Shown here: positions 1 to 64,000 of the stretch, one piece after another
How positions within the stretch are numbered: position 1 is the stretch's first letter
Layout of the letters: every line of letters begins with the position of its first letter
IMG/VR virus record: IMGVR_UViG_3300021440_000014
Location: 62,001-126,000 of that record
DNA length: 64,000 bases
DNA from: a virus
Strand: one strand, 5' to 3'
Notes under the pieces: generated by a model
Databases searched by the model: none
Told to the model about the DNA's origin: nothing
The model's input: the letters and a program-made list of their open reading frames with translations, nothing else
Translations under genes and position numbers: made by a program

Positions 1-595
1 TGGCTAATTCAGCAGTTTTCTTTCCTAAGCCAAAAACTCCTCCAGATATTACTTTAGATCCTACGGAAACGACTGCTCCCGCTGCTGGATTTAAAACGCT
101 TAATACTTTTAAAGCTATCCAAACAAATGCTAGTATAATAGCTATTACAATAAATTGAGTAAAATACCCTATTTGAATGGCCCCCGTTCCTTCTATTTTT
201 TTGCCTGCATTTTTATCGTTATCCTCCCTAAAATCTTCAAGCTTAGAATCTAATTTCGCATCTAGTCTATCTAGTTTAGCTTTAAGTAATTCAGCCTCTT
301 GTCTCCAAGGATCTACGGGTTTACCTAAACTTCCGGCTAGAGAATTAGCCACAGATTCGGCCTCTATTGCCGGTTTTAAAACATTAGTTGGAGAATCTGA
401 TCTAACAGCCTCTATAACTGTCTCTTTAGTTTTTCTGGCAACGTAATCGGCGGCTTCTTTTTGAATTTCTTTATGTTGAATAGTAGCTTCTGGAACTTTC
501 TCAACTTTATCCTGCATAAATTCTACTTTTTTGGGGAATAATGAGCACCCATTCAAAACCATAAACAGGGGTAATACTAATAATATTTTTTTCAT
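1..595 (-). CDS. Lipoprotein-like membrane protein, C-terminus beyond window
   Basis: The reading frame starts at ATG 595 and stays open to the window edge (198 codons). It begins MKKILLVLPLFMVLNGC, a short signal peptide with a lipobox ending at Cys17, so lipid attachment is likely. A charged, Lys/Asp/Leu-rich stretch around residues 95-135 looks helical or coiled-coil, and a hydrophobic segment near residues 142-165 (FIVIAIILAFVWIALKVL) looks membrane-spanning. It follows the tail fibre gene in the late direction. A role in lysis (spanin-like) or the virion is possible, but no family is recognised. Confidence 0.7.
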   Translation of the reverse strand, partial: MKKILLVLPLFMVLNGCSLFPKKVEFMQDKVEKVPEATIQHKEIQKEAADYVARKTKETVIEAVRSDSPTNVLKPAIEAESVANSLAGSLGKPVDPWRQEAELLKAKLDRLDAKLDSKLEDFREDNDKNAGKKIEGTGAIQIGYFTQFIVIAIILAFVWIALKVLSVLNPAAGAVVSVGSKVISGGVFGLGKKTAELA

Positions 596-598
596 AAA

Positions 599-2542
599 TT
601 AAATAGGTTCAAATTTAGCGTAAACTCTTGTAGGCATAGTTGGGAAATAATTACCTTCAAACATATTATCTGCGTCAAATAGATTCCATATTCCATACGT
701 AGAACCATCCGATATAATGGTATCATTTGTATCATAATGATCTGTATTAGCGAAAACAGTTTTAGAACTAATAGATCCAGTGTCCATATAAGAAACTGAA
801 CATGTTTTAATAGACGATACTGGAAGTCTACCGGCTATATTACCTTTATCCCCCTGAACACTTGGATCGTATCCTGTGCCCTGATTACAAGAAAGAATAC
901 TTATGTAATTAGAGCTAGAAAACGGTCTATTAAAAATGATTTGATGATGGAAACTATTTATTTCTAATTCATTTAATGAAGCGGTATTACTATGTTTCTT
1001 GCCCCTAACTGGAACAATTCCGCTAATATTATTTAACCATCCAGATTTATAATGCACTAAAATGTAAGGAACCCAACCACTTGAAGTTCCCGCTACACTA
1101 GGTCTTGGCATTGGAAGTCCAGTTGGGTTTAAATAAAGTAATTTACGATTACTAAGGTTATCGTTTATAGAATTAACAGTAAAAAATCCATTGTAAGATT
1201 TATCCAAACGATTTTGTTGAGTATTTGTTGCTGCGGCCGAATCTAAAATACCAGACACGTAAACAATGTCTCCAGCCTCAAAAACAGAAGTATCCCATTT
1301 CACAGACCTACTATCAATAGGATCTTTGAGGATAAAAACAATTTTATTTACTCCCACACCTGAATCCATGTATATTCCATCTGTAACCCCTACTTTAACC
1401 TGCGGATCAAACATGCATTTTTTCTGCGTATCGTCCTGAATGCCATTCGGGAACAAAGCAGTTCCGCTAACATTTAAATTTCCATGAACAACCAAGTGCC
1501 CACTTACAAATCCACTACCCTGAATGTGAGTGGCATTATTTATTCCATAGCCCAAAAATGTTTTGCCACTTACAAATAGTTGATCTCCAACATTAAGCCC
1601 AGATCTTATAAATCCACTTTGATTAGCGAGCAAATGACCGCTAATTACAACATTTCCAGTTACGTCTATACCTCCAGAAACTTCAATTTTTCTGTTAAAA
1701 ACTGTTTTACCAACTAAAGTAATATTATCGTTTTGGCTGTTGCCTAAATATGTATCGCCGCTGACTCTTAAGTCGCCAACAACTCCCAAGTTAGAACCGA
1801 CGTTTACGGTACTTTGAAATAAAGCAGGGGCACTAAATGTTGAAGCGGCGTTTACCGTAAGAGTATTCGTTGAGGATTGCCCTAAAACAGTATCTCCGCT
1901 TGCCCCAAGTATTTTTTGGGAAGCTATGTTACCAGCAATATATAAATTGTCATTTCCGGTTATTAATCCTAAAGATTTAATCCCACTATTAAAAATACCA
2001 GTATGATCAACAGTAGTAAGTCCATTAAAGTAAAATGTATTTGGTCTACCTGCTGTTCCAAATTTTCCAGAACCAGTTATATCTATATTTCCGGTTACTT
2101 TAACGTTACCTACATTACCTAAATCCCCATAATTATAAGTATTACCAACAATTTTTAAATTACCTGAAACTTGGGTAATAGAATTAATATCTTTACCTAA
2201 ATTAACATTGCCGCTTACTCCCAACCCTCCAGTTACTTGTATATTTCCAGAAATATTTAAATTTCCGCTTTGATTAAGGTTTCCAATTATAGTAACAGAA
2301 TTACTAGAAGATTTACCAAATTTCGCATTTCCAGAACCTAAAATATCTCCAGTAACAAGTACTCTTCCAGATATTAATACGTCTCCACTATAATTAAATG
2401 TTCTATTTAGGCCGGGATCATTAGAAAAAAGCTCTTTAACTTGTCTTAAGGTAGCTTTATAAGTATTAGAGCCTTGAACTAGAGCTATTGAGTCTCCAGA
2501 TTGCAAAGCCGCTAACGATGGTAAATTTGAAATTGTCTTCAT
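599..2542 (-). CDS. Tail fibre / appendage protein with Gly-rich beta repeats
   Basis: This 647-residue protein has a central region (about residues 45-370) built of many short repeats of the type VSGNV, ITGSG and LNISGN. That periodicity is typical of beta-helical or triple-stranded fibre shafts. The N-terminus (MKTISNLPSLAALQSGDS) is probably the virion attachment part. The C-terminal 260 residues lack the repeat and probably form the receptor-binding or chaperone tip. It lies in the structural module directly downstream of a tail protein gene. GTGTAAAATATATAGG sits about 30 bases before the ATG and resembles the motif before other late genes. The exact receptor is unknown. Confidence 0.8.
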   Translation of the reverse strand: MKTISNLPSLAALQSGDSIALVQGSNTYKATLRQVKELFSNDPGLNRTFNYSGDVLISGRVLVTGDILGSGNAKFGKSSSNSVTIIGNLNQSGNLNISGNIQVTGGLGVSGNVNLGKDINSITQVSGNLKIVGNTYNYGDLGNVGNVKVTGNIDITGSGKFGTAGRPNTFYFNGLTTVDHTGIFNSGIKSLGLITGNDNLYIAGNIASQKILGASGDTVLGQSSTNTLTVNAASTFSAPALFQSTVNVGSNLGVVGDLRVSGDTYLGNSQNDNITLVGKTVFNRKIEVSGGIDVTGNVVISGHLLANQSGFIRSGLNVGDQLFVSGKTFLGYGINNATHIQGSGFVSGHLVVHGNLNVSGTALFPNGIQDDTQKKCMFDPQVKVGVTDGIYMDSGVGVNKIVFILKDPIDSRSVKWDTSVFEAGDIVYVSGILDSAAATNTQQNRLDKSYNGFFTVNSINDNLSNRKLLYLNPTGLPMPRPSVAGTSSGWVPYILVHYKSGWLNNISGIVPVRGKKHSNTASLNELEINSFHHQIIFNRPFSSSNYISILSCNQGTGYDPSVQGDKGNIAGRLPVSSIKTCSVSYMDTGSISSKTVFANTDHYDTNDTIISDGSTYGIWNLFDADNMFEGNYFPTMPTRVYAKFEPI

Positions 2543-2567
2543 ACCTTATGCCTATATATTTTACACG

Positions 2568-4364
2568 TTAAAATACTTGTGGGCCATAAAGAATAGGTTC
2601 GGTAAGTAAAATATGTCCGTCTTCTGTAGTTAATTGCTCGGAATTGTCTCCACTTACTATCTCAGATTGGACGTATATTGTATCAACAACACTACCTCCA
2701 ATTTGGCTCATTCCTTCTCCGTATACGGAAGCATTATTAGCTACAGCTTGTCCGCTGACTATATAATTATTTAAAATTCCACTAAGAAATAGTCCTTTTC
2801 CAAAATTGTCTGGGTCTATTTCAGTATAGAAATTTAATTTTACAGTTTTCTTACTTCTTATATCTGATGAGAAATCTACAGAATTTAATTTAAGGTTCTT
2901 AATATCAAAAGCTAACGCTGTTTCCTGTCCAGCATAGATTTCTGATAATGAATTTTTTATTTTAATATTCGCATCATAAGAATAGTCTAAGTATCTAAGT
3001 CTATTTAAAGAACCGTGTGCCCCAAAACCAGATACTTCTGCTTCTGGTGCGCCCGTATAGGTTTGATCTATTTGAATAATTATATATCCAAACTCTACGA
3101 CTAATCTTATATTATGGAATGTCCCGTCTGTAGCTTGAACGACTTTATAATCAGATCCGGTTTCTCCACTCGGGGTTTGTTCTACTTCAAAAAATATTCC
3201 ATCAGGCTGAGTAGTTAAATAAACCTTATATTTTTGCCCATCATCAGGACAGTTTATTATCCAATAATCTTCTGTGCCGTAAGCTGGCTCAGAACTCGTT
3301 TGATCTATGTCAAAAATATATTCCGCGCCATTAAAATAAAGTCTAAAAGCATAATATAGCCCATCTGTAGATTTAAGCCAACTGTTCGCGTAAGATATGG
3401 AAGTGAATTGATAGCTGCCAACAAGCAAGTCTCCAACTATAGCTTCTAGAGAAAGATTTACTGGTATTGGATAATTAGGTGGCCTGTCAACAGGATGTTT
3501 TTTGCCCAAGAATTGAAGCTTTTCTCTTGGAATACTTATATCTATTGAGTAATTTTGCAGCTTACAGTCTTTAAAATTAAAACCCATGTCAGGAAGAGTG
3601 GGATCATAGCCTATTCCAGTTAGAGAGAATGTTATGTCTCCGGGTTTCAGAGCCGAAGGTATTTTATCCTGATAATGTCTAGGTATTGAAACTCTGTAGT
3701 TAGAGTATTGACCTGATTTTAAATTTTGACTAAGAATTGGAACATGTAATCCACTTCCACTTATGAAATAAACTAAATCATCTGCAACAAATTTAGTTCT
3801 TACCATTGGGAAGTCACCTACCGTAGCATTATAAGATATATTTGTCAGGTAAGAATTGACGAAAGCAACTATTTCGTAGTTAAAAGAATAAGGATCTACA
3901 AAATCTTTAAGCCCATAGCCGCTAACCCCAGAAGCAAAAGTAGGAAGATAATAAGAATGGCCATCTTGCCCAGATTTATTTATGGCTATATAAAAATTCC
4001 TTCTATCCTTGTCCCTGTTTAAATCTAAATAACCAGAAAAGATACATTCTCCCGTAGGGTAAATAGCCTCACTTCCGCTTAGATTATAATTTGGGTTCAT
4101 CCCCATTTTAGCTTCATTCGAAACGCTAAACTGATAATAATCGAATTCGAAAGAGACATCTGGATGCCTATTTAAATTGCTATTTATAGATGATTTTGTT
4201 CCTAATTCGTAAATATTGCTTCTATTTAAGTCATAGCCGTAATTAAATGACTGTATTCTATATAATCGTTGCAGTAGGTGCGCTTCAGGAAGTAGAACTG
4301 CCTGAGAGTCGCTATGCGGTCCAACATAAACGTTTTGGACATTGTATAGAATTTGATTAGACAT
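2568..4364 (-). CDS. Putative virion (tail) structural protein
   Basis: This 598-residue protein has no signal peptide or membrane segment and is rich in Tyr, Ser, Gly and Asn with alternating beta-type sequence, as in phage tail proteins. It lies between the portal and the fibre gene, and its start overlaps the end of the portal gene by 8 bases, which suggests translational coupling. Residues around 350-450 contain repeated blocks ending in a VQ or IDQT motif, possibly a lectin-like or carbohydrate-binding jelly-roll insert. A tail tube, baseplate or neck role fits the context, but no specific family is identified. Confidence 0.55.
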   Translation of the reverse strand: MSNQILYNVQNVYVGPHSDSQAVLLPEAHLLQRLYRIQSFNYGYDLNRSNIYELGTKSSINSNLNRHPDVSFEFDYYQFSVSNEAKMGMNPNYNLSGSEAIYPTGECIFSGYLDLNRDKDRRNFYIAINKSGQDGHSYYLPTFASGVSGYGLKDFVDPYSFNYEIVAFVNSYLTNISYNATVGDFPMVRTKFVADDLVYFISGSGLHVPILSQNLKSGQYSNYRVSIPRHYQDKIPSALKPGDITFSLTGIGYDPTLPDMGFNFKDCKLQNYSIDISIPREKLQFLGKKHPVDRPPNYPIPVNLSLEAIVGDLLVGSYQFTSISYANSWLKSTDGLYYAFRLYFNGAEYIFDIDQTSSEPAYGTEDYWIINCPDDGQKYKVYLTTQPDGIFFEVEQTPSGETGSDYKVVQATDGTFHNIRLVVEFGYIIIQIDQTYTGAPEAEVSGFGAHGSLNRLRYLDYSYDANIKIKNSLSEIYAGQETALAFDIKNLKLNSVDFSSDIRSKKTVKLNFYTEIDPDNFGKGLFLSGILNNYIVSGQAVANNASVYGEGMSQIGGSVVDTIYVQSEIVSGDNSEQLTTEDGHILLTEPILYGPQVF

Positions 4365-6390
4365 TTTTACTATGATATAATAATGTAGCTAAAAATTCAT
4401 CTATATCATGCTCGCATCTTATGTCATCGATTTGCTTGCATGTCTCTTCGTTTTTATCAGGCAAATTTTTAATATAACTAGCTATAACTTTTTCATCATT
4501 CCATTTTTCAGGAGATTCATTAATCCTGACAATAGAGCATAACTCGTCAACTAATAACCTTTGATTTTCATTTATGTCTTTCACTCCATAAATGCTTTTG
4601 ACTTTTTCCTCCGTTAACTGCTCTAACTTAGAAGATACGGCCATTATATCTTTAATTTTACTTAAACTATAAGATGTAAACGCCGATTCGGATGCGCCAA
4701 CTTTACCCGGTTTCTTAGGGGAAGATGTTCCAGAAGGTCTTCCTTTTGGGGCGGCTGGATTGGCGGGTTGCTTATAAATATTTGGATTTTCAGCAATATG
4801 TTTAAGCTCCCTAGAGTGCTTCTTATCATCCAAAGCCATCTTATCTTTTTCAAGAGACTGCTGGCTTTTAAGAGAATCCTCCTGCATTTTCTTTTGAGAA
4901 AACGGACCACCAACAATAGGTTCATAGAACCCTTTATCTTTATGGGATCTAAATTCTTTCTGGTTTTCTAACGACTCTTCTTTTGAGGGTAATCTTCCTT
5001 CCTCAATACAATCCAGTGTCTCTGAGGGTGTTAGGATTCCTAATTCTGCAAGTCTTGTATAAATTTTCGCATACTCAAGGCTATCTTTAAGTTCGATATC
5101 TTCAAAATATGGAGTAGGATAATTCTTAAGCCCTAATTCTTTAGATATTCTGATAATTTCAGGCAATAAGAATTCCTCAATAAAGGATTGTCTCGCCTGT
5201 CTAAGCCTTTCCACGAAAACATCTATTTTAACACTTGCATTTGCAAATTTATCTTCTGAATTTATAAGTAGATTGTTTAGACCTTCTCTAATATCTCTAT
5301 CTACAACAGCATATTTTTTAGGATCTAGAAGACTAGCCACATCTGGAATTACCCATTCTGCTTTAGTAGTATAGTCTGCGACTAATACTCTTGCAACGGA
5401 TTCGTTCTGGAAAAATCTTTGGATGGCTTCGATATGTTTCTGGTTAACTCCTCCTTTTTCTGGTTCTGCGCCCATTGTTACAAGTAATATTACTTGATTC
5501 AATGTTCTCATTACTGCCATGTCCATTTTCTTCATTTCAGTTTTCCAGTTTATGTCCGAAAGGACTGGATATCCCATTGGAACCGAAAAAGGCTCATAGT
5601 CTTGCTTCTTATAAAAGATGGCGGAAATTTCATCCTTATCTAAAGGAAGTAATACTTCTAAAGTTGAAGAGTTTTTAATTTTACTTACAATTTCTTTTGG
5701 AAGCCTATTTAAAACAGCCTTATCTTCTTCAGTTTTTGGCTTTTTAAGTCTTTCAAGCTCATAGTCAGAAATTCTTTTGTAGTAAATCGCGCTAGCAAAA
5801 GATATATTTCCGCCTACTTTAATGTCAGCGGGATTAAGTATTATATATTTAACTGGAATAGTTACTGTTTCAGCTTTAGAAACGGAAAGTCCATAGACTT
5901 GATTCATTTTTTTAAGAGCTTCAATCTCTATCTCTCCTATCATCCTGTAAATGAATACGTTTCCAGATCTGTAATACTCCCTAAAGAACTTATCTTGCAA
6001 AGAATTTATATTTATCTTAGAAAACAAAGCTTCAAAGAAGTCTCTAGATTTTTTGCTACCATTTTTGAAGAATATTTTACTGGTAGAAAATTCTGTCATT
6101 AAATCTATGGTATTTCTAAAGATTGAAAAGTTATAATATGCTTTTTGACATAAAATAACTGCATCCCTAATATCCATATTTGAAGATCCATAGTCAGAAG
6201 AGCTATGAGACTTAAATGGAATGATGCCGTTTTCTATATTAGCAAATTCATTACTTCTAGGGAGGATGCCTGCCAAATTCTTTCTTTTTGGCGAATCAGT
6301 ATTAGCGATAATAACCTCCAGAGGTCCGCCAACCGCTTCCTCTGCATCAGTCAACAACGAAGATATATTACCTTTTGCCTTTCTTTTCAT
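4357..6390 (-). CDS. Portal protein
   Basis: This 677-residue protein immediately follows the large terminase, the usual place for a portal. The N-terminal half has portal-like sequence: an alpha/beta wing with AYYNFSIFRNTIDLMTEF, SLQDKFFREYYRSGNVFIY and YIILNPADIKVGG. A long helical region follows at about residues 400-560. The C-terminal 150 residues are lysine-rich and low in complexity, then helical. Portals form the dodecameric channel at the capsid vertex through which TerL pumps DNA. The motif AAAAGTGTAAATTAAATAG before the ATG resembles other late starts here. Confidence 0.85.
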   Translation of the reverse strand: MKRKAKGNISSLLTDAEEAVGGPLEVIIANTDSPKRKNLAGILPRSNEFANIENGIIPFKSHSSSDYGSSNMDIRDAVILCQKAYYNFSIFRNTIDLMTEFSTSKIFFKNGSKKSRDFFEALFSKININSLQDKFFREYYRSGNVFIYRMIGEIEIEALKKMNQVYGLSVSKAETVTIPVKYIILNPADIKVGGNISFASAIYYKRISDYELERLKKPKTEEDKAVLNRLPKEIVSKIKNSSTLEVLLPLDKDEISAIFYKKQDYEPFSVPMGYPVLSDINWKTEMKKMDMAVMRTLNQVILLVTMGAEPEKGGVNQKHIEAIQRFFQNESVARVLVADYTTKAEWVIPDVASLLDPKKYAVVDRDIREGLNNLLINSEDKFANASVKIDVFVERLRQARQSFIEEFLLPEIIRISKELGLKNYPTPYFEDIELKDSLEYAKIYTRLAELGILTPSETLDCIEEGRLPSKEESLENQKEFRSHKDKGFYEPIVGGPFSQKKMQEDSLKSQQSLEKDKMALDDKKHSRELKHIAENPNIYKQPANPAAPKGRPSGTSSPKKPGKVGASESAFTSYSLSKIKDIMAVSSKLEQLTEEKVKSIYGVKDINENQRLLVDELCSIVRINESPEKWNDEKVIASYIKNLPDKNEETCKQIDDIRCEHDIDEFLATLLYHSKNV

Positions 6391-6419
6391 AAAATCTATT
6401 TAATTTACACTTTTTATGG

Positions 6420-8255
6420 TTACTTTATAAAAATTGGAGCAAAACTATAATTAATATCTTCCTGCACCACATTATTCATATTATTATATATCTTCATGCC
6501 CCAAACTCCCAACATTAATGTTGTATAGTTATCTTTTCTTGCCCTATTAGGATCTTTACTCTTTTTAAGATGGGATGGAAGCTCAAAAGTAAGGTGGCCT
6601 CTAGCTGAGGTTTTAACTTCTATAAGAGCGCACTGCTTTTTTACTGAATGTATTAGCTCATCTTGGTAGTCTATTAATTCCCCAACATCTTTAAAGTCCG
6701 TTAACTCCAAAGGAACTCTAGAACTGCTAACTTTTTCGAAAATAGAGCCGTCAGGATTTATTTTTGAGCCAAACCATATCTTTTTATAATCTATAGCTGC
6801 CTGTAGGTTCTCATTACCTCTTCTTACAAACTCTACAGAGAAATGCTGTTTAATACAAATTCTTCTAGCTTCCCTGTTATAAGATCTTTTTACCTTTTTC
6901 ACCATTTCCTCATACTCAACACCTTCCAAGTCAGAGTCCCATTCTTCTATAAATTTTAATTCTATTTTATTCTTAATGGCAACATCGCTATTATTAAAAC
7001 TTGGAATAAAATTTCCATCTGCTGAGTCTGTAACAATTAAAATAGGATCGAATGCCTCAAGTAAATAATAGAAATAGTCCAAATGGTCCTTTAAGTCGCC
7101 ACCGGCATTTGCATAGTTGTGAACAACTGTTCCTATTTCTGGATTTTCGTCTATTTCTATGACTGCCATAGCAAAATAATCAGCCGCTTGGCTGTTGCTC
7201 AAGTTAGGATCAATTGATAAAATATATTTTTTGTTCTTTTCTCCTATTAGCTTAAGGTGAGGATATTCGCCATCTGGAATCGTGCATTCTTGCATCTTTT
7301 TCGCACTGAAATAACCATCACTTCCGTCTGTAAATTGAGCGCAATACTCTCTAAGGAAAGAAGGGTTTTCTAAGCCACCAGACATAGCCTCTTCAATGAC
7401 TGATTTTTCCACCATGTATGAAGGAATAGCATTAAAAGCAATTTGAGAAACAAAATAGGTAGACTCTCTTTTTTGATCGTCATATATATTTGCCATCCAC
7501 TCCTTATAAGTTTTATAAAGGTTCTCAAAAGTAAAACTCGCAGAAGAAAGGGCTATCATTTGTGCCGTATTACCAAATACAGTCCTATCTGACTCCTTCA
7601 TTTCTCCTGACGCTATTAATTCACTTTCTATTTCTATTATCTCCTGTCTTTCTCCGATGTTCTGAGGAGCCACTAAGAAGGGAAGTAAAACGTTTTTAAT
7701 CATTTCTTCACTTAGTAGCAAAAATTCGTCAAGGATTAGAACATTACATCTAAAACCACGAATCTTTTCTCCGTTTAATGGAATGGCTACAATAGATCCA
7801 CCATTGACACTCCAAGAAAGCAAGTCATTTCTATGGGCGGGTTCATTACAGAAAGCCTGCGCGAGCAATTTAGCGTTTGGGCTATTAACTATCTTTTCTA
7901 GTTCTGTAAAAATATTTCTAGCCGTTCTAAAAGTAGGACCAGCTATGAGTATTTTAGTTCTTGGCTCAAATATACATTTTAAAAAGCAGTATATAGCCGC
8001 CATTGTGCTTTTACCGGCACCACGTCCCCATACATTTAAACAGTAGTTCCTATTAAACCAAGCTTTAAGAATTATCTCTTGATATTCTGCCGGTCTAAAT
8101 CCACTTAGTATTTCAGTGGCAAGTCCCAGATTGTTTCTTAGAAAATTAGCAAGAAAAATTTTAGCATCCTTATCAGAAAGCTCTCCTTTTATCTTCAGAA
8201 ACTCTTCGTTTTTATCAGGAAGGTTTCTTTTATATTTTTCTGGTTCATACCACAT
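6420..8255 (-). CDS. terL: Terminase large subunit
   Basis: This 611-residue protein packages DNA: an N-terminal ATPase motor plus a C-terminal RNase H-like nuclease. The Walker A motif GRGAGKST lies near residue 80 and the Walker B motif VLILDE near residue 170. The acidic nuclease residues are probably in SIDPNLS near residue 350 and VTDSADGNF near residue 410. Length and domain order match the family. The gene sits directly upstream of the portal and 2 bases downstream of the ERCC4-type nuclease gene, so the packaging genes form one transcription unit. Confidence 0.95.
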   Translation of the reverse strand: MWYEPEKYKRNLPDKNEEFLKIKGELSDKDAKIFLANFLRNNLGLATEILSGFRPAEYQEIILKAWFNRNYCLNVWGRGAGKSTMAAIYCFLKCIFEPRTKILIAGPTFRTARNIFTELEKIVNSPNAKLLAQAFCNEPAHRNDLLSWSVNGGSIVAIPLNGEKIRGFRCNVLILDEFLLLSEEMIKNVLLPFLVAPQNIGERQEIIEIESELIASGEMKESDRTVFGNTAQMIALSSASFTFENLYKTYKEWMANIYDDQKRESTYFVSQIAFNAIPSYMVEKSVIEEAMSGGLENPSFLREYCAQFTDGSDGYFSAKKMQECTIPDGEYPHLKLIGEKNKKYILSIDPNLSNSQAADYFAMAVIEIDENPEIGTVVHNYANAGGDLKDHLDYFYYLLEAFDPILIVTDSADGNFIPSFNNSDVAIKNKIELKFIEEWDSDLEGVEYEEMVKKVKRSYNREARRICIKQHFSVEFVRRGNENLQAAIDYKKIWFGSKINPDGSIFEKVSSSRVPLELTDFKDVGELIDYQDELIHSVKKQCALIEVKTSARGHLTFELPSHLKKSKDPNRARKDNYTTLMLGVWGMKIYNNMNNVVQEDINYSFAPIFIK

Positions 8256-8257
8256 AA

Positions 8258-9193
8258 TTATAACTCTTTCAAATCATATTCTAGTTGTAAATCATATTTT
8301 AAATGAAGATTTCCAAAGTATAGAATCTTTTCTACAAGCCTAGACGCCTCGCTTCTACTATCTACAAATAGAAATTGAATATTTTTATTTGACTGCATTA
8401 AGGATCTTACGTTATGAAAAACATATTCTTCAGTAACTAAAAGTCTTGGCGAAATTAAATTCCTTTTCTTAAAATTCAAGGCATCGTTAGAAGACTGCTC
8501 AACCAAAACGACTAAATAGCAGTTGGCATTTGTCGCTCTATCTAGTTCTCTTTTAAATCTATCAAATCCAGTTGAGAAAGTTGAAACAAAATCAGATAAG
8601 CTTTTTCTCTCAATTGCGAGTTTTTGAGGCAATGGATCTTTTTCTAATTTATAATCCCCATAAGGAAGGCTAGATATTTTTTTCTTTATCTCGTATCTGA
8701 AAAACAAAGGAGACTGCTCTCTAGTATCTATAAGTATTGGGTTTGAATCTTTATTAGTTTCTATCACTTCTGTTTTTAATGATAGTCTATTAATAAGTCC
8801 AAGATTTTCGAAAAATTGAATGTAATTAGGGATTATCTTTTTTATAGTGATTAACGAAGGACACATTAAACTCTTAAGTTCTACTTGTGAAGGAATAAAA
8901 ACTAAACCTTTCCTCTCTATTCTTTCGCGAACGAAAGATTCTATGAACTTAATCTGGTTTTCTAAGTCTGAAGAATTAAACCAGATTTTTAGATTGTCTT
9001 TACAAAGGAAATCCGTAGTTAAATACTGCTCTCTATTTTTAAATGGTATTGGTTCTCCGGTAAGTAGGTCTTTTTTAGAATAGTATTTTAAATAATATTC
9101 CTCTATTTTAATCTTATGGGATTTAAGATGCCCATGTAATTCTCTTTCCTTACTAAAAATAGACTGACACACTAAACATTTTATATCATCCAT
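8258..9193 (-). CDS. ERCC4/XPF-type nuclease with N-terminal zinc finger
   Basis: This 311-residue protein begins with a C2H2-like finger (CLVCQSIF, then HGHLKSHK, residues 6-27). The C-terminal half carries the ERCC4 nuclease signature: IDTREQSPL near residue 155, then GDYKLE, then the catalytic ERKSLSDF, matching the family motif ERK-x3-D. ERCC4 nucleases cut branched or flap DNA. Its position between the terminase and a putative small terminase suggests a role in resolving replicated DNA before or during packaging. The start overlaps the previous gene by 8 bases. Confidence 0.8.
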   Translation of the reverse strand: MDDIKCLVCQSIFSKERELHGHLKSHKIKIEEYYLKYYSKKDLLTGEPIPFKNREQYLTTDFLCKDNLKIWFNSSDLENQIKFIESFVRERIERKGLVFIPSQVELKSLMCPSLITIKKIIPNYIQFFENLGLINRLSLKTEVIETNKDSNPILIDTREQSPLFFRYEIKKKISSLPYGDYKLEKDPLPQKLAIERKSLSDFVSTFSTGFDRFKRELDRATNANCYLVVLVEQSSNDALNFKKRNLISPRLLVTEEYVFHNVRSLMQSNKNIQFLFVDSRSEASRLVEKILYFGNLHLKYDLQLEYDLKEL

Positions 9194-10331
9194 TTAAAAT
9201 CTCGTTTTCAGTTATTCCTACTATTCTTGATTTTAGCTCATCCATCGTCATGAACTCACTAATAGTTTTTTTAACTCCTTCTTGTCTTTTCTGTGCAAGC
9301 TTAATTAATTTTACCCTACTCTCTTCCTGTTTTGCTAATTCTACCAAGTTTAATATGCTTGCTTGACCCTCTTTGCCTTTTCCTTCTTTTTCGCTTCTTT
9401 TCATTTTGAGCGAATCAAGAAGTTTCTGTTGCCTAGAAATACATGCGTTATATTCAGACTGAGTTTTGCCAATAGCCTCAACCCAACTCATAGATATAGA
9501 CTTATCTTCGTTATTAGTTGCGTCATCCAGTTTATTATTCAGTAACTCAAGTCTTCTCTGAATACTCGCCGCTATAACTACTTCAGTTGCAAGAACGGTA
9601 TATTGATCTACCTCTTCCTGAGCTAAATCGAATTTATCATAAGTGTATCTTAAAAAAGTGCTCTCAAATAAATCTCTATCTTTCTGGCTCGAATAACTAT
9701 TTATCTGTTGCAGGAACCTAAAGTTATTCATGTAGCCCAAAAGAGAATTTATATCTTTCTTCTGTTTTCCCGTTAGCGAGCTTTTATCTATTCCATGAAA
9801 AATGTATTTATTTATTCTAGTCAGCACCCCTTCTGGAGTTCTCGGGGCACTGTAATCCCCTTCTGGGGTATTTTCGTCTATGTTAAGGAAGGACTCTGGA
9901 AATGTTTGTCTAGCATAGCTGGCAACAGTCCTAGTCTCTGTATCTAAATTCGTTAGTGCTCTTTTATTGAAAAGAATCTTCGCAATCTCTAATGAGTTAA
10001 GTGCTTTTTCGTCTAACGGGTGAGCGGCTTTATGATTATTATCAATAAAGTCTTTTTGTTCCTGAGTTAACTCTATTAAACCTTTTGGTTTATATTTACT
10101 TTTAGGTAAATCTACTCCAGAGCTAGATAATTTCTTTTTTATTGCCCTGCCTTCTTTGCTTCTTCCATCCAAATCTTTTCTTCCAAAAGCTATCTCTATT
10201 AGCTCAGGTATGGATGGAGGATTTTCTTTTCTAGAATTCCATTCTCTAGCTACGGCTTGCCATTGCAAATCAGTAAGAACTATTTCCTCTTCTAAGGCAT
10301 TATTAAAACCTTGTTCATTTGGCTCAATCAT
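9186..10331 (-). CDS. Unknown protein, possible terminase small subunit
   Basis: This 381-residue, mostly helical and highly charged protein is not recognised with certainty. Its N-terminal part contains a helix-turn-helix-like stretch (SIPELIEIAFGRKDLDGRS), and the C-terminal third looks coiled-coil. It lies two genes upstream of TerL in the same operon, where a DNA-recognition small terminase is often found, so that role is plausible but inferred only from position and the DNA-binding look. Its start codon lies inside the end of the sigma-like gene (4-base overlap), indicating coupled translation. Confidence 0.4.
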   Translation of the reverse strand: MIEPNEQGFNNALEEEIVLTDLQWQAVAREWNSRKENPPSIPELIEIAFGRKDLDGRSKEGRAIKKKLSSSGVDLPKSKYKPKGLIELTQEQKDFIDNNHKAAHPLDEKALNSLEIAKILFNKRALTNLDTETRTVASYARQTFPESFLNIDENTPEGDYSAPRTPEGVLTRINKYIFHGIDKSSLTGKQKKDINSLLGYMNNFRFLQQINSYSSQKDRDLFESTFLRYTYDKFDLAQEEVDQYTVLATEVVIAASIQRRLELLNNKLDDATNNEDKSISMSWVEAIGKTQSEYNACISRQQKLLDSLKMKRSEKEGKGKEGQASILNLVELAKQEESRVKLIKLAQKRQEGVKKTISEFMTMDELKSRIVGITENEILNG

Positions 10332-11038
10332 ACTATGTCAATCTCCCCATCTTTCAGACATTTTTTAACCTTGTCTATAATTTTCTTTTGTATGTTTTTA
10401 AGTTGCTTATAGCCGGGGCTTCTTCCTTTTTCCGTGGTCTTATACCCCATTAACTTAGCAGTCTCGTCTTCTGTCTTATGATGTATATAAAGATATTCGT
10501 AAACTTTATACTCAGAGGCTTTAAGAACTGTTTTCATTTTAGCATGAATGTTCTGAGCCGTTTTTTCTACATCTATAGCTTCTTGAGGCTTATCAAAAAC
10601 TTCCTGAGAGTGAAGTTCTAATGAAACTGGAAGTTTTGTTTCGTAAGCATTCTTTTTGGATTTTTCCCAATTGCTAAAAGCAGGACAATTGCTGCATTGC
10701 TTTTCATAAATTTTGCATCCATCCTCACCTTCAGCGGCTTCGCACTTCAAACATGGTCTACAATAGTTACCATAATTATTACGAATTATGTTTTTAATTT
10801 GGTTAGATATGGCTCTATTGACCCAAGGACCAAGGGGTCTTTGAGGGTCATATAAGTGCCACTTTTTACAAAGGTGAATTCTAAGAATTTGAGAAACATC
10901 ATCAAAATCAAACCAAGGAAGAATGGATAATGTCCATTTACTTTTCCTTTTACTGATTTCTTTGTTTATAAATTCTAAATTACCCTCAAACGTGTTACTT
11001 TTTTGGTCTAAGTGATCCGGCTTCTTGTCTATACTCAT
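10328..11038 (-). CDS. Phage sigma-like transcription factor with zinc-binding insert
   Basis: This 236-residue protein has a sigma-70-like layout. An N-terminal region 2-like part carries WFDFDDVSQILRIHLCKKW and LGPWVNRAISNQIKNIIRN. The C-terminal part resembles region 4, with a helix-turn-helix around ETAKLMGYKTTEKGRS. Between them lies a cysteine-rich insert (CRPCLKC ... CKIYEKQCSNC, about residues 92-120) that probably binds zinc. Sigma factors of this small type direct host RNA polymerase to phage late promoters. The gene heads the packaging operon, and neighbouring late genes share a GTGTAA motif near their starts, a candidate element for it to read. Confidence 0.75.
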   Translation of the reverse strand: MSIDKKPDHLDQKSNTFEGNLEFINKEISKRKSKWTLSILPWFDFDDVSQILRIHLCKKWHLYDPQRPLGPWVNRAISNQIKNIIRNNYGNYCRPCLKCEAAEGEDGCKIYEKQCSNCPAFSNWEKSKKNAYETKLPVSLELHSQEVFDKPQEAIDVEKTAQNIHAKMKTVLKASEYKVYEYLYIHHKTEDETAKLMGYKTTEKGRSPGYKQLKNIQKKIIDKVKKCLKDGEIDIV

Positions 11039-11441
11039 TTAAAATTTGTTTTTTATTGATTTTAATCTTTGTAGAAGGAGATACGGGAGACGGAGTTCCT
11101 CCACCTGAAGAAGCCAAAGCTCCTACAGTAAGTTTATTCTCTTTTGGCATGGTTATCTCTACGCTAAGTCCATTTATCTCTGGAACAGTTTCTATAATAT
11201 CATCTGTCCCAGATACTTCATCATCCTCATCATCTATATCGTCCGCAATTACTCTTTGCGGAGGTCTTTTCAGGGTAGGTTTAGGGATGTTCCTACTAAA
11301 GGAAGGTTTTGGCTGAGTTTGTTGAGGTTCCTCAGTTGTTTTAGCATTCGATGTCAGGTTAGAAAATGGTTTCCCACACCCCATGCAAAAATTAGCAAGT
11401 AACTCATTAGGTTTACCACATACACAATATTTCTTTGACAT
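10995..11441 (-). CDS. Zinc-ribbon protein with disordered tail
   Basis: This 148-residue protein begins with a zinc ribbon (CVCGKPNELLANFCMGCG, residues 6-23: CxC then CxxC). The remainder is rich in Pro, Lys, Thr and Asp and looks disordered. It overlaps the sigma-like gene by 44 bases. The sequence AAAAGTGTAATCTATAATT lies 20-35 bases before the start. It could be a cofactor for transcription, by analogy with other zinc-ribbon phage proteins, but the function is unknown. Confidence 0.65.
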   Translation of the reverse strand: MSKKYCVCGKPNELLANFCMGCGKPFSNLTSNAKTTEEPQQTQPKPSFSRNIPKPTLKRPPQRVIADDIDDEDDEVSGTDDIIETVPEINGLSVEITMPKENKLTVGALASSGGGTPSPVSPSTKIKINKKQILNEYRQEAGSLRPKK

Positions 11442-11506
11442 AGCTCTATATTTAATTATAGATTACACTTTTCAAAAATCTAATATATAATCGTGTAAAA
11501 CAGGTA

Positions 11507-11824
11507 ATGAAGCCATTTTTAGAATATAAAAATGCAGAAGGGGTAAAATACGCAATGTATTTTAAGAAACCTACTATCGTAAAATATAAAAATAAGAAAA
11601 GGATAGTTACTGAATTAGATGGTAGCTGCGAGTCTCCAGATTGCAAAAATCCAGAAATAAATATAAATAAAAAGCTAGGAGACAGAAGGGAAATGGCAGT
11701 AATAATTGAAGAGATAGTCCATTCTTTCTTTTTTGATAAACTCGAAAAAGAAGTAAGACCTTTGGCTAGTGTAATAACCAAGGTCTTATACAAAAAAGGA
11801 TGGAGAAAAAAGAAACTTAAGTAA
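11507..11824 (+). CDS. Small conserved-looking protein, possible metallopeptidase relic
   Basis: This 105-residue protein runs opposite to its neighbours. It contains EEIVHSFFFDKLEKE near residue 64, which resembles the zinc-binding helix of SprT- or ImmA-like proteins but lacks a full HExxH. CESPDCKNP could bind metal. CGTGTAAAACAGGTAATG precedes and includes the start, combining the late GTGTAA motif with an AGG ribosome site. It converges on phoH, overlapping by 8 bases. A minus-strand frame over the same region is a shadow. Confidence 0.55.
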   Translation: MKPFLEYKNAEGVKYAMYFKKPTIVKYKNKKRIVTELDGSCESPDCKNPEININKKLGDRREMAVIIEEIVHSFFFDKLEKEVRPLASVITKVLYKKGWRKKKLK

Positions 11825-12539
11825 GTGGAGTATTATTTAATTTACCTACTATAAATTTAACGATTTCACTTCTTACAATATCTTCCTGTTCTAACTTAAA
11901 GCAGAATATACCGTTTTTACGACTCTCTTCATCATTAAAAAGATTTATCATTTTAAAGAATCCAGATTTTCCATTGATATCAGATTGGAAACTGTCTCCG
12001 CAGACTATAAGTTTAGAGAACTTTCCTATTCTTGTTAAAAGAGTAACAAGTTCTTTATATTCGAAGTTTTGAGCCTCGTCCGCAAACAAATAATTCGCAT
12101 TAAAGCTGCACCCTCTAAGATAGTTAACAGGTATAGCTCTAACTCTTTCATCTTTAATTAAACCATCCACTTCTCCCTTTGATAAAAACTCGTCTAGCTT
12201 TTCCTGTAAAGGAGTAATAAAAGGTTTAAACTTATCACAGAATTCGCCGGGGAGATAACCCAATCCTTTTGCGGCACTTTCAATGACAGTTCTAAAGTAG
12301 ATGATTTCTGATATCTTTTTATCAGAAAGCATTTGTAGCCCACAATACGTAGATAAGAAAGTCTTGCTTGTGCCCGCGACTCCATCAATAAATACAACTT
12401 TAGTATCCTTATCTAAAATGCATTTTATTATTTCTTGCTGTTTTGAAGTCCAGTCGTAGAGTTTCCTTATGGTGAGTGATGTTTTAAGTTTGTCCCTTTG
12501 CGGGATTCTTACATTTCCAGAAGCGTCTTTTTTAGACAT
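11817..12539 (-). CDS. phoH: PhoH-like P-loop ATPase
   Basis: The ATP-binding domain is clear: Walker A DGVAGTSKT, the PhoH-typical RTVIESAAKGLGYLPG segment, Walker B YLFADEAQN and a late CGDSFQSD motif. I chose the ATG at 12539 (MSKKDASGN) rather than an upstream ATG at 12650, because the upstream part overlaps the cupin gene by about 100 bases and has no PhoH character. GGGTGTAATATATTAATAG lies immediately before this start. PhoH proteins are common in phages; a link to RNA helicase or nuclease activity is known for relatives, but the phage role is unsettled. Confidence 0.9.
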   Translation of the reverse strand: MSKKDASGNVRIPQRDKLKTSLTIRKLYDWTSKQQEIIKCILDKDTKVVFIDGVAGTSKTFLSTYCGLQMLSDKKISEIIYFRTVIESAAKGLGYLPGEFCDKFKPFITPLQEKLDEFLSKGEVDGLIKDERVRAIPVNYLRGCSFNANYLFADEAQNFEYKELVTLLTRIGKFSKLIVCGDSFQSDINGKSGFFKMINLFNDEESRKNGIFCFKLEQEDIVRSEIVKFIVGKLNNTPLT

Positions 12540-12552
12540 ATCTATTAATATA

Positions 12553-12978
12553 TTACACCCTATCCTCTTGGTTTTCAATTCTTTTTTGACTGTCGCCGGG
12601 AAGAACCCTATAGGAGTCCTCATCAAAATGTTGAGTGGAAAATTCAGCAATTATTCCATAATCTTTACTTCCAGTGTCTAAACATTCCAATTGATGCGGG
12701 CATCCAACAGGAATATCTACAACATCTCCATCATAAATTATTTTCTCTTTTTTCTCTGCCGTATCTGTATCTAAATAGTATAATCTAAACTTTCCATTGA
12801 TAACGTAGAATGTCTCAGATTTTAATACATGAAAATGTAAAGAGAATTTTGCTCCCTTTTTGAAATTCAATATTTTACCGCAATAGGATTCATTATTCTC
12901 TATCCAAATTTCGTTACCCCATTCTTTAGGAACAACTTTTCTCGGGAGTCTTACAGAGCATTTTTTATGTATTTCCAT
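12553..12978 (-). CDS. Cupin-fold protein, sugar-isomerase-like
   Basis: This 141-residue protein matches a single cupin barrel, with metal-ligand motif 1 around HFHVLKSETFYVINGKF and motif 2 around DIPVGCPHQLEC. The closest known pattern is the C-terminal cupin of mannose-6-phosphate isomerase / GDP-mannose pyrophosphorylase enzymes. In a phage it might modify a nucleotide sugar, but no partner enzyme lies beside it, so the substrate is unknown. It overlaps the upstream gene by 14 bases. Confidence 0.7.
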   Translation of the reverse strand: MEIHKKCSVRLPRKVVPKEWGNEIWIENNESYCGKILNFKKGAKFSLHFHVLKSETFYVINGKFRLYYLDTDTAEKKEKIIYDGDVVDIPVGCPHQLECLDTGSKDYGIIAEFSTQHFDEDSYRVLPGDSQKRIENQEDRV

Positions 12979-13399
12979 ATTCTATTATTTTCTTTACTTT
13001 TTTAATTTCAATTTTATTTTCTGATATTAATTTCTCAACATACTGTCTTATTTCAGAGTGCGGTATAAAGATTTTCGGCTGATCAACCTCTACTTGAGTT
13101 TTTCTTTTATTATTTAAATTAAAAATACCCAATTCTATACTCCAAACAGTGTCATCTATAGCGTCTTCCTTATTTAAATGTAAAGTATTCTCGAAAAAAT
13201 GTTCTACAGTTTTCCCATTAAAAACAACTATATAATATTCACCCTCTTTATTCTTGGGGTTTTGGTTCGGGAACAACTTGTTCAGTTGGTTTGTTATTAG
13301 CTCCTGCGGCGAATTTCCGCTTGTAGGCAAGGACTTTTCTTCTGTTTCTTTGTTGCCATTTTTTAACTTTTGGGATAATGTCTTGTTTTTTTTCGTCAT
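12965..13399 (-). CDS. Hypothetical protein, start uncertain
   Basis: The C-terminal 90 residues (from about EYYIVVFNGKTVEHFFENTL to the end) look like a genuine folded domain. The N-terminal 60 residues are Lys/Asn/Glu-rich and lie in the third-frame shadow of the zinc-ribbon gene at 13248-13535. I give the ATG at 13399 (MTKKNKTLSQ), but a non-ATG start near 13260, after the ribbon gene ends, is equally possible. No family is recognised. Confidence 0.5.
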   Translation of the reverse strand: MTKKNKTLSQKLKNGNKETEEKSLPTSGNSPQELITNQLNKLFPNQNPKNKEGEYYIVVFNGKTVEHFFENTLHLNKEDAIDDTVWSIELGIFNLNNKRKTQVEVDQPKIFIPHSEIRQYVEKLISENKIEIKKVKKIIEYGNT

Positions 13400-13535
13400 A
13401 TCTTTTTTTGGCTCTTTTGTCGTCGCAGCTTTTGCACGTATATTTAAGACCATCTTTATTTTTACTTTGCTTTCTAAAGTGGTCGTGCGGCAAATCCTGA
13501 TTACAAGTAGTGCATCTTTTAAGTATGCTGCTCAT
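13248..13535 (-). CDS. Zinc-ribbon / HNH-associated small basic protein
   Basis: This 95-residue protein has two CxxC knuckles (CTTCNQDLPHDHF and CKSCDDKRAKKRYDEKK), followed by a basic tail. This knuckle pair is common at the N-terminus of phage HNH endonucleases, but here the HNH motif itself is missing, so it may be a truncated or stand-alone nucleic-acid-binding protein. It overlaps the next gene in another frame by up to 152 bases. Confidence 0.6.
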   Translation of the reverse strand: MSSILKRCTTCNQDLPHDHFRKQSKNKDGLKYTCKSCDDKRAKKRYDEKKQDIIPKVKKWQQRNRRKVLAYKRKFAAGANNKPTEQVVPEPKPQE

Positions 13536-13613
13536 ATTTTATTATATTAAATAAAAGCATCTTTTTAAAAAATAACCTCTTGATTATCAATAGACCTTTT
13601 GTATAATAGAAAA

Positions 13614-14744
13614 ATGGATAATCGAAAGAACGTATCAGATAGCATAAACTGGATAGATTATAGGCATTTAAGGCAGGATGTAGAATTCTATTTCCTTAAT
13701 GAATTTGGTCGGATACCTAAAATAGTTCGAGCACTCCACCTATACGATTCTAGAGTAGGAGAGATAGAAGATTTAATTAAAGAGATTAAAAATGAAGAAA
13801 TCATTTTTAGCCATGAAATAGAAGGCAAATTTATATTTAAAAAAAATGAGAAAACTCCAAAACTGGATCGTTCTTATATAATTTTTAATGTAGACGAACG
13901 CAAGATGGCTAAAATAGTATTAGGATCAAATGGTTCAATATCTATATATATGTGCGGCGACTCAGAAAATGTTATAGATGATTTCCTAAAGAAAATAGAG
14001 AAGATTGTCCTGAAGCAAAGCAAAAAGAATAAAGATAGTGAAGAGCAAAAGATTTTTATTGCATGTATGGAATATGGGGAAATGACTTTTAAGGAATTCC
14101 CGCTAAAACAAGTAAAAATAAATCTAGAAACAAATTACGGAAAAAACTTTAAAGAAGTCCATGAAGAAATAATAAACAAACTTTCAAATAATGAAAGCGG
14201 TTTATTTATATTTAGGGGAGATCCCGGCTCAGGAAAAAGCTCTTACATAAAATATCTAACTTCTATTCCGTCAATTTCCGACAGAAATTTTATATTTATA
14301 CCTTCCAGCATGGTGGCTAGTATGGCCGATCCTAGTTTTATAGCATTATTATCTCAGCAAAAGGGAAGAGTCCTAATTATAGAGGATGCGGAAAAGATAA
14401 TTACTTCTCGCGAGGCGAATGTTGGTAACTCGGACTTGGTTTCGACTATTATTAATTTAACTGATGGCATTTTAAGCTCGGCACTAGGTATAAGCGTTAT
14501 CCTTACCTTCAATACAGGAAAGGAAAACATAGATCCCGCCCTACTTAGGAAAGGAAGACTTTTAGTTGACCACGACTTTAGAAAACTCACCAAGGAAGAG
14601 GCGCAGCTAGTAATGGACGACTTAAAAATCGACGCCAAAGCAGAAGACGAAATGACGCTTGCGGAAATATACAATTTAGACAAGAAAGATTATAGAAAAA
14701 ATTTCGCCAAGGAACAGAAAGGGCCAATAGGATTTAAACCATGA
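13614..14744 (+). CDS. AAA+ ATPase
   Basis: The ATPase core occupies the C-terminal half: Walker A GDPGSGKSS, Walker B VLIIEDAEK, sensor 1 ILTFNT and an arginine-finger segment LLRKGRL. The N-terminal 180 residues are unrelated to known domains by eye and may bind a partner. TTGATT and TATAAT, 16 bases apart, place transcription start at about 13613, so the ATG at 13614 (MDNRKN) would be leaderless; the in-frame ATG at 13599 lies inside the promoter and is rejected. A relative of BCS1 or T4-type remodelling ATPases is possible. Confidence 0.8.
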   Translation: MDNRKNVSDSINWIDYRHLRQDVEFYFLNEFGRIPKIVRALHLYDSRVGEIEDLIKEIKNEEIIFSHEIEGKFIFKKNEKTPKLDRSYIIFNVDERKMAKIVLGSNGSISIYMCGDSENVIDDFLKKIEKIVLKQSKKNKDSEEQKIFIACMEYGEMTFKEFPLKQVKINLETNYGKNFKEVHEEIINKLSNNESGLFIFRGDPGSGKSSYIKYLTSIPSISDRNFIFIPSSMVASMADPSFIALLSQQKGRVLIIEDAEKIITSREANVGNSDLVSTIINLTDGILSSALGISVILTFNTGKENIDPALLRKGRLLVDHDFRKLTKEEAQLVMDDLKIDAKAEDEMTLAEIYNLDKKDYRKNFAKEQKGPIGFKP

Positions 14745-14986
14745 AAATAAAAACATTAATAAAGAAACTGCAAAAGATGAACCCAGAAATGGAGGTATTA
14801 TGCTCCTCTGATATGGAAGGAAACAATATAGGGCCATTACATGTATTAACTCTAGCCAAATATAGAAAAAACAAAAGAGATGAATTTGATTCTTTTGGAA
14901 GAAATATAGAGTTATTTGATGTAGAGGACAATGAAGAATACGCAAAAGGCGCAAAGGATTGTGTCGTTATGTGGCCCAACATGTAG
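14741..14986 (+). CDS. Hypothetical small protein
   Basis: This 81-residue acidic protein starts inside the stop of the AAA+ gene (4-base overlap) and so is probably co-translated. The motif KKLQKMNPEMEVLCSSDMEG resembles a small phage family with an LxxxLxxxxPxxxV pattern, found next to many early genes. Function is unknown. Confidence 0.6.
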   Translation: MKIKTLIKKLQKMNPEMEVLCSSDMEGNNIGPLHVLTLAKYRKNKRDEFDSFGRNIELFDVEDNEEYAKGAKDCVVMWPNM

Positions 14987-15123
14987 TAAATAAATAATTA
15001 TAGAATATTATTGTTTATTATAAATTATATCTTAAAAAGACCCCCCCCATATAAGGAATATAGGTATTACAAGATAAGTAATATCTGTATTTCTTATTTT
15101 TATATATCTATATTTTTATGTAT

Positions 15124-15336
15124 AGATTTTTGAAACTTTAAAGAGAAAAACAAGTAAGGATAGTATACAAAATACAAACAATATATTTATATTTTGTTTT
15201 AAAAATTGATTGGATTTTTGAAACTTTATTGTTTACAAAAAACAGTATGAAATAGGAATAAAGGTATAAAGACAGTAATAGAAAGGTATGTTATAGTGTC
15301 GTTTATAGTGTTGTAGTGTGGATAGATTTTTGAAAC
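15124..15336 (+). repeat. Three direct copies of AGATTTTTGAAAC
   Basis: Copies begin at 15124, 15212 (GGATTTTTGAAAC) and 15324, spaced 88 and 112 bases apart in the same direction. A fourth is at 35895. Flanking sequence is not conserved beyond the following A or CTTT, so the 13-mer itself appears to be the unit. Function is not evident. Confidence 0.6.
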
Positions 15337-15415
15337 TATGTTGGTTTAAAATCTCGGGGACGTTTAGAACTACCCCCTCCCCCGAATTTTTCACCCCTTG
15401 TCAAGCAAAAAATTT

Positions 15416-15444
15416 CATAAAAAGGCGGGGGGACTCCCCCCCCG
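15416..15444 (-). terminator. Rho-independent terminator
   Basis: Read on the minus strand, CGGGGGGGGAGTCCCCCCG is followed by CCTTTTTAT. It ends the minus-strand transcript of the gene at 15460-15702. Confidence 0.8.
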
Positions 15445-15459
15445 TTGGCATACTTTCTG

Positions 15460-15702
15460 CTAGGCGATGTCCGCCATGTCTAGGATAGCGTCTTCCCGCA
15501 TTTCCCGTGCCAACCGCTCGGCTTTTTTCTCAAGTTTCTTTTGGTTGTCGCGCACCCATTGGCACGCTTCTTGCTTGTCGCATCCTTCAAAGTCGGCAAC
15601 CGAAAATTGCCAACCGTTCACTTCACACGCGAAAGCCTCTATCTCAATTGCGACTTGCTTATCGTCCGCGCCGATGTTCGTTTCAATGAAGATGTTCAAC
15701 AT
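15460..15702 (-). CDS. Hypothetical acidic protein
   Basis: This 80-residue protein (MLNIFIETNIGADDKQVAIE) has a charged helical C-terminus. It has its own promoter, with TTGACG about 45 bases and TAGAGT about 20 bases before the ATG. Its DNA is clearly richer in G+C than the structural genes. No family is recognised. Confidence 0.65.
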   Translation of the reverse strand: MLNIFIETNIGADDKQVAIEIEAFACEVNGWQFSVADFEGCDKQEACQWVRDNQKKLEKKAERLAREMREDAILDMADIA

Positions 15703-15905
15703 GGAATGACTCTATCACATAAAATCAATTCGTCAACAAATGAATTTACCTGATTATCAAGCACTTACGTATAATGTGCTAAATTTCGTTTCAAGCGTTC
15801 GGCAATGCCGATCCTTGTCTCATTAGGCAATGCGGGCAAACGTGCCTAGAAACTAAAGGGAGCGGGCAAGGCTAGGCAATGCCTAACCTGCCCACACTCC
15901 ACGAT

Positions 15906-16310
15906 CTACCCTCTGCAAAGGTGGGCGATGTCGCTATTTTCCCAATTAGGCGACGACGGGCGGATCTCCTTAGCTTTAGGAACAAGGGCAACAAGGGAGG
16001 GGATCGCATCCTCCCGCACTAAGGGCAGGATTTGTTTCCAGTAGCGTGGAGCTTTCCTCAAAACGATTTGATTCATCTTAGTAGAGAAGAATCCCTTGCG
16101 CTCAATACGTTGTGCAAATGACGTTAGGATCTCGGCATCGCATCCAGTGAAGCCGATTCCATTAGCGTCGGACGTGATCGCCGCACATTGCTCGCCTAGC
16201 GTTTGATTGCCATACACGATCAAGATCGCCATTTTAGCGAACGCCAGATCGGTGGACAATTTAAGTTTCAAACCCTGTTCGACTTGCTTTTTCGTATATG
16301 CTTTTGCCAT
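15906..16310 (-). CDS. Hypothetical basic protein
   Basis: This 134-residue protein begins MAKAYTKKQVEQGLKLKLS. A gap of 203 bases separates it from the next gene and contains short GC-rich inverted segments. Codon use is GC-richer than the phage average. No domain is recognised. Confidence 0.65.
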   Translation of the reverse strand: MAKAYTKKQVEQGLKLKLSTDLAFAKMAILIVYGNQTLGEQCAAITSDANGIGFTGCDAEILTSFAQRIERKGFFSTKMNQIVLRKAPRYWKQILPLVREDAIPSLVALVPKAKEIRPSSPNWENSDIAHLCRG

Positions 16311-16399
16311 AGTCCAGACAATTTATATGCGGAAATAAAATTAGGCAAGAAATTTTTTACGTTTCATGCCTAACTTGTTGATTTACAGGATAATAAAAA

Positions 16400-16816
16400 T
16401 CATCCCCAGCTTAATCCTTCAGACACGAAAACGAGCAAACGCAGGGTTGCCGCGTCCTTTGGATCACGTTGATTGTTAAAATGTTGACGCAAGATTTCAA
16501 CGCATTTCTCAAAGTCATTGCATGATCCGCTCACAGGGTCAAACCCCATACGTTGCAACGTGTTGCAAACTGTCTTGCCCCACCCATTCAAAAGAAAGTT
16601 GTCCAGATTGCCAAGGTTGCCATCGATGTTGCCATAGATAGCGTTATACTCATCCTCACCATAAGGATCGTTAAATTGCGCTTTGATAGCGTTTAGCTTG
16701 TTAGTCGTGCCCATAGGGACGCCCGCAAGGGTTTCGAGGTTGTTGGTTTTGCTAGTAGCAGGATAGAGGCGCGTTCCCATAGTGTTTTGTTTGTTTGTTG
16801 TTTCTATTAACTGCAA
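16400..16816 (-). CDS. Hypothetical protein
   Basis: This 138-residue soluble protein has a region NDPYGEDEYNAIYGNIDGNL and no recognised family. Its promoter (TTGCGTTTC, then GATAAATTG) lies 25-55 bases upstream. A 30-bp dyad (TGCCA-N20-TGGCA) sits just behind this promoter at 16881-16910, suggesting regulation. Confidence 0.65.
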   Translation of the reverse strand: MQLIETTNKQNTMGTRLYPATSKTNNLETLAGVPMGTTNKLNAIKAQFNDPYGEDEYNAIYGNIDGNLGNLDNFLLNGWGKTVCNTLQRMGFDPVSGSCNDFEKCVEILRQHFNNQRDPKDAATLRLLVFVSEGLSWG

Positions 16817-16880
16817 TCAATTTATCAGATCACAAAAGAAACGCAATCCTTTTCTCTCTTTTTCTCAAAATAAATTTTTA

Positions 16881-16910
16881 TGCCATCTAAATAATTATTC
16901 TTACTTGGCA
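16881..16910. promoter_or_regulatory. 30-bp dyad operator, copy 1
   Basis: TGCCA and TGGCA half-sites are separated by exactly 20 bases with an AT-rich centre. It lies immediately upstream of the minus-strand promoter of the gene at 16400-16816. The same spacing recurs at three other sites. Confidence 0.65.
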
Positions 16911-16914
16911 CAAT

Positions 16915-16982
16915 ACTAGCGTAGCGTGTCCTCCCCTTTAGGGTGTCCCGTGGTCCCCCACCCTTCGCGTGTTACCGCTAGT
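16915..16982 (+). ncRNA. Possible small structured RNA
   Basis: ACTAGCG (16915-16921) is perfectly complementary to CGCTAGT (16976-16982), closing a 68-base GC-rich element that contains GGGTG/CACCC pairing. It begins right after dyad copy 1. No convincing coding frame covers it; the plus-strand frame at 16926-17150 has unconvincing composition. Confidence 0.3.
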
Positions 16983-17102
16983 CCGGCTATTCGTGTCGCC
17001 GCCACGTATGATTTAATTTTTACTGTCGATAGACTAGCAAGGGAAAAGAAAAAAGGCAAGAGAATTTTTCAATTCAATTGCCTTGAATACCAACGGGTTG
17101 CG

Positions 17103-17336
17103 TTAATTCGCGAATGGGTCGATAGTTATAATGTTTTTATTCGTATCTAATTGCCAAGCACCAAACAAACCCCAATTGATCAATTCTTGACAAAAGCAAG
17201 AAACAAGATCTTGAGCGCAACTGTCGTCTCGAAAAGTTACGATCACTGTCTTGCGGTGAATCAAGTCGATATCCAGACCAACTTTGTAAATTTCGGCCAA
17301 TCGTTTTGTTTGCCAAAGTGCTTCGATTAAGTTCAT
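17103..17336 (-). CDS. Hypothetical small protein
   Basis: This 77-residue protein begins MNLIEALWQTKRLAEIYKVG. Its promoter is TTGACTTTG, 17 bases, TAGTAT, ending about 10 bases before the ATG. Dyad copy 2 is centred about 85 bases upstream of the start. A second frame (17137-17346) over the same region is a shadow. Confidence 0.6.
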   Translation of the reverse strand: MNLIEALWQTKRLAEIYKVGLDIDLIHRKTVIVTFRDDSCAQDLVSCFCQELINWGLFGAWQLDTNKNIITIDPFAN

Positions 17337-17405
17337 GGCAAGACAATACTAGAGGCGAAAAACAAAGTCAAAACTTTTCTCACTTTTTTCTAAAATAAAA
17401 ATTCA

Positions 17406-17435
17406 TGCCAAGCACGAAATAAATCGCACTTGGCA
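17406..17435. promoter_or_regulatory. 30-bp dyad operator, copy 2
   Basis: TGCCAAG and CTTGGCA flank an 18-base AT-rich centre, the best-formed dyad of the set. It lies behind the promoter of the minus gene at 17103-17336. On the plus strand it also reads TGGCACGAAAATTG, close to a sigma-54 consensus, but the dyad explanation covers all copies better. Confidence 0.7.
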
Positions 17436-17445
17436 CGAAAATTGT

Positions 17446-17853
17446 TTAGCTGTGGAAATAGGAAAAGATCTCAATTTTTCCGCTTTCCATGACATACCAT
17501 GACCAAAAAAGAAAAACTCCAGATCCGCAGTTTATATTCTGCGAACCATTCTTTTGATTGCCCTCAAAAATTTGATCGTAGAATCCAGCCGAGCTAAGTC
17601 CGGCATCGTTCAAAACTTTTGAGATCTTTTCAATGAATTGTTCCGTTGAATCGAAGTAGATCGGGTCGGTAATTTCCGCCAAGCTTTTATTCAAGCGGCG
17701 AACAAGGATCGAAAGCGTGGACACCTGCTGACATTTGATACGCTGAAGAATGCCGTTGCACACTTCCGAAGTTTGAGGCTTTGAATAAATCATATCGGCC
17801 AATGCCGCGCTGATGGTTGAAATCTCTTTTGCGCTCAATTGAATGTTTAACAT
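17446..17853 (-). CDS. Hypothetical protein
   Basis: This 135-residue protein begins MLNIQLSAKEISTISAALA and is helical in its first half. Its promoter lies about 20-50 bases upstream (TTGCTTTTTT, then TGATAAATT). No family is recognised. Confidence 0.65.
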   Translation of the reverse strand: MLNIQLSAKEISTISAALADMIYSKPQTSEVCNGILQRIKCQQVSTLSILVRRLNKSLAEITDPIYFDSTEQFIEKISKVLNDAGLSSAGFYDQIFEGNQKNGSQNINCGSGVFLFWSWYVMESGKIEIFSYFHS

Positions 17854-17989
17854 GTGCTCAATTTATCAAGGGCCAATTAAAAAAGCAACGATAGAATTTT
17901 GTAAAAAATCGCATTAAATTAAAAGTTGGCGCGAAAATTGTTTTAAAAAATTGTTGACTTGCGCTCCCTTTGTGTTAATCTTAGCGCGT

Positions 17990-18088
17990 GAACGGGACGC
18001 CGCAGCCACTAAATTCTAAGGGAACCTGATCAAAAACTTTAACGTTATCGTAAAAAAGTAAAGGAAAACCCTCTTTCGAGGGAATTCC
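17990..18088 (+). ncRNA. R-family small RNA, copy R1
   Basis: A promoter (TTGACT ... TTAGCG) is followed by the R core: GAACGGGACGCCGCAGCC, then AAATTCTAAGGGAACC, then CTTTAACG with TAAAG closing a 3' stem. A CCCTCTTTCGAGGG hairpin follows. There is no reading frame, and the next gene is on the opposite strand, so it is a stand-alone RNA. See R2-R4. Confidence 0.7.
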
Positions 18089-18098
18089 TGCTTGACTT

Positions 18099-18248
18099 TT
18101 AAGTTGTGACAAGATCCTGTTCGGTGAAAAACTTTTCAGCCTGTTGATCGAGCCACGCCTCGAATTCCGTTGTTTCTTCCGGCGTCATTTTTGCCAGCGT
18201 GGAGATTTCGTCTTGAGCGTCGATAGATTCAAATTGATTGATATTCAT
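18099..18248 (-). CDS. Small acidic protein (49 aa)
   Basis: The frame runs from ATG 18248 (MNINQFESIDAQDEISTLA) to TAA 18099 and encodes 49 mostly acidic, helical residues. Its promoter (TTGCTATTC, then GTTAAAT) lies directly upstream, followed by dyad copy 3. No family is recognised. Confidence 0.55.
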   Translation of the reverse strand: MNINQFESIDAQDEISTLAKMTPEETTEFEAWLDQQAEKFFTEQDLVTT

Positions 18249-18320
18249 TACGGGTAAAATTTAACGTGCCCATAATAGAATAGCAATAAAAATCGTATTT
18301 TATCATAAAATAAATTTTCA

Positions 18321-18350
18321 TGCCATTCTATAAATAAAAATGACTTGGCA
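18321..18350. promoter_or_regulatory. 30-bp dyad operator, copy 3
   Basis: TGCCA-N20-TGGCA lies between divergent promoters: that of the minus gene at 18099-18248 and the plus-strand TTGCGC ... TAGGATG promoter of the gene at 18466. It is positioned to control either or both. Confidence 0.65.
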
Positions 18351-18465
18351 CAAAGATTGCTATCAAAAATAGTTTCAAAAATAATCAAAAAACTCTTGCG
18401 CTCCTTTTGTGATCTGCTAGGATGTTCTCCGTTAAGCGAAACAACAACAAAGCAAAACAAAAAAA

Positions 18466-18939
18466 ATGAACACTGAAACAAAGCAAATTCTCGCGGAAAT
18501 GGGATTCAACGTTGGTTCTGTCCTGAATGTTCGCCGATCTCCTTTTCTAGGGTTAGAATTGACAATTCGGCCAAATGGAACGGGCACCGTCGTTTTTTGC
18601 AACGGTGGATTGAGCGAGTATCTTTTTCTTGCTCAATATGGCGCGGTGAAACCGCCAGTGAACGACGACGATGAAAGCATTCTTGAGAACATCAAAACCG
18701 TTGCTAATGGCATTCCCTACTTGACGATATCAAAATACAAATTTTTGCAAGTTCTCGAAGCAATGGCATTCAATCGGCTTTGCTTGACTGGCGCGGACAA
18801 AGGCAAAAAAGGAGGTTCGGTAGCTAAGTCTAAACGTCTCGCCGCTCTTTGGTTCAAACGTATCCCAAAGGAGGAAAACGAATTTTACAACGCGAAAGTC
18901 ACGACGGACGCAATGGAATCTGAGCTTATCGCCAGCTAG
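18466..18939 (+). CDS. Hypothetical protein
   Basis: This 157-residue protein (MNTETKQILAEMGFNVGSV) is transcribed from TTGCGC-N17-TAGGATG, with a roughly 40-base A-rich leader lacking a Shine-Dalgarno site. A strong terminator follows the stop. A basic, Lys/Gly-rich segment near residue 110 (KGKKGGSVAKSKR) could contact nucleic acid. No family is recognised. Confidence 0.65.
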   Translation: MNTETKQILAEMGFNVGSVLNVRRSPFLGLELTIRPNGTGTVVFCNGGLSEYLFLAQYGAVKPPVNDDDESILENIKTVANGIPYLTISKYKFLQVLEAMAFNRLCLTGADKGKKGGSVAKSKRLAALWFKRIPKEENEFYNAKVTTDAMESELIAS

Positions 18940-18960
18940 AAACGTGCCAAACCAAAAGGA

Positions 18961-18990
18961 AAGCCCGAAATAAAAATCGGGCTTTCTTTC
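18961..18990 (+). terminator. Rho-independent terminator
   Basis: AAGCCCGA and TCGGGCTT flank an eight-base loop and are followed by TCTTTCC. It closes the transcript of the gene at 18466-18939. Confidence 0.75.
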
Positions 18991-19034
18991 CTTTTCTATT
19001 GACTCCGCGCAAAGATTTGATATAGTCATGACGT

Positions 19035-19110
19035 GAACGGTAAACACTCCGCAGCCACGAAATTCTAAGGGAACGTATCCAAAAGCTTTAACGATAACTT
19101 GATAAAGTAG
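19035..19110 (+). ncRNA. R-family small RNA, copy R2
   Basis: A promoter (TTGACTCCG ... GATATAG) ends just before the R core GAACGGTAAACACTCCGC, then AGCC, AAATTCTAAGGGAAC and a CTTTA ... TAAAG stem. No frame of useful length is present. It is followed by promoter-like TTGACA sequence, then dyad copy 4 and the ArdC-like gene. Confidence 0.75.
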
Positions 19111-19180
19111 ATTTTACAAAAAAAGTATTGACAAACGACTTTTTATTAGTTGTCAAGTCTTTTATGAAAAACAATTACTG

Positions 19181-19210
19181 TGCCAACCATAGAAAGAATC
19201 GCGCTTGGCA
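19181..19210. promoter_or_regulatory. 30-bp dyad operator, copy 4
   Basis: TGCCA-N20-TGGCA again has exact 30-bp geometry, 30 bases upstream of the TTGCCT ... TATTATAG promoter of the ArdC-like gene. Confidence 0.65.
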
Positions 19211-19271
19211 TGAAATTTGTTTTTTAGATTTTTATTGCCTATCATCAAATGCCTGCTATTATAGGGACGTA

Positions 19272-20165
19272 ATGAAAAACAACGTCGCTGAAATCATCGC
19301 CGATAAATTTATCGAAGCGATCAAAGCAAGCGGAAAATTGCCTTGGCAAAAACCTTGGCGCGTAATTAGTCCGCGTAATGCCGTCTCTGGTAATGTTTAC
19401 AAAGGGATCAACGTTCTAGCGTTGTCCATGTTTGGAAACGATACCGACTTTGTGACATTCAACCAAGCAAGGGATAACGGCGGATTTGTTAAAAAGGGAA
19501 GCAAGGGAATTCAAATTTGCTATTTCAAATTCATGGACAAAAAAGACGAAAAGGGATCGCCTGTCATTGTTGGCGGTAAAGTTAGCAAATGGCCATTGTT
19601 GCGATATTCGACAGTATTTAATCTTTCGGACATTGAAGGATGCGAAAAGCTCAAGGCAAAAGCATTGGAGCGAAAGAAAGTTATCGAATTCAAACCTATC
19701 GAAGCTTGCGAAAAGCTTGCTGCATTTGCGCCTTGCGCCGTATCGCACAAAGGGAATTCAGCTTTCTATTCGCCTGCCGTTCATGCAATAACAATGCCCG
19801 AAAAAGAGACTTTTAAGAGTGTTTCTCATTATTATTGCACGTTGTTTCATGAAATCGGACATTCAATGGCGCGAGAAGTTGGAACGGATTTGAACGGCCA
19901 ATTTGGGAGCGATCCGTATGCAAAGGAGGAACTTGTGGCCGAATTATTTGCCAACCTTTGCTTGTCGTTTGCTGGTATCGACTCAAGCGATCTTTTCGAT
20001 AACTCCGCAGCATATTTGCAGAACTGGCAAAAGCGGATCACTGACGATGCCACGATCCTTATTTCGGCAGCAAGCAAGGCAAGCAAGCGATTTGAATTGC
20101 TTTTAGAGCGGGCAGGACTCGCCGAAAAACAGGAAAGCGAGGAAAGCGAAACGGCAGCAGCCTAA
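19272..20165 (+). CDS. ArdC-like antirestriction protein
   Basis: The N-terminal domain (MKNNVAEIIADKFIEAIKAS, then LPWQKPW, then YKGINVLAL) matches the ssDNA-binding DUF1738-type domain of ArdC. The C-terminal domain carries a zinc-metallopeptidase helix, FHEIGHS. ArdC protects incoming plasmid DNA from restriction, so here it probably protects injected phage DNA. I chose the ATG at 19272 over 19128 because the promoter -10 (TATTATAG) ends about 8 bases before it. A terminator follows. G+C is above the window average, consistent with acquisition. Confidence 0.85.
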   Translation: MKNNVAEIIADKFIEAIKASGKLPWQKPWRVISPRNAVSGNVYKGINVLALSMFGNDTDFVTFNQARDNGGFVKKGSKGIQICYFKFMDKKDEKGSPVIVGGKVSKWPLLRYSTVFNLSDIEGCEKLKAKALERKKVIEFKPIEACEKLAAFAPCAVSHKGNSAFYSPAVHAITMPEKETFKSVSHYYCTLFHEIGHSMAREVGTDLNGQFGSDPYAKEELVAELFANLCLSFAGIDSSDLFDNSAAYLQNWQKRITDDATILISAASKASKRFELLLERAGLAEKQESEESETAAA

Positions 20166-20170
20166 CAAAA

Positions 20171-20197
20171 AGGGGAGGAGAAAACCTCCCCTTTCCC
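20171..20197 (+). terminator. Rho-independent terminator
   Basis: AGGGGAGG and CCTCCCCT form a stem followed by TTCCC, six bases after the ArdC-like stop codon. Confidence 0.75.
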
Positions 20198-20207
20198 TTG
20201 TTTATAT

Positions 20208-20237
20208 TTGACATTTAATAAAAACAACCTAGAATTT
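20208..20237 (+). promoter_or_regulatory. Early promoter with conserved spacer
   Basis: TTGACATTT, then ATAAAAACA, then TAGAAT, ending 8-9 bases before the ATG at 20242. This is one of more than 40 promoters of the same build. The position implies an mRNA with almost no leader. Confidence 0.8.
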
Positions 20238-20241
20238 TCTC

Positions 20242-20799
20242 ATGCCTAAATACTACCACGGCACAAGCGCGGACAATCTGCAATCTATTCTCGAAAATGG
20301 GTTTGACGGAACGAAGGGGAATCAAATTTGGAACGTATCAGGTGGGGCGAATTACTTCTGGAACCCCTTGGATATTCAAGAAACGGAAGACGTAGACGCC
20401 GAAAGAGCGGAAGAGATGGCAAGGGAATTTGCCTTTGGGGCGGCGGAAACGTCTCTTGCCAAGTCTAAAGATTGTCGGCGTGTCGTCTTTGAAATCGAGG
20501 CACCGGACGATCTTTTCTCGCCTGATAACTCTTGCCCTAACATGCAAGGGGCGGTCGTAAGCGATGAAATCATCGATCCAAGCTATATTTCGCGCTACTG
20601 GATAGATGAGCAAGATCTTTCTTTCTTTCGCGCATATTTCGCCGCTTGTATTCATGACAGGAAATTGGCGAACCCTTTGAATCTTTCAAGCGCAGAATTA
20701 AGTATGATCAAAGCCTTGCAAAAATCCGATGCAATGTGCGAAATCATGGACTCGCTTTCTGATATTACTTGCGAAGCTCTGGAAATTAAATTGAAATAA
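20242..20799 (+). CDS. ADP-ribosyltransferase-fold protein
   Basis: This 185-residue protein begins MPKYYHGTSADNLQSILENG, the typical first strand and helix of the ART / RNA 2'-phosphotransferase superfamily, with the HGT triad. GGANYFWN near residue 35 resembles the second (Y-type) motif, and SDEIIDP near residue 108 may supply the third acidic motif. Phages use ARTs to modify host polymerase, ribosome or toxin targets (for example T4 Alt/Mod); the target here is unknown. Transcription is from the leaderless early promoter at 20208. Confidence 0.7.
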   Translation: MPKYYHGTSADNLQSILENGFDGTKGNQIWNVSGGANYFWNPLDIQETEDVDAERAEEMAREFAFGAAETSLAKSKDCRRVVFEIEAPDDLFSPDNSCPNMQGAVVSDEIIDPSYISRYWIDEQDLSFFRAYFAACIHDRKLANPLNLSSAELSMIKALQKSDAMCEIMDSLSDITCEALEIKLK

Positions 20800-20837
20800 A
20801 ACTTGTTATTTAATAAAAATCAAATAGAATTAACTCA

Positions 20838-21200
20838 ATGAAAACATTCAACCTTCCCGCTCCTCAATTTCTTTTCAACTATATTGCGAATCACCTGTTG
20901 ACGCAAAACAAAGTTTCGGCGAATTCTGAGGGAAGATGCCGCTACCGTCAGGGCGATCTTAAATGTGCCGCTGGCGCGATTATTTCCGATGATGTCTACG
21001 ATCCTAAAATGGAGGGGAAAAGAGCAAGATCGCCTAGACTTCATGAGGCTTTTATTTCCAGCCTCGGAAGGGACATTAGCGGAGAGGAAATGAATATAAT
21101 TTCAGATCTGCAAATAATGCACGACACTCAAAAGCCTTGGAATTGGAAAAATGATCTTAAGTATTTGGCGAAAAAATACTCTCTTACCTTTAATCTCTAG
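20838..21200 (+). CDS. Phage protein with LKCAxGxxI motif
   Basis: This 120-residue protein contains YRQGDLKCAAGAIISDDVYD, a pattern seen in many phage early proteins of unknown role. Its own promoter (TTGTTATTT, ATAAAAATC, TAGAAT) ends 9 bases before the ATG. Four other window proteins have a similar CC- or C-x-G/A short motif followed by a helix. Confidence 0.65.
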   Translation: MKTFNLPAPQFLFNYIANHLLTQNKVSANSEGRCRYRQGDLKCAAGAIISDDVYDPKMEGKRARSPRLHEAFISSLGRDISGEEMNIISDLQIMHDTQKPWNWKNDLKYLAKKYSLTFNL

Positions 21201-21235
21201 TTGACTTTTCGCAAAAATAGAGTATTCTATATTTG

Positions 21236-21422
21236 CGGTTAAACACGAAATGCTCGATTAACAATATATTCGCCATGAATAAAGACCCGCCCGCTTAACC
21301 CAAAAATGGCTCATTATAGATATATGATTAAAAATTAAAGCAAAAAAAATAAATAGTCAACAAGAAAGGATTTTTATGAAGAGTTAACATATTTGCCAGC
21401 CTAAAAAGCTGGCATTTTTTAT
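21236..21422 (+). ncRNA. Promoter-terminator bounded RNA without a gene
   Basis: The TTGACTTTTCG ... TATTCTAT promoter at 21203 and the terminator at 21394 delimit about 190 bases. Only peptides of 3-10 codons are encoded. The 5' end (GCGGTTAAACACG) faintly resembles the start of the R family. It is probably a small RNA, though a decayed gene is possible. Confidence 0.4.
21394..21422 (+). terminator. Rho-independent terminator
   Basis: TGCCAGC and GCTGGCA form a stem followed by TTTTTT. Confidence 0.85.
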
Positions 21423-21459
21423 TTGTTGACATTGAATAAAAATAGTATAGAATTTAACC

Positions 21460-21756
21460 ATGAACACTCAAGAAGCAATTAAGCACCTTGAAAGTCTAGG
21501 GTTCAAGATTTATCCTAAAGGCGACAAGTTCGCGATTTGGTGGCCGAATCAAAAGAATAATGACGAAGATTTTCGCTATACTGCGCGAAAACTTATTGGA
21601 CTGGCAAAGCTAAAATGGAATAATAAATCTAATGGCAATCGCTACCTCAAGAAAAGAATGATGGATTTTCCCTGTAGAAGGGGTCATGGCAGATTCATTA
21701 AAGATGCCACTAAGCGAAAATCTCGGCGCGATGCTAAAAGGATTGACTTGGAATAA
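21460..21756 (+). CDS. Hypothetical basic protein
   Basis: This 98-residue protein begins MNTQEAIKHLESLGFKIYP and has a strongly basic C-terminus (KDATKRKSRRDAKR), suggesting nucleic-acid contact. The early promoter TTGACATTGAATAAAAATAG with -10 TAGAAT ends 8 bases before the ATG. Confidence 0.65.
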   Translation: MNTQEAIKHLESLGFKIYPKGDKFAIWWPNQKNNDEDFRYTARKLIGLAKLKWNNKSNGNRYLKKRMMDFPCRRGHGRFIKDATKRKSRRDAKRIDLE

Positions 21757-21770
21757 AAATAGAGTAGGAT
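21743..21770 (+). promoter_or_regulatory. Early promoter giving a leaderless transcript
   Basis: TTGACTTGG, ATAAAAATA and TAGGAT (21765-21770) are followed by only six bases before the ATG at 21777. The normal start point, about 7 bases after the -10, coincides with the ATG itself. Confidence 0.8.
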
Positions 21771-21776
21771 TTAGGC

Positions 21777-22175
21777 ATGAAACTAACCTTGTCACTTCTA
21801 ATGCTGGGGATCGTCTCTGTTAGTGCTAAATTGCCGGATAGGTTTACCAAAGCCATTCACAAGGTAGAGGCAAGCGGGAAAGTCGGCCCTATCTTGGGAG
21901 ACTATAACAAGAAAACGGGTGAGTATGAAGCTCTCGGCCCTTTGCAGATTCATCGTGAATACTGGCAGGATTCGGGCGTGGCGGGAAGTTATGAGCAATG
22001 CAAGGATCTGGAATACTCTAAGAAAGTCGTTGAAGCTTACTTGTTGCGCTTTGGTCGTAAGTTTGTGCAGGCTAATAACTTCGAGGCAATGGCGCGAATC
22101 CATAACGGTGGACCATTGGGATTCAAAAACCAAAAGACAATTCAATACTGGCAAAAAGTAAAAAAGCATCTGTAA
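21777..22175 (+). CDS. Secreted lysozyme / transglycosylase-like protein
   Basis: This 132-residue protein has an N-terminal signal peptide (MKLTLSLLMLGIVSVSA). The mature part has SLT/lysozyme-like elements: a putative catalytic Glu in HKVEASGKVGP, then ALGPLQIHREYW, and a late ARIHNGGP segment. It could degrade or remodel peptidoglycan from the periplasm, either for lysis or during infection. Transcription is from the leaderless promoter at 21743. Confidence 0.65.
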   Translation: MKLTLSLLMLGIVSVSAKLPDRFTKAIHKVEASGKVGPILGDYNKKTGEYEALGPLQIHREYWQDSGVAGSYEQCKDLEYSKKVVEAYLLRFGRKFVQANNFEAMARIHNGGPLGFKNQKTIQYWQKVKKHL

Positions 22176-22240
22176 CCTTGACAAAAAATAAAAATAAAGT
22201 AAGATAGAAAAGTAGTAAACGAAACAACAAACAAAAACAA

Positions 22241-22501
22241 ATGAAAAAAGTTGAATCCTATAAAGCTGAAGACGGTCGCCTCTTTGAAGATAAGGAAGAA
22301 TGCTTGAAGCATGATTTCCTTCTGTCGGTGCGCGGCTTCATTCAGACGAAGAACAGCAGCAAGTCGCCGACAATTCAGGTGAGCGATGTCGCGGCGTTGA
22401 TCGCGAATAACTTCCCCACATTCTACGACATGATGAAGCGGCAGAATCAGCTTCTCGTTGCTGCGCGGCCTAAGAAAGAAATGCCGATGCGCGTTGTCTA
22501 A
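22241..22501 (+). CDS. Hypothetical protein
   Basis: This 86-residue protein begins MKKVESYKAEDGRLFEDKEE, a pattern common in phage proteins of about this size with unknown function. The promoter TTGACAAAAAATAAAAATAA leaves a roughly 35-base A-rich leader without a Shine-Dalgarno site. A terminator follows at 22524. Confidence 0.65.
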   Translation: MKKVESYKAEDGRLFEDKEECLKHDFLLSVRGFIQTKNSSKSPTIQVSDVAALIANNFPTFYDMMKRQNQLLVAARPKKEMPMRVV

Positions 22502-22523
22502 TTTCCTTTGTTGTTTGTTTTCA

Positions 22524-22557
22524 CCCCACCTAGTTGAAAAATTAGGTGGGTCTTTTC
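22524..22557 (+). terminator. Rho-independent terminator
   Basis: CCCACCTA and TAGGTGGG form a stem followed by TCTTTTC. Confidence 0.8.
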
Positions 22558-22592
22558 TTGACATCCTATAAAAAAAATATAACATCTTAAAA

Positions 22593-22859
22593 ATGAGTGA
22601 ATTCAATGTTTTCCATTATCTTTTTTATGCTTTGGAATTTGATGAAACTTCTGACGTTTTAGAGCATAACGGAAATTTCTGTCAATTGGCCTGCATAGAA
22701 CATCCTTTTGATGGGATTATCTTTTATGTCCTTCTTATCAATGGAGCGGTATCGAACACAACGGAGCATAAGTCAAGAATGGGAAAGCTTTTAAAAGAAT
22801 GGAGAGCGGGCGAAAGAGAAATAGACAAAGGCATTTTAACGCTTTCTTATAAAAAATAG
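22593..22859 (+). CDS. Hypothetical protein
   Basis: This 88-residue protein begins MSEFNVFHYLFYALEFDETS. Its early promoter (TTGACATCC, ATAAAAAAA, TATAACAT) ends about 8 bases before the ATG. No family is recognised. Confidence 0.6.
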   Translation: MSEFNVFHYLFYALEFDETSDVLEHNGNFCQLACIEHPFDGIIFYVLLINGAVSNTTEHKSRMGKLLKEWRAGEREIDKGILTLSYKK

Positions 22860-22896
22860 TTCTTTACTTTTAAGAAAAACAAAGTAGTATTTATCT

Positions 22897-23085
22897 ATGG
22901 CAATACAAGAAGCTCTCTATAAATACTTCTCACTCATTGGAATGAGTGCTGAATTTGAAGAGGCTGGAAAGATTGGATTGGCAAATCAATGTCGTTGCAT
23001 TGCTCAGTCAGTGGCCGAAGAATTTGAGTTGACAGAAAAGGAAATCTCAACTGGAATTTCAGAAGATTTTCATAAATTAAAATAA
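22897..23085 (+). CDS. Hypothetical small protein
   Basis: This 62-residue helical, acidic protein begins MAIQEALYKYFSLIGMSAEF. Its early promoter starts TTTACTTTTAAG, with -10 TAGTAT ending 9 bases before the ATG. Confidence 0.6.
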   Translation: MAIQEALYKYFSLIGMSAEFEEAGKIGLANQCRCIAQSVAEEFELTEKEISTGISEDFHKLK

Positions 23086-23122
23086 CTCTTTACTTCTGAT
23101 AAAAATAGATTAGCATTTAACC

Positions 23123-23302
23123 ATGAGAACGAAATCTTTAGGCGGAACTTTGTTAGTGATCAAAGGTCTTAACGACTGTGCCACAATCGAACGAGGCAAA
23201 AATTCCAAGCCGTGCATTGTCTCTATAGAAGGAACTTGGACAAAAGAAGAGTTAAGAGAGGCTCTCTCCTTATGGAATAGATCGGAAGCTCAAAGGAGAT
23301 AA
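23123..23302 (+). CDS. Hypothetical small protein (59 aa)
   Basis: The frame MRTKSLGGTLLVIKGLNDCA runs to TAA 23302. Promoter TTTACTTCTGATAAAAATAG with -10 TAGCAT ends 9 bases before the ATG, which supports a real gene. The function is unknown. Confidence 0.55.
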   Translation: MRTKSLGGTLLVIKGLNDCATIERGKNSKPCIVSIEGTWTKEELREALSLWNRSEAQRR

Positions 23303-23315
23303 AAAGGGTTTAGCC

Positions 23316-23504
23316 ATGACAAAACAACAAGACATCTACAAATTTTTCCGAATCATTGCAGTAGGTAGTCGCAAAGGCTGGCGAATTTATGACAACGGAG
23401 AAAACTATCACCCTACTACGGGAAGATGGCAGGCATTCCGACATGGAGTTAGAATTGGGAATTCAACAAAATCTGGGCTACTCCAAATGATTGATAATAA
23501 ATAA
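23316..23504 (+). CDS. Hypothetical small protein
   Basis: This 62-residue protein begins MTKQQDIYKFFRIIAVGSRK and lies 13 bases after the previous gene, so it is co-transcribed. An AGGAGAT stretch at the end of the upstream gene may serve as a ribosome site, one of few in the region. Confidence 0.6.
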   Translation: MTKQQDIYKFFRIIAVGSRKGWRIYDNGENYHPTTGRWQAFRHGVRIGNSTKSGLLQMIDNK

Positions 23505-23546
23505 AAACCTTTACTTCCCATAAAAATAGTCTATTCTACAAATATC

Positions 23547-23636
23547 GAACGGTAGCCAACCCGCAGCCGAAAAATTCTAAGTGAACCTGATCTAATTTTT
23601 TAGATGAAATAAAAAGGGGCACTTGCCCCGTGTTTT
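23547..23636 (+). ncRNA. R-family small RNA, copy R3
   Basis: The early promoter TTTACTTCCC ... TATTCTAC is followed by GAACGGTAGCCAACCCGC, then AGCC, then AAATTCTAAGTGAACC and a CTAA ... TTAG stem. It ends in a strong terminator, GGGGCACTTGCCCC then TTTT. The terminator tail runs into the 3' end of the opposing gene. This copy best defines the family as a stand-alone transcript of about 90 bases. Confidence 0.8.
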
Positions 23637-23775
23637 ACTCATCTCGATAATCATCGGCCTCGTTTGCGTTGAAATCGGCCAAGTCATCGGTGCCGCTACC
23701 ATCTCCCGGCCAACCTTTATCGTCGTCGGGCAATTCGGTTTGCAAGTCGTAATTATCTTCTAGTCCTTCATCCAT
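23635..23775 (-). CDS. Small acidic protein (46 aa)
   Basis: The frame MDEGLEDNYDLQTELPDDDK to TAA 23635 gives a very acidic, probably disordered peptide. It could mimic DNA or bind a host protein, but nothing specific is recognised. Confidence 0.5.
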   Translation of the reverse strand: MDEGLEDNYDLQTELPDDDKGWPGDGSGTDDLADFNANEADDYRDE

Positions 23776-23809
23776 AATTTAATCCTATACTATTTTTATG
23801 TTTTGTCAA

Positions 23810-23992
23810 TTACGGAAAATACAAAGTGGGGTTATCGTATTCGGGATCATACTTGGCAACTTGTGAATTCTCAAGGTGCCCCTGCTCTTTGAGTTTGGCA
23901 ATCCAGCGTTCCACCCTTTCCTGCTCTACAGAGTCAGCAAAGAAAAGCATCGCAACCAATTTTTTCGGATTGTGTTCTGTTTTAACTGGCAT
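23810..23992 (-). CDS. Hypothetical small protein
   Basis: This 60-residue protein begins MPVKTEHNPKKLVAMLFFAD. Its early promoter TTGACTTTTTAG ... TAGTAT on the minus strand ends about 7 bases before the ATG. Confidence 0.6.
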   Translation of the reverse strand: MPVKTEHNPKKLVAMLFFADSVEQERVERWIAKLKEQGHLENSQVAKYDPEYDNPTLYFP

Positions 23993-24074
23993 GTCTAAAT
24001 ACTAAATCATTTTTCTAAAAAGTCAAATGCAAATTGATGTTTGACAAAAAGGAAAAATAGAATAAACTTTCTAC

Positions 24075-24194
24075 AGTTGAACATCGGAACGGTTGGCGCA
24101 TTGCGTCGCCACAATAACGGAATCGGACTTCCTGCTTAGTAGATAGAAAGAAAGAGCTTGACATTCAAGCAAGGTAACTGTTAAAGGTTCAACT
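24075..24194 (+). promoter_or_regulatory. Structured 5' leader, riboswitch-like
   Basis: Promoter TTGACAAAAAGG ... AGAATAAAC at 24043 starts a 120-base leader. AGTTGAAC (24075-24082) and GTTCAACT (24187-24194) pair perfectly and enclose several hairpins, including TTGGCG...CGCC and GCTTGACATTCAAGC. The ATG of the next gene follows 9 bases after the closing stem. All other genes nearby lack leaders, so this one is likely to be functional, as a riboswitch, thermosensor or separate RNA. Confidence 0.55.
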
Positions 24195-24203
24195 ACTAAT
24201 TTT

Positions 24204-24467
24204 ATGGCTAAACTTAATCTTGACTCAATCGAAAATCGCGCTATAGTTACGGTTACAAATTTGCCTTGGGGCGACGATGATACTGGCAAAACTTCCCTTC
24301 AATTGACGGGTCAACTTGAGAAAGCGGAAGATGAAGGGGAAGATCATTACTTGCGTTGCCCTACGTTTTGCGGGGAACTTAATGGCGTTTCGTTCTCAGA
24401 TAAGGATATAACCGAAATTGAAACTCTACCTAGTGGCAGAATTCTTATCGTCTTGCGAAACTTTTAA
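24204..24467 (+). CDS. Hypothetical protein behind a structured leader
   Basis: This 87-residue acidic protein begins MAKLNLDSIENRAIVTVTNL and is beta-rich. It is the only nearby gene with a long folded leader, which suggests control after transcription starts. No family is recognised. Confidence 0.6.
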   Translation: MAKLNLDSIENRAIVTVTNLPWGDDDTGKTSLQLTGQLEKAEDEGEDHYLRCPTFCGELNGVSFSDKDITEIETLPSGRILIVLRNF

Positions 24468-24505
24468 TTGACTTTTAGAAAAAATACTCTAAACTCTTAA
24501 TCGTA

Positions 24506-25045
24506 ATGAATAAACAACTCATCGAAGCTCTCGAAAATCAGGGAACAAACTGCCGCTTGATCTCTTTCACCTATACGGCTAAGGGGACAGGCGAAACGGC
24601 TCGCTACGTGATTCGCACGAATGTAGACTATACCAAGGTATGCAAAGACGACATCACGGAACTTGAAATCCGCGCACAAACGGCAATCGGTATCGAAAAA
24701 ATTTGCATTGACGCGCAGATCGCTACGCTTAAAGAGTCGATCAAGGCTCAGGAAACGGGCGTGGCTCACTCGAAATACACTAAAGCGGGACTCTATCGCT
24801 CTGTTTGTCCCGGTATCAAATTGAGCTTGAACGATCAAAGCCTTGAATTGCACGGCTTTGTGCATTCTAAGGTGGTTCTAAAGCCGGGATTCTATGCGAA
24901 AGTAAATCATCGCTCAGAAGAGACGGCAAAGAAAGAAGAGATTCGCAAGTCTCTCAAGGTTGGCAAGTTCCGCTCTTTCTCGCTCGATAGCGGGCTTGTT
25001 CACGGCGCAAAGGTAAACGGGGAAGAGATTACTTTTGAACAGTAA
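24506..25045 (+). CDS. Hypothetical protein
   Basis: This 179-residue protein begins MNKQLIEALENQGTNCRLIS. It has its own early promoter (TTGACTTTTAGAAAAAATAC, then CTAAACT) and a terminator after the stop. Repeated Lys-rich patches near residues 145-160 are notable. No family is recognised. Confidence 0.65.
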   Translation: MNKQLIEALENQGTNCRLISFTYTAKGTGETARYVIRTNVDYTKVCKDDITELEIRAQTAIGIEKICIDAQIATLKESIKAQETGVAHSKYTKAGLYRSVCPGIKLSLNDQSLELHGFVHSKVVLKPGFYAKVNHRSEETAKKEEIRKSLKVGKFRSFSLDSGLVHGAKVNGEEITFEQ

Positions 25046-25051
25046 ATAAAC

Positions 25052-25079
25052 AACCCGGAGTAAAATCCGGGTTTTTTCT
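25052..25079 (+). terminator. Rho-independent terminator
   Basis: AACCCGGA and TCCGGGTT form a stem followed by TTTTTC. Confidence 0.85.
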
Positions 25080-25113
25080 TGCTTTTAGATAAAAACAAAG
25101 TAGAATCTTCTCA

Positions 25114-25281
25114 ATGGCAACACCAATTCATTGCGGGAAAGCTACTAAAATATATCGCAAGGTATATCAGCAGGCTTTCTACTATCGAGATAAAAATGGC
25201 AATCGTAAGTTTTCGCCTTGTAGCTACGAAGTCGGCTTTCAATGCGTAGTCTGTAAACAGATTCGCATTCCTGATATTTAA
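25114..25281 (+). CDS. Small zinc-knuckle-like protein (55 aa)
   Basis: The frame starts MATPIHCGKATKIYRKVYQQ and ends CVVCKQIRIPDI at 25281. CVVC plus upstream Cys residues may bind zinc. The early promoter TTGCTTTTAGATAAAAACAA with -10 TAGAAT ends 9 bases before the ATG. Confidence 0.55.
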   Translation: MATPIHCGKATKIYRKVYQQAFYYRDKNGNRKFSPCSYEVGFQCVVCKQIRIPDI

Positions 25282-25392
25282 AAGCCTTTCGATAGATCAG
25301 ACATGGAAAAGATGGATGCTATTAGAGAAGAAGGAATTAAATTTGACGAAAGTTTGGCTTGCAATTAAATAAAAAAAGAATAAGATTTAACT

Positions 25393-25668
25393 ATGAAACT
25401 TACACTCTCCTATCTTAAAGCTTCCGAAATCATTGCGGACCGTCACAATCTCAGCGGCTATCAAGTAGAGATTGAGCCTAAGCCTATAATCGAAGGTAGT
25501 CAAACTAAACCTATCTTTCCACTTCACCAATTGATTCTTTTAGTGCGCGGCTATCGCTATCGTGGCGATGAAAAGATTGCAGCTATCAAAGCAGTGCGAG
25601 AATATGGGAATCGGTATGGAGTGTCAATTGGTTTGGCCGACGCAAAGAATTTTGTCGAATCGCTCTAA
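25393..25668 (+). CDS. Protein with ribosomal L7/L12 C-terminal-like domain
   Basis: The last 37 residues (GDEKIAAIKAVREYG, then SIGLADAKNFVESL) follow the L7/L12 C-terminal pattern KIxVIKxVRxxTGLGLKEAKDLVE. The N-terminal 50 residues differ from L7/L12 and lack its dimerisation domain. Phage-encoded L12-type proteins are known and may alter factor recruitment to ribosomes. The early promoter lies directly upstream (-10 TAAGAT). Confidence 0.65.
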   Translation: MKLTLSYLKASEIIADRHNLSGYQVEIEPKPIIEGSQTKPIFPLHQLILLVRGYRYRGDEKIAAIKAVREYGNRYGVSIGLADAKNFVESL

Positions 25669-25712
25669 TTATTTGCCTTGCAATCGACTAAAAATAGTCT
25701 ATCATAATCAAT

Positions 25713-25994
25713 ATGAAAATCAAGGTTGCTCTTACTAAGTCGGATGGGAAGTATTCGCCTAATAGAGATCCTCTTACCGATTGCCTTGTTGCCCGCGCAT
25801 TAAAAAGAGCTTTGAAGCGAGACAAGATTAAGTATTCACGCATTACGGTAGGACTGGTATCTGTAAGGATTGATGATAAGGTAGTTTATCTTAATGATAC
25901 TATCGTAACTCTGATACATAAATGGGGTGAATTTGACGCAATAAGGAAAGATTTTATCCCTCCGCGCATTAGCTTCACTTTGGAATTCAACTAA
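25713..25994 (+). CDS. Hypothetical protein
   Basis: This 93-residue protein begins MKIKVALTKSDGKYSPNRDP, with a basic middle section (ALKRALKRDKIKYSR). The promoter TTGCAATCGACTAAAAATAG ... TATCAT ends 9 bases before the ATG. Confidence 0.6.
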   Translation: MKIKVALTKSDGKYSPNRDPLTDCLVARALKRALKRDKIKYSRITVGLVSVRIDDKVVYLNDTIVTLIHKWGEFDAIRKDFIPPRISFTLEFN

Positions 25995-26171
25995 ATGAAA
26001 AAATGGTTTGCAATCTATCGTGAAACTTACGGCATTACCGTTAAGTATCTAGGCGAATTTGAGACGTGCCCGAATCATTTGGATGAAGGCTATTTGGATA
26101 TCGTCGATGCTTTTGAATTACGGGCTTTCAAAGAGTCTATAATCAATTGTCTTGTGGTTTATGCAGATTAG
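25995..26171 (+). CDS. Hypothetical small protein (58 aa)
   Basis: Starts directly after the upstream stop (TAAATG arrangement) with MKKWFAIYRETYGITVKYLG, so it is translationally coupled. No family is recognised. Confidence 0.55.
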   Translation: MKKWFAIYRETYGITVKYLGEFETCPNHLDEGYLDIVDAFELRAFKESIINCLVVYAD

Positions 26172-26207
26172 TTTGACTTTTCCTAAAAATACCTCATAAT
26201 AACAACG

Positions 26208-26285
26208 ATGAAAACAAAAATGACAATTCGCGCCCGCCGCATTATGTTTGGTTTCTCCCGAATGGTTATCTCTGTCAAACGCTAA
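26208..26285 (+). CDS. Basic micropeptide (25 aa)
   Basis: MKTKMTIRARRIMFGFSRMV and five further residues, highly basic. The early promoter TTGACTTTTCCTAAAAATAC with -10 CATAAT precedes it, and its TAA touches the next ATG, so it leads a small operon. Confidence 0.45.
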   Translation: MKTKMTIRARRIMFGFSRMVISVKR

Positions 26286-26474
26286 ATGAATAAAATCCCG
26301 CTAAAATATATGGAATCAAAACCTGTTCACATTAAAGTCGAGGAAAAGCTGACAAAGAAAGAGTTTCTCGTAATATGGATTTTGCTGGTTATAGCGCGTT
26401 TTCTGTGCGAAGATGAGCAAACCAAGAAAGAGATCGGCGACATTAAGACTCATATTTATTTGCACACTAGATAA
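26286..26474 (+). CDS. Small membrane protein
   Basis: This 62-residue protein has one hydrophobic segment around residues 28-42 (FLVIWILLVIARFL) between charged ends. It is coupled to the micropeptide before it and the membrane peptide after it. Confidence 0.55.
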   Translation: MNKIPLKYMESKPVHIKVEEKLTKKEFLVIWILLVIARFLCEDEQTKKEIGDIKTHIYLHTR

Positions 26475-26475
26475 T

Positions 26476-26541
26476 ATGGGATTCTTTGTTCTCTGTTTAT
26501 TACTTTTGGTAATAGCGTTTTCCTTTTACTTATTTTCTTAA
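26476..26541 (+). CDS. Membrane micropeptide (21 aa)
   Basis: MGFFVLCLLLLVIAFSFYLF is almost wholly hydrophobic and could span the membrane once. It starts 2 bases after the previous stop. Real translation is uncertain. Confidence 0.4.
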   Translation: MGFFVLCLLLLVIAFSFYLFS

Positions 26542-26551
26542 GTATTTATAT

Positions 26552-26628
26552 TGGCCTGTAGCTCAATTGGTTAGAGCAGAGCACTCATAATGCTTTGGTT
26601 CTCGGTTCAAGTCCGAGCAGGCCAACCA
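26552..26628 (+). tRNA. tRNA with CAT anticodon (Met or Ile2)
   Basis: Acceptor TGGCCTG pairs with CAGGCCA; the D-arm is GCTC/GAGC with GG in the loop; the anticodon arm GAGCA-CTCATAA-TGCTT reads CAT; the T-arm CTCGG-TTCAAGT-CCGAG is canonical. CCA is encoded. The acceptor starts with a paired T1-A72, so it is not a typical initiator. It could also be a tRNA-Ile whose C34 is modified to lysidine. Confidence 0.93.
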
Positions 26629-26676
26629 ATTTAAGTTTGACTTCTTAGAAAAAAAATGCTAACATCATAAACACTT

Positions 26677-26753
26677 GCTTCCGTAATTCAATTGGATAGA
26701 AATTTTGCCTTCTAAGCAAAAAGTTATAGGTTCAAATCCTATCGGAAGCACCA
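26677..26753 (+). tRNA. tRNA-Arg (TCT)
   Basis: Acceptor GCTTCCG pairs with CGGAAGC, A73 and CCA are encoded, the anticodon arm TTTGC-CTTCTAA-GCAAA reads TCT, and the T-arm is ATAGG-TTCAAAT-CCTAT. It is preceded by its own TTGACTTCTTAG ... TAACAT promoter. It reads AGA, a frequent codon in AT-rich phage DNA. Confidence 0.93.
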
Positions 26754-26794
26754 ATTTTTCTTTACTTAATCTAAAAAACATATATCATAAAAAT

Positions 26795-26926
26795 ATGAAA
26801 GTAACCTCTGAACCAATTACTGAAAAAGAAGAATTTCCTTTTATTGGCTTCTACACACTTAGCAAAGGGGACGGCTTGTTCTTGTTACAGGATATGGAGC
26901 AAATAAATCTTTCTATAAAGGAATAA
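26795..26926 (+). CDS. Hypothetical small protein (43 aa)
   Basis: I take the ATG at 26795 (MKVTSEPITEKEEFPFIGFY), 8 bases after a TATCATA -10 element, rather than an upstream ATG inside the tRNA-Arg. The protein is acidic, with no known family. Confidence 0.5.
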   Translation: MKVTSEPITEKEEFPFIGFYTLSKGDGLFLLQDMEQINLSIKE

Positions 26927-27033
26927 TGATTACTCCAAGTGATGTTTATAAAGCTTTTGCATATGATAGTGATCATTGGGACAAAAACACAATAAAACGA
27001 TTTAGAGGCAAAATTACAATCGAGTGCCCTTAA
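26926..27033 (+). CDS. Small protein (35 aa)
   Basis: MITPSDVYKAFAYDSDHWDK and 15 further residues. The start overlaps the previous stop (TAATG), indicating translational coupling. Confidence 0.45.
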   Translation: MITPSDVYKAFAYDSDHWDKNTIKRFRGKITIECP

Positions 27034-27107
27034 TTTATATTATTGACTTCACGCAAAAATCTGTTAGATTAGTAACGTTCTTTGATGATTTCTAATTATT
27101 AGGTGTA

Positions 27108-27139
27108 ATAGTAGATATAAGTTAATATCTGCTATTATG
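27108..27139 (+). promoter_or_regulatory. Hairpin bridging ribosome site and start codon
   Basis: AATAGTAGATAT and ATATCTGCTATT form a 12-bp stem with AAGTTA as loop. An AGGTG ribosome-binding sequence sits immediately before the stem and the ATG immediately after it. Folding would bring two distant elements together, as known for some T4 genes, or would block initiation until melted. Confidence 0.6.
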
Positions 27140-27694
27140 CCAATATGTAAAAAATGCAACAACAAGTTTCCGTGTAAAATTACCTTAAATGGTAAAGAAA
27201 AGTTTTTACATACTAGATCTTACTGTTTAGATTGCTCTCCATTAGGTAAAAATCTAGGCTATGATTTAAGAAAAGAATCGAACGATAAGAAATATATTGA
27301 TTTATTCCAAAAAGAAGGAGTAATAAAATGTAGAATATGCGAAAGATCTTATCTAAGGAAAAAGAAAAACAATTTAATATGTTCTACTTGTAGGAATTCT
27401 TATTTTAGATTTAATCAAAGAAATAAAGCGATAGATTCATTAGGCGGGAAATGCTCTAAATGCGACTGCAAAGATAAAGAAGTATTACAGTTCCACCATA
27501 CAGATCCAAATCAAAAAGATTTTAATTTATCTGGCAACTGGTCACAAAAAGAATGGTTGACTTTAGAAAAAGAAATAGTAAAATGTATTTTATTATGTGC
27601 TAACTGCCATTCTAAAGAACATCGAAAAGACTTAACAAAAATCATTGAATTTTATGGGCAAGTGGCGAAGTTGGATGAAACGCAGCAGACTTAA
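27137..27694 (+). CDS. HNH homing-type endonuclease
   Basis: The 185-residue product has N-terminal zinc knuckles (CKKCNNKF, CLDC, CRIC, CSTC) and a C-terminal HNH core: LQFHHTDPNQKDFNL, then LLCANCHSKEHR. Free-standing HNH enzymes nick DNA and spread at intergenic sites, often next to tRNA genes. Its 3' end runs 39 bases into tRNA-Leu, so the last 13 residues are encoded by the tRNA's 5' part. DNA is very AT-rich compared with neighbours, a sign of recent arrival. Confidence 0.85.
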   Translation: MPICKKCNNKFPCKITLNGKEKFLHTRSYCLDCSPLGKNLGYDLRKESNDKKYIDLFQKEGVIKCRICERSYLRKKKNNLICSTCRNSYFRFNQRNKAIDSLGGKCSKCDCKDKEVLQFHHTDPNQKDFNLSGNWSQKEWLTLEKEIVKCILLCANCHSKEHRKDLTKIIEFYGQVAKLDETQQT

Positions 27695-27744
27695 AATCTG
27701 CTACATAAGAAACACCGTGGGTTCGATCCCCACCTTGCCTACCA
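27656..27744 (+). tRNA. tRNA-Leu (TAA)
   Basis: Class II tRNA with acceptor GGGCAAG/CTTGCCT (one G-T pair), D-arm GCG/CGC, anticodon arm GCAGA-CTTAAAA-TCTGC, a 16-base variable arm, T-arm GTGGG-TTCGATC-CCCAC, and encoded CCA. It overlaps the end of the HNH gene. Confidence 0.93.
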
Positions 27745-27755
27745 TTTTAATATTT

Positions 27756-27870
27756 ACCCGTGCTTATGCTAACCGAGAAGACTTTAGGGTCAACAAGTGT
27801 GAGAGAGCACAACTGAACACAAGTAGGTTCCTATCGAAAGGAAACGAGTAGAAGGACTCTCGCAGCGGGT
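27756..27870 (+). ncRNA. X-family structured RNA, copy X1
   Basis: A 115-base element is closed by ACCCG/CGGGT, with an inner GAGAG/CTCTC stem. It shares with the minus-strand element at 51941-52063 the blocks CCCGTGC, AAGTGTGAGAGAGCA and GACTCTC followed by GCGGG. No coding frame fits. It lies between tRNA-Leu and Y1. Function is unknown; the conserved closing stems suggest a stable RNA. Confidence 0.65.
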
Positions 27871-27883
27871 AACTCAATTTAGT

Positions 27884-28004
27884 GGATACGTGGCGGAAAA
27901 TAGACGCAGCATAGTGTATAACTTGCACGGATAAGTAACCTATACTATGACAGAGGGAGAACGTGTATGAACCCTCATGCAAGTGTCAAACCTTGCCGTA
28001 TCCA
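27884..28004 (+). ncRNA. Y-family tRNA-like RNA, copy Y1
   Basis: The ends form a perfect tRNA-type acceptor: GGATACG with CGTATCC, then A, with no CCA. A leucine-type D-arm GCG/CGC and a T-arm GCAAG/CTTGC are present, but the D-loop lacks the usual GG pair and the T-loop is 8 bases. The anticodon arm is an extended stem, CATAGTGTA/TATACTATG, with a 22-base loop, followed by a GAGGG/CCCTC variable arm. Not a translation-competent tRNA by normal rules. Confidence 0.7.
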
Positions 28005-28046
28005 TATTCTATTTGACATTTAGTAAAAATATCATATTCTTTAGAT

Positions 28047-28286
28047 ATGAAATACATAGCTTTTGAATGCAATGGGCAGGTGATGCCAATTCTGTTTGCA
28101 GATCATACGGATCATTCAATGATTGCCCGCTGTGTCAAATCAGAATATCCCGGCTATAAGGTTAAATCCGCTGGTTTTGCGGGGCGCAATGGATCTGTAT
28201 GGGGCGAATCAGTTTCGCTTAGAGTCAAGTCCGATGTCGAAGATGAATTTTACATAAAAAGAATTTTGGGCATTGACATTGATTAA
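28047..28286 (+). CDS. Hypothetical protein
   Basis: This 79-residue protein begins MKYIAFECNGQVMPILFADH. Promoter TTGACATTTAGTAAAAATAT with -10 TATTCT overlaps the 3' flank of Y1. No family is recognised. Confidence 0.6.
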   Translation: MKYIAFECNGQVMPILFADHTDHSMIARCVKSEYPGYKVKSAGFAGRNGSVWGESVSLRVKSDVEDEFYIKRILGIDID

Positions 28287-28311
28287 AAATAAGTTAAACT
28301 CTTTATCTAAC

Positions 28312-28387
28312 GCGCTTATAGCTCAATTGGTAGAGCACGACACTTTTAATGTTGTGGTTTCGGGTTCGAGTCCCGATGGGCGCACCA
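28312..28387 (+). tRNA. tRNA-Lys (TTT)
   Basis: Acceptor GCGCTTA/TGGGCGC includes two G-T pairs; D-arm GCTC/GAGC; anticodon arm CGACA-CTTTTAA-TGTTG; T-arm TCGGG-TTCGAGT-CCCGA; CCA encoded. It has its own TTGACATTGATTAAAAATAA promoter. Confidence 0.93.
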
Positions 28388-28429
28388 ATTTAACATTGAC
28401 TAAAAATAAAAATAAGCTAGGATAGAACT

Positions 28430-28615
28430 ATGGAATTCACTGAAGCTCAAATCAGCAACTTCAAAGCTTACGAAAAAGTCCGTGCGAGCGGCAAATATAA
28501 TATGTTTGATCCTAGAGCTATACGAGCGTCTGGATTGCCTCAGAGCGAATACATTTTCGTTATGGATAATTATACTGCATTGGAAGCGGCGGCAGCAGAA
28601 CAAATAGCTAACTAA
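28430..28615 (+). CDS. Conserved small phage protein
   Basis: This 61-residue protein contains YEKVRASGKYNMFDPRAI and EYIFVMDNYTALE, the signature of a widespread phage/plasmid small protein of unknown function. Its early promoter ends with TAGGAT, 8 bases before the ATG. Confidence 0.7.
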   Translation: MEFTEAQISNFKAYEKVRASGKYNMFDPRAIRASGLPQSEYIFVMDNYTALEAAAAEQIAN

Positions 28616-28623
28616 TTTACTCA

Positions 28624-28794
28624 TAGGTATAATAACAAGCAGTCCCATGCGGGATGAATGACAACCGCCAATCGTCATGGCGACAAATCAGCGGCTCCAT
28701 TATGACGAAAGAATGGAGTAAAGCGGCTTATTGGTCGCGAAAAACACCTAGAGTATGCCGTGAGAGTAAGCCTGATAAGGGAAGAAATCACGGC
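28624..28794 (+). ncRNA. Structured RNA with possible pseudoknot (E2)
   Basis: TAGGT and ACCTA bracket the main part. ATGAC/GTCAT (28658-28662 with 28674-28678) interleaves with CGCC/GGCG (28666-28669 with 28679-28682), an H-type pseudoknot layout. A CTCCATT/AATGGAG hairpin follows, and a final GCCGTGA/TCACGGC stem followed by TAAATTTTC may end transcription. No gene is present in this 220-base gap. The role is unknown. Confidence 0.5.
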
Positions 28795-28837
28795 TAAATT
28801 TTCTTTACTTCTAATAAAAATAACTTAACCTTAAATC

Positions 28838-29104
28838 ATGGCTGAATTATTCAAAGTCTTGTTTGGTCGCTCTAAAAAGAGAATGAAAACCATCATGGTT
28901 GATAAATATCAAAAATGCGAGAATTACGTTCTTGCCCGCAGTAATGTTTTGGGTTTTCATGAAATTGTTAAAGCAGAAAAAGGCGAAGAGACTTGGAGGC
29001 AAAAATCCGCCACTGTAGGCGGCAATCGTTGTGAATCTGTCGGGCGGGTAGGCAAAGGCGCAAGTGGTTATATCTCAAAAAACGGCTTTAATCCTCATAC
29101 TTAA
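28838..29104 (+). CDS. Hypothetical protein
   Basis: This 88-residue basic protein begins MAELFKVLFGRSKKRMKTIM. Promoter TTTACTTCTAATAAAAATAA ends shortly before the ATG. No family is recognised. Confidence 0.6.
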   Translation: MAELFKVLFGRSKKRMKTIMVDKYQKCENYVLARSNVLGFHEIVKAEKGEETWRQKSATVGGNRCESVGRVGKGASGYISKNGFNPHT

Positions 29105-29105
29105 A

Positions 29106-29261
29106 ATGAAATTCGCTCTTTACTTTTTACTTGGAGCAGCTTTAGCTTTAATGGGTTTTCCAATCTTTCCAAAAGAGGGATTCAATATCGTAAATTTTCT
29201 AATACTAATTCTTTGTATGCTTATCCTTAAAATTATTCTCGGCGAGAAAAACGAAGAATAA
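29106..29261 (+). CDS. Small membrane protein (51 aa)
   Basis: I chose the ATG at 29106 (MKFALYFLLGAALALMGFPI), directly after the previous stop. Two hydrophobic segments (residues 3-18 and 28-44) suggest a double-spanning membrane protein. Function is unknown. Confidence 0.6.
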   Translation: MKFALYFLLGAALALMGFPIFPKEGFNIVNFLILILCMLILKIILGEKNEE

Positions 29262-29299
29262 TTTGACTAATCAAAAATAAATGGTATTGTATATCCAAC

Positions 29300-29375
29300 G
29301 AGCGGTAAACAACCCGTAGACGTAAAATTCTAAGGGAACCTGCCCAAATAGCTTTAACGTCATAGTAAAGTAAAT
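29300..29375 (+). ncRNA. R-family small RNA, copy R4
   Basis: Promoter TTGACTAATCAAAAATAAAT ... TATTGTAT precedes GAGCGGTAAACAACCCG, then TAGACG, AAATTCTAAGGGAACC and a GCTTTA ... TAAAG stem. It differs from R1-R3 at paired positions while keeping CGG/CCG, TTC/GAA and CTTTA/TAAAG. No reading frame is present. Confidence 0.75.
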
Positions 29376-29430
29376 AATAAAGTTAAAAAAAGAATTGATT
29401 TTAGTAAAAAATAGATTACTCTTTCCTTAC

Positions 29431-29649
29431 ATGAAAATCAAAAAGATTACCACTGGTTTTGTTATTCAAACTTTCGACACTGATACTGGTAAGTATGTCA
29501 ATCAGGAATTTGTGGCGGGAGATCAAGTTGATTATGAAAATCAAAAGGGCGTAACCCTTGATCCTCTTATGATGGAAAATTTGAATTTCGGCCCCTATGC
29601 CGCAAACGAGCCTTATCTTTCCTTTGATATGGTTCAACCTAAAAACTAA
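29431..29649 (+). CDS. Hypothetical protein
   Basis: I chose the ATG at 29431 (MKIKKITTGFVIQTFDTDTG), because the promoter TTGATTTTAGTAAAAAATAG ends about 10 bases before it and the upstream ATG lies inside that promoter. It encodes 72 acidic residues. DPLMMENLNFGPYAANEPYL resembles a small conserved phage family. Confidence 0.6.
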   Translation: MKIKKITTGFVIQTFDTDTGKYVNQEFVAGDQVDYENQKGVTLDPLMMENLNFGPYAANEPYLSFDMVQPKN

Positions 29650-29684
29650 TTGACTTTTAATAAAAATAATCCATAATAACTTAC

Positions 29685-29909
29685 ATGAACATAATCGTTA
29701 CTAAAATTCACAATAACTCACTTGGCAAAGTTGTTTCCGCAAGCTCTTTTGATGAAGCTAAAGACATTCTGCGCGGCTGGGCAGAGAAACAGTTCCAACG
29801 TCCGCTCACCGATGAGGAGATCGACGACTTGGAAGATGAAATGGAAATTTACGACGATACCGATTCAGATAATATCTATTCTTTTTCGGTAGGCATAGTG
29901 GAAGAATGA
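29685..29909 (+). CDS. Hypothetical acidic protein
   Basis: This 74-residue protein begins MNIIVTKIHNNSLGKVVSAS and is acidic (DEEIDDLEDEMEIYDDTD). Promoter TTGACTTTTAATAAAAATAA with -10 CATAAT is 8 bases from the ATG. Confidence 0.6.
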   Translation: MNIIVTKIHNNSLGKVVSASSFDEAKDILRGWAEKQFQRPLTDEEIDDLEDEMEIYDDTDSDNIYSFSVGIVEE

Positions 29910-29975
29910 ATTGACAATTTCAAAAAATAGATTAGTATTTACCTGTAGCGAAAAACTAACTAAATAAAAAAAAAT

Positions 29976-30968
29976 ATGGCTCATAAAATCAACAAACGCG
30001 ACATTCAAACCGGACTCACTCAAGCGTGGCATGGCAAGACTAACCTTGTGGAAAAGATTACCCGCGAGAATAGCGGCATCGTTTATCCCATGAGCAAGCA
30101 ACCTCTCTTGCTTCCCAACAAGACAGAAACGGAACATTTTGCAATCGTTAGCGACGACGACGGTTTGCCAATTGGTAATCCTGTTAAAAAGGGTTACAAG
30201 CTCATTACTAATGAGCAGATGCTTGACATTATCGACAAAACCATTGCCGGAACAAGTCACCAAATTGTTTCCATCGGTTCCGTTAGTAATCGCGAGAAAG
30301 TTTTCGCCTCGATTAAGGTATCAGATGATTTCATCGCGGCGGGACGCAAGACAGAGAATACCCTAAACATTCTTTGGGGTCATGGCGGTGTGTTCAGCGT
30401 CATGGGTCGTTCTAGCTTTACTGTCGTCGTTTGCGCGAATACCTTTCAAATGGCTTTGGTTACGGGCGGAAAAGATTTTGCCTTTCGCATGAAGCATACC
30501 GGCAACGCTGTATTGAAACTGGATAACTTCTCAGAAGCTCTCGATTCACATTACGGCGTAGTTGCTGAATTCCGCGCAGCAATGGAAGAGTTTTCTAATA
30601 CTTCCATTTCTAAAGTTGATGCAAAACGCGCAATTGCAGGCTTTCTTGTCGAAGACGAAAAGCTTAATCAAATGCAGAAATTGCCTACTCGAACAACTAA
30701 CGTCATTGAGCGCGTCAATCAGTTGTTTACTGGTGGTCCCGGTAACAAGGGCGAAAATCTTGCTGACTTGTTCAATGGTTTTACTGATTACTATACCCAT
30801 GAAAGCTCTGGAATTGGTAGTGGCGGGAAAGATAACTGGAAACAGTTTGAATCATCGGAATTCGGAAGCGCGAATCGTAAGAAAATGGAAGTCTTCGATC
30901 TTCTCTCTGATTCCGATGCTTTTAATAAGACACTTGTGCGCGGCGACAAGGTTTTGCAGCTAATGTAA
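29976..30968 (+). CDS. DUF932 (phage/plasmid-like TIGR03299) protein
   Basis: This 330-residue protein shows the DUF932 pattern: HGKTNLVEKI, then FAIVSDDDGLPIG, GYKLITNEQM and MGRSSFTVVVCANTFQMAL. The family is widespread on phages and plasmids and its activity is unknown. A long A-rich leader precedes the ATG. One of the largest genes of this early region, suggesting an important takeover role. Confidence 0.8.
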   Translation: MAHKINKRDIQTGLTQAWHGKTNLVEKITRENSGIVYPMSKQPLLLPNKTETEHFAIVSDDDGLPIGNPVKKGYKLITNEQMLDIIDKTIAGTSHQIVSIGSVSNREKVFASIKVSDDFIAAGRKTENTLNILWGHGGVFSVMGRSSFTVVVCANTFQMALVTGGKDFAFRMKHTGNAVLKLDNFSEALDSHYGVVAEFRAAMEEFSNTSISKVDAKRAIAGFLVEDEKLNQMQKLPTRTTNVIERVNQLFTGGPGNKGENLADLFNGFTDYYTHESSGIGSGGKDNWKQFESSEFGSANRKKMEVFDLLSDSDAFNKTLVRGDKVLQLM

Positions 30969-31037
30969 AAACAAAATGGGGAAGTAACTAACCCATTTGA
31001 TTCTTTACTTTCTATAAAAATGAAATAGAATTTAGGT

Positions 31038-31352
31038 ATGCAAACGGAACCAGATATTCTTACAGAACATTACGGAGTATCTCAAGGGTATGATATACCT
31101 AGATTTAGATCGACATTAAATTCCTCATGCGTCAATTTTATTAAATGGCAGGAAAAGCGTTTAGACGCGAATTGCAGCAAAGTATGGTGGCAAAAAAATA
31201 GATTAGGCGAAACTTTTTTATTCGGCAAATTCAATTGCAAAGATAAAAGCTGGATACCTGTTACGCTTGCTTATTATTACCCGAATGTAGGTTTCGTCAC
31301 TCAAAGACGGGAAGTTATAGAATTTAGATTAGCCCATAACCCTTTTGATTAA
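31038..31352 (+). CDS. Hypothetical protein
   Basis: This 104-residue protein begins MQTEPDILTEHYGVSQGYDI. Promoter TTTACTTTCTATAAAAATGA with -10 TAGAAT ends 8 bases before the ATG. No family is recognised. Confidence 0.6.
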   Translation: MQTEPDILTEHYGVSQGYDIPRFRSTLNSSCVNFIKWQEKRLDANCSKVWWQKNRLGETFLFGKFNCKDKSWIPVTLAYYYPNVGFVTQRREVIEFRLAHNPFD

Positions 31353-31356
31353 AAAT

Positions 31357-31509
31357 ATGTATTTCGGCCTAACACATTGGAAAGGTGACTTGTTCGATAT
31401 GTTCTTTTGCAGTGATATTTCCTTCCATACTTGGAATAAAGAAATCATTTCTGAACCCTTCATTGAGATTCCTTATTGGGAAATTGGACAATTGCTAGGA
31501 GGTAATTGA
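31357..31509 (+). CDS. Hypothetical small protein (50 aa)
   Basis: MYFGLTHWKGDLFDMFFCSD and 30 further residues, aromatic-rich and acidic. It starts 4 bases after the previous stop, so it is co-transcribed. An AGGAGGT near its end may mark nothing more than coding sequence. Confidence 0.5.
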   Translation: MYFGLTHWKGDLFDMFFCSDISFHTWNKEIISEPFIEIPYWEIGQLLGGN

Positions 31510-31556
31510 CAAAACAGAAAAACCTGCTAAAGTATAAGGGTAGCAGATAGTTAAAT

Positions 31557-31635
31557 GCGCCATTAGCTCATCGTAGGTTAGAGCAGTCTCTTTATAAGGG
31601 TCAGGTGGATCGTTCAAGCCGATCATGGCGTACCA
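31557..31635 (+). tRNA. tRNA-Ile (TAT)
   Basis: Acceptor GCGCCAT/ATGGCGT, D-arm GCTC/GAGC, anticodon loop TTTATAA giving TAT, T-arm GATCG-TTCAAGC-CGATC, CCA encoded. The anticodon stem GTCTC/GGGTC has a T-T mismatch and the D-loop is long, so it may be somewhat degenerate. A strong terminator follows. Confidence 0.85.
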
Positions 31636-31640
31636 ATTTT

Positions 31641-31710
31641 GCCGGTAGATTATAGAAAAAAGGGGGTAGGTGTTTCATTCATTACCTATAGTTTACCGGC
31701 TTTCTTTTTT
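31641..31710 (+). terminator. Terminator after tRNA-Ile
   Basis: GCCGGTA and TACCGGC pair, with TATAG/CTATA extending the stem, followed by TTTCTTTTTTTT. It ends the tRNA transcript. Confidence 0.75.
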
Positions 31711-31715
31711 TTATT

Positions 31716-31928
31716 ATGCAAATTAAAAAAGTTCTAATTTTAAATAGATGGGATTTCGATTTTGAGAAAAAGGAATTTAAAAATCTTTCCGTTGGCTTAC
31801 TTAATGCTGTGGATAGAGTCGAATATGATAACGGCGATACGCATATTCTACTTGACTATAAAATAAACGTATTTTCTACTCAGGAAAAATTTAATGCAAA
31901 AATGAAAGAATTGCGTTTAATGAATTGA
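31716..31928 (+). CDS. Hypothetical protein
   Basis: This 70-residue protein begins MQIKKVLILNRWDFDFEKKE. It lies just after the tRNA terminator with no obvious own promoter, so read-through may supply it. No family is recognised. Confidence 0.55.
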   Translation: MQIKKVLILNRWDFDFEKKEFKNLSVGLLNAVDRVEYDNGDTHILLDYKINVFSTQEKFNAKMKELRLMN

Positions 31929-31961
31929 CTTTTAATAAAAATAGAATAGGATTGTCTCGTA

Positions 31962-32624
31962 ATGAAATTCTCCTTCACTCTGGTTTCTCAAAACTCAAAA
32001 ACTGGTCCTATCCCTGTGACCGGAACAAGTAAGGACTCTTGCCCCGATGCTTGTCCGCTTAAGAATAACGGATGCTATGCCGCGAGCGGACGCTTGAACA
32101 TTCATTGGACTCGTTTAGAGAGCAAAGGATTAAACCTTGCCCAGCTTACGGAAAAGATTAAATCTATTCCTAGCGGTCGTTTGTGGCGACACAATCAGAT
32201 GGGCGACTTACCGGGAAAGAATGACAAGATCGACGGCAAAGCGGTAAACTCGATTGTTGAGGCTAACAAGGGGCGCAAGGGATTTACTTATACCCATTAC
32301 GATCCTTCTATCGGCAAGAATGCTTCAATCGTCAAATCCGCTAATCAAAATGGTTTTACGATTAACCTTTCCGCCGACAATCTAAGCGAGGCTGATACGT
32401 TCTCCGATATGGGAGTCGCGCCGGTCGTAACTATCTTGCCAAGCGATCAAAAGGGTAACACTGTTACACCTAAAGGGCGCAAGGTGGTAGTCTGTCCTAA
32501 CTATACTCATGGAGTGCAATGCATGGATTGTCAGCTTTGCCAGCGGGCAGATCGTAGCGTAATCGTCGGCTTCCCCGCTCATGGAATTTCGTTCAAAAGA
32601 GTAAATCAAATTGCAAAACAGTAA
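31962..32624 (+). CDS. Cysteine-rich phage/plasmid protein
   Basis: This 220-residue protein has two cysteine clusters: SCPDACPLKNNGCYA near residue 27 and CPNYTHGVQCMDCQLC near residue 185. They probably bind zinc or an iron-sulfur cluster. The same pattern occurs in a conserved mobile-element family of unknown function. Promoter TTGACTTTTAATAAAAATAG with -10 TAGGAT is 9 bases before the ATG. Confidence 0.65.
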   Translation: MKFSFTLVSQNSKTGPIPVTGTSKDSCPDACPLKNNGCYAASGRLNIHWTRLESKGLNLAQLTEKIKSIPSGRLWRHNQMGDLPGKNDKIDGKAVNSIVEANKGRKGFTYTHYDPSIGKNASIVKSANQNGFTINLSADNLSEADTFSDMGVAPVVTILPSDQKGNTVTPKGRKVVVCPNYTHGVQCMDCQLCQRADRSVIVGFPAHGISFKRVNQIAKQ

Positions 32625-32627
32625 AAT

Positions 32628-32708
32628 ATGCCTATAATAGTAATCGCGCTAACAATCCTAATTGTCGTTATGATCGTAAGAATGATTAACCATAATCCAC
32701 ATAGCTAG
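32628..32708 (+). CDS. Membrane micropeptide (26 aa)
   Basis: MPIIVIALTILIVVMIVRMI plus six residues: one membrane span with a short basic tail. It starts 3 bases after the previous stop. Translation is plausible but unproven. Confidence 0.4.
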   Translation: MPIIVIALTILIVVMIVRMINHNPHS

Positions 32709-32709
32709 A

Positions 32710-32955
32710 ATGAAACTGTTAAAACTAATTGAAGCGGCGACGCTTATCACCGCTAACGGAAAGGTCTGTAAGGCTACCGTTAGTCCCGAAATTGGAGATC
32801 CACAAAACCCTGTTCTAACTTTGAATTGGGGCAAAGGGAATGCTATTTTCCTAGAGGAGAATATCTCTAAGGCTTTGGACTATAAGGGCAGGCATCAAAT
32901 GCAATGTATGAAAGGTGACTGGTTTGAAATTGAAATTCACGCAAGATATATTTAA
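32710..32955 (+). CDS. Hypothetical protein
   Basis: This 81-residue protein begins MKLLKLIEAATLITANGKVC. It starts 1 base after the previous stop, part of the same operon. No family is recognised. Confidence 0.55.
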   Translation: MKLLKLIEAATLITANGKVCKATVSPEIGDPQNPVLTLNWGKGNAIFLEENISKALDYKGRHQMQCMKGDWFEIEIHARYI

Positions 32956-32956
32956 A

Positions 32957-33262
32957 ATGAAAACAAAATACACTAAACAATACTTCTATGAATTCTTTTC
33001 TAAGCTTAAAAAGCAAGGTAAGCTTGGAACAGGTCAACTAATGAAAAACGATGGCAAAACACCTTGTTGTGCTTTAGGACACCTTGGAGTGAGATTTGAT
33101 AGATTCGCCGACTATAGATTTACTAATAAAGTTGTTAAAGAAAAAGTAATCGCACTAGGCCGGTTACTTGGAGTACCTAAAGATCAAAACGATATTGATG
33201 TTCATATTAATTGTATCATTGATGCGAATGACCATAATAAACTACTCAATAATCTTGAATAG
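32957..33262 (+). CDS. Small protein with CCALGHLG motif
   Basis: I chose the ATG at 32957 (MKTKYTKQYFYEFFSKLKKQ), one base after the previous stop. It contains TPCCALGHLGVR and later IDVHINCIIDANDH. It resembles a family also seen here at 33710, 38028 and 53663, with a conserved Cys pair and a final short acidic segment. The function is unknown. It closes the plus-strand early block. Confidence 0.6.
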   Translation: MKTKYTKQYFYEFFSKLKKQGKLGTGQLMKNDGKTPCCALGHLGVRFDRFADYRFTNKVVKEKVIALGRLLGVPKDQNDIDVHINCIIDANDHNKLLNNLE

Positions 33263-33284
33263 CTTTATTTAGATACTATCAGTT

Positions 33285-33312
33285 AACCCGCCTTTATTTG
33301 GCGGGTTTTTTA
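33285..33312 (+). terminator. Terminator closing the plus-strand early block
   Basis: AACCCGCC and GGCGGGTT with a seven-base loop, followed by TTTTATTTG. Confidence 0.85.
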
Positions 33313-33325
33313 TTTGCATAGAAAA

Positions 33326-33350
33326 GAAAAAATGCCGCTTTTGGCGGCAT
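33326..33350 (-). terminator. Terminator for opposing minus-strand genes
   Basis: On the minus strand, ATGCCGCCAAAAGCGGCAT is followed by TTTTTTC. It faces the plus-strand terminator 14 bases away, insulating the two blocks. Confidence 0.8.
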
Positions 33351-33382
33351 TACTAAAACTAAGTAGGAATTACTATGGTAAA

Positions 33383-33664
33383 CTAATTCAAATCTCCTTT
33401 ATTAAAAAGGAATTTAGAATTATTTGGCCAAAGAACAGCCGTTCTAAGGCGACCAAGCATTTCATAATCCTTATTACAAAGCTTAACAACTTTTGAATAG
33501 TAGTGATGAGGGGCTTGCAAGATTTCAAGAACTTGGAAAATTCTGCCATCAAAATTCCCACTTTGTTCAACGATATCTCCCACTTTATAGTTGTGAGTAA
33601 TAGGTTTGGGCACTTTACTTGCAAATCTGCCATGACTATCTCTTAGGTAAGTTTTCTTTTCCAT
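33383..33664 (-). CDS. Hypothetical protein
   Basis: This 93-residue protein begins MEKKTYLRDSHGRFASKVPK. The DSHGRFAS motif, shared by several phage proteins (compare KRDAKGRFC at the rIIB C-terminus), is a basic DNA-binding-like element. Promoter TTGACAAATAATAAATATAG. Confidence 0.6.
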   Translation of the reverse strand: MEKKTYLRDSHGRFASKVPKPITHNYKVGDIVEQSGNFDGRIFQVLEILQAPHHYYSKVVKLCNKDYEMLGRLRTAVLWPNNSKFLFNKGDLN

Positions 33665-33709
33665 ATTTATTTATTTATTTATTTTAATCTATATTTATTA
33701 TTTGTCAAT

Positions 33710-33988
33710 TTAAACGTTCGCAGCCTTACAAACTTCACGAATGTCTTCTATGGTAGTACTTTCAGCATCATTAAATCCTGCAACACTACAAAAGATATAT
33801 GGCACGTTTACTCTTTTTGATATTACCTTCCTTAATCGGTCAAATCCGCTTGCTCTTTCTCGTCCATTTACAATATAAATATCATGCATCGCGCCAACCA
33901 AGCATCTCTTTTCTCCTTTTCTCATTTGGCACTTCACCCATCTCTTCTTATTTGCGAAAAACTCTTGAAGACTTTTATATTTTCTCAT
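33710..33988 (-). CDS. DUF6197-like small protein
   Basis: This 92-residue protein carries CLVGAMHDIYIV and a C-terminal FNDAESTTIEDIREVC. The same two-block layout occurs at 38028 (CCLSHAAYLIY, FNDCPTTTIEDIRKV) and 53663 (CWCLFGAINKCY, WNDDENRTFEEVKAL), so these are diverged paralogues. Promoter TTGACATTAAATAAATAAAC. Function is unknown. Confidence 0.65.
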   Translation of the reverse strand: MRKYKSLQEFFANKKRWVKCQMRKGEKRCLVGAMHDIYIVNGRERASGFDRLRKVISKRVNVPYIFCSVAGFNDAESTTIEDIREVCKAANV

Positions 33989-34027
33989 AAATAGAATATT
34001 ATAGTTTATTTATTTAATGTCAAACTA

Positions 34028-34270
34028 TTATTCCGTGGCATAATGGATAATAGTAACTTCTTGGCAGCGATCATTATCTCGCGGAATCATTGCCGCCAAA
34101 CGTCCAGTTCCCAACTCCATTGCGTTTTGGCTATATCCCAATTGAGCGCAATAAACTGGAGTTATTTTGACAAAAAGTTGCTCTACTCCATTATAATGAA
34201 AAACAGTTCCAATTTTCAGTCTTTCAAAATCAAATTTCTTTTTGGTTTCAATTCTTTTAAATTCAATCAT
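34028..34270 (-). CDS. Hypothetical protein
   Basis: This 80-residue protein begins MIEFKRIETKKKFDFERLKI, a pattern of a phage family ending in a short beta-barrel. Promoter TTGACATTTTATAAAAAAAG with -10 TACAAT abuts the structured RNA E3. Confidence 0.6.
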   Translation of the reverse strand: MIEFKRIETKKKFDFERLKIGTVFHYNGVEQLFVKITPVYCAQLGYSQNAMELGTGRLAAMIPRDNDRCQEVTIIHYATE

Positions 34271-34302
34271 AGGAATATTGTATACTTTTTTTATAAAATG
34301 TC

Positions 34303-34439
34303 AAGCGGGCAACCAACTTCCGATGCTCCATCCGAAAACCCCGGCATGGGTCAAAGGACTTCGGCGCATTTCACAGTTAGCTTATAAGGGATTGCCTTCC
34401 TACCTATAGCTCTTTCTTAGCTCCATCAGCCGCCCGCTT
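34303..34439 (-). ncRNA. Structured RNA element E3
   Basis: AAGCGGGC and GCCCGCTT close a 137-base segment without a gene. Inside are CCGAA/TTCGG with ACCC/GGGGT nested within it, and a GATG-GAG-CATC hairpin. Its lower end abuts the next gene's promoter. The strand is inferred from the surrounding transcription direction. Function is unknown. Confidence 0.45.
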
Positions 34440-34478
34440 TAAAATAGATTAAAAACATTTATTTCCGGCCAAAAACGT

Positions 34479-34781
34479 TTATTTTACATTAAAATTAGTT
34501 AAATTCTTATATTTATCCTCTAAAATCATGCTGTTTATTTGACGCTGATATTGCCCGCATAAAACCAAAGTTTCTAACCAGCTTTCTTTACAGTCATCAT
34601 AAAGAGATATGTAATGTTCATAAAGCTTTTTATTACGCAAATTCTCATTCGTTATTAGCTTTATTTGATTTTCTAATTTATTTTTATTAAAACGGTGGGT
34701 AATTGAGGTAGCAATAAGTGTGCAACAAAGCACTATAATAGAAAGCTGATACCATATTGACGAACGATTTTCGCTATTCAT
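34479..34781 (-). CDS. Membrane-anchored small protein
   Basis: This 100-residue protein has an N-terminal hydrophobic segment (IWYQLSIIVLCCTLIAT) and a charged, coiled-coil-like rest. It overlaps the next upstream membrane gene by 4 bases. A spanin-like or inner-membrane role is possible. Confidence 0.55.
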   Translation of the reverse strand: MNSENRSSIWYQLSIIVLCCTLIATSITHRFNKNKLENQIKLITNENLRNKKLYEHYISLYDDCKESWLETLVLCGQYQRQINSMILEDKYKNLTNFNVK

Positions 34782-34993
34782 TTATTTTTCCCTTTAAAAG
34801 TGAAAATTGCAATATCTTTATATAGAGAGTATGTGATTATAAGCAAACTAGGGCCAAACGCAATATAAATTAAAAATTTCTCTATAGTGAATTTAGTTGG
34901 CTCACACCTTTGCTTGGATTCAAGATACTCAGCCAAAAGACCTATAATTAGACCTACAAACATCCAGATAAAAACAGTTAAAAATATAATCAT
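34778..34993 (-). CDS. Membrane protein
   Basis: This 71-residue protein has two hydrophobic segments (IIFLTVFIWMFVGLIIGLL and FLIYIAFGPSLLIITYSL). It is coupled to the gene at 34479. Function is unknown. Confidence 0.55.
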   Translation of the reverse strand: MIIFLTVFIWMFVGLIIGLLAEYLESKQRCEPTKFTIEKFLIYIAFGPSLLIITYSLYKDIAIFTFKGKNK

Positions 34994-35004
34994 ATTATTT
35001 TTTT

Positions 35005-35304
35005 TTAATAGTAACTCTTTTTAGTAAAAGTAAATTCAATGTTTAGGCTATTTTGCCATTCTAAATGATGCATAGAAGTAATTTTATATCCATTATTGTC
35101 AAGAATATACTGTTCCCCAATTGAAGTATTGACCTGTCTTGGAAATATACACATTGGTTTCAGCCCCATTCTTTCGGCTACTTGATAAACAACACACCCA
35201 CAAACATACGAGAAATTAGGAGTGCCTATTTCAGCCATCGCTTTATCAATATCTTCCTGAGTAACTTTAGCGCAAATCACTTCTTTTTGAGTGTCGTTTT
35301 CCAT
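35005..35304 (-). CDS. Hypothetical protein
   Basis: This 99-residue protein begins MENDTQKEVICAKVTQEDID, with VCGCVVYQVAERMG in the centre. Promoter TTGAAAAAATGG ... GATAGAGT. It heads the operon with the two membrane genes below it. Confidence 0.6.
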   Translation of the reverse strand: MENDTQKEVICAKVTQEDIDKAMAEIGTPNFSYVCGCVVYQVAERMGLKPMCIFPRQVNTSIGEQYILDNNGYKITSMHHLEWQNSLNIEFTFTKKSYY

Positions 35305-35894
35305 ATACTTTTAATACTCTATCTTATTTTTCCATTTTTTCAAGCGAAAAACACAAAACATCAAAATCATTGGGTTTTTTGAAGATTTTTTTGTGTCCAG
35401 CTTATGTCAAAAAGCTCATAAACCTAATCAAAAAATCATCTATTTTCAGCTAAAAATTTTAACAAATTCAAGTAACAAATCTTACCGTGAGCGGGCCTAG
35501 ATTTCTTATTTGTGAGATTTTTGATTCAAAATTTGTGAAGTGCGCAATTTTTGCACAGCGAAATACCCTCATTTCATTGGGGTTTTTGCATATTTTGTAG
35601 TAAGTGTGCAAATTTTTCACTAATTTTATTTTTATTTTTATTTCAGGAGATAATTGCCGCTCAGATTAATAAAACAACAACTCAAACCTCTACCTCCAAT
35701 ACTATATCAGTTCTTTCTCTACTGTCTATACTATTATATCTCTCTTATCTATTTGTTCTTTCTATTTTTGAAAATGATTATAAACACAACTACTTGAGCC
35801 ACAAAGGTTAACATTGAAAAAATGATGTCAATTGCGAGCTTCTTTTCCATTGTGTTTTTGTTCTATTTTTGGGTGAAAAAAGTGTTATTTATTT

Positions 35895-35907
35895 AGATTT
35901 TTGAAAC
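35895..35907 (+). repeat. Fourth copy of AGATTTTTGAAAC
   Basis: Identical to the 15124 and 15324 copies and in the same direction, 20 kb away in the second large gene-free region. Confidence 0.55.
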
Positions 35908-36012
35908 AGGTAAATCCTACCATGTTTTTGGGGCTTTACAAGTGAAAATCGTTTATTTCCATTAAGCGGGCCTCAGTGTCATACTTAAAGATAAAAAATA
36001 ATAGAATATATA

Positions 36013-36028
36013 GTCAATAGATATTGAC
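36013..36028. promoter_or_regulatory. Palindrome, operator-like
   Basis: GTCAATAGATATTGAC is a 7+2+7 inverted repeat. Its right half is the TTGACA of a plus-strand promoter-like sequence (TTGACATTCC ... TGTAAT). No gene follows on that strand for several kb, so its purpose is unclear. Confidence 0.4.
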
Positions 36029-36137
36029 ATTCCTTTAAAGATATATCTGTAATCCTTTTAAATTATACCTTATTTTAGTAAAATATAATTTAATATCATT
36101 TATTATTATAAATTATAATAGAATATAATAATCTATA

Positions 36138-36236
36138 TTAGATCCAACATACCCATTTCTTTTCAGGATTATATCTCTCTAGCTCTACTCCGTATGAATC
36201 TAATTGAGTCCATTCCTTATTTTTATGCGCCGTCAA
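36138..36236 (-). CDS. Small protein with TTG start (32 aa)
   Basis: A TTG at 36236 has GGAG eight bases upstream, inside the end of the preceding gene. The product is TAHKNKEWTQLDSYGVELER and further residues ending in VCWI. Tight coupling supports it, but the start is unusual. Confidence 0.4.
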   Translation of the reverse strand: MTAHKNKEWTQLDSYGVELERYNPEKKWVCWI

Positions 36237-36238
36237 TA

Positions 36239-36655
36239 CTATTTCTCCGCATAATCTTCCATACCTTGTCCCTCTTCGTATTCTATGGAAACAGGAATTT
36301 GGGCAACGACACCGTTCTGTGAGCAGAATCTTTTATTAGCTTTTTCGTAAATAAAATAACCTGCGCCTGAATTTTTCACTATAATAAATCCTTGTAAAAC
36401 TTTCTTCTCTGGAACGTTTTGAATGTATTTTCCTTTTAGCTCTTCATAAAAATAAGAGATGTCAAAACCAAATGCTTTAACTATCTTTCCTTCCCTTGTA
36501 GTTTCAACAATGCCATGATAGAAAGAGTTAATTCTTAATTCAAACAAAAACGGAGCATCGGCCACTACAGAGCAATTGCTGCTCAATAATTTAATTTCAG
36601 TTTTATGTTTAAAATCACGAATTTGAAATGGTTGAGTGACAATAAGTTCTTTCAT
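36239..36655 (-). CDS. Hypothetical protein
   Basis: This 138-residue soluble protein begins MKELIVTQPFQIRDFKHKTE. Promoter TTGACAATCTATAAAAATAA with -10 TATAAA is 10 bases before the ATG. No family is recognised. Confidence 0.6.
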   Translation of the reverse strand: MKELIVTQPFQIRDFKHKTEIKLLSSNCSVVADAPFLFELRINSFYHGIVETTREGKIVKAFGFDISYFYEELKGKYIQNVPEKKVLQGFIIVKNSGAGYFIYEKANKRFCSQNGVVAQIPVSIEYEEGQGMEDYAEK

Positions 36656-36685
36656 GCTTCTTTTATACCTTATTTTTATAGATTG

Positions 36686-36946
36686 TCAAGAGTTGCTATA
36701 CTTTCTTTCGGGCAAAATTCTAAACAAAGATCCCAACGCGAAAGTAAATTCTGAATTTTTGCCTTTCTTTTTAATGGAAAGGCCGACAATCGTAAACCGA
36801 TAATGACCTGAGACGTAATCGAAATCCCTGACGGCATAAACCTTACCTTTCTCTGGCAATTGACCTTCTATGATCAAGCCAGCGGTATTCATGCTTTTAA
36901 AGTCAAATGTGCAGACTACCTTTTCAAATGGTCTATTATTATTCAT
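36686..36946 (-). CDS. Hypothetical protein
   Basis: This 86-residue protein begins MNNNRPFEKVVCTFDFKSMN and has a beta-rich pattern. The start overlaps the upstream gene by 8 bases. Confidence 0.55.
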   Translation of the reverse strand: MNNNRPFEKVVCTFDFKSMNTAGLIIEGQLPEKGKVYAVRDFDYVSGHYRFTIVGLSIKKKGKNSEFTFALGSLFRILPERKYSNS

Positions 36947-37283
36947 TGTCTTTAATTAGTTTCTTAGCAATTTTAATAGCGTTTTGACTAAATTTTCCAC
37001 CAAGTTCATATAAACTTGGAGCATATTGTTGACAGATATGCAATAAATCTTTCAAAGATTTGGTTAAATCAGTATTTTCTTGTATCAATTCTGCCATTGA
37101 TTTTCCATTATCTTCTTCTAATTGAACCTCTTTTTCGTCAAAAAGATATCCTTTAAGCCCATGAAGGACATATTGGAAGGTATTTTTATCACTATTCCAG
37201 TAAACAAATTTAACGGTTGTCCAGTAGCTTTTTGAGTCAATCTCTACGTAGACTTTTGTATTTGGCGGAAATTTAGGCTTCAT
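36939..37283 (-). CDS. Hypothetical protein
   Basis: This 114-residue protein begins MKPKFPPNTKVYVEIDSKSY, with an SH3-like start and a helical second half. Promoter TTGACAGACGTAAAAAATAG with -10 TATCAT is 8 bases from the ATG. Confidence 0.6.
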   Translation of the reverse strand: MKPKFPPNTKVYVEIDSKSYWTTVKFVYWNSDKNTFQYVLHGLKGYLFDEKEVQLEEDNGKSMAELIQENTDLTKSLKDLLHICQQYAPSLYELGGKFSQNAIKIAKKLIKDNE

Positions 37284-37320
37284 ATAAGTATGATATACTA
37301 TTTTTTACGTCTGTCAAACA

Positions 37321-37587
37321 TTAGTCCTTATCTAAAGCATAAAAATTATGAGGATTACCACAACAAAAACAACCAAGCTGATAAGCATCCTGCCCCGTAA
37401 TTTGCTCGAATTCACTAATTGCCTGATCGATATCCATAAAATCCTTGGTGGCAGAAGTTGCCATCGCTCCAAGCCATCTTTTCTTTTCCCACTTAACCTT
37501 CCAACCTGAATATTCAAGCTTTCTCCAATCCTCATCAGAAAGCCACCATGAACCACCAGAGTTATTGCTTCTATATTGAATTTTCAT
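37321..37587 (-). CDS. Hypothetical protein
   Basis: This 88-residue protein begins MKIQYRSNNSGGSWWLSDED and contains LGCFCCGNPHNF, a possible metal site. The motif SGGSWWLSDEDW followed by KATTFDEA-type text is known from several phage small proteins. It abuts the gene at 37588. Confidence 0.6.
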   Translation of the reverse strand: MKIQYRSNNSGGSWWLSDEDWRKLEYSGWKVKWEKKRWLGAMATSATKDFMDIDQAISEFEQITGQDAYQLGCFCCGNPHNFYALDKD

Positions 37588-37791
37588 TTACTTATGATTA
37601 ATTACAAATTCCATCGCCGTCCTATTTATCTCATGCTCCGCTAAACGCAAGGAATCGACGCCACCACAATTTTTGTATGTTTCCGCTAAAACTCTTACTT
37701 TGCTTTTTGGCGAAAGAATGCCAATTTTTCTCCATTCAAGAATGTCTTCGCATAATTCACAAAGATTTTCCTCAATGTAAGTATTATTCAT
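37588..37791 (-). CDS. Hypothetical small protein
   Basis: This 67-residue helical protein begins MNNTYIEENLCELCEDILEW. It is followed by the gene at 37321 with no gap, so translation is coupled. Confidence 0.55.
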   Translation of the reverse strand: MNNTYIEENLCELCEDILEWRKIGILSPKSKVRVLAETYKNCGGVDSLRLAEHEINRTAMEFVINHK

Positions 37792-37797
37792 AGATTT

Positions 37798-37965
37798 TTA
37801 ATATGCTGACACCAAAACAGGATTATACCTAATCATAACAGAAGGCATTCCATCCGGCACAAAATAAGTCTTTTTATCCTTCTTTACGAGAACGCCAGTA
37901 TGCCCGAAACCAATTCCATCATACTCTTTTGAGATAAAAACCGCATAAGTAATCTTGTTTTTCAT
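37798..37965 (-). CDS. Hypothetical small protein (55 aa)
   Basis: The frame starts MKNKITYAVFISKEYDGIGF and ends at 37798. A TTGATTTCCTAAAAAATAGA promoter lies just upstream, with -10 TATCAT. The beta-rich product has no known family. Confidence 0.55.
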   Translation of the reverse strand: MKNKITYAVFISKEYDGIGFGHTGVLVKKDKKTYFVPDGMPSVMIRYNPVLVSAY

Positions 37966-38027
37966 GTTTTTATGATAGCTCTATTTTTTAGGAAATCAAT
38001 CACTAATAACCTGTATTTGGTAGGTAG

Positions 38028-38324
38028 TTAAACTTTAGCTAATCTAACTACTTTCCTGATATCTTCAATTGTTGTAGTAGGACAATCGTTAAACTTAATT
38101 ATGCTGCCCTGTCCATCTATTTTTAGAATTTCTTTTCGAAGTTTTCCTCTTACCTCTTCAACTTTTTTGAGTTTTTCCGGTCCATGTCCATAGATAAGAT
38201 ATGCCGCATGGGATAAACAACAAGCTGTCTCTTCTTCATTTGAAAAAACTCTCTTACACCATCTGCTTTTGTCTCTATAAAGAGATTTTATAGATTTATA
38301 TCTCGATTGCTTAATAGTTTTCAT
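38028..38324 (-). CDS. DUF6197-like small protein
   Basis: I chose the second ATG (MKTIKQSRYKSIKSLYRDKS), because the first lies beside the -10 TAGACTAAT. It contains CCLSHAAYLIYG and FNDCPTTTIEDIRKVV, like the proteins at 33710 and 53663. Function is unknown. Confidence 0.6.
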   Translation of the reverse strand: MKTIKQSRYKSIKSLYRDKSRWCKRVFSNEEETACCLSHAAYLIYGHGPEKLKKVEEVRGKLRKEILKIDGQGSIIKFNDCPTTTIEDIRKVVRLAKV

Positions 38325-38346
38325 ACACAAACATTAGTCTATTTTT

Positions 38347-38766
38347 TTAAGAAATCAACTCTTTTAATGCGGGAAGGTATTTTTTAATTTGCTTATCGGT
38401 GGGTGAATCAGTAAGATTAGCCAGAATATCGGCAATTTTGACCATTTTTGCATAATGGTTATTTTTTACCTTCTGGATATAATCCAAGTAATCCTGCCCC
38501 TTTTGTTTGGTCAAAAGAAAAACAGCATTAGCAATACCGGCTTCTACTCCAAGAGCTACAAGCTCTTCAACTGAATACTCTTTATTGTCTTCGATAACAT
38601 CATGAAGCAACGCCACGGCTTTATAATCGTCTCCAAAGCCTAGAATCTCTTCTACAATCTTTGCAACCTTAATAGGATGCTCAATATAAGGTGTCACTCC
38701 GTCTCGCCTAGTTTGGCCTAAGTGAGCTTTAATGGCGATTTTTTCTGCTAATTTTAAAGTATCCAT
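38347..38766 (-). CDS. HD-domain (p)ppGpp hydrolase-like protein
   Basis: This 139-residue protein follows the SpoT/MESH1 HD pattern: HLGQTRRDGVTPYIEHPIKV, then ALLHDVIED and a late MVKIADILANLTD. Small alarmone hydrolases degrade (p)ppGpp. In a phage this could blunt the host stringent response during infection. All key HD residues (H, HD, D) are visible. Confidence 0.8.
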   Translation of the reverse strand: MDTLKLAEKIAIKAHLGQTRRDGVTPYIEHPIKVAKIVEEILGFGDDYKAVALLHDVIEDNKEYSVEELVALGVEAGIANAVFLLTKQKGQDYLDYIQKVKNNHYAKMVKIADILANLTDSPTDKQIKKYLPALKELIS

Positions 38767-38774
38767 AATAAAAT

Positions 38775-38981
38775 TTATTTAAATTTAGTATAAAGTTCAC
38801 AAATAGACCCCGGAGAAGTAATATAAACAAATCTATTTTTAGCTGGAGTTACCCCATTAGGGGGAGGCTCTGTAGTTATTGGCGCAAGACATACCGTATT
38901 AATCTCTTTACCTCTTATTCCTTTTAGCTGCCCAAAATGAATACAGGTTCGGCACTCTTGCGTTCTATCGTTCTCTTGCAT
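38775..38981 (-). CDS. Small cysteine-containing protein
   Basis: This 68-residue protein contains CRTCIHFGQLKG and two further Cys (VCLAP, ICELY), suggesting one zinc site. It is a common phage small-protein type of unknown function. Confidence 0.55.
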   Translation of the reverse strand: MQENDRTQECRTCIHFGQLKGIRGKEINTVCLAPITTEPPPNGVTPAKNRFVYITSPGSICELYTKFK

Positions 38982-38986
38982 CGGTT

Positions 38987-39292
38987 TTAGCTTCCCATGC
39001 CGTAATCTTCCGTGGCAAGCTTAAATGCCCGCCCAAGCGCAATACGTGTGCCAAGGCGACGATTAAAACAATCATTGACATGACAAGACGCTTCACCAAA
39101 GAAGTTCTTATTCTCTGGAGTCGTGACTTCAACTCGCGTAAGCCCGCCATTCTGAACCAGATTCAGTTTCTTTTCCTTAATGACGGAAGTATGAAACAAT
39201 TCATTCTCGCCTACCACAGGGCGGAAGTGCATAACACGAACCTTGAAACCATTCTTACGAGCATTTTCAACAGTGAACATATTGTTTTTCAT
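38987..39292 (-). CDS. Hypothetical protein
   Basis: This 101-residue protein begins MKNNMFTVENARKNGFKVRV and is a beta-rich basic protein whose pattern occurs in phage early regions. Promoter TTGACATTTTTTAAAAAATA is near. Function is unknown. Confidence 0.6.
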   Translation of the reverse strand: MKNNMFTVENARKNGFKVRVMHFRPVVGENELFHTSVIKEKKLNLVQNGGLTRVEVTTPENKNFFGEASCHVNDCFNRRLGTRIALGRAFKLATEDYGMGS

Positions 39293-39344
39293 AGTGTTAG
39301 TATTCTATCTATTTTTTAAAAAATGTCAATCGTAAAGCAAATCG

Positions 39345-39372
39345 GCGACTATCTTTCGATAATCGCCGATCA
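39345..39372 (-). terminator. Possible terminator after rIIB-like gene
   Basis: ATCGGCGA and TCGCCGAT flank a short loop on the minus strand; the following T-run is weak. Confidence 0.5.
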
Positions 39373-39375
39373 CAC

Positions 39376-40200
39376 TTAGCAGAAACGCCCCTTAGCGTCC
39401 CGCTTTGGCCCCTTTTTAGGCTTACTCTCACGAATCTCCTTGTAAGTCTTATTTTCTGGAGCATAATGAGAAGTAAAAGAGACATCCTCCCTATTCACTT
39501 CACGAATAACCTTATAGCGACAAAGGCGAATCTTTCCAAAGCCACCTTCGTCAGGAACCACTACAACGTCTCTAGGGTTAACCTTGACCATAATGTATCT
39601 ATAGTCATTTTTTCCGTAGTCTCTCGCATAACCAACAATATATTTATCAGATCCAACATGCAATCCTGATCCGGCACATTCAAATTTACTCTTGTTTACC
39701 TTGTTCCTATCCATGTAAACAGTCTCTCCAACTCTATTAGAGACTTTACCAGAATAAATATCCATCCAATCACCACGAATAGCCTTACAAGCTACGAAAT
39801 CGCCGTCTTCTGTAATTGGCAGGTAATGTGCTCCAATATAATTGTAAAGCGTATCCCGCGCCTCAATATCTGGATTCTGCATCAGCTTGTCAAGGAATTT
39901 AACAAGAGGCTTGTGAGGAATCCCCTCTGAAATGAAACTAAGAATCTGTTTAGTGACGCCGCTATTGAGAGCAACACCCTTATAGCGAACCTCCTTACCT
40001 TCAACAATTTCCACATTGAAACACTTTTCAATCGTTTGCTTTACCTCAAACAGTCGCTCAATCCCATTCAGACTGTTAGCTTTAATCTTTTCGATAATCT
40101 TCTTGAAATTAGGATGAGTATCGTGCGCAAGGAATCGCTTGCCGTTCTTATAAACCACTACTGACGTATTGGTGATATTGTATAGATAATTTGTATTCAT
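39376..40200 (-). CDS. rIIB-like protein
   Basis: This 274-residue protein shows the rIIB family pattern: RYKGVALNSGVTKQIL, then LVKFLDKLMQNPDIEARDTL, HYLPITEDGDFVACKAIRG, GETVYMDRNKVN and GSGLHVG. rIIB pairs with rIIA and in T4 affects lysis and exclusion by prophages; the molecular activity is unknown. Unlike in T4, rIIB here has its own promoter (TTGACTTTCTAAAAAATAGC) and lies directly after rIIA. The C-terminus ends KGPKRDAKGRFC, a basic motif. Confidence 0.85.
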   Translation of the reverse strand: MNTNYLYNITNTSVVVYKNGKRFLAHDTHPNFKKIIEKIKANSLNGIERLFEVKQTIEKCFNVEIVEGKEVRYKGVALNSGVTKQILSFISEGIPHKPLVKFLDKLMQNPDIEARDTLYNYIGAHYLPITEDGDFVACKAIRGDWMDIYSGKVSNRVGETVYMDRNKVNKSKFECAGSGLHVGSDKYIVGYARDYGKNDYRYIMVKVNPRDVVVVPDEGGFGKIRLCRYKVIREVNREDVSFTSHYAPENKTYKEIRESKPKKGPKRDAKGRFC

Positions 40201-40230
40201 ATTGATATATTATGGCTATTTTTTAGAAAG

Positions 40231-42297
40231 TCAATTAAAAATGACAGAGTAGAGAATCTTCCTCGCCTCCGTTGAATTAAGTTCTTCAGCTTTAACGATT
40301 GACAGAACTGGATATTTTTTCAAAAGCTCAGAAGGATTCTTGACAGGATAAGATGCTTTTATTGCCTCCTTCATTTTGAGTAAATCAACGGAAGTCATAG
40401 ATTCGATAAAACTATTATATTTTTTATAGGCGTCATTCGCATTCTTCCACTCAGAAATAATATCGTAAAAGTATTTAGCATTATTATTATTCTCAATTTC
40501 TTTTAGAATTGATTCATTTGAAAATATACCGAAAATACTCCTAAAGAATGAGTTTTTATAATAAGAGGCATGATCATTGCTATCATAATGGAACACGCTT
40601 TTAGCGACGATTGCCATTTGAATATCTTTTTCGTTTTGTTTAATAAAATCCTGCAAAGACTCAGAGTAAAAATCCTCAAAAGAATCAAGTTCGATACCTT
40701 CTTTTTCGAGTCTTTCCCATTCAGTGGTTGTAAGCCCTACAATAGAGTAATCGTCAACGCCAACGCCATGCAAAGTTTGAATTTGCTTTTTAAGCGTTCC
40801 TTTATCGGAATTCAATGCCGTTCCGGTGCGCAACACATAATAAACATTATAATAATCTGAATAGTCTAGGACTTCCCAAATATCCTGATTGCGCCTAAAG
40901 TTAACAGCTTTTTTAACGGTGTAAAGCTGATTCTTCTGTCTTTTATTGCGCTTTGTAGTAGACTTGTCGTAATCAAGCTCAGACATCTTTTTGCACTTGG
41001 AAAAGTCAACTCCAAATGTCTCTTCAGTCTCTTTAAATGCATTCGGGGCAACCTCTTCGATCAGAATAGTCGTGCCGCATTTTGTGTGGTTTCCGTCTAT
41101 GTATTTGTCAAGTCTTTTCGAGGCATGAGTCTTTTTATCAAAAATGATAAATTCATAATTATTTTTCAAGTCAACGTAGCCGTAAGGCCCATATATCTTA
41201 GGGGAGCCATAACGTTGAGTAATAATGTAAAAAGAAATGCCTTTTGGCTCAAATCTGTCAGGGACAGAAACAGTTTTAAGGAATGAGTTGACTAGGTTTG
41301 AAATTCTCGCGAATCGTCCTTCATAAGAGAAAATAGAGGTTCTAATTTTAATCTTCTCAAAAAGGCTCTTGTTGTCAAATTGCTTTTGAATCTCAAGGCC
41401 AATGTCAATGTAAATGTTAGAAAGAGCCTCCTTAATGTTAGCGATGGTGGTTTCGTCGTAGTCCAAAGCTTCACGGTTGGCGGCAGTATTGATTTTGCCA
41501 ATGGGGAATTGAATTACCAAGCCGCAGGACAAAAGATCATGATACTTCTGTTCCAAGTTAGGAATAGAACTGGCGTTAATAGGATACTCATAGACTGAAC
41601 ACCTAGCCGCAGAAGGACGACCCGCACCGAAAAGACTCCAATCTCTTCCACTGAATACTGCTGTTTCAGAAAGGTGAGCATAACTAGAATTGCCAAAAAC
41701 AAGAGGCTTAACAATATAAGGCTTAAACACTTGTTGCGCCGTTACCATGAAATGATAAACGTAACTTGCATTAACTGGAATTTCCACGCAAAAACCATTC
41801 TTTTCGCTTGTCTTTTCTGAGCCAAGGTAAGCAATAGTAGGAATCCCCTTTGGATTATAGAAGATAGAATAGCTGCTCTTTTCTCCGTTCTGAACGGAAT
41901 AGCAAAAATAAGAGTCGCACAGCGCAAGAGCACTCAGGCGACCAAGACCTTTTTCGCCGTTGAAATCATTGCTAGTATCTTTGGATGAATGGAAAGCAAC
42001 GGTATAGTAATTCATCATGAAATCATAAGAAATGCCCGTGCCAAAATCCCTCACACGAAAGAGAGGATCGAGAACAGAAGGAAGGGTAACTTCAAAAGGA
42101 GAATCGGTATTTTTTGCCGCAACATGAGCATCATACGCATTAGCGCAAATTTCAGTAACCACAGCCCTAACCTTGTCGGTATAAAGGTTAGAAATGAGAG
42201 TTTTAAAGGCTTTCCCACCAGCCTTAATAGTAAACGTTCCGCTTTGCTCCGCAGGAATGTTACCTTCCGCAATTCTGTCTTTAATTTCTGTAATCAT
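40231..42297 (-). CDS. rIIA-like GHKL ATPase
   Basis: This 688-residue protein has an N-terminal GHKL ATPase domain: N-box EICANAYDA near residue 50, G1 VRDFGTGIS near residue 97 and G2 GEKGLGRLSA near residue 128. That is the layout of T4-type rIIA. The C-terminal half is helical and specific to the family. It is adjacent to rIIB, as expected. Promoter TTGACATTCCATAAAAATAA. Confidence 0.85.
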   Translation of the reverse strand: MITEIKDRIAEGNIPAEQSGTFTIKAGGKAFKTLISNLYTDKVRAVVTEICANAYDAHVAAKNTDSPFEVTLPSVLDPLFRVRDFGTGISYDFMMNYYTVAFHSSKDTSNDFNGEKGLGRLSALALCDSYFCYSVQNGEKSSYSIFYNPKGIPTIAYLGSEKTSEKNGFCVEIPVNASYVYHFMVTAQQVFKPYIVKPLVFGNSSYAHLSETAVFSGRDWSLFGAGRPSAARCSVYEYPINASSIPNLEQKYHDLLSCGLVIQFPIGKINTAANREALDYDETTIANIKEALSNIYIDIGLEIQKQFDNKSLFEKIKIRTSIFSYEGRFARISNLVNSFLKTVSVPDRFEPKGISFYIITQRYGSPKIYGPYGYVDLKNNYEFIIFDKKTHASKRLDKYIDGNHTKCGTTILIEEVAPNAFKETEETFGVDFSKCKKMSELDYDKSTTKRNKRQKNQLYTVKKAVNFRRNQDIWEVLDYSDYYNVYYVLRTGTALNSDKGTLKKQIQTLHGVGVDDYSIVGLTTTEWERLEKEGIELDSFEDFYSESLQDFIKQNEKDIQMAIVAKSVFHYDSNDHASYYKNSFFRSIFGIFSNESILKEIENNNNAKYFYDIISEWKNANDAYKKYNSFIESMTSVDLLKMKEAIKASYPVKNPSELLKKYPVLSIVKAEELNSTEARKILYSVIFN

Positions 42298-42373
42298 AGT
42301 GTTAATAGACTATCTTATTTTTATGGAATGTCAAATTTTAAACTTAATTACTGCATTTTCATATCTAACGAAA

Positions 42374-42408
42374 CTAAAAATGCCCTAACCATTTAATAGC
42401 TAGGGCAC
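42374..42408 (-). terminator. Rho-independent terminator
   Basis: TGCCCTA and TAGGGCA form the stem, followed on the minus strand by TTTTTAG. It ends the gene at 42425-42637. Confidence 0.8.
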
Positions 42409-42424
42409 TGTGTCCAAGAAAGAA

Positions 42425-42637
42425 TTAAATCTTGGAATAAACTGCACTTGGACGACCACGCCCCGCAGCCTTCTCATTGCGAACAAACTTAATCTTCTGA
42501 GAGGCAATCGCGCTCTTCACTTGAGCATGAATGAAAGGTTGCTTCTTATTAAAAAGAAGTTGAAGATCCTTGATCTTAAATTCCCCATCAGGGAACGTGA
42601 ACGTTTCAGTATTTACATTATTTGTATTTGTATTCAT
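42425..42637 (-). CDS. Small DNA-binding-like protein
   Basis: This 70-residue protein ends GRGRPSAVYSKI, an AT-hook-like motif, and has a helical centre suggesting a winged helix. Promoter TTGACATTTTAAAAAAACCT with a TATAAT-like -10. It could be a regulator. Confidence 0.6.
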   Translation of the reverse strand: MNTNTNNVNTETFTFPDGEFKIKDLQLLFNKKQPFIHAQVKSAIASQKIKFVRNEKAAGRGRPSAVYSKI

Positions 42638-42669
42638 ATCTTATTATATTATCAGGTTTTTTTAAAATG

Positions 42670-42885
42670 TCAATCTTCAACTGTCATTTGAATTTCGTCT
42701 TCCTCCTCTTTTCCTTTCGTCTCTGTTCCGATATTAGGTTGAGTCGGAGTAATCACTTGACCAAACAAGGAAGCGTAATCGCTAGAAATTCTGATACTTG
42801 CGGCTGGATTGAAATTCTTAATGATTTCGTCAACCGAAACAATGATAAATTTAGGCTTATTTTTAGATCCAGTTTTTCTTGGCAT
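42670..42885 (-). CDS. Hypothetical small protein
   Basis: This 71-residue protein begins MPRKTGSKNKPKFIIVSVDE, with a basic start and an acidic end (GKEEEDEIQMTVED). It lies just downstream of the RuvB-like gene. Confidence 0.55.
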   Translation of the reverse strand: MPRKTGSKNKPKFIIVSVDEIIKNFNPAASIRISSDYASLFGQVITPTQPNIGTETKGKEEEDEIQMTVED

Positions 42886-42893
42886 AAGATACC

Positions 42894-43826
42894 TTAGTCT
42901 ATATTTTTAATAACGTCAAGACCTTTTGAGGTAATATGTCTCTTTGCGTTAATTTTAATCAATCCAGCTTCCGTCAAAAATGGCTCCACATTACCCATCA
43001 CAGTAGCTTTAGGTAAACTAAGGGAATTAGCAATCGCAGTCAAAGACATTTCACCATTTTGCTTGAGAAGCTTCAATACATTAACCTCTGAATTACTCAT
43101 TCCCAAAGGCTTGATATTCAAATAATTAACGAATTTATTCCACTTTCTGCGGTCGATAGTATCGCACTTTTCAATTGAACAAAATTGCCTAATATCGTCA
43201 ACCAGACTAATTGCCGTTCTAGGAGTGTTTCGGGCTACACTTGCAACATCATTCTGAATGTCTTCTTCAATTGAGATATTGAATTTAGCGCAGCTATTGA
43301 CGATTATTTCAGCAATTTCCTCGCACTTGTAAGGCTCAAGATCTACTTGCTTGCATCGCGTTTTGAAAGCTGGAGATAGAGCTTGAGGATCTGTCGTGGC
43401 GAAAAGGAATGTCTGCTTACAATGATCGAAATGTAATTCAATCTCATTGTGAATAAAAGAAGTTTTCCTTTCATTTTTAATGTCCAGAACTGAAAGCAGA
43501 AAATTCTTAACAGTTTTATCCATTCCATGACACTCGTCAATAAAATAGGTAACTTGCTCATCCTTATAGGGGATAATAGCCCTGTCAACAAATGCATCGG
43601 CATTTTTCAGGGAGCTACCATTGATTTCAATAAACTTTTTTGGTTTATTAGTTTCCTTATTGATAAGGTTACTTTTAATTCTGCGGGCTATCTCTGTTTT
43701 GCCCGCTCCCCGCTTAGAAGTCAAAAGGACTGGCGGGAAAAAACCGGATGAATTAAAGCCATTAAGCTGGAAACTCAAATAGTTTTTAACATTAGTTTGA
43801 CCAACGATACCTTTGAAGTATTGCAT
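42894..43826 (-). CDS. RuvB-like AAA+ ATPase
   Basis: This 310-residue protein has the RuvB layout: Walker A SKRGAGKTE, Walker B YFIDECHG, sensor 1 FLFATTDP, arginine-bearing AFKTRCKQ, sensor 2 NTPRTA, and a C-terminal winged helix. RuvB drives branch migration of Holliday junctions. No RuvA or RuvC is seen nearby; the ERCC4-type nuclease at 8258 could act on the junctions. Promoter TTGCTTTTCTATAAAAAATA. Confidence 0.8.
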   Translation of the reverse strand: MQYFKGIVGQTNVKNYLSFQLNGFNSSGFFPPVLLTSKRGAGKTEIARRIKSNLINKETNKPKKFIEINGSSLKNADAFVDRAIIPYKDEQVTYFIDECHGMDKTVKNFLLSVLDIKNERKTSFIHNEIELHFDHCKQTFLFATTDPQALSPAFKTRCKQVDLEPYKCEEIAEIIVNSCAKFNISIEEDIQNDVASVARNTPRTAISLVDDIRQFCSIEKCDTIDRRKWNKFVNYLNIKPLGMSNSEVNVLKLLKQNGEMSLTAIANSLSLPKATVMGNVEPFLTEAGLIKINAKRHITSKGLDVIKNID

Positions 43827-43863
43827 AGCTCAAATCTATCTATTTTTTATAGAAAAGCAAGAA

Positions 43864-44178
43864 CTAATAAACGCTATTACGTGACAAGTTGCTCTCTGGA
43901 GTTGCATGAAAAATAGCTTTTTTACTTTCTTCTACGTCTCCAAGCGAATAGACTATAGCTCTACCACCAAGAAAGCACCAGTCCATATCTATACCTGAAT
44001 CTTTACATGCACTGAAAACGATGGCTTCTATACATATAGACGGACCAGAGAGCATTGCTACATATTTAGCTTTATTAAATCGTGGCGGCATTTTAGACTT
44101 CTGCAATCTAAAATTAATGGCGGAAAATAACTTTTTACTTGTTACTTCCGCCAATTGCTTTTTGGTAAGCTTATTCAT
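43864..44178 (-). CDS. Hypothetical protein
   Basis: This 104-residue protein begins MNKLTKKQLAEVTSKKLFSA and contains SGPSICIEAIVFSACKDSG. It overlaps the upstream gene by 8 bases. No family is recognised. Confidence 0.55.
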   Translation of the reverse strand: MNKLTKKQLAEVTSKKLFSAINFRLQKSKMPPRFNKAKYVAMLSGPSICIEAIVFSACKDSGIDMDWCFLGGRAIVYSLGDVEESKKAIFHATPESNLSRNSVY

Positions 44179-44437
44179 TGGCTTGCGCAGTTTCAGGAGT
44201 AGCGGAAGTCATTTGCGACTCTTTAGCCAAGCGAGCGTTTGCGTGACGAATACGTTGAGCTTTGGCGATGCTTTCGCGCCCAGCCTTGCTCATTTTACGA
44301 ACCTTCTTTGGTTTAGTAGCCATACTAACCCGATTAACATCCTCACCAGAGAGGATATCATTCATTTGGTTCTGCAAATCCTCGATTTGCTTTTGAATTT
44401 CCATTGCTTTTTGAAGTTTTTCAATTGTCATTTTCAT
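44171..44437 (-). CDS. Small basic protein, DNA-binding-like
   Basis: This 88-residue protein has an N-terminal coiled coil and a basic block, KVRKMSKAGRESIAKAQRIR, typical of small phage DNA-binding proteins. Promoter TTGACGTTTAATAAAAATGT with -10 GATAAA. Confidence 0.6.
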   Translation of the reverse strand: MKMTIEKLQKAMEIQKQIEDLQNQMNDILSGEDVNRVSMATKPKKVRKMSKAGRESIAKAQRIRHANARLAKESQMTSATPETAQANE

Positions 44438-44463
44438 AGTGAGAAGACTTTATCACATTTTTA

Positions 44464-44865
44464 TTAAACGTCAATAGGTTTTTCTTCGATATCAATAACT
44501 GAGGACATAGAATATACAAAAATATCGCTCTTAACATTAGAAGAGAACACTTCCTCCTCTATAGACATATACTCTTTCTCGGCTAAAATCTTTGCCTCCT
44601 CAATAGCACCTTTCTTATTTCCCTTATATTTGTCTGGAAACTCGTTAAGAATTTTAAATAGATTAGAATTAACTAGGGATTTTTTAAGCTTTTCTTCTGT
44701 AGTGCAAAAGTATCCAAATTTGCCGTCTTTCATCCAATAGAATTCTCCGTCCGTGGCCCCATGATTCCAGAAGGAATAAAACTTCTCATTAATTTCTGTT
44801 TCATTATCTCCCTCTATGCCAATGTTTATTGAATTGGCTTTAGTTTCCCTAATTAATTTTAGCAT
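44464..44865 (-). CDS. Hypothetical protein
   Basis: This 133-residue acidic protein begins MLKLIRETKANSINIGIEGD. It is 4 bases downstream of the phosphoesterase gene, in the same operon. No family is recognised. Confidence 0.6.
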   Translation of the reverse strand: MLKLIRETKANSINIGIEGDNETEINEKFYSFWNHGATDGEFYWMKDGKFGYFCTTEEKLKKSLVNSNLFKILNEFPDKYKGNKKGAIEEAKILAEKEYMSIEEEVFSSNVKSDIFVYSMSSVIDIEEKPIDV

Positions 44866-44869
44866 ATAT

Positions 44870-45574
44870 TTAAAGATTTTTGTATTCGTAATAGGATGCT
44901 ACATTGTTCTGCACTTTTGCGTAGTGCATTAAATGGGTGTCAATACATAAACTATTACCTTTTAAGGTGGGTATTCTTTGTGGAGTGTGGCCGAAAATCT
45001 GCTTCGCATTATCATTTGGAATGAATTCTCTCAAAAAATCACACCAAATAATGCCCCCAAACGGAATCTGCCCGCCGCGAGAGTAGCCTGCCCTGAAAAA
45101 ATAATGAGATTTGTTTTTCTTGAGCAACCTAAAAGCATAATCGCTTTCTTTATTCAGAAAAACATCAATATCTTCGTTATTCTCAGGAAAATAGCTAGAA
45201 TGAAGTCCAGCATGAGTAAAAAGAAAACCTTGCTCAAAATGAAAGAACTTCAATTTGCTCCACTCTTTTTCTGTTAGCTCTTCCTGAACGGCTTTGTTTT
45301 TACTTTCCGTGAAACCCGTGCATCTTGTATATGGGTTATTTGGAAATGCATAGCAAACATCATGGTTTCCCCACAAATGGATTCTATTCTCCTTATTTAA
45401 GCTTTCTTTAAGCCATTTTGCGGTCTTCCTTGCGTCAATATGAGAGTCGCCGAAATCATCGAAGTAATCTCCAAGGAAAATAACCTTGTCCGCACCAGCA
45501 TTCTTGATAATCGTTTCGGCTCTATCTATCTTATTATGAATGTCTGGTATAATCAGTAAAACTTCAGTTCTCAT
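44870..45574 (-). CDS. Calcineurin-like metallophosphoesterase
   Basis: This 234-residue protein has the full metal-site set: IPDIHN, FLGDYFDDFGD, LWGNHD, THAGLH and IFGHTP. It probably hydrolyses phosphoester bonds in a nucleotide or phosphoprotein. The closest general group is the PPP/ApaH-like phosphatases. Promoter TTGAGGTATTTGAAAATAAA. Confidence 0.8.
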   Translation of the reverse strand: MRTEVLLIIPDIHNKIDRAETIIKNAGADKVIFLGDYFDDFGDSHIDARKTAKWLKESLNKENRIHLWGNHDVCYAFPNNPYTRCTGFTESKNKAVQEELTEKEWSKLKFFHFEQGFLFTHAGLHSSYFPENNEDIDVFLNKESDYAFRLLKKNKSHYFFRAGYSRGGQIPFGGIIWCDFLREFIPNDNAKQIFGHTPQRIPTLKGNSLCIDTHLMHYAKVQNNVASYYEYKNL

Positions 45575-45615
45575 AGGCTCATAATAGCTTTATTTTCAAA
45601 TACCTCAAGCTAAAA

Positions 45616-45777
45616 CTAGCCCTTTTTAATACAATATTTGACTTTGCTTGTTTTATTCAACTTTTTGATATATTTCTCTGCGTCAATTTTCCCCTCTTTA
45701 GTCATAGGGAATGCGCCGAAATTGCGCTCTCCAGCTTTAATTACGTAAAATTTCTTTCTGTTTTTTGTTTTTGGCAT
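45616..45777 (-). CDS. Small basic protein (53 aa)
   Basis: The frame MPKTKNRKKFYVIKAGERNF runs to TAG 45616. It is very lysine-rich. Promoter TTGACTTTTATTTTTATCTA precedes it with a roughly 25-base leader. Confidence 0.55.
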   Translation of the reverse strand: MPKTKNRKKFYVIKAGERNFGAFPMTKEGKIDAEKYIKKLNKTSKVKYCIKKG

Positions 45778-45838
45778 AAAAAATGATTCCTTATTAACAA
45801 TAACTTAGATAAAAATAAAAGTCAAACCAATAATAGTT

Positions 45839-46483
45839 ATGAAAATAATAGCTTGCCTGCCGGGAAAAAGTTACTCAGGCGAATTCATTAAGGCTTGGAC
45901 TCTATTCTTGAGTAAATGTCTGGAAAATGGCATAGAAATAGCTTTATCACAAAATTATTCACCTAACATTTACTATGTCAGAAACTTATGCTTAGGAGGC
46001 GACATAAGAAAAGGAATAGAGCAAAAACCATTCCAAGGTAAAATAGAATATGATTATTTATTATGGGTAGACTCAGATAATATCCCTACTTATTCTGCAT
46101 TAATTTCTCTCCTTAATAGAAATGTTGATATTTGCGCCGGAATCTATAAAATGCAAGATGGAAGGTTCGCCACTGTGAAGGAATGGGATACGTCAAGCCT
46201 TATTGAGAACGGAGAAATGAAATTTTGTCAAGACATAGATCTCAAAGATAAAACAGATTTAATAGAAGTAGCTTATACTGGCATGGGTTTCATGCTTGTC
46301 AAGTTTGGAGTATTTGAAAAAATGCGCTATCCTTGGTTTCAGCCGCTAAACCTTGACGTAGGCCGGATTAAGGATTTTGCTACAGAAGATATTTATTTCT
46401 GCCAGAAAATACAGTCTCTTGGTTTTAAGGTTTTTGTAGATCCCACCGTTAAAATAGGGCATGAAAAATGTTTTGTTATTTAG
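45839..46483 (+). CDS. Glycosyltransferase-like protein (GT-A fold)
   Basis: This 214-residue protein has a GT-A-like first half with YLLWVDSDNIPTY (DxD-type metal site), then VDICAGIYKMQDG and a late ATEDIYFCQKIQSLG. It resembles phage enzymes that add sugars to DNA or surface glycans. A sole plus-strand gene in a minus-strand block, it may be a later insertion. Confidence 0.65.
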   Translation: MKIIACLPGKSYSGEFIKAWTLFLSKCLENGIEIALSQNYSPNIYYVRNLCLGGDIRKGIEQKPFQGKIEYDYLLWVDSDNIPTYSALISLLNRNVDICAGIYKMQDGRFATVKEWDTSSLIENGEMKFCQDIDLKDKTDLIEVAYTGMGFMLVKFGVFEKMRYPWFQPLNLDVGRIKDFATEDIYFCQKIQSLGFKVFVDPTVKIGHEKCFVI

Positions 46484-46581
46484 AATACTCTGAATAATTT
46501 AAGAAGTATAATACAAATAGTAATAACGAAAACTATCTCAGCTATCGCACCAGCTATGTTGTTGGCATTTTTATTATTCAT
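46480..46581 (-). CDS. Membrane micropeptide (33 aa)
   Basis: MNNKNANNIAGAIAEIVFVI and 13 further residues form one membrane span. Its 3' end touches the opposing gene. Translation is uncertain. Confidence 0.35.
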   Translation of the reverse strand: MNNKNANNIAGAIAEIVFVITICIILLKLFRVF

Positions 46582-46734
46582 AATTTTTTTTTGTTTCAAT
46601 GTATTAAATCTTCTTTAAAAGAGGGAATAGTTTTAAACAGTTTATTATTTAAATGAAGTCATTATTTTCAAAAATTAAGAATAATTGAATTATAAAATTC
46701 CCATATAATACAATTATCTGTAAATATAAATGCT

Positions 46735-47442
46735 ATGAGCAGACCTTGGACAAATGAGGATTCAGAAAGTCTAAAAAAACTTTACGGAACAATGCCCCTT
46801 AAAGAATTAGCTTCTATTTTAAATAGACATGGAACATATTTATGTATCAAAGCTAAAAAACTTGGCATCCAATCTAGTAAATCAAAACTAACAATGGAAC
46901 AGCTATTTCTTAAGAAAAGCAATCAAAGAAGATGTTATAAATGTAAACAAATAATGCCTTTCATAAATGAATTTTTTTACGCTTCTAAAAGATGCTGTCG
47001 TAAATGTGAAAGAAAAATAGCAATTATTAATTTTTACAACTTAAAAAATAATCCAACTCTTCCTAAAGTAATGATGTCAAGGTTATATGCAAGTAAGTCT
47101 CGGGCAAGATCTAAAAAAATAGATTTTAATCTTGACATAAGCTATCTTCTTGTTTTATGGACAAAGCAAGAAGGAAAATGTTTTTATTCAAAACTTCCAA
47201 TGAAAATAAAAATAGAATCTCGCTATGAAAACACTGAAGTTCTTTCTATTGATAGAATCGATCCTGACAAAGGATACATTAAAGGCAACATTGTTCTTTG
47301 CTGTGATGCAGTTAATACAATGAAGAATAATATGTCTTTGGATAAATTCAAGACTTTTATAAAAATAATTAACGAAAATTTTCAAGAAATGGCAAATAAG
47401 CCTTTAAGCACAACTCATTTGCAAAATTCAGATCAAATCTAG
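46735..47442 (+). CDS. HNH homing-type endonuclease with N-terminal HTH
   Basis: This 235-residue protein starts with a Myb/SANT-like helix-turn-helix (PWTNEDSESLKKLYGTMPLK), then zinc knuckles (CYKCKQIM, CCRKC). The C-terminus is an HNH-like core, VLSIDRIDPDKGYIKGNIVL. It has its own promoter (TTGAAT ... TATAATAC) and overlaps the 3' end of the opposing nucleotidyltransferase gene by 74 bases, as mobile endonuclease genes often do. Confidence 0.75.
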   Translation: MSRPWTNEDSESLKKLYGTMPLKELASILNRHGTYLCIKAKKLGIQSSKSKLTMEQLFLKKSNQRRCYKCKQIMPFINEFFYASKRCCRKCERKIAIINFYNLKNNPTLPKVMMSRLYASKSRARSKKIDFNLDISYLLVLWTKQEGKCFYSKLPMKIKIESRYENTEVLSIDRIDPDKGYIKGNIVLCCDAVNTMKNNMSLDKFKTFIKIINENFQEMANKPLSTTHLQNSDQI

Positions 47443-48094
47443 TAATAAATGCTTTTTTCTCGTAAGCTTTCTTAAGTTTTATTTCGAATTCGTTTATCAT
47501 TTTTATTAAATCTTCAATCTTAAAATCTTCAGGGGCAAACTTTATTGATCGAAGTAATGAATAAATGCTTCTATCTTTATTTTTAATATTTGTTGGGAAA
47601 ATTCCATATTCAAAATAGAACTGCCCCGCCCAAGAAAGCCTTATTAATTGGGTCACGTTTTTGGGAGAAAATTGATATTTGAGTATTTGTTCATGCCTTT
47701 TACATCCTGTTTTACTTTTTCTTTCTCCAAAGGCCAGTCTTTTTTCTCCCTGCATATAACCAAGAAGACATTTAAATAATCTTTCTGAATCTATAAGTTT
47801 GTGTCTATTTAATTGAGTCTCTTTCCAGATTTCACTTATTTCAATCCAATCCTCATTAAAAAGCAATTCAAAACTTTGAGTATTGCCCTGCCTAAGAAGA
47901 CTTAGGGTATGCCTGAATTCAGTATAGAGTTGATCGTCGTCTTTATCTTGCTTTAAGGCATGTTCGTTCTTTCCTAAGCCGATGATATCGTTGATATTAT
48001 CATTTAGGAATACTCCACGGTAGTCTACGTCGCTTTCTGGGCCATCTAGTCCATACATTTTAGATCCTCCAAGACACTTACAGATAATTTTCAT
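47369..48094 (-). CDS. Polymerase-beta-fold nucleotidyltransferase (RlaP-like)
   Basis: This 241-residue protein has the signature GSKMYGLDGPESDVDYRG, the GS-x(n)-DxD nucleotidyltransferase motif, near residue 10. A C-terminal helical part includes GCKRHEQILKY. Relatives (RlaP-type) are linked to RNA repair ligases. With the RNA ligase at 59131 it could act in RNA end repair. Its 3' end overlaps the HNH gene on the other strand. Confidence 0.7.
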   Translation of the reverse strand: MKIICKCLGGSKMYGLDGPESDVDYRGVFLNDNINDIIGLGKNEHALKQDKDDDQLYTEFRHTLSLLRQGNTQSFELLFNEDWIEISEIWKETQLNRHKLIDSERLFKCLLGYMQGEKRLAFGERKSKTGCKRHEQILKYQFSPKNVTQLIRLSWAGQFYFEYGIFPTNIKNKDRSIYSLLRSIKFAPEDFKIEDLIKMINEFEIKLKKAYEKKAFITRFDLNFANELCLKAYLPFLENFR

Positions 48095-48140
48095 ATTCTA
48101 AGCGATTAAGCTCTTTAATATCTTCTTCAGTAACTTTCAT
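48078..48140 (-). CDS. Possible leader peptide (20 aa)
   Basis: MKVTEEDIKELNRLEYENYL overlaps the start of the nucleotidyltransferase gene by 17 bases in another frame. It directly follows a TACTATAC -10 element. It may couple translation of the next gene or be an artefact. Confidence 0.35.
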   Translation of the reverse strand: MKVTEEDIKELNRLEYENYL

Positions 48141-48171
48141 ACTTGTATAGTAACAGTTTTTTATTACTTGT

Positions 48172-48549
48172 CTACTCTTTGTTTTCTAACATTCCGCATG
48201 GGGAGCCGTCGATTTGCGTATATAAATCTAAAAATCTTTGACGACTAATCTCTTTAATGAAAGGGCCATCTGCAATAACAAAACTCGTATAGCCTGCGCT
48301 AATCACTTGATACAGAGTGGAGCCATTTTTATCTTTTACATATTTCCCAATTGCCTCTTCCGGTAGCCAAGGGCGCAAACTCGGAGGAAGTTTCAAACGG
48401 TAAACTTGATTAATATAAAAATTCGTTGTTATTTTTTTATACCAAGATTTCCCATTATCATCTGAAGCTTGAATATTTTCGATGCCATTTTCCATTGCAT
48501 AACGATATACCTCAATATTATCTAATTTTTGTTGTTCAGTCAATTTCAT
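48172..48549 (-). CDS. Hypothetical protein
   Basis: This 125-residue protein begins MKLTEQQKLDNIEVYRYAME. It overlaps the upstream gene by 4 bases. The centre (GKYVKDKNGSTLYQVISAGY) looks beta-rich. No family is recognised. Confidence 0.6.
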   Translation of the reverse strand: MKLTEQQKLDNIEVYRYAMENGIENIQASDDNGKSWYKKITTNFYINQVYRLKLPPSLRPWLPEEAIGKYVKDKNGSTLYQVISAGYTSFVIADGPFIKEISRQRFLDLYTQIDGSPCGMLENKE

Positions 48550-55323: not shown

Positions 55324-55353
55324 AAATAAAAACCCCGGTTTTAAGCCGGGGTA
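55324..55353 (-). terminator. Rho-independent terminator
   Basis: ACCCCGGC and ACCGGGGT pair, followed on the minus strand by TTTTTATTTT. It ends the TAXI-type gene. Confidence 0.85.
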
Positions 55354-55370
55354 TGATAAACTATTATTCT

Positions 55371-56297
55371 TTACTTAGCTGGAGTCTCGTTAAGCTCCAA
55401 GTATGGCCACCTGCCCTTTTCCTCTTCGCTAACTTCGCTCCACTTTTTATGATTACCGGGAGTTTCCTTAATCTCGTCAAGCTTTGAGAAAAATTGCTTT
55501 CGGAAAGAGGATAGCTGATCTACAATTTTCTTAGTCTTATAAGTCTTACTAACGAGTAGACATTGCGCGGAAACCGTGCTTACAGAGTTTGGACTCATTT
55601 TATTGTAAGTAATCGAAGTGGGTTTGTAAACCTGCTTCAAACGATCTACTACTCCGCTAGGGAAACTAAGCAGCTTATAGTCGCGACCAAGCTCTTCAAG
55701 ATTAGGCAGTGGCGCGGCACCGACAAATACGGCAGCATCAATAACCCCGCTATTAAGCGCATTCATTACATCTGCACCCTTCTCAAATTGTGTCACGTCA
55801 TAGCCAATTTGAGATTGAAGCCTAATAACCTGTGCTGTTACATAGCTTCCTCCTGCTGCACCGACCTTCATTCCTTGAAGAGAAGAAACGTCATTGATAA
55901 CAATAGGCTTCGCGCCGAAACCACCAAATCCACCAACAGCCCTCTTTGAAGTGCTCAAAGCTAGAAAATGAACATCTTCGCTAAAAAGAGCCAAGAGAGT
56001 CTTAAATCGGCTAAGATCCTCTGTCTGACCTCGAAAGTAGATCACATCAGAATGCATGAAAGCTGCATAAACTCGATTATTTACCAAAAGATCCAAATTT
56101 TCAATAGCTCCGTGACTTGGAACTTCCTTGAATACAATTCCAGAATCCGTAGTGACTGCTGAAATCTGCTTCAAGAACTGCTGATAAGTTCCAGAGGAAG
56201 ACCCTGCCGCTACAAGAAACTCAGTCTGAGCGTGTGTATTTGCGCCGATAAACAGCAATGTGATAAGTGCGATTATGTTTTTCATTTTGTTTTTCAT
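55371..56297 (-). CDS. TAXI-family TRAP-type substrate-binding protein
   Basis: This 308-residue protein has a signal peptide (IIALITLLFIGANTHA) and a mature start LVAAGSSSGTYQQFLKQI, the hallmark of TAXI periplasmic binding proteins. VGAAGGSYVTAQVI and ALNSGVIDAAVFVGAAP follow the family's two-lobe pattern. TAXI proteins feed TRAP transporters with small acids or amino acids. No TRAP permease is seen in the window, so it may work with a host permease or act differently. Cellular-type binding proteins are very unusual in phages. Confidence 0.75.
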   Translation of the reverse strand: MKNKMKNIIALITLLFIGANTHAQTEFLVAAGSSSGTYQQFLKQISAVTTDSGIVFKEVPSHGAIENLDLLVNNRVYAAFMHSDVIYFRGQTEDLSRFKTLLALFSEDVHFLALSTSKRAVGGFGGFGAKPIVINDVSSLQGMKVGAAGGSYVTAQVIRLQSQIGYDVTQFEKGADVMNALNSGVIDAAVFVGAAPLPNLEELGRDYKLLSFPSGVVDRLKQVYKPTSITYNKMSPNSVSTVSAQCLLVSKTYKTKKIVDQLSSFRKQFFSKLDEIKETPGNHKKWSEVSEEEKGRWPYLELNETPAK

Positions 56298-56300
56298 AGA

Positions 56301-56435
56301 TTATTGAATTTTAATGTTAAATTGGCTATTGTCTTGATATTGTTGAGTAGGCTGCTCTTGATCTCTGTTCATTATCAAAAACAAGATACCAAGAATTAGA
56401 ATCAAAATTAATGTAGCGATTACTCTAAATTTCAT
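56301..56435 (-). CDS. Membrane micropeptide (44 aa)
   Basis: MKFRVIATLILILILGILFL plus a Gln-rich tail. Promoter TTGACTTTTTTAAAAAATAC lies upstream. It leads into the TAXI-type gene 4 bases later, so it is operonic. Confidence 0.55.
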   Translation of the reverse strand: MKFRVIATLILILILGILFLIMNRDQEQPTQQYQDNSQFNIKIQ

Positions 56436-56513
56436 AGTCTCAGTATCGTGTATTTTTTAAAAAAGTCAAGAGGGCAAAATAAATTACTTGCCCCCTTTTG
56501 TTTTTTTTCAATT

Positions 56514-57059
56514 TTAGAACGAAAGACCAATACCGACGTTATAGGTTAGCGGGCGATGACCTCTATCTCCAGTATAAATACTATAATTCAATCCAGCATA
56601 AATAAATGCATTGTCAGAAGTATAAAACTGCAAGGAAGCCTCTGGTCCCGTTCGGAATAGCGGCGAAGAATGCAAGTCATACGAAATTCCGGCACTCCAA
56701 CCAGTATTCAAATACAACTCCTTAAACAAATGAGTATTCCAGTCAGCGAACAAGTCTGTGGCACCCGAGAAACTCGGCTCCCAATAGACTCCTTGAGAGA
56801 GTCCAACCCAAACTTCCGGCCTAGACTCAAATGGATTACTAGACAAGGAAACATCCAGCCCTACGTTGTTTTTCCCGTTAATGTAACTTCCGCCGCCACC
56901 GAGAGTCAATTCGTATCCCCCAAATTCCTTGGCACCAGAAGAATTCGTAGAAACGCATGTCGCACTAACAGTAGCATTAGTGTTCGTTGACGCAGACGCA
57001 TTCAAATTAGCGAATGCAATCGCAACAGTGATGATTAATGTATTAATTGTATTTTTCAT
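56514..57059 (-). CDS. Outer-membrane beta-barrel-like protein
   Basis: This 181-residue protein has a signal peptide (LIITVAIAFANLNASA) and alternating aromatic beta strands ending in NVGIGLSF. A C-terminal Phe on an amphipathic strand is typical of outer-membrane proteins. Promoter TTGACTGTTCTAAAAAACAT. It could alter the infected cell's surface, for example for superinfection exclusion. Confidence 0.6.
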   Translation of the reverse strand: MKNTINTLIITVAIAFANLNASASTNTNATVSATCVSTNSSGAKEFGGYELTLGGGGSYINGKNNVGLDVSLSSNPFESRPEVWVGLSQGVYWEPSFSGATDLFADWNTHLFKELYLNTGWSAGISYDLHSSPLFRTGPEASLQFYTSDNAFIYAGLNYSIYTGDRGHRPLTYNVGIGLSF

Positions 57060-57102
57060 AAGATCTCAATCCTATCATGTTTTTTAGAACAGTCAAACGA
57101 AA

Positions 57103-57137
57103 ATAAAAAAACCGTTTCCCTTTTGGAGGAAACGGCT
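57103..57137 (-). terminator. Rho-independent terminator
   Basis: GCCGTTTCC and GGAAACGG pair, followed on the minus strand by TTTTTTTATTTT. It ends the gene at 57159. Confidence 0.8.
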
Positions 57138-57158
57138 AGTCTACTATATTTTATATAT

Positions 57159-58220
57159 TTAATCGCTATTCATCGGCACCACACAGCTAAACATAATAAG
57201 CTTAACAATCGCCATTACGTTAGGTTTAGGCAGACTATTACCTACTAGATCCACCTTCACTTTCGACGCAAGAGTCACGCCATTTCTAATAACGTCTTGA
57301 TATACCATCGTTCCGGTAAGTGAAGCTACGCTATTATCAACCTCAAAAAACGATGACTCGTCCGCCCGCTTTCCTCCTTGAAAAACTTCGTTGCCATTCG
57401 CCAATGGTTCGTTATAGCGCAAATCAAACTCGTATCTTCCTTGACCATCAGTAGCTCTCTTTGGGGACTCTATCCAACGAATAACACCTGATACGCGATC
57501 ACTCTTAACTGTTCCTGAAACATCCGTAAACTGAACAGTGACATTATTCCAATACCAAGCACTCTTATCGTAGTCGTAGAACAGATCCCCGTTAACTGTA
57601 ACTGGTTGATAAATTTGAGCAGGACCAGCAGCGATGATATGCTGGCGAAACTCCATCTTATCGTATTTATTAAGAACAGTTATATCAGCTTTTCCGTTAA
57701 TCATTCTCACAATGGGGATAGCCTCCTTCTTTAGTTTGTCAAGCCAGTCAGAGGGACGATTCAATGGCTTGCCATTTGCGTTACCAGAGAACTTGCTTGT
57801 AAAGCCACCACTTCTACCAATAGGTAGGACATCAACGCTAAGGTTATTGAAGTTATAAACCCCCTCTTGAGAGATAGGAACAGTTCCCAGCATCTTGCCA
57901 ACCATTCTTACATCTTGTGCGTTTCTTGGATTCACTACGCCAAGAGCCATATCATATTTGAGCTTACGGTTCTGAGTAACGCTCTTAGAGAATGTTCCCT
58001 CAACGATTTGAGGATAGTCGTAAATGTTACCAATAAATACAACGCTGTTATCAACATTAATGTTAAAATGATAAACGTCATTGGTTCCCTTTTTGTCTGG
58101 AAACTGTTTTGTAAGATAGGAGATATTGATATCTCCATTTACTTTAACCGGCGCATTTGATTGAGAGAATCCAATTTGAATGAACAAATTAAGGATAATA
58201 ATTGCAATTATGTTTTTCAT
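57159..58220 (-). CDS. Secreted protein of unknown function
   Basis: This 353-residue protein has a signal peptide (IIAIIILNLFIQIGFSQ) followed by long beta-rich sequence with repeated VNGD and KVDLVG-type strands. Lack of Cys and export suggest a periplasmic location. It belongs to the secreted/membrane cluster around the TAXI-type protein. No family is recognised. Confidence 0.6.
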   Translation of the reverse strand: MKNIIAIIILNLFIQIGFSQSNAPVKVNGDINISYLTKQFPDKKGTNDVYHFNINVDNSVVFIGNIYDYPQIVEGTFSKSVTQNRKLKYDMALGVVNPRNAQDVRMVGKMLGTVPISQEGVYNFNNLSVDVLPIGRSGGFTSKFSGNANGKPLNRPSDWLDKLKKEAIPIVRMINGKADITVLNKYDKMEFRQHIIAAGPAQIYQPVTVNGDLFYDYDKSAWYWNNVTVQFTDVSGTVKSDRVSGVIRWIESPKRATDGQGRYEFDLRYNEPLANGNEVFQGGKRADESSFFEVDNSVASLTGTMVYQDVIRNGVTLASKVKVDLVGNSLPKPNVMAIVKLIMFSCVVPMNSD

Positions 58221-58223
58221 ATT

Positions 58224-58340
58224 TTATTGATTTTCTTCGATTTGATCTACGGAAACTTCTTCGCTTTTATTGCTAGTAAGGATAAACAATCCAAAAAGAA
58301 TCACAACAATAATCACTAAAGATATTACTTTGTATTTCAT
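58224..58340 (-). CDS. Membrane micropeptide (38 aa)
   Basis: I chose the ATG at 58340 (MKYKVISLVIIVVILFGLFI), four bases after the stop of the gene at 58345. One membrane span and an acidic tail. Similar in layout to the micropeptide at 56301. Confidence 0.55.
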   Translation of the reverse strand: MKYKVISLVIIVVILFGLFILTSNKSEEVSVDQIEENQ

Positions 58341-58344
58341 TTGA

Positions 58345-59082
58345 TTACAGGGACAAGGGTTTAAGAGAGCCGTCTTCGCTTGATTCCTTTTTCGAGATTT
58401 TAACCTCTTCCTTTTCGTCCGCTGGGGCGTTAAGGAGCGATGTTTCAAGCTCAGAGAATGCGCGATTCATCCCGTCCTGAATAGAGAGCAACGCGACATC
58501 GTTCATGATCTTCGTCTGGAATTCCTGACCAAGATCAAATAGCTCCTGAGCCTTGGCGAAAGACTTTGCAATCTCCCATTCCTGTCTTTTTTCTTCAATA
58601 GTCTGCTCAAAAATTTCCAACTCCTTTTTGGCACGTTTATAGGCGGCACTTCGGACATCAATCAATTGCTGAAGCTTGACAAGCTTTGGCTCGAAATGGC
58701 TAGGCTTTCCGGGGAACTTCTCCTTAAAGGTAGTAACCTGACCATGAACGTTCTGCAACACAACATACGTATCGCGAATATTAGTCTCTCTCGCAGCTAA
58801 TTCCTCCTTACGACGCTTCCATTCCGTTTCAAGTGTCTCAATAGGGTTTGCGGCAGCTTCGGCTTTCAGTGCTTTAATTCTCCAATTGCCGATCTTTACG
58901 GCGACCAATGGAGCAAATTGAATTGCTGCAAAAGCAATCACAAATGCTACAATAAGCCCAACCAAGCCTTTAATAGCAATGAAGACGAATGGGGCGACAA
59001 CGAAGCCAATTACTGAAAAAATCAGCAGCTTCACCAATGTTTCTGTTCTTTGTTTCTTTTGTTCAATAGATATAGTTTTCAT
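58345..59082 (-). CDS. Membrane protein with long coiled coil
   Basis: This 245-residue protein has two hydrophobic segments at residues 15-60, then a long charged helix (residues 65-220) typical of coiled coils such as those in PspA-like or toxin-sensing proteins. It heads the secreted/membrane operon and may shape or protect the inner membrane. Confidence 0.6.
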   Translation of the reverse strand: MKTISIEQKKQRTETLVKLLIFSVIGFVVAPFVFIAIKGLVGLIVAFVIAFAAIQFAPLVAVKIGNWRIKALKAEAAANPIETLETEWKRRKEELAARETNIRDTYVVLQNVHGQVTTFKEKFPGKPSHFEPKLVKLQQLIDVRSAAYKRAKKELEIFEQTIEEKRQEWEIAKSFAKAQELFDLGQEFQTKIMNDVALLSIQDGMNRAFSELETSLLNAPADEKEEVKISKKESSEDGSLKPLSL

Positions 59083-59130
59083 ATTTTTATCAGTTGCTAT
59101 GTTATTTTATTTTTTTGTTTTAGTCAATGT

Positions 59131-60126
59131 TTAATTTTCAATAGCAAAAGGCTCAGACAATATTTTAAAGCTCATTCTGCCACCTAAAACCTCGCTTTGT
59201 TGTTCTTTACAAGGTCTGCATACTATACCCTCTGCGCTGACGCCCTTTAAATATTCTTGCTCGTTAGCCATATTAATAAGCTGCTCTAAGCTGAAATTAA
59301 ATTTTCCTGCCCAAACTACAGGGACAAATGGTAAATTATTTTCAACACAAAATTCCATGAAAACATCAAAATCCGCATATTTACGATGCTTTATGCTAAA
59401 AAAGTTAAACAATGCAAGACTTATTTTTTCGGCTTTCATTGGGTTCTTTTGGATTCCCGGTCCATAGACTTCACCTTGCACAGCATAGTCTCCGGGGAAT
59501 TTAGCTCTAAAAGCTCTCAAAGCTTCTTCTATTTTATATTCTCTAGCAACTTTCCAAAAACCATTCCCCTCTTCTTCTTTTAATTCTAAATTTCTGGAGC
59601 AAACTCCGAATTTTTCGTCTTTAAGATAGAAGGTTCCGCTACTTCCATCCATTTTTAATGTAATACAAGATTCCTTGCCTTGGAGTTCTTTTATTACATC
59701 TGGATAGGTTCTACCATTCAATTCGTCTGTCCTCTTTAAAAAAGATGGGAAACTACCTTCTACTTTTCCGGCTAATTGTGCGGGAACCGGCTTTTCATAT
59801 TTCTGAATACCAGTTTGCTCCGTAACGTCCATTCCTTCGACAATACTATCTTTGTCCAAGAGAATATTGATAGGTAACGCAAGTCCTTCGGAATACTGCC
59901 CCTTAAGGCGAATGGTTTTTAATCTAAAATTCTTATTTCTAAGAAATTCATATTCTGGTTTTTGTGGCAAAATAGTATCGGAATAGTGATAAACACATAA
60001 ATCGTTTTCCTGAAACTCATTTTTCTTGACGACTACCTTATAACCAAGGATATCCGCAACCAAAATGTTATCTGCCCCTTCAATAGGGGAAAGCTTTTTT
60101 ATTCTTTCTATACTAGCTAATTTCAT
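59131..60126 (-). CDS. RNA ligase (T4 Rnl2 / Deinococcus-type)
   Basis: This 331-residue protein has an N-terminal OB-like domain (IKKLSPIEGADNILVADI) and a ligase core with the catalytic motif I LKMDGSSG (Lys nucleotidylation site), motif III QGEVYG, motif IV EGIVCRP and motif V SFKILS. That order matches Rnl2- and DraRnl-type RNA ligases, which seal nicks in RNA duplexes. In T4 such enzymes repair cleaved tRNAs. Here it could repair or join tRNA halves, including the permuted one. Confidence 0.85.
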   Translation of the reverse strand: MKLASIERIKKLSPIEGADNILVADILGYKVVVKKNEFQENDLCVYHYSDTILPQKPEYEFLRNKNFRLKTIRLKGQYSEGLALPINILLDKDSIVEGMDVTEQTGIQKYEKPVPAQLAGKVEGSFPSFLKRTDELNGRTYPDVIKELQGKESCITLKMDGSSGTFYLKDEKFGVCSRNLELKEEEGNGFWKVAREYKIEEALRAFRAKFPGDYAVQGEVYGPGIQKNPMKAEKISLALFNFFSIKHRKYADFDVFMEFCVENNLPFVPVVWAGKFNFSLEQLINMANEQEYLKGVSAEGIVCRPCKEQQSEVLGGRMSFKILSEPFAIEN

Positions 60127-60170
60127 ATATTATAATTATCGTTTTGATTAGTGAAATGTCAATTTAAAAT

Positions 60171-60890
60171 CTATTTTAATTGAAAATATGCATACCCTAC
60201 ATTTTCATATTCTTCAAATTTTAATAGCCTATGACTTGTGAACTTATCCCTAATCCAACTTAGATTTACAATAGGTTTATGATATTCTATAACTATATAC
60301 TTACATTTACTTAAAAAATATGCTTCTAGAGGATCTGATAAAAGATCATACTCTGCCCCTTCTATATCTATTTTCAAAAGATCGCATGGTGTTGACATGA
60401 AAGTTGCCCATGCATCGGAGATTCTAATTTTTTCTTCTCCTAATTCCGAGCCGTAAACTATTTTAGACTCTGGAGAATGACTGTTTTCTATAAATTTACC
60501 TCCGCTATATCCAACTAAACCTTTTAAAACATATACATTATCGGTGGCAGAATTAAGCTTTAAATTTGATAGACACTTTTTTATAGCCGTATCGCTTGCG
60601 TCTACAGCCATTCCTGAAATTTTATTCTTAATGTTATTACAAAGCCATAATAAAAATAAACCTTTATTACATCCTACGTCATATACATAATTAAAATCCC
60701 ATTTAAGAATTATATCTGAATAGCCTAATCCATTCTTAATTCCATCTTTATTTGATTTCCAATCTTCTAAATCATAATTAAGATATTTTATTTTACCATA
60801 ACTATTCAATTTAGGATATGTAAAACAATATTTGTTTATTTTCTTTACAATTTTTTTGTACAAGGAAGTTTTTTTGAATTTATTAATCAT
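60171..60890 (-). CDS. FkbM-type methyltransferase
   Basis: This 239-residue protein has the SAM site YDVGCNKGLFLLW and the family motif LLKIDIEGAEYDL. FkbM enzymes methylate sugars or small molecules at hydroxyl groups. It is paired with a radical SAM gene by a 4-base overlap, so both probably act on one product. Confidence 0.75.
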   Translation of the reverse strand: MINKFKKTSLYKKIVKKINKYCFTYPKLNSYGKIKYLNYDLEDWKSNKDGIKNGLGYSDIILKWDFNYVYDVGCNKGLFLLWLCNNIKNKISGMAVDASDTAIKKCLSNLKLNSATDNVYVLKGLVGYSGGKFIENSHSPESKIVYGSELGEEKIRISDAWATFMSTPCDLLKIDIEGAEYDLLSDPLEAYFLSKCKYIVIEYHKPIVNLSWIRDKFTSHRLLKFEEYENVGYAYFQLK

Positions 60891-61699
60891 TTTGCTCCTG
60901 TGCAGTTTTTACATATCGAATAAGGTGTGCCGCCATTCCTAAGCTCTTTTCTAGCCTTTTTCCATTTTTTATTCCCTCTCCAAATATCTAATATAGGCTC
61001 ATGGATAACATTTCCTTCTATGTTTTCATGTTTGTAATCGCAGCAGCAAATAGATATATCTCCGTTAATTCGTATCGGTAAAACTCTTTTTGGGCTATTA
61101 CAGTATCCAAGCTTAGGATTATTAACTGCTACTACTCCAGCAATGTTCATTAATTCCTTCTTATCTATCTTTGAATAAGTGAAAATATATGGATATTTAT
61201 CACAAATAAGCTTTATTCTTTCTTCCCATCCCGGTTTAAGCGGTGGATGCTGAGTAATAGCAACCCTTTCAACTCCAGATTTTACCAATCTGTCAGCCAG
61301 TTCCATCGTCAAAAGATCTCCATTCGTAAAAATAATAGGCATTGACTTCGGAAGTTCTCTTTTTGTTTTTTCAATAAAAAAACATATCTCTGGATTAAGA
61401 AGAGGCTCGTTTAAATAGTGATATCCAACTGGACCAGCCCAATTGATTTGTTTTAGTCTACTGATTATTATATTAAAAATACCAATACTTATAAATTCTG
61501 GTTTTATCGGCGCAACGCTATTTGGGCAGTAATAGCAAGCCCTATTACATTGCGTGGAAGTCTCTATCCAGATAGCTTGAGGAAAGCGAAAATCTCGATA
61601 TTTTATAAAATTATATACTGAAATATATAGTAATTTTAATTTAAAAATTAGACTAAAGTGATTGAATCTCCTTAAGAAAGAGAGAGCTATATTTCTCAT
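60887..61699 (-). CDS. Radical SAM / SPASM protein
   Basis: This 270-residue protein has the radical SAM motif CNRACYYC (CxxxCxxC) near residue 50 and a C-terminal SPASM-like Cys set (ISICCCDYKHEN ... CKNC). SPASM enzymes often modify peptides. Its coupling with the FkbM gene suggests a small biosynthetic or modification unit. Confidence 0.75.
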   Translation of the reverse strand: MRNIALSFLRRFNHFSLIFKLKLLYISVYNFIKYRDFRFPQAIWIETSTQCNRACYYCPNSVAPIKPEFISIGIFNIIISRLKQINWAGPVGYHYLNEPLLNPEICFFIEKTKRELPKSMPIIFTNGDLLTMELADRLVKSGVERVAITQHPPLKPGWEERIKLICDKYPYIFTYSKIDKKELMNIAGVVAVNNPKLGYCNSPKRVLPIRINGDISICCCDYKHENIEGNVIHEPILDIWRGNKKWKKARKELRNGGTPYSICKNCTGAK

Positions 61700-61703
61700 T
61701 TTA

Positions 61704-61889
61704 TTAAACAGATGATTTGTCCTCTAAATCTGCCTTCAAAAACGCAACAGCGTAAATTAAAGGTATAAATATATAAAATTTATCTGTTTTGGCCATTAAA
61801 TAAAAAGAAAATGAACAAAATAAAATATCATATAAATTAATAGTTTTTCTGGCTAAAAAATTGTTTACTTTTGTCAAAACTGTTTTCAT
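61704..61889 (-). CDS. Small membrane protein
   Basis: This 61-residue protein has two hydrophobic stretches (LYDILFCSFSFYLMA and FYIFIPLIYAVAFL). It lies 4 bases upstream of the radical SAM gene, so it is operonic. It could be a peptide substrate or an anchor. Confidence 0.5.
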   Translation of the reverse strand: MKTVLTKVNNFLARKTINLYDILFCSFSFYLMAKTDKFYIFIPLIYAVAFLKADLEDKSSV

Positions 61890-61922
61890 ATATTCATATT
61901 ATATCCTTTTTATAAAAAGACA

Positions 61923-61957
61923 ATAAAAAAACCCAGAAATCTTTCGACTTCTGGGCT
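61923..61957 (-). terminator. Rho-independent terminator
   Basis: CCCAGAAGTC and GATTTCTGGG pair, followed on the minus strand by TTTTTTTATTG. It ends the holin-like gene. Confidence 0.8.
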
Positions 61958-61976
61958 TGGCTATAGACTCCGCAAA

Positions 61977-62201
61977 TTACTTAGGTTGTTCTTCTTTTTC
62001 GCCGAACCTCTGGACAGTTTTACCGGCAACAGCCACGCCAAACATGGTTATAACACTTTCTGGCACGGGCTGCAAAGCTAGAGACTTAACTGATAGATAA
62101 ATCCAAGGAACAAGAATACCAAAAGCCCAAGCTATTAAAATTAACCTAGAACTACTTAGTCCACCGCTATTATCTTGAAAGAATTCTAATAATTTATTCA
62201 T
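61977..62201 (-). CDS. Holin-like membrane protein
   Basis: I chose the ATG at 62201 (MNKLLEFFQDNSGGLSSSRL). Two hydrophobic segments (LILIAWAFGILVPWIYL and VITMFGVAVAG) and a charged end (FGEKEEQPK) fit a phage holin. GTGTAAATCATAATATG precedes the start, matching the late motif. It would let endolysin reach the cell wall. Confidence 0.65.
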   Translation of the reverse strand: MNKLLEFFQDNSGGLSSSRLILIAWAFGILVPWIYLSVKSLALQPVPESVITMFGVAVAGKTVQRFGEKEEQPK

Positions 62202-62268
62202 ATTATGATTTACACATAATATGGGCATTTTTTACCACTTTCTATCTTTTGAAGATAGATGTCAGCCA

Positions 62269-63108
62269 TTAGCCTAGTTTATTAATGATATCCATATAAT
62301 CGCAGTCAAATAGTATTAAAAACCCGCTTTGATGAATGAATTTTACTCCGTCTAAATTTTTACATACATTAAAATCAATTAATGGGTTTTTTCTGGTAAG
62401 TCTATATTTACCATCTATTCTAGTATTTAAAGCTAAAGTAATATCAACTCCGTTTTTCTTTTCAAACTCAGAAGCGGGAATTGAATGTGTAGCCTCTACT
62501 TTTAAAGAAGTATAATCTGCAATAGTTAATCCATTCGTCAATTTAATAATTTTAGCCTTTTCATCTACTTCTTCTTTGTAAATTAAATATTCTTGATAGG
62601 AGTCTACTATAAAATCACCAATTGATGTCATTATACTCCCCAAATTGCTGGTTCTTTCTACTTCTGTGTATCCAGAGAATATATCTATCATTGCTTTTTC
62701 CACGGGAGAAAATACAAAAGGAATAGATTCGTTTGGGCATTTTAAAAAATTAGCTAATTTTTCAGGACCGCAATGATCGTAAATTTCAGTAGCCTTAATC
62801 CAAGGAGTAGCATTATAATTTCTCATTCCTAGATAATCCAATAAAAGAGTAAAGGCACATTGTTCCCCTCCTTTAATTTGATGGTGATCAAAATTAAGAA
62901 GATCCTCAGAATGTATTTTGCCAAAATCGCAAATTATACAATTTGGATCATTAAGCTCTTCGTCTGTCGGCCAAGTCTTTCTTTGAATCTTATCAACATT
63001 TGACAATGATAAAATCAAACAAGCACAAAGGAAATCATCTAAATGAGCATACCCGTCATGAACTATAGCCTTGGTTACTCGATCTAAATTTGGAATTAAT
63101 TTTTTCAT
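62269..63108 (-). CDS. MYG1-like (DHH superfamily) nuclease
   Basis: This 279-residue protein has IVHDGYAHLDDFLCACLILS, then CIICDFGKI and LNFDHHQIKGG, the order of MYG1/UPF0160 proteins. Eukaryotic MYG1 is a 3'-5' RNA exonuclease. It neighbours a nucleotidyltransferase gene and lies 2 kb from an RNA ligase, so a shared RNA-processing role is plausible. Confidence 0.7.
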   Translation of the reverse strand: MKKLIPNLDRVTKAIVHDGYAHLDDFLCACLILSLSNVDKIQRKTWPTDEELNDPNCIICDFGKIHSEDLLNFDHHQIKGGEQCAFTLLLDYLGMRNYNATPWIKATEIYDHCGPEKLANFLKCPNESIPFVFSPVEKAMIDIFSGYTEVERTSNLGSIMTSIGDFIVDSYQEYLIYKEEVDEKAKIIKLTNGLTIADYTSLKVEATHSIPASEFEKKNGVDITLALNTRIDGKYRLTRKNPLIDFNVCKNLDGVKFIHQSGFLILFDCDYMDIINKLG

Positions 63109-63112
63109 ATTT

Positions 63113-63256
63113 TTAATTGCAATTTATATTATTACAAATACCCCTACCCCTAGAAGTATAATTAAGGCGACCGTTGCATTTATAACAAAATCCAAAGAAA
63201 GCCCAAATTTTTCTCTTGTAGTAAATTCTTTTATATTCTAATTTTTGCCAGTTCAC
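63113..63256 (-). CDS. Small zinc-ribbon protein with GTG start
   Basis: From GTG 63256 to TAA 63113 the frame encodes 47 residues with CYKCNGRLNY and CNNINC, a plausible zinc site. It starts two bases after the preceding stop. The non-ATG start makes it less certain. Confidence 0.45.
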   Translation of the reverse strand: MNWQKLEYKRIYYKRKIWAFFGFCYKCNGRLNYTSRGRGICNNINCN

Positions 63257-63260
63257 AAGC

Positions 63261-63899
63261 TTAATCTATATATTTGTTAGAGTTTTCGGACACTTTTTCT
63301 GGATCTATTCCTAGCAAAAATTGAGTTAAACAACCATTGCAAGCGTAGTAACCTTGATTCGCGTATTTAAACATTCTTCTAAGGCTTGCGACCGGATAAG
63401 TAATTTTATTGACAACTATTCTTTTGTTAGCAATATCCCATAGCGCGAAATCTGAACAGTAAAATTCCTCGCCATCTGTTGCTAGTTGACAAAGTGTAAA
63501 ATCGAAAGAATCCAGCAGCGATTCAACTTTATCGTAATATTGAATACTTATTAATTGATAAATAATACCTTCATAAAGGATACTTCCATCTTCCGCTAAA
63601 ATATCAACAACGAGTTTAAGATTGAACTCATTTTTAGTTTCTGACTTTATCTTAATATTCTTATCAGATTTAATTCCTACATAAAATTCATCGAACTTCT
63701 CTTTAGATCTGAAGAAAAAATCAAAATCTGAATCCATTTTAGCACCAGTAATCATACGTCTGAGTGCTCCTCCCGCTAACCAACCATATTCTTTAATTTC
63801 TGGAGTATAAGCCGTCATTACATCATTAAACAGATTAAATCCTTTTGTAGCTGTATTTACCCTTGTTTGTATAAAATTGCCTAATTTAAATGTTTGCAT
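63261..63899 (-). CDS. Nucleotidyltransferase-fold protein, CCA-enzyme-like
   Basis: This 212-residue protein has WLAGGALRRMITGAKMDSDF followed by DFFF, the G-G and DxD motifs of class II CCA-adding enzymes and poly(A) polymerases. The C-terminal RNA-binding domains of a full CCA enzyme are missing, so it may be a minimal or specialised nucleotidyltransferase. The Y tRNA-like RNAs lack CCA, a possible link. Confidence 0.65.
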   Translation of the reverse strand: MQTFKLGNFIQTRVNTATKGFNLFNDVMTAYTPEIKEYGWLAGGALRRMITGAKMDSDFDFFFRSKEKFDEFYVGIKSDKNIKIKSETKNEFNLKLVVDILAEDGSILYEGIIYQLISIQYYDKVESLLDSFDFTLCQLATDGEEFYCSDFALWDIANKRIVVNKITYPVASLRRMFKYANQGYYACNGCLTQFLLGIDPEKVSENSNKYID

Positions 63900-63903
63900 A
63901 ATT

Positions 63904-64000: not shown

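What the first reader, a model, noticed from the sequence alone, without database searches (positions are those of the whole stretch)
59131..63899. RNA repair or tRNA maturation toolkit
Seen: RNA ligase (59131), MYG1-like nuclease (62269), CCA-enzyme-like nucleotidyltransferase (63261) and a second, RlaP-like nucleotidyltransferase (47369). Known: RNA ligases and end-processing enzymes restore tRNAs cut by host defence nucleases. Inference: here they may also cut, trim, ligate and extend the permuted and tRNA-like RNAs.
Basis: partly seen in the sequence, partly recalled or inferred. Interest (0 to 1): 0.75.

Follow-up and report, generated by a model that had tools for sequence, protein, structure and literature searches.

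The report
Phage RNA-repair genes, wider than reported
A large phage carries enzymes that probably mend RNAs, above all tRNAs, cut by its bacterial host's defences, a known kind of phage kit whose end-cleaning partners lie just outside the region first described.

Summary
The four genes are real. The ligase at 59131-60126 is a full-length NgrRnl-type RNA ligase with its catalytic motifs. 47369-48094 is a RlaP NTase. 63261-63899 is a minimal head+neck relative of CCA-adding enzymes (AlphaFold pLDDT 82; best PDB matches all CCA/A-adding or PAP, Z 14.3), without the body and tail domains. 62269-63108 has MYG1 DHH motifs in its N-terminal half only and no phage relative found.

They are not one operon. 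Gene neighbourhoods in 159 viral loci show the ligase's recurrent partners to be a cREC cyclic-phosphate domain and a calcineurin phosphoesterase. Both are in this phage, at 65.3 kb and 75.3 kb in window-equivalent coordinates, beyond the window end. A Ro60-like DUF2828-vWA protein lies further on. Among NTase-bearing phages, those with an RNA ligase have many more tRNAs (p=0.0007); the NTase family itself tracks neither ligase nor tRNAs.

So an RNA-repair kit of a known kind is supported. Action on the 'permuted tRNAs' is not shown: those two elements look more like YrlA-type Y RNAs (basal stem plus tRNA-like module), possible ligands of the Ro-like protein, than tRNA genes. Verdict: partly supported.

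The parts
59131..60126 (-). ATP-dependent RNA ligase, NgrRnl type: N-terminal OB domain plus C-terminal nucleotidyltransferase domain; motif I KMDG (K158), motif IV EGIV, motif V SFK
63261..63899 (-). Minimal class-II tRNA-nucleotidyltransferase-like protein (head + neck): GG43-44, D58xD60, FDF at 132-134, P..S..R..KY...GY; lacks body and tail
62269..63108 (-). MYG1-like DHH phosphoesterase: HDGYAHLDD, CDFG, DHHQ motifs; only the N-terminal half resembles MYG1
   Evidence: sequence; no phage, plasmid or genome relative found
47369..48094 (-). RlaP-family Pol-beta nucleotidyltransferase (relative of T4-like nrdC.11)
44870..45574 (-). Calcineurin-like phosphoesterase (PHROG NinI-like; weak hit to a PHROG named RNA ligase); possible end-healing enzyme
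54268..54420 (-). Permuted tRNA-like module (T-arm, acceptor 3' strand with ACCA, 12-nt linker, acceptor 5' strand, D-arm; core 54305-54383) enclosed by a 5'/3' basal stem; candidate YrlA-like Y RNA
26552..26628 (+). tRNA-Met(CAT)
26677..26753 (+). tRNA-Arg(TCT)
27656..27744 (+). tRNA-Leu(TAA)
28312..28387 (+). tRNA-Lys(TTT)
31557..31635 (+). tRNA-Ile(TAT) by ARAGORN only

Best explanation
The phage carries a dispersed RNA-repair kit that reverses cuts made in tRNAs (the host's and its own 15) by host anticodon nucleases. Proposed order: a cut leaves a 2',3'-cyclic phosphate. The cREC protein and a calcineurin-like phosphoesterase (both just downstream of the window), perhaps with the phrog_335 phosphatase next to the NTase, clean the 3' end. 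RlaP (and possibly the minimal CCA-like NTase) restores lost nucleotides. The NgrRnl-type ligase seals 3'-OH to 5'-phosphate. Shown here: the protein families, intact catalytic motifs, the conserved neighbourhood of cREC, phosphoesterase and ligase, and the association of RNA ligase with tRNA-rich phages. Inferred: biochemical activities, substrates, the order of steps, and the 5'-kinase, which was not found. The MYG1-like protein is not needed for this scheme; by homology it would be a 3'-5' RNA trimming enzyme, but it may act elsewhere.
For: Ligase is full length with RNA-ligase motifs and closest to a solved RNA ligase; the phage has a separate ATP-dependent DNA ligase. cREC (PF20274, 6e-21, G000:127260-127637) and phosphoesterase (PF12850, G000:137277-137855) homologues flank the ligase in 26 and 20 of 80 viral loci, 45 of 46 on the same strand, against 2 and 0 of 79 loci around the NTase; with ligases grouped at 70% identity, 10 and 10 of 38 groups against 2 and 0 of 53. 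In NTase-bearing records tRNA number follows the presence of an RNA ligase (10 with, 0-31 tRNAs; 14 without, 0-3; Mann-Whitney p=0.0007). All 7 records with RlaP hold an RNA ligase and at least 13 tRNAs. The same scheme, including cREC linked to RNA ligases, was proposed for jumbo phages (PMC7824862).
Against: No polynucleotide kinase was recognised, although an ATP-grasp ligase needs a 5'-phosphate; not every small ORF was scanned. The genes are scattered (RlaP at G000:109369 to phosphoesterase at G000:137855, about 28 kb; the Ro-like gene is 14 kb further). RlaP is absent from all 23 ligase-scan records. Neighbourhood counts are partly shared ancestry: at 50-60% grouping the cREC excess is not significant (p=0.34 and 0.09). 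No activity was tested.
Confidence: 0.6

Rival explanations
1. A Ro/Y-RNA-type RNA quality-control system coupled to the ligase. The DUF2828-vWA protein (Ro60-like architecture) binds two phage YrlA-like RNAs (permuted tRNA-like module on a basal stem) and presents damaged RNA to repair or decay enzymes, as in bacterial rsr-yrlBA-rtcBA operons, with the NgrRnl-type ligase in place of RtcB.
For: DUF2828 9.8e-35 plus DUF7788 4e-52 with a weak vWA match in one 526-aa protein, PHROG 'RNA-binding protein' 1.5e-138. All 10 records with DUF2828 also hold an RNA ligase (one match below the curated cut-off) and at least 5 tRNAs, and in G004 and G006 it lies directly next to the ligase. Two permuted tRNA-like elements, both with complementary 5' and 3' flanks, as described for YrlA. 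The rsr-Y RNA-rtcBA RNA-repair operon is established (PMC7790460).
Against: No TROVE domain by Pfam; no PDB sequence match; Rfam reported no Y RNA in the two stretches searched at E up to 1; the basal stems of the two elements share no evident sequence motif; no binding data.
Confidence: 0.3
2. One reading: the enzymes cut, trim, ligate and extend permuted tRNA precursors into working tRNAs.
For: Two strict permuted tRNA-like elements (window 54305-54383 and G000:147291-147357), no chance hit in 6.4 Mb of random sequence. The second encodes no CCA, so CCA addition would be needed. An RNA ligase and two NTases are present.
Against: No plausible anticodon loop with U33 could be written for the second element; flanks form a stem as in Y RNAs; a strict scan found none in about 1.9 Mb of other viral loci, and the model's hits in other ligase-bearing records lie on boundaries of tandem normal tRNAs; a normal tRNA-Gly(tcc) is also present.
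Confidence: 0.1
3. The NTase and MYG1-like proteins are unrelated accessory genes: the NTase modifies another acceptor (for instance as a toxin-like or DNA-linked NTase) and the DHH protein degrades nanoRNA or cyclic-oligonucleotide signals of host defence.
For: NTase family occurs in ligase-free, tRNA-poor phages and beside RecT/SSB/resolvase in a small Streptococcus phage; it lacks the domains by which CCA enzymes hold tRNA. DHH phosphoesterases in jumbo phages have been proposed to counter cyclic-nucleotide signalling (PMC7824862).
Against: The NTase's closest solved folds are all tRNA CCA/A-adding enzymes or PAP, far above other NTases (Z 14.3 against about 5 for Pol-beta and toxin NTases). 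MYG1 proteins are 3'-5' RNA exonucleases (PMC10089162).
Confidence: 0.4

Closest known systems
Jumbo-phage RNA-repair systems (Iyer et al. 2021, PMC7824862)
   Same: ATP-grasp RNA ligase, RlaP, cREC, calcineurin phosphoesterase, phage tRNAs, Ro-like protein
   Different: Here in a 172-kb record with an NgrRnl-type ligase; a truncated CCA-like NTase and a MYG1-like protein are extra; no kinase found
Naegleria gruberi RNA ligase (NgrRnl, PDB 5cot)
   Same: Full-length alignment, OB-fold first and nucleotidyltransferase domain second, same motifs
   Different: Viral member, activity untested
Class II CCA-adding enzymes (PDB 3h3a, 5hc9; E. coli PAP 3aql)
   Same: Head and neck fold, DxD plus third Asp, GG motif
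   Different: Phage protein ends after the neck; body and tail domains absent
MYG1 exonuclease (PF03690)
   Same: N-terminal DHH catalytic motifs
   Different: C-terminal half not recognisable; no relatives found in phages
Salmonella rsr-yrlBA-rtcBA RNA-repair operon
   Same: Ro-like protein, tRNA-like Y RNA and RNA ligase in one genome
   Different: DUF2828 instead of TROVE, ATP-dependent ligase instead of RtcB, genes dispersed

Membership tests
NgrRnl-type ATP-dependent RNA ligase | Motif I KxDG lysine and motifs IV and V in an NTase domain | tested here: met
   K158-M-DG, E299G300xV, F320K321 invariant in A5; PF09414 3e-23
NgrRnl-type ATP-dependent RNA ligase | N-terminal OB domain, full-length match to NgrRnl | tested here: met
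   PF21189 9e-26; 5cot 7e-44 over residues 2-324
NgrRnl-type ATP-dependent RNA ligase | RNA-sealing activity | not testable with these tools
   -
RlaP | PF10127 match with GS...SDxD catalytic signature | tested here: met
   8.4e-8, over cut-off; GGSKMYGLDGPESDVD at the N terminus
RlaP | Association with RNA ligases | tested here: met
   7 of 7 RlaP records hold a PF09414 ligase
CCA-adding enzyme (class II) | Head and neck domains with three catalytic Asp | tested here: met
   D58, D60, D133 invariant in 49 sequences; Z 14.3 to 3h3a residues 2-205
CCA-adding enzyme (class II) | Body and tail domains that hold the tRNA | tested here: not met
   212-aa protein, model aligned to the first about 200 of 366-425 residues
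CCA-adding enzyme (class II) | Adds CCA to tRNA | not testable with these tools
   -
MYG1 (PF03690) | Match over the curated cut-off with DHH motifs | tested here: met
   28.1 bits against 22.1
MYG1 (PF03690) | Match along the whole family profile | tested here: not met
   profile positions 3-113 of 318 only
Bacterial YrlA Y RNA (54268-54420) | 5'/3' basal stem plus tRNA-like D, T and acceptor arms | tested here: met
   definition in PMC8394870. The unconstrained fold prefers another pairing for the D-arm (-45.5 against -39.1 kcal/mol with the cloverleaf enforced)
Bacterial YrlA Y RNA (54268-54420) | Match to an Rfam Y-RNA model | tested here: inconclusive
   no Y-RNA match at E up to 1 in 40000-64000; whether such a model is in the library was not checked
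Ro60/TROVE protein (G000:152237-153817) | TROVE domain PF05731 | tested here: not met
   no match at E up to 1; DUF2828 + vWA instead

The most novel reading that the evidence does not exclude
A phage-borne Ro-like RNP system: the DUF2828-vWA protein binds two phage-made YrlA-like RNAs built from permuted tRNA modules and steers damaged tRNAs to a ligase, cREC and phosphoesterase repair line, with the minimal CCA-head NTase and RlaP rebuilding ends.
Probability: 0.25. Interest if true: 0.75.

Novelty: new member of a known kind. Interest (0 to 1): 0.5.

Why it matters
If true, it gives one compact, testable phage system in which end healing, nucleotide restoration and sealing come together with tRNA-like RNAs and a Ro-like protein. 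That would let the poorly understood link between Ro/Y RNAs and RNA repair be tested in a phage. It also points to the minimal CCA-head NTase, a widespread phage family of unknown function, as a target for biochemistry.

Tried and rejected
Single-protein scans of viral contigs with each of the four window proteins gave no relatives; alignments were needed. MYG1-like: no relatives in phages, plasmids or genome contigs, 0 of 48 other viral records; AlphaFold without alignment gave pLDDT 31 and was not used. TROVE search negative. PhoH as control query failed, so NTase loci served as the comparison set. A single-linkage grouping at 60% merged most ligases and removed the significance of the linkage; greedy grouping at several thresholds is reported as well. 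Model R1 hits in G053 and G049 were rejected as boundaries of tandem tRNAs (compare with 129). A loose permuted-tRNA scan gave chance hits in shuffles and was replaced by a strict one. Considered and rejected: permuted tmRNA, because a full D-arm is present and no tag frame was evident. Radical-SAM and FkbM-type methyltransferase genes inside the interval were considered as tRNA-modifying; the only hint is a weak PHROG tRNA-methyltransferase match (1e-3), and the Pfam matches are FkbM and SPASM. The Burroughs and Aravind 2016 paper was not held.

Full report
Setting. The window is bases 62001-126000 of a 172,010-base viral record, with 5 tRNAs by ARAGORN in the window and 10 more elsewhere in the record. 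It has DNA polymerase, tail, terminase, ribonucleotide reductase and its own ATP-dependent DNA ligase: a large tailed phage.

The observation. Each of the four named genes is present as written. The ligase is the firmest: an OB domain followed by an RNA ligase domain, a full-length match to Naegleria RNA ligase (7e-44; 5e-109 for the family profile), and invariant motifs across viral relatives. RlaP is supported by PF10127 and PHROG 388. The MYG1 call rests on the N-terminal 120 residues only, although HDGYAHLDD, CDFG and DHHQ read as DHH-superfamily catalytic motifs.

The NTase. It has no Pfam match. Relatives in phages share GG, DxD, FDF and P..S..R..KY...GY, and three Asp are invariant in 49 sequences. 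The AlphaFold model (pLDDT 82) matches class II CCA-adding and A-adding enzymes and E. coli PAP at the top of the list (Foldseek 1.5e-6; VIA Z 14.3 over 178 residues, against about 5 for unrelated NTases). It covers head and neck only; the body and tail that hold tRNA are missing, so it cannot be filed as a CCA-adding enzyme. 'CCA-enzyme-like' is right; 'adds CCA' is not shown.

Neighbourhoods. A ligase alignment drew 80 loci from more than 570 viral relatives; an NTase alignment drew 79. Searching all proteins of this phage against them showed the ligase's recurrent neighbours: cREC in 26 of 80 and a calcineurin phosphoesterase in 20 of 80, often in the order cREC, phosphoesterase, ligase on one strand, against 2 and 0 of 79 around the NTase (Fisher p=4e-7 and 5e-7). 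Corrected for relatedness by grouping ligases, the excess stays for both at 70% identity and above, but for cREC not at 50-60%. In this phage the same proteins are at G000:127260-127637 and 137277-137855 (window-equivalent 65260 and 75277), on the same strand as the ligase. The NTase is near a ligase of this type only in a few loci (L010, L029, L182/L183).

Record-level co-occurrence. In 24 records found through the NTase, the 10 with a PF09414 RNA ligase (one below the curated cut-off) have 0-31 tRNAs, the 14 without have 0-3 (p=0.0007). All 7 RlaP records hold a ligase and 13 or more tRNAs. All 10 DUF2828 records hold a ligase and 5 or more tRNAs. MYG1 was found in this phage alone. Against a strict tRNA link: four ligase-bearing records (G031, G032, G037, G048) have none, one of them with a close relative of this ligase and with cREC; such phages would be mending host RNAs. 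Records may be fragments, and they were not chosen at random.

Mechanism. Known chemistry (PMC3400036, PMC7824862): anticodon nucleases leave 2',3'-cyclic phosphate and 5'-OH; healing enzymes prepare the ends; ATP-dependent ligases seal. The phage has candidates for 3' healing (cREC, two calcineurin phosphoesterases, a phrog_335 phosphatase beside the NTase), for nucleotide restoration (RlaP, NTase) and for sealing. A 5'-kinase was not recognised. The MYG1-like protein would fit as a 3'-5' trimmer by homology, but nothing links it to the ligase.

The tRNA-like RNAs. A strict scan finds two permuted tRNA-like elements in the record, window 54305-54383 and G000:147291-147357, both minus strand, and none in 6.4 Mb of random sequence. 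Both have complementary flanks, giving a basal stem plus tRNA-like module; the first folds far better than shuffles (z -3.8), the second does not (z -1.2 for a stretch that leaves out part of the flanking stem). This is the described architecture of bacterial YrlA Y RNA (PMC8394870). The record also encodes a DUF2828-vWA protein, 526 aa, with the repeat-plus-vWA layout that I recall for Ro60 (recalled, not tested), though no TROVE domain. I therefore prefer a Ro/Y RNA reading of these elements over permuted tRNA genes needing ligation. This is inference.

Verdict. Genes confirmed; the RNA-repair reading is well supported and of a known kind; the four-gene toolkit as drawn is partly wrong in membership, since cREC and a phosphoesterase belong and MYG1 and the NTase are unproven; action on permuted RNAs is open.

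Noticed in passing
window 54268-54420 (-) and L004:1255-1400 (-) (G000:147255-147400): Two permuted tRNA-like elements with complementary flanks, candidate YrlA-like Y RNAs; the second has a 3-nt acceptor loop and no encoded CCA.
   Followed up: partly
L004:6237-7817 (-) (G000:152237-153817): DUF2828 + DUF7788 vWA protein (PHROG RNA-binding), Ro60-like candidate; directly next to an RNA ligase in jumbo-phage records G004 and G006.
   Followed up: partly
window 27752-27876 (+) / 51942-52064 (-) and 27880-28008 (+) / 51694-51842 (-): Two pairs of paralogous structured RNAs; the second pair has a tRNA-Leu-like D-arm (GTGGCGGAA..TAGACGC) and a long closing stem (z -3.3 and -2.7).
   Followed up: partly
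window 51410-51530 (-) and about 51535-51690 (-): Further long tRNA-like stretches with T-arms and paired acceptor ends but large inserts (first: z -2.25).
   Followed up: no
window 60171-61699 (-): FkbM-type methyltransferase and radical-SAM/SPASM gene pair between ligase and MYG1-like gene; likely surface or peptide modification, not tRNA.
   Followed up: no
L003:77-568 (-) (G000:126077-126568): phrog_335 phosphatase next to the NTase; homologues also lie near the NTase in L012, L036, L043 and L080 and near the ligase in L143 and L165.
   Followed up: partly
window 55371-56297 (-): NMT1-like/TAXI-type periplasmic binding protein with signal peptide in a phage, unusual auxiliary gene.
   Followed up: no
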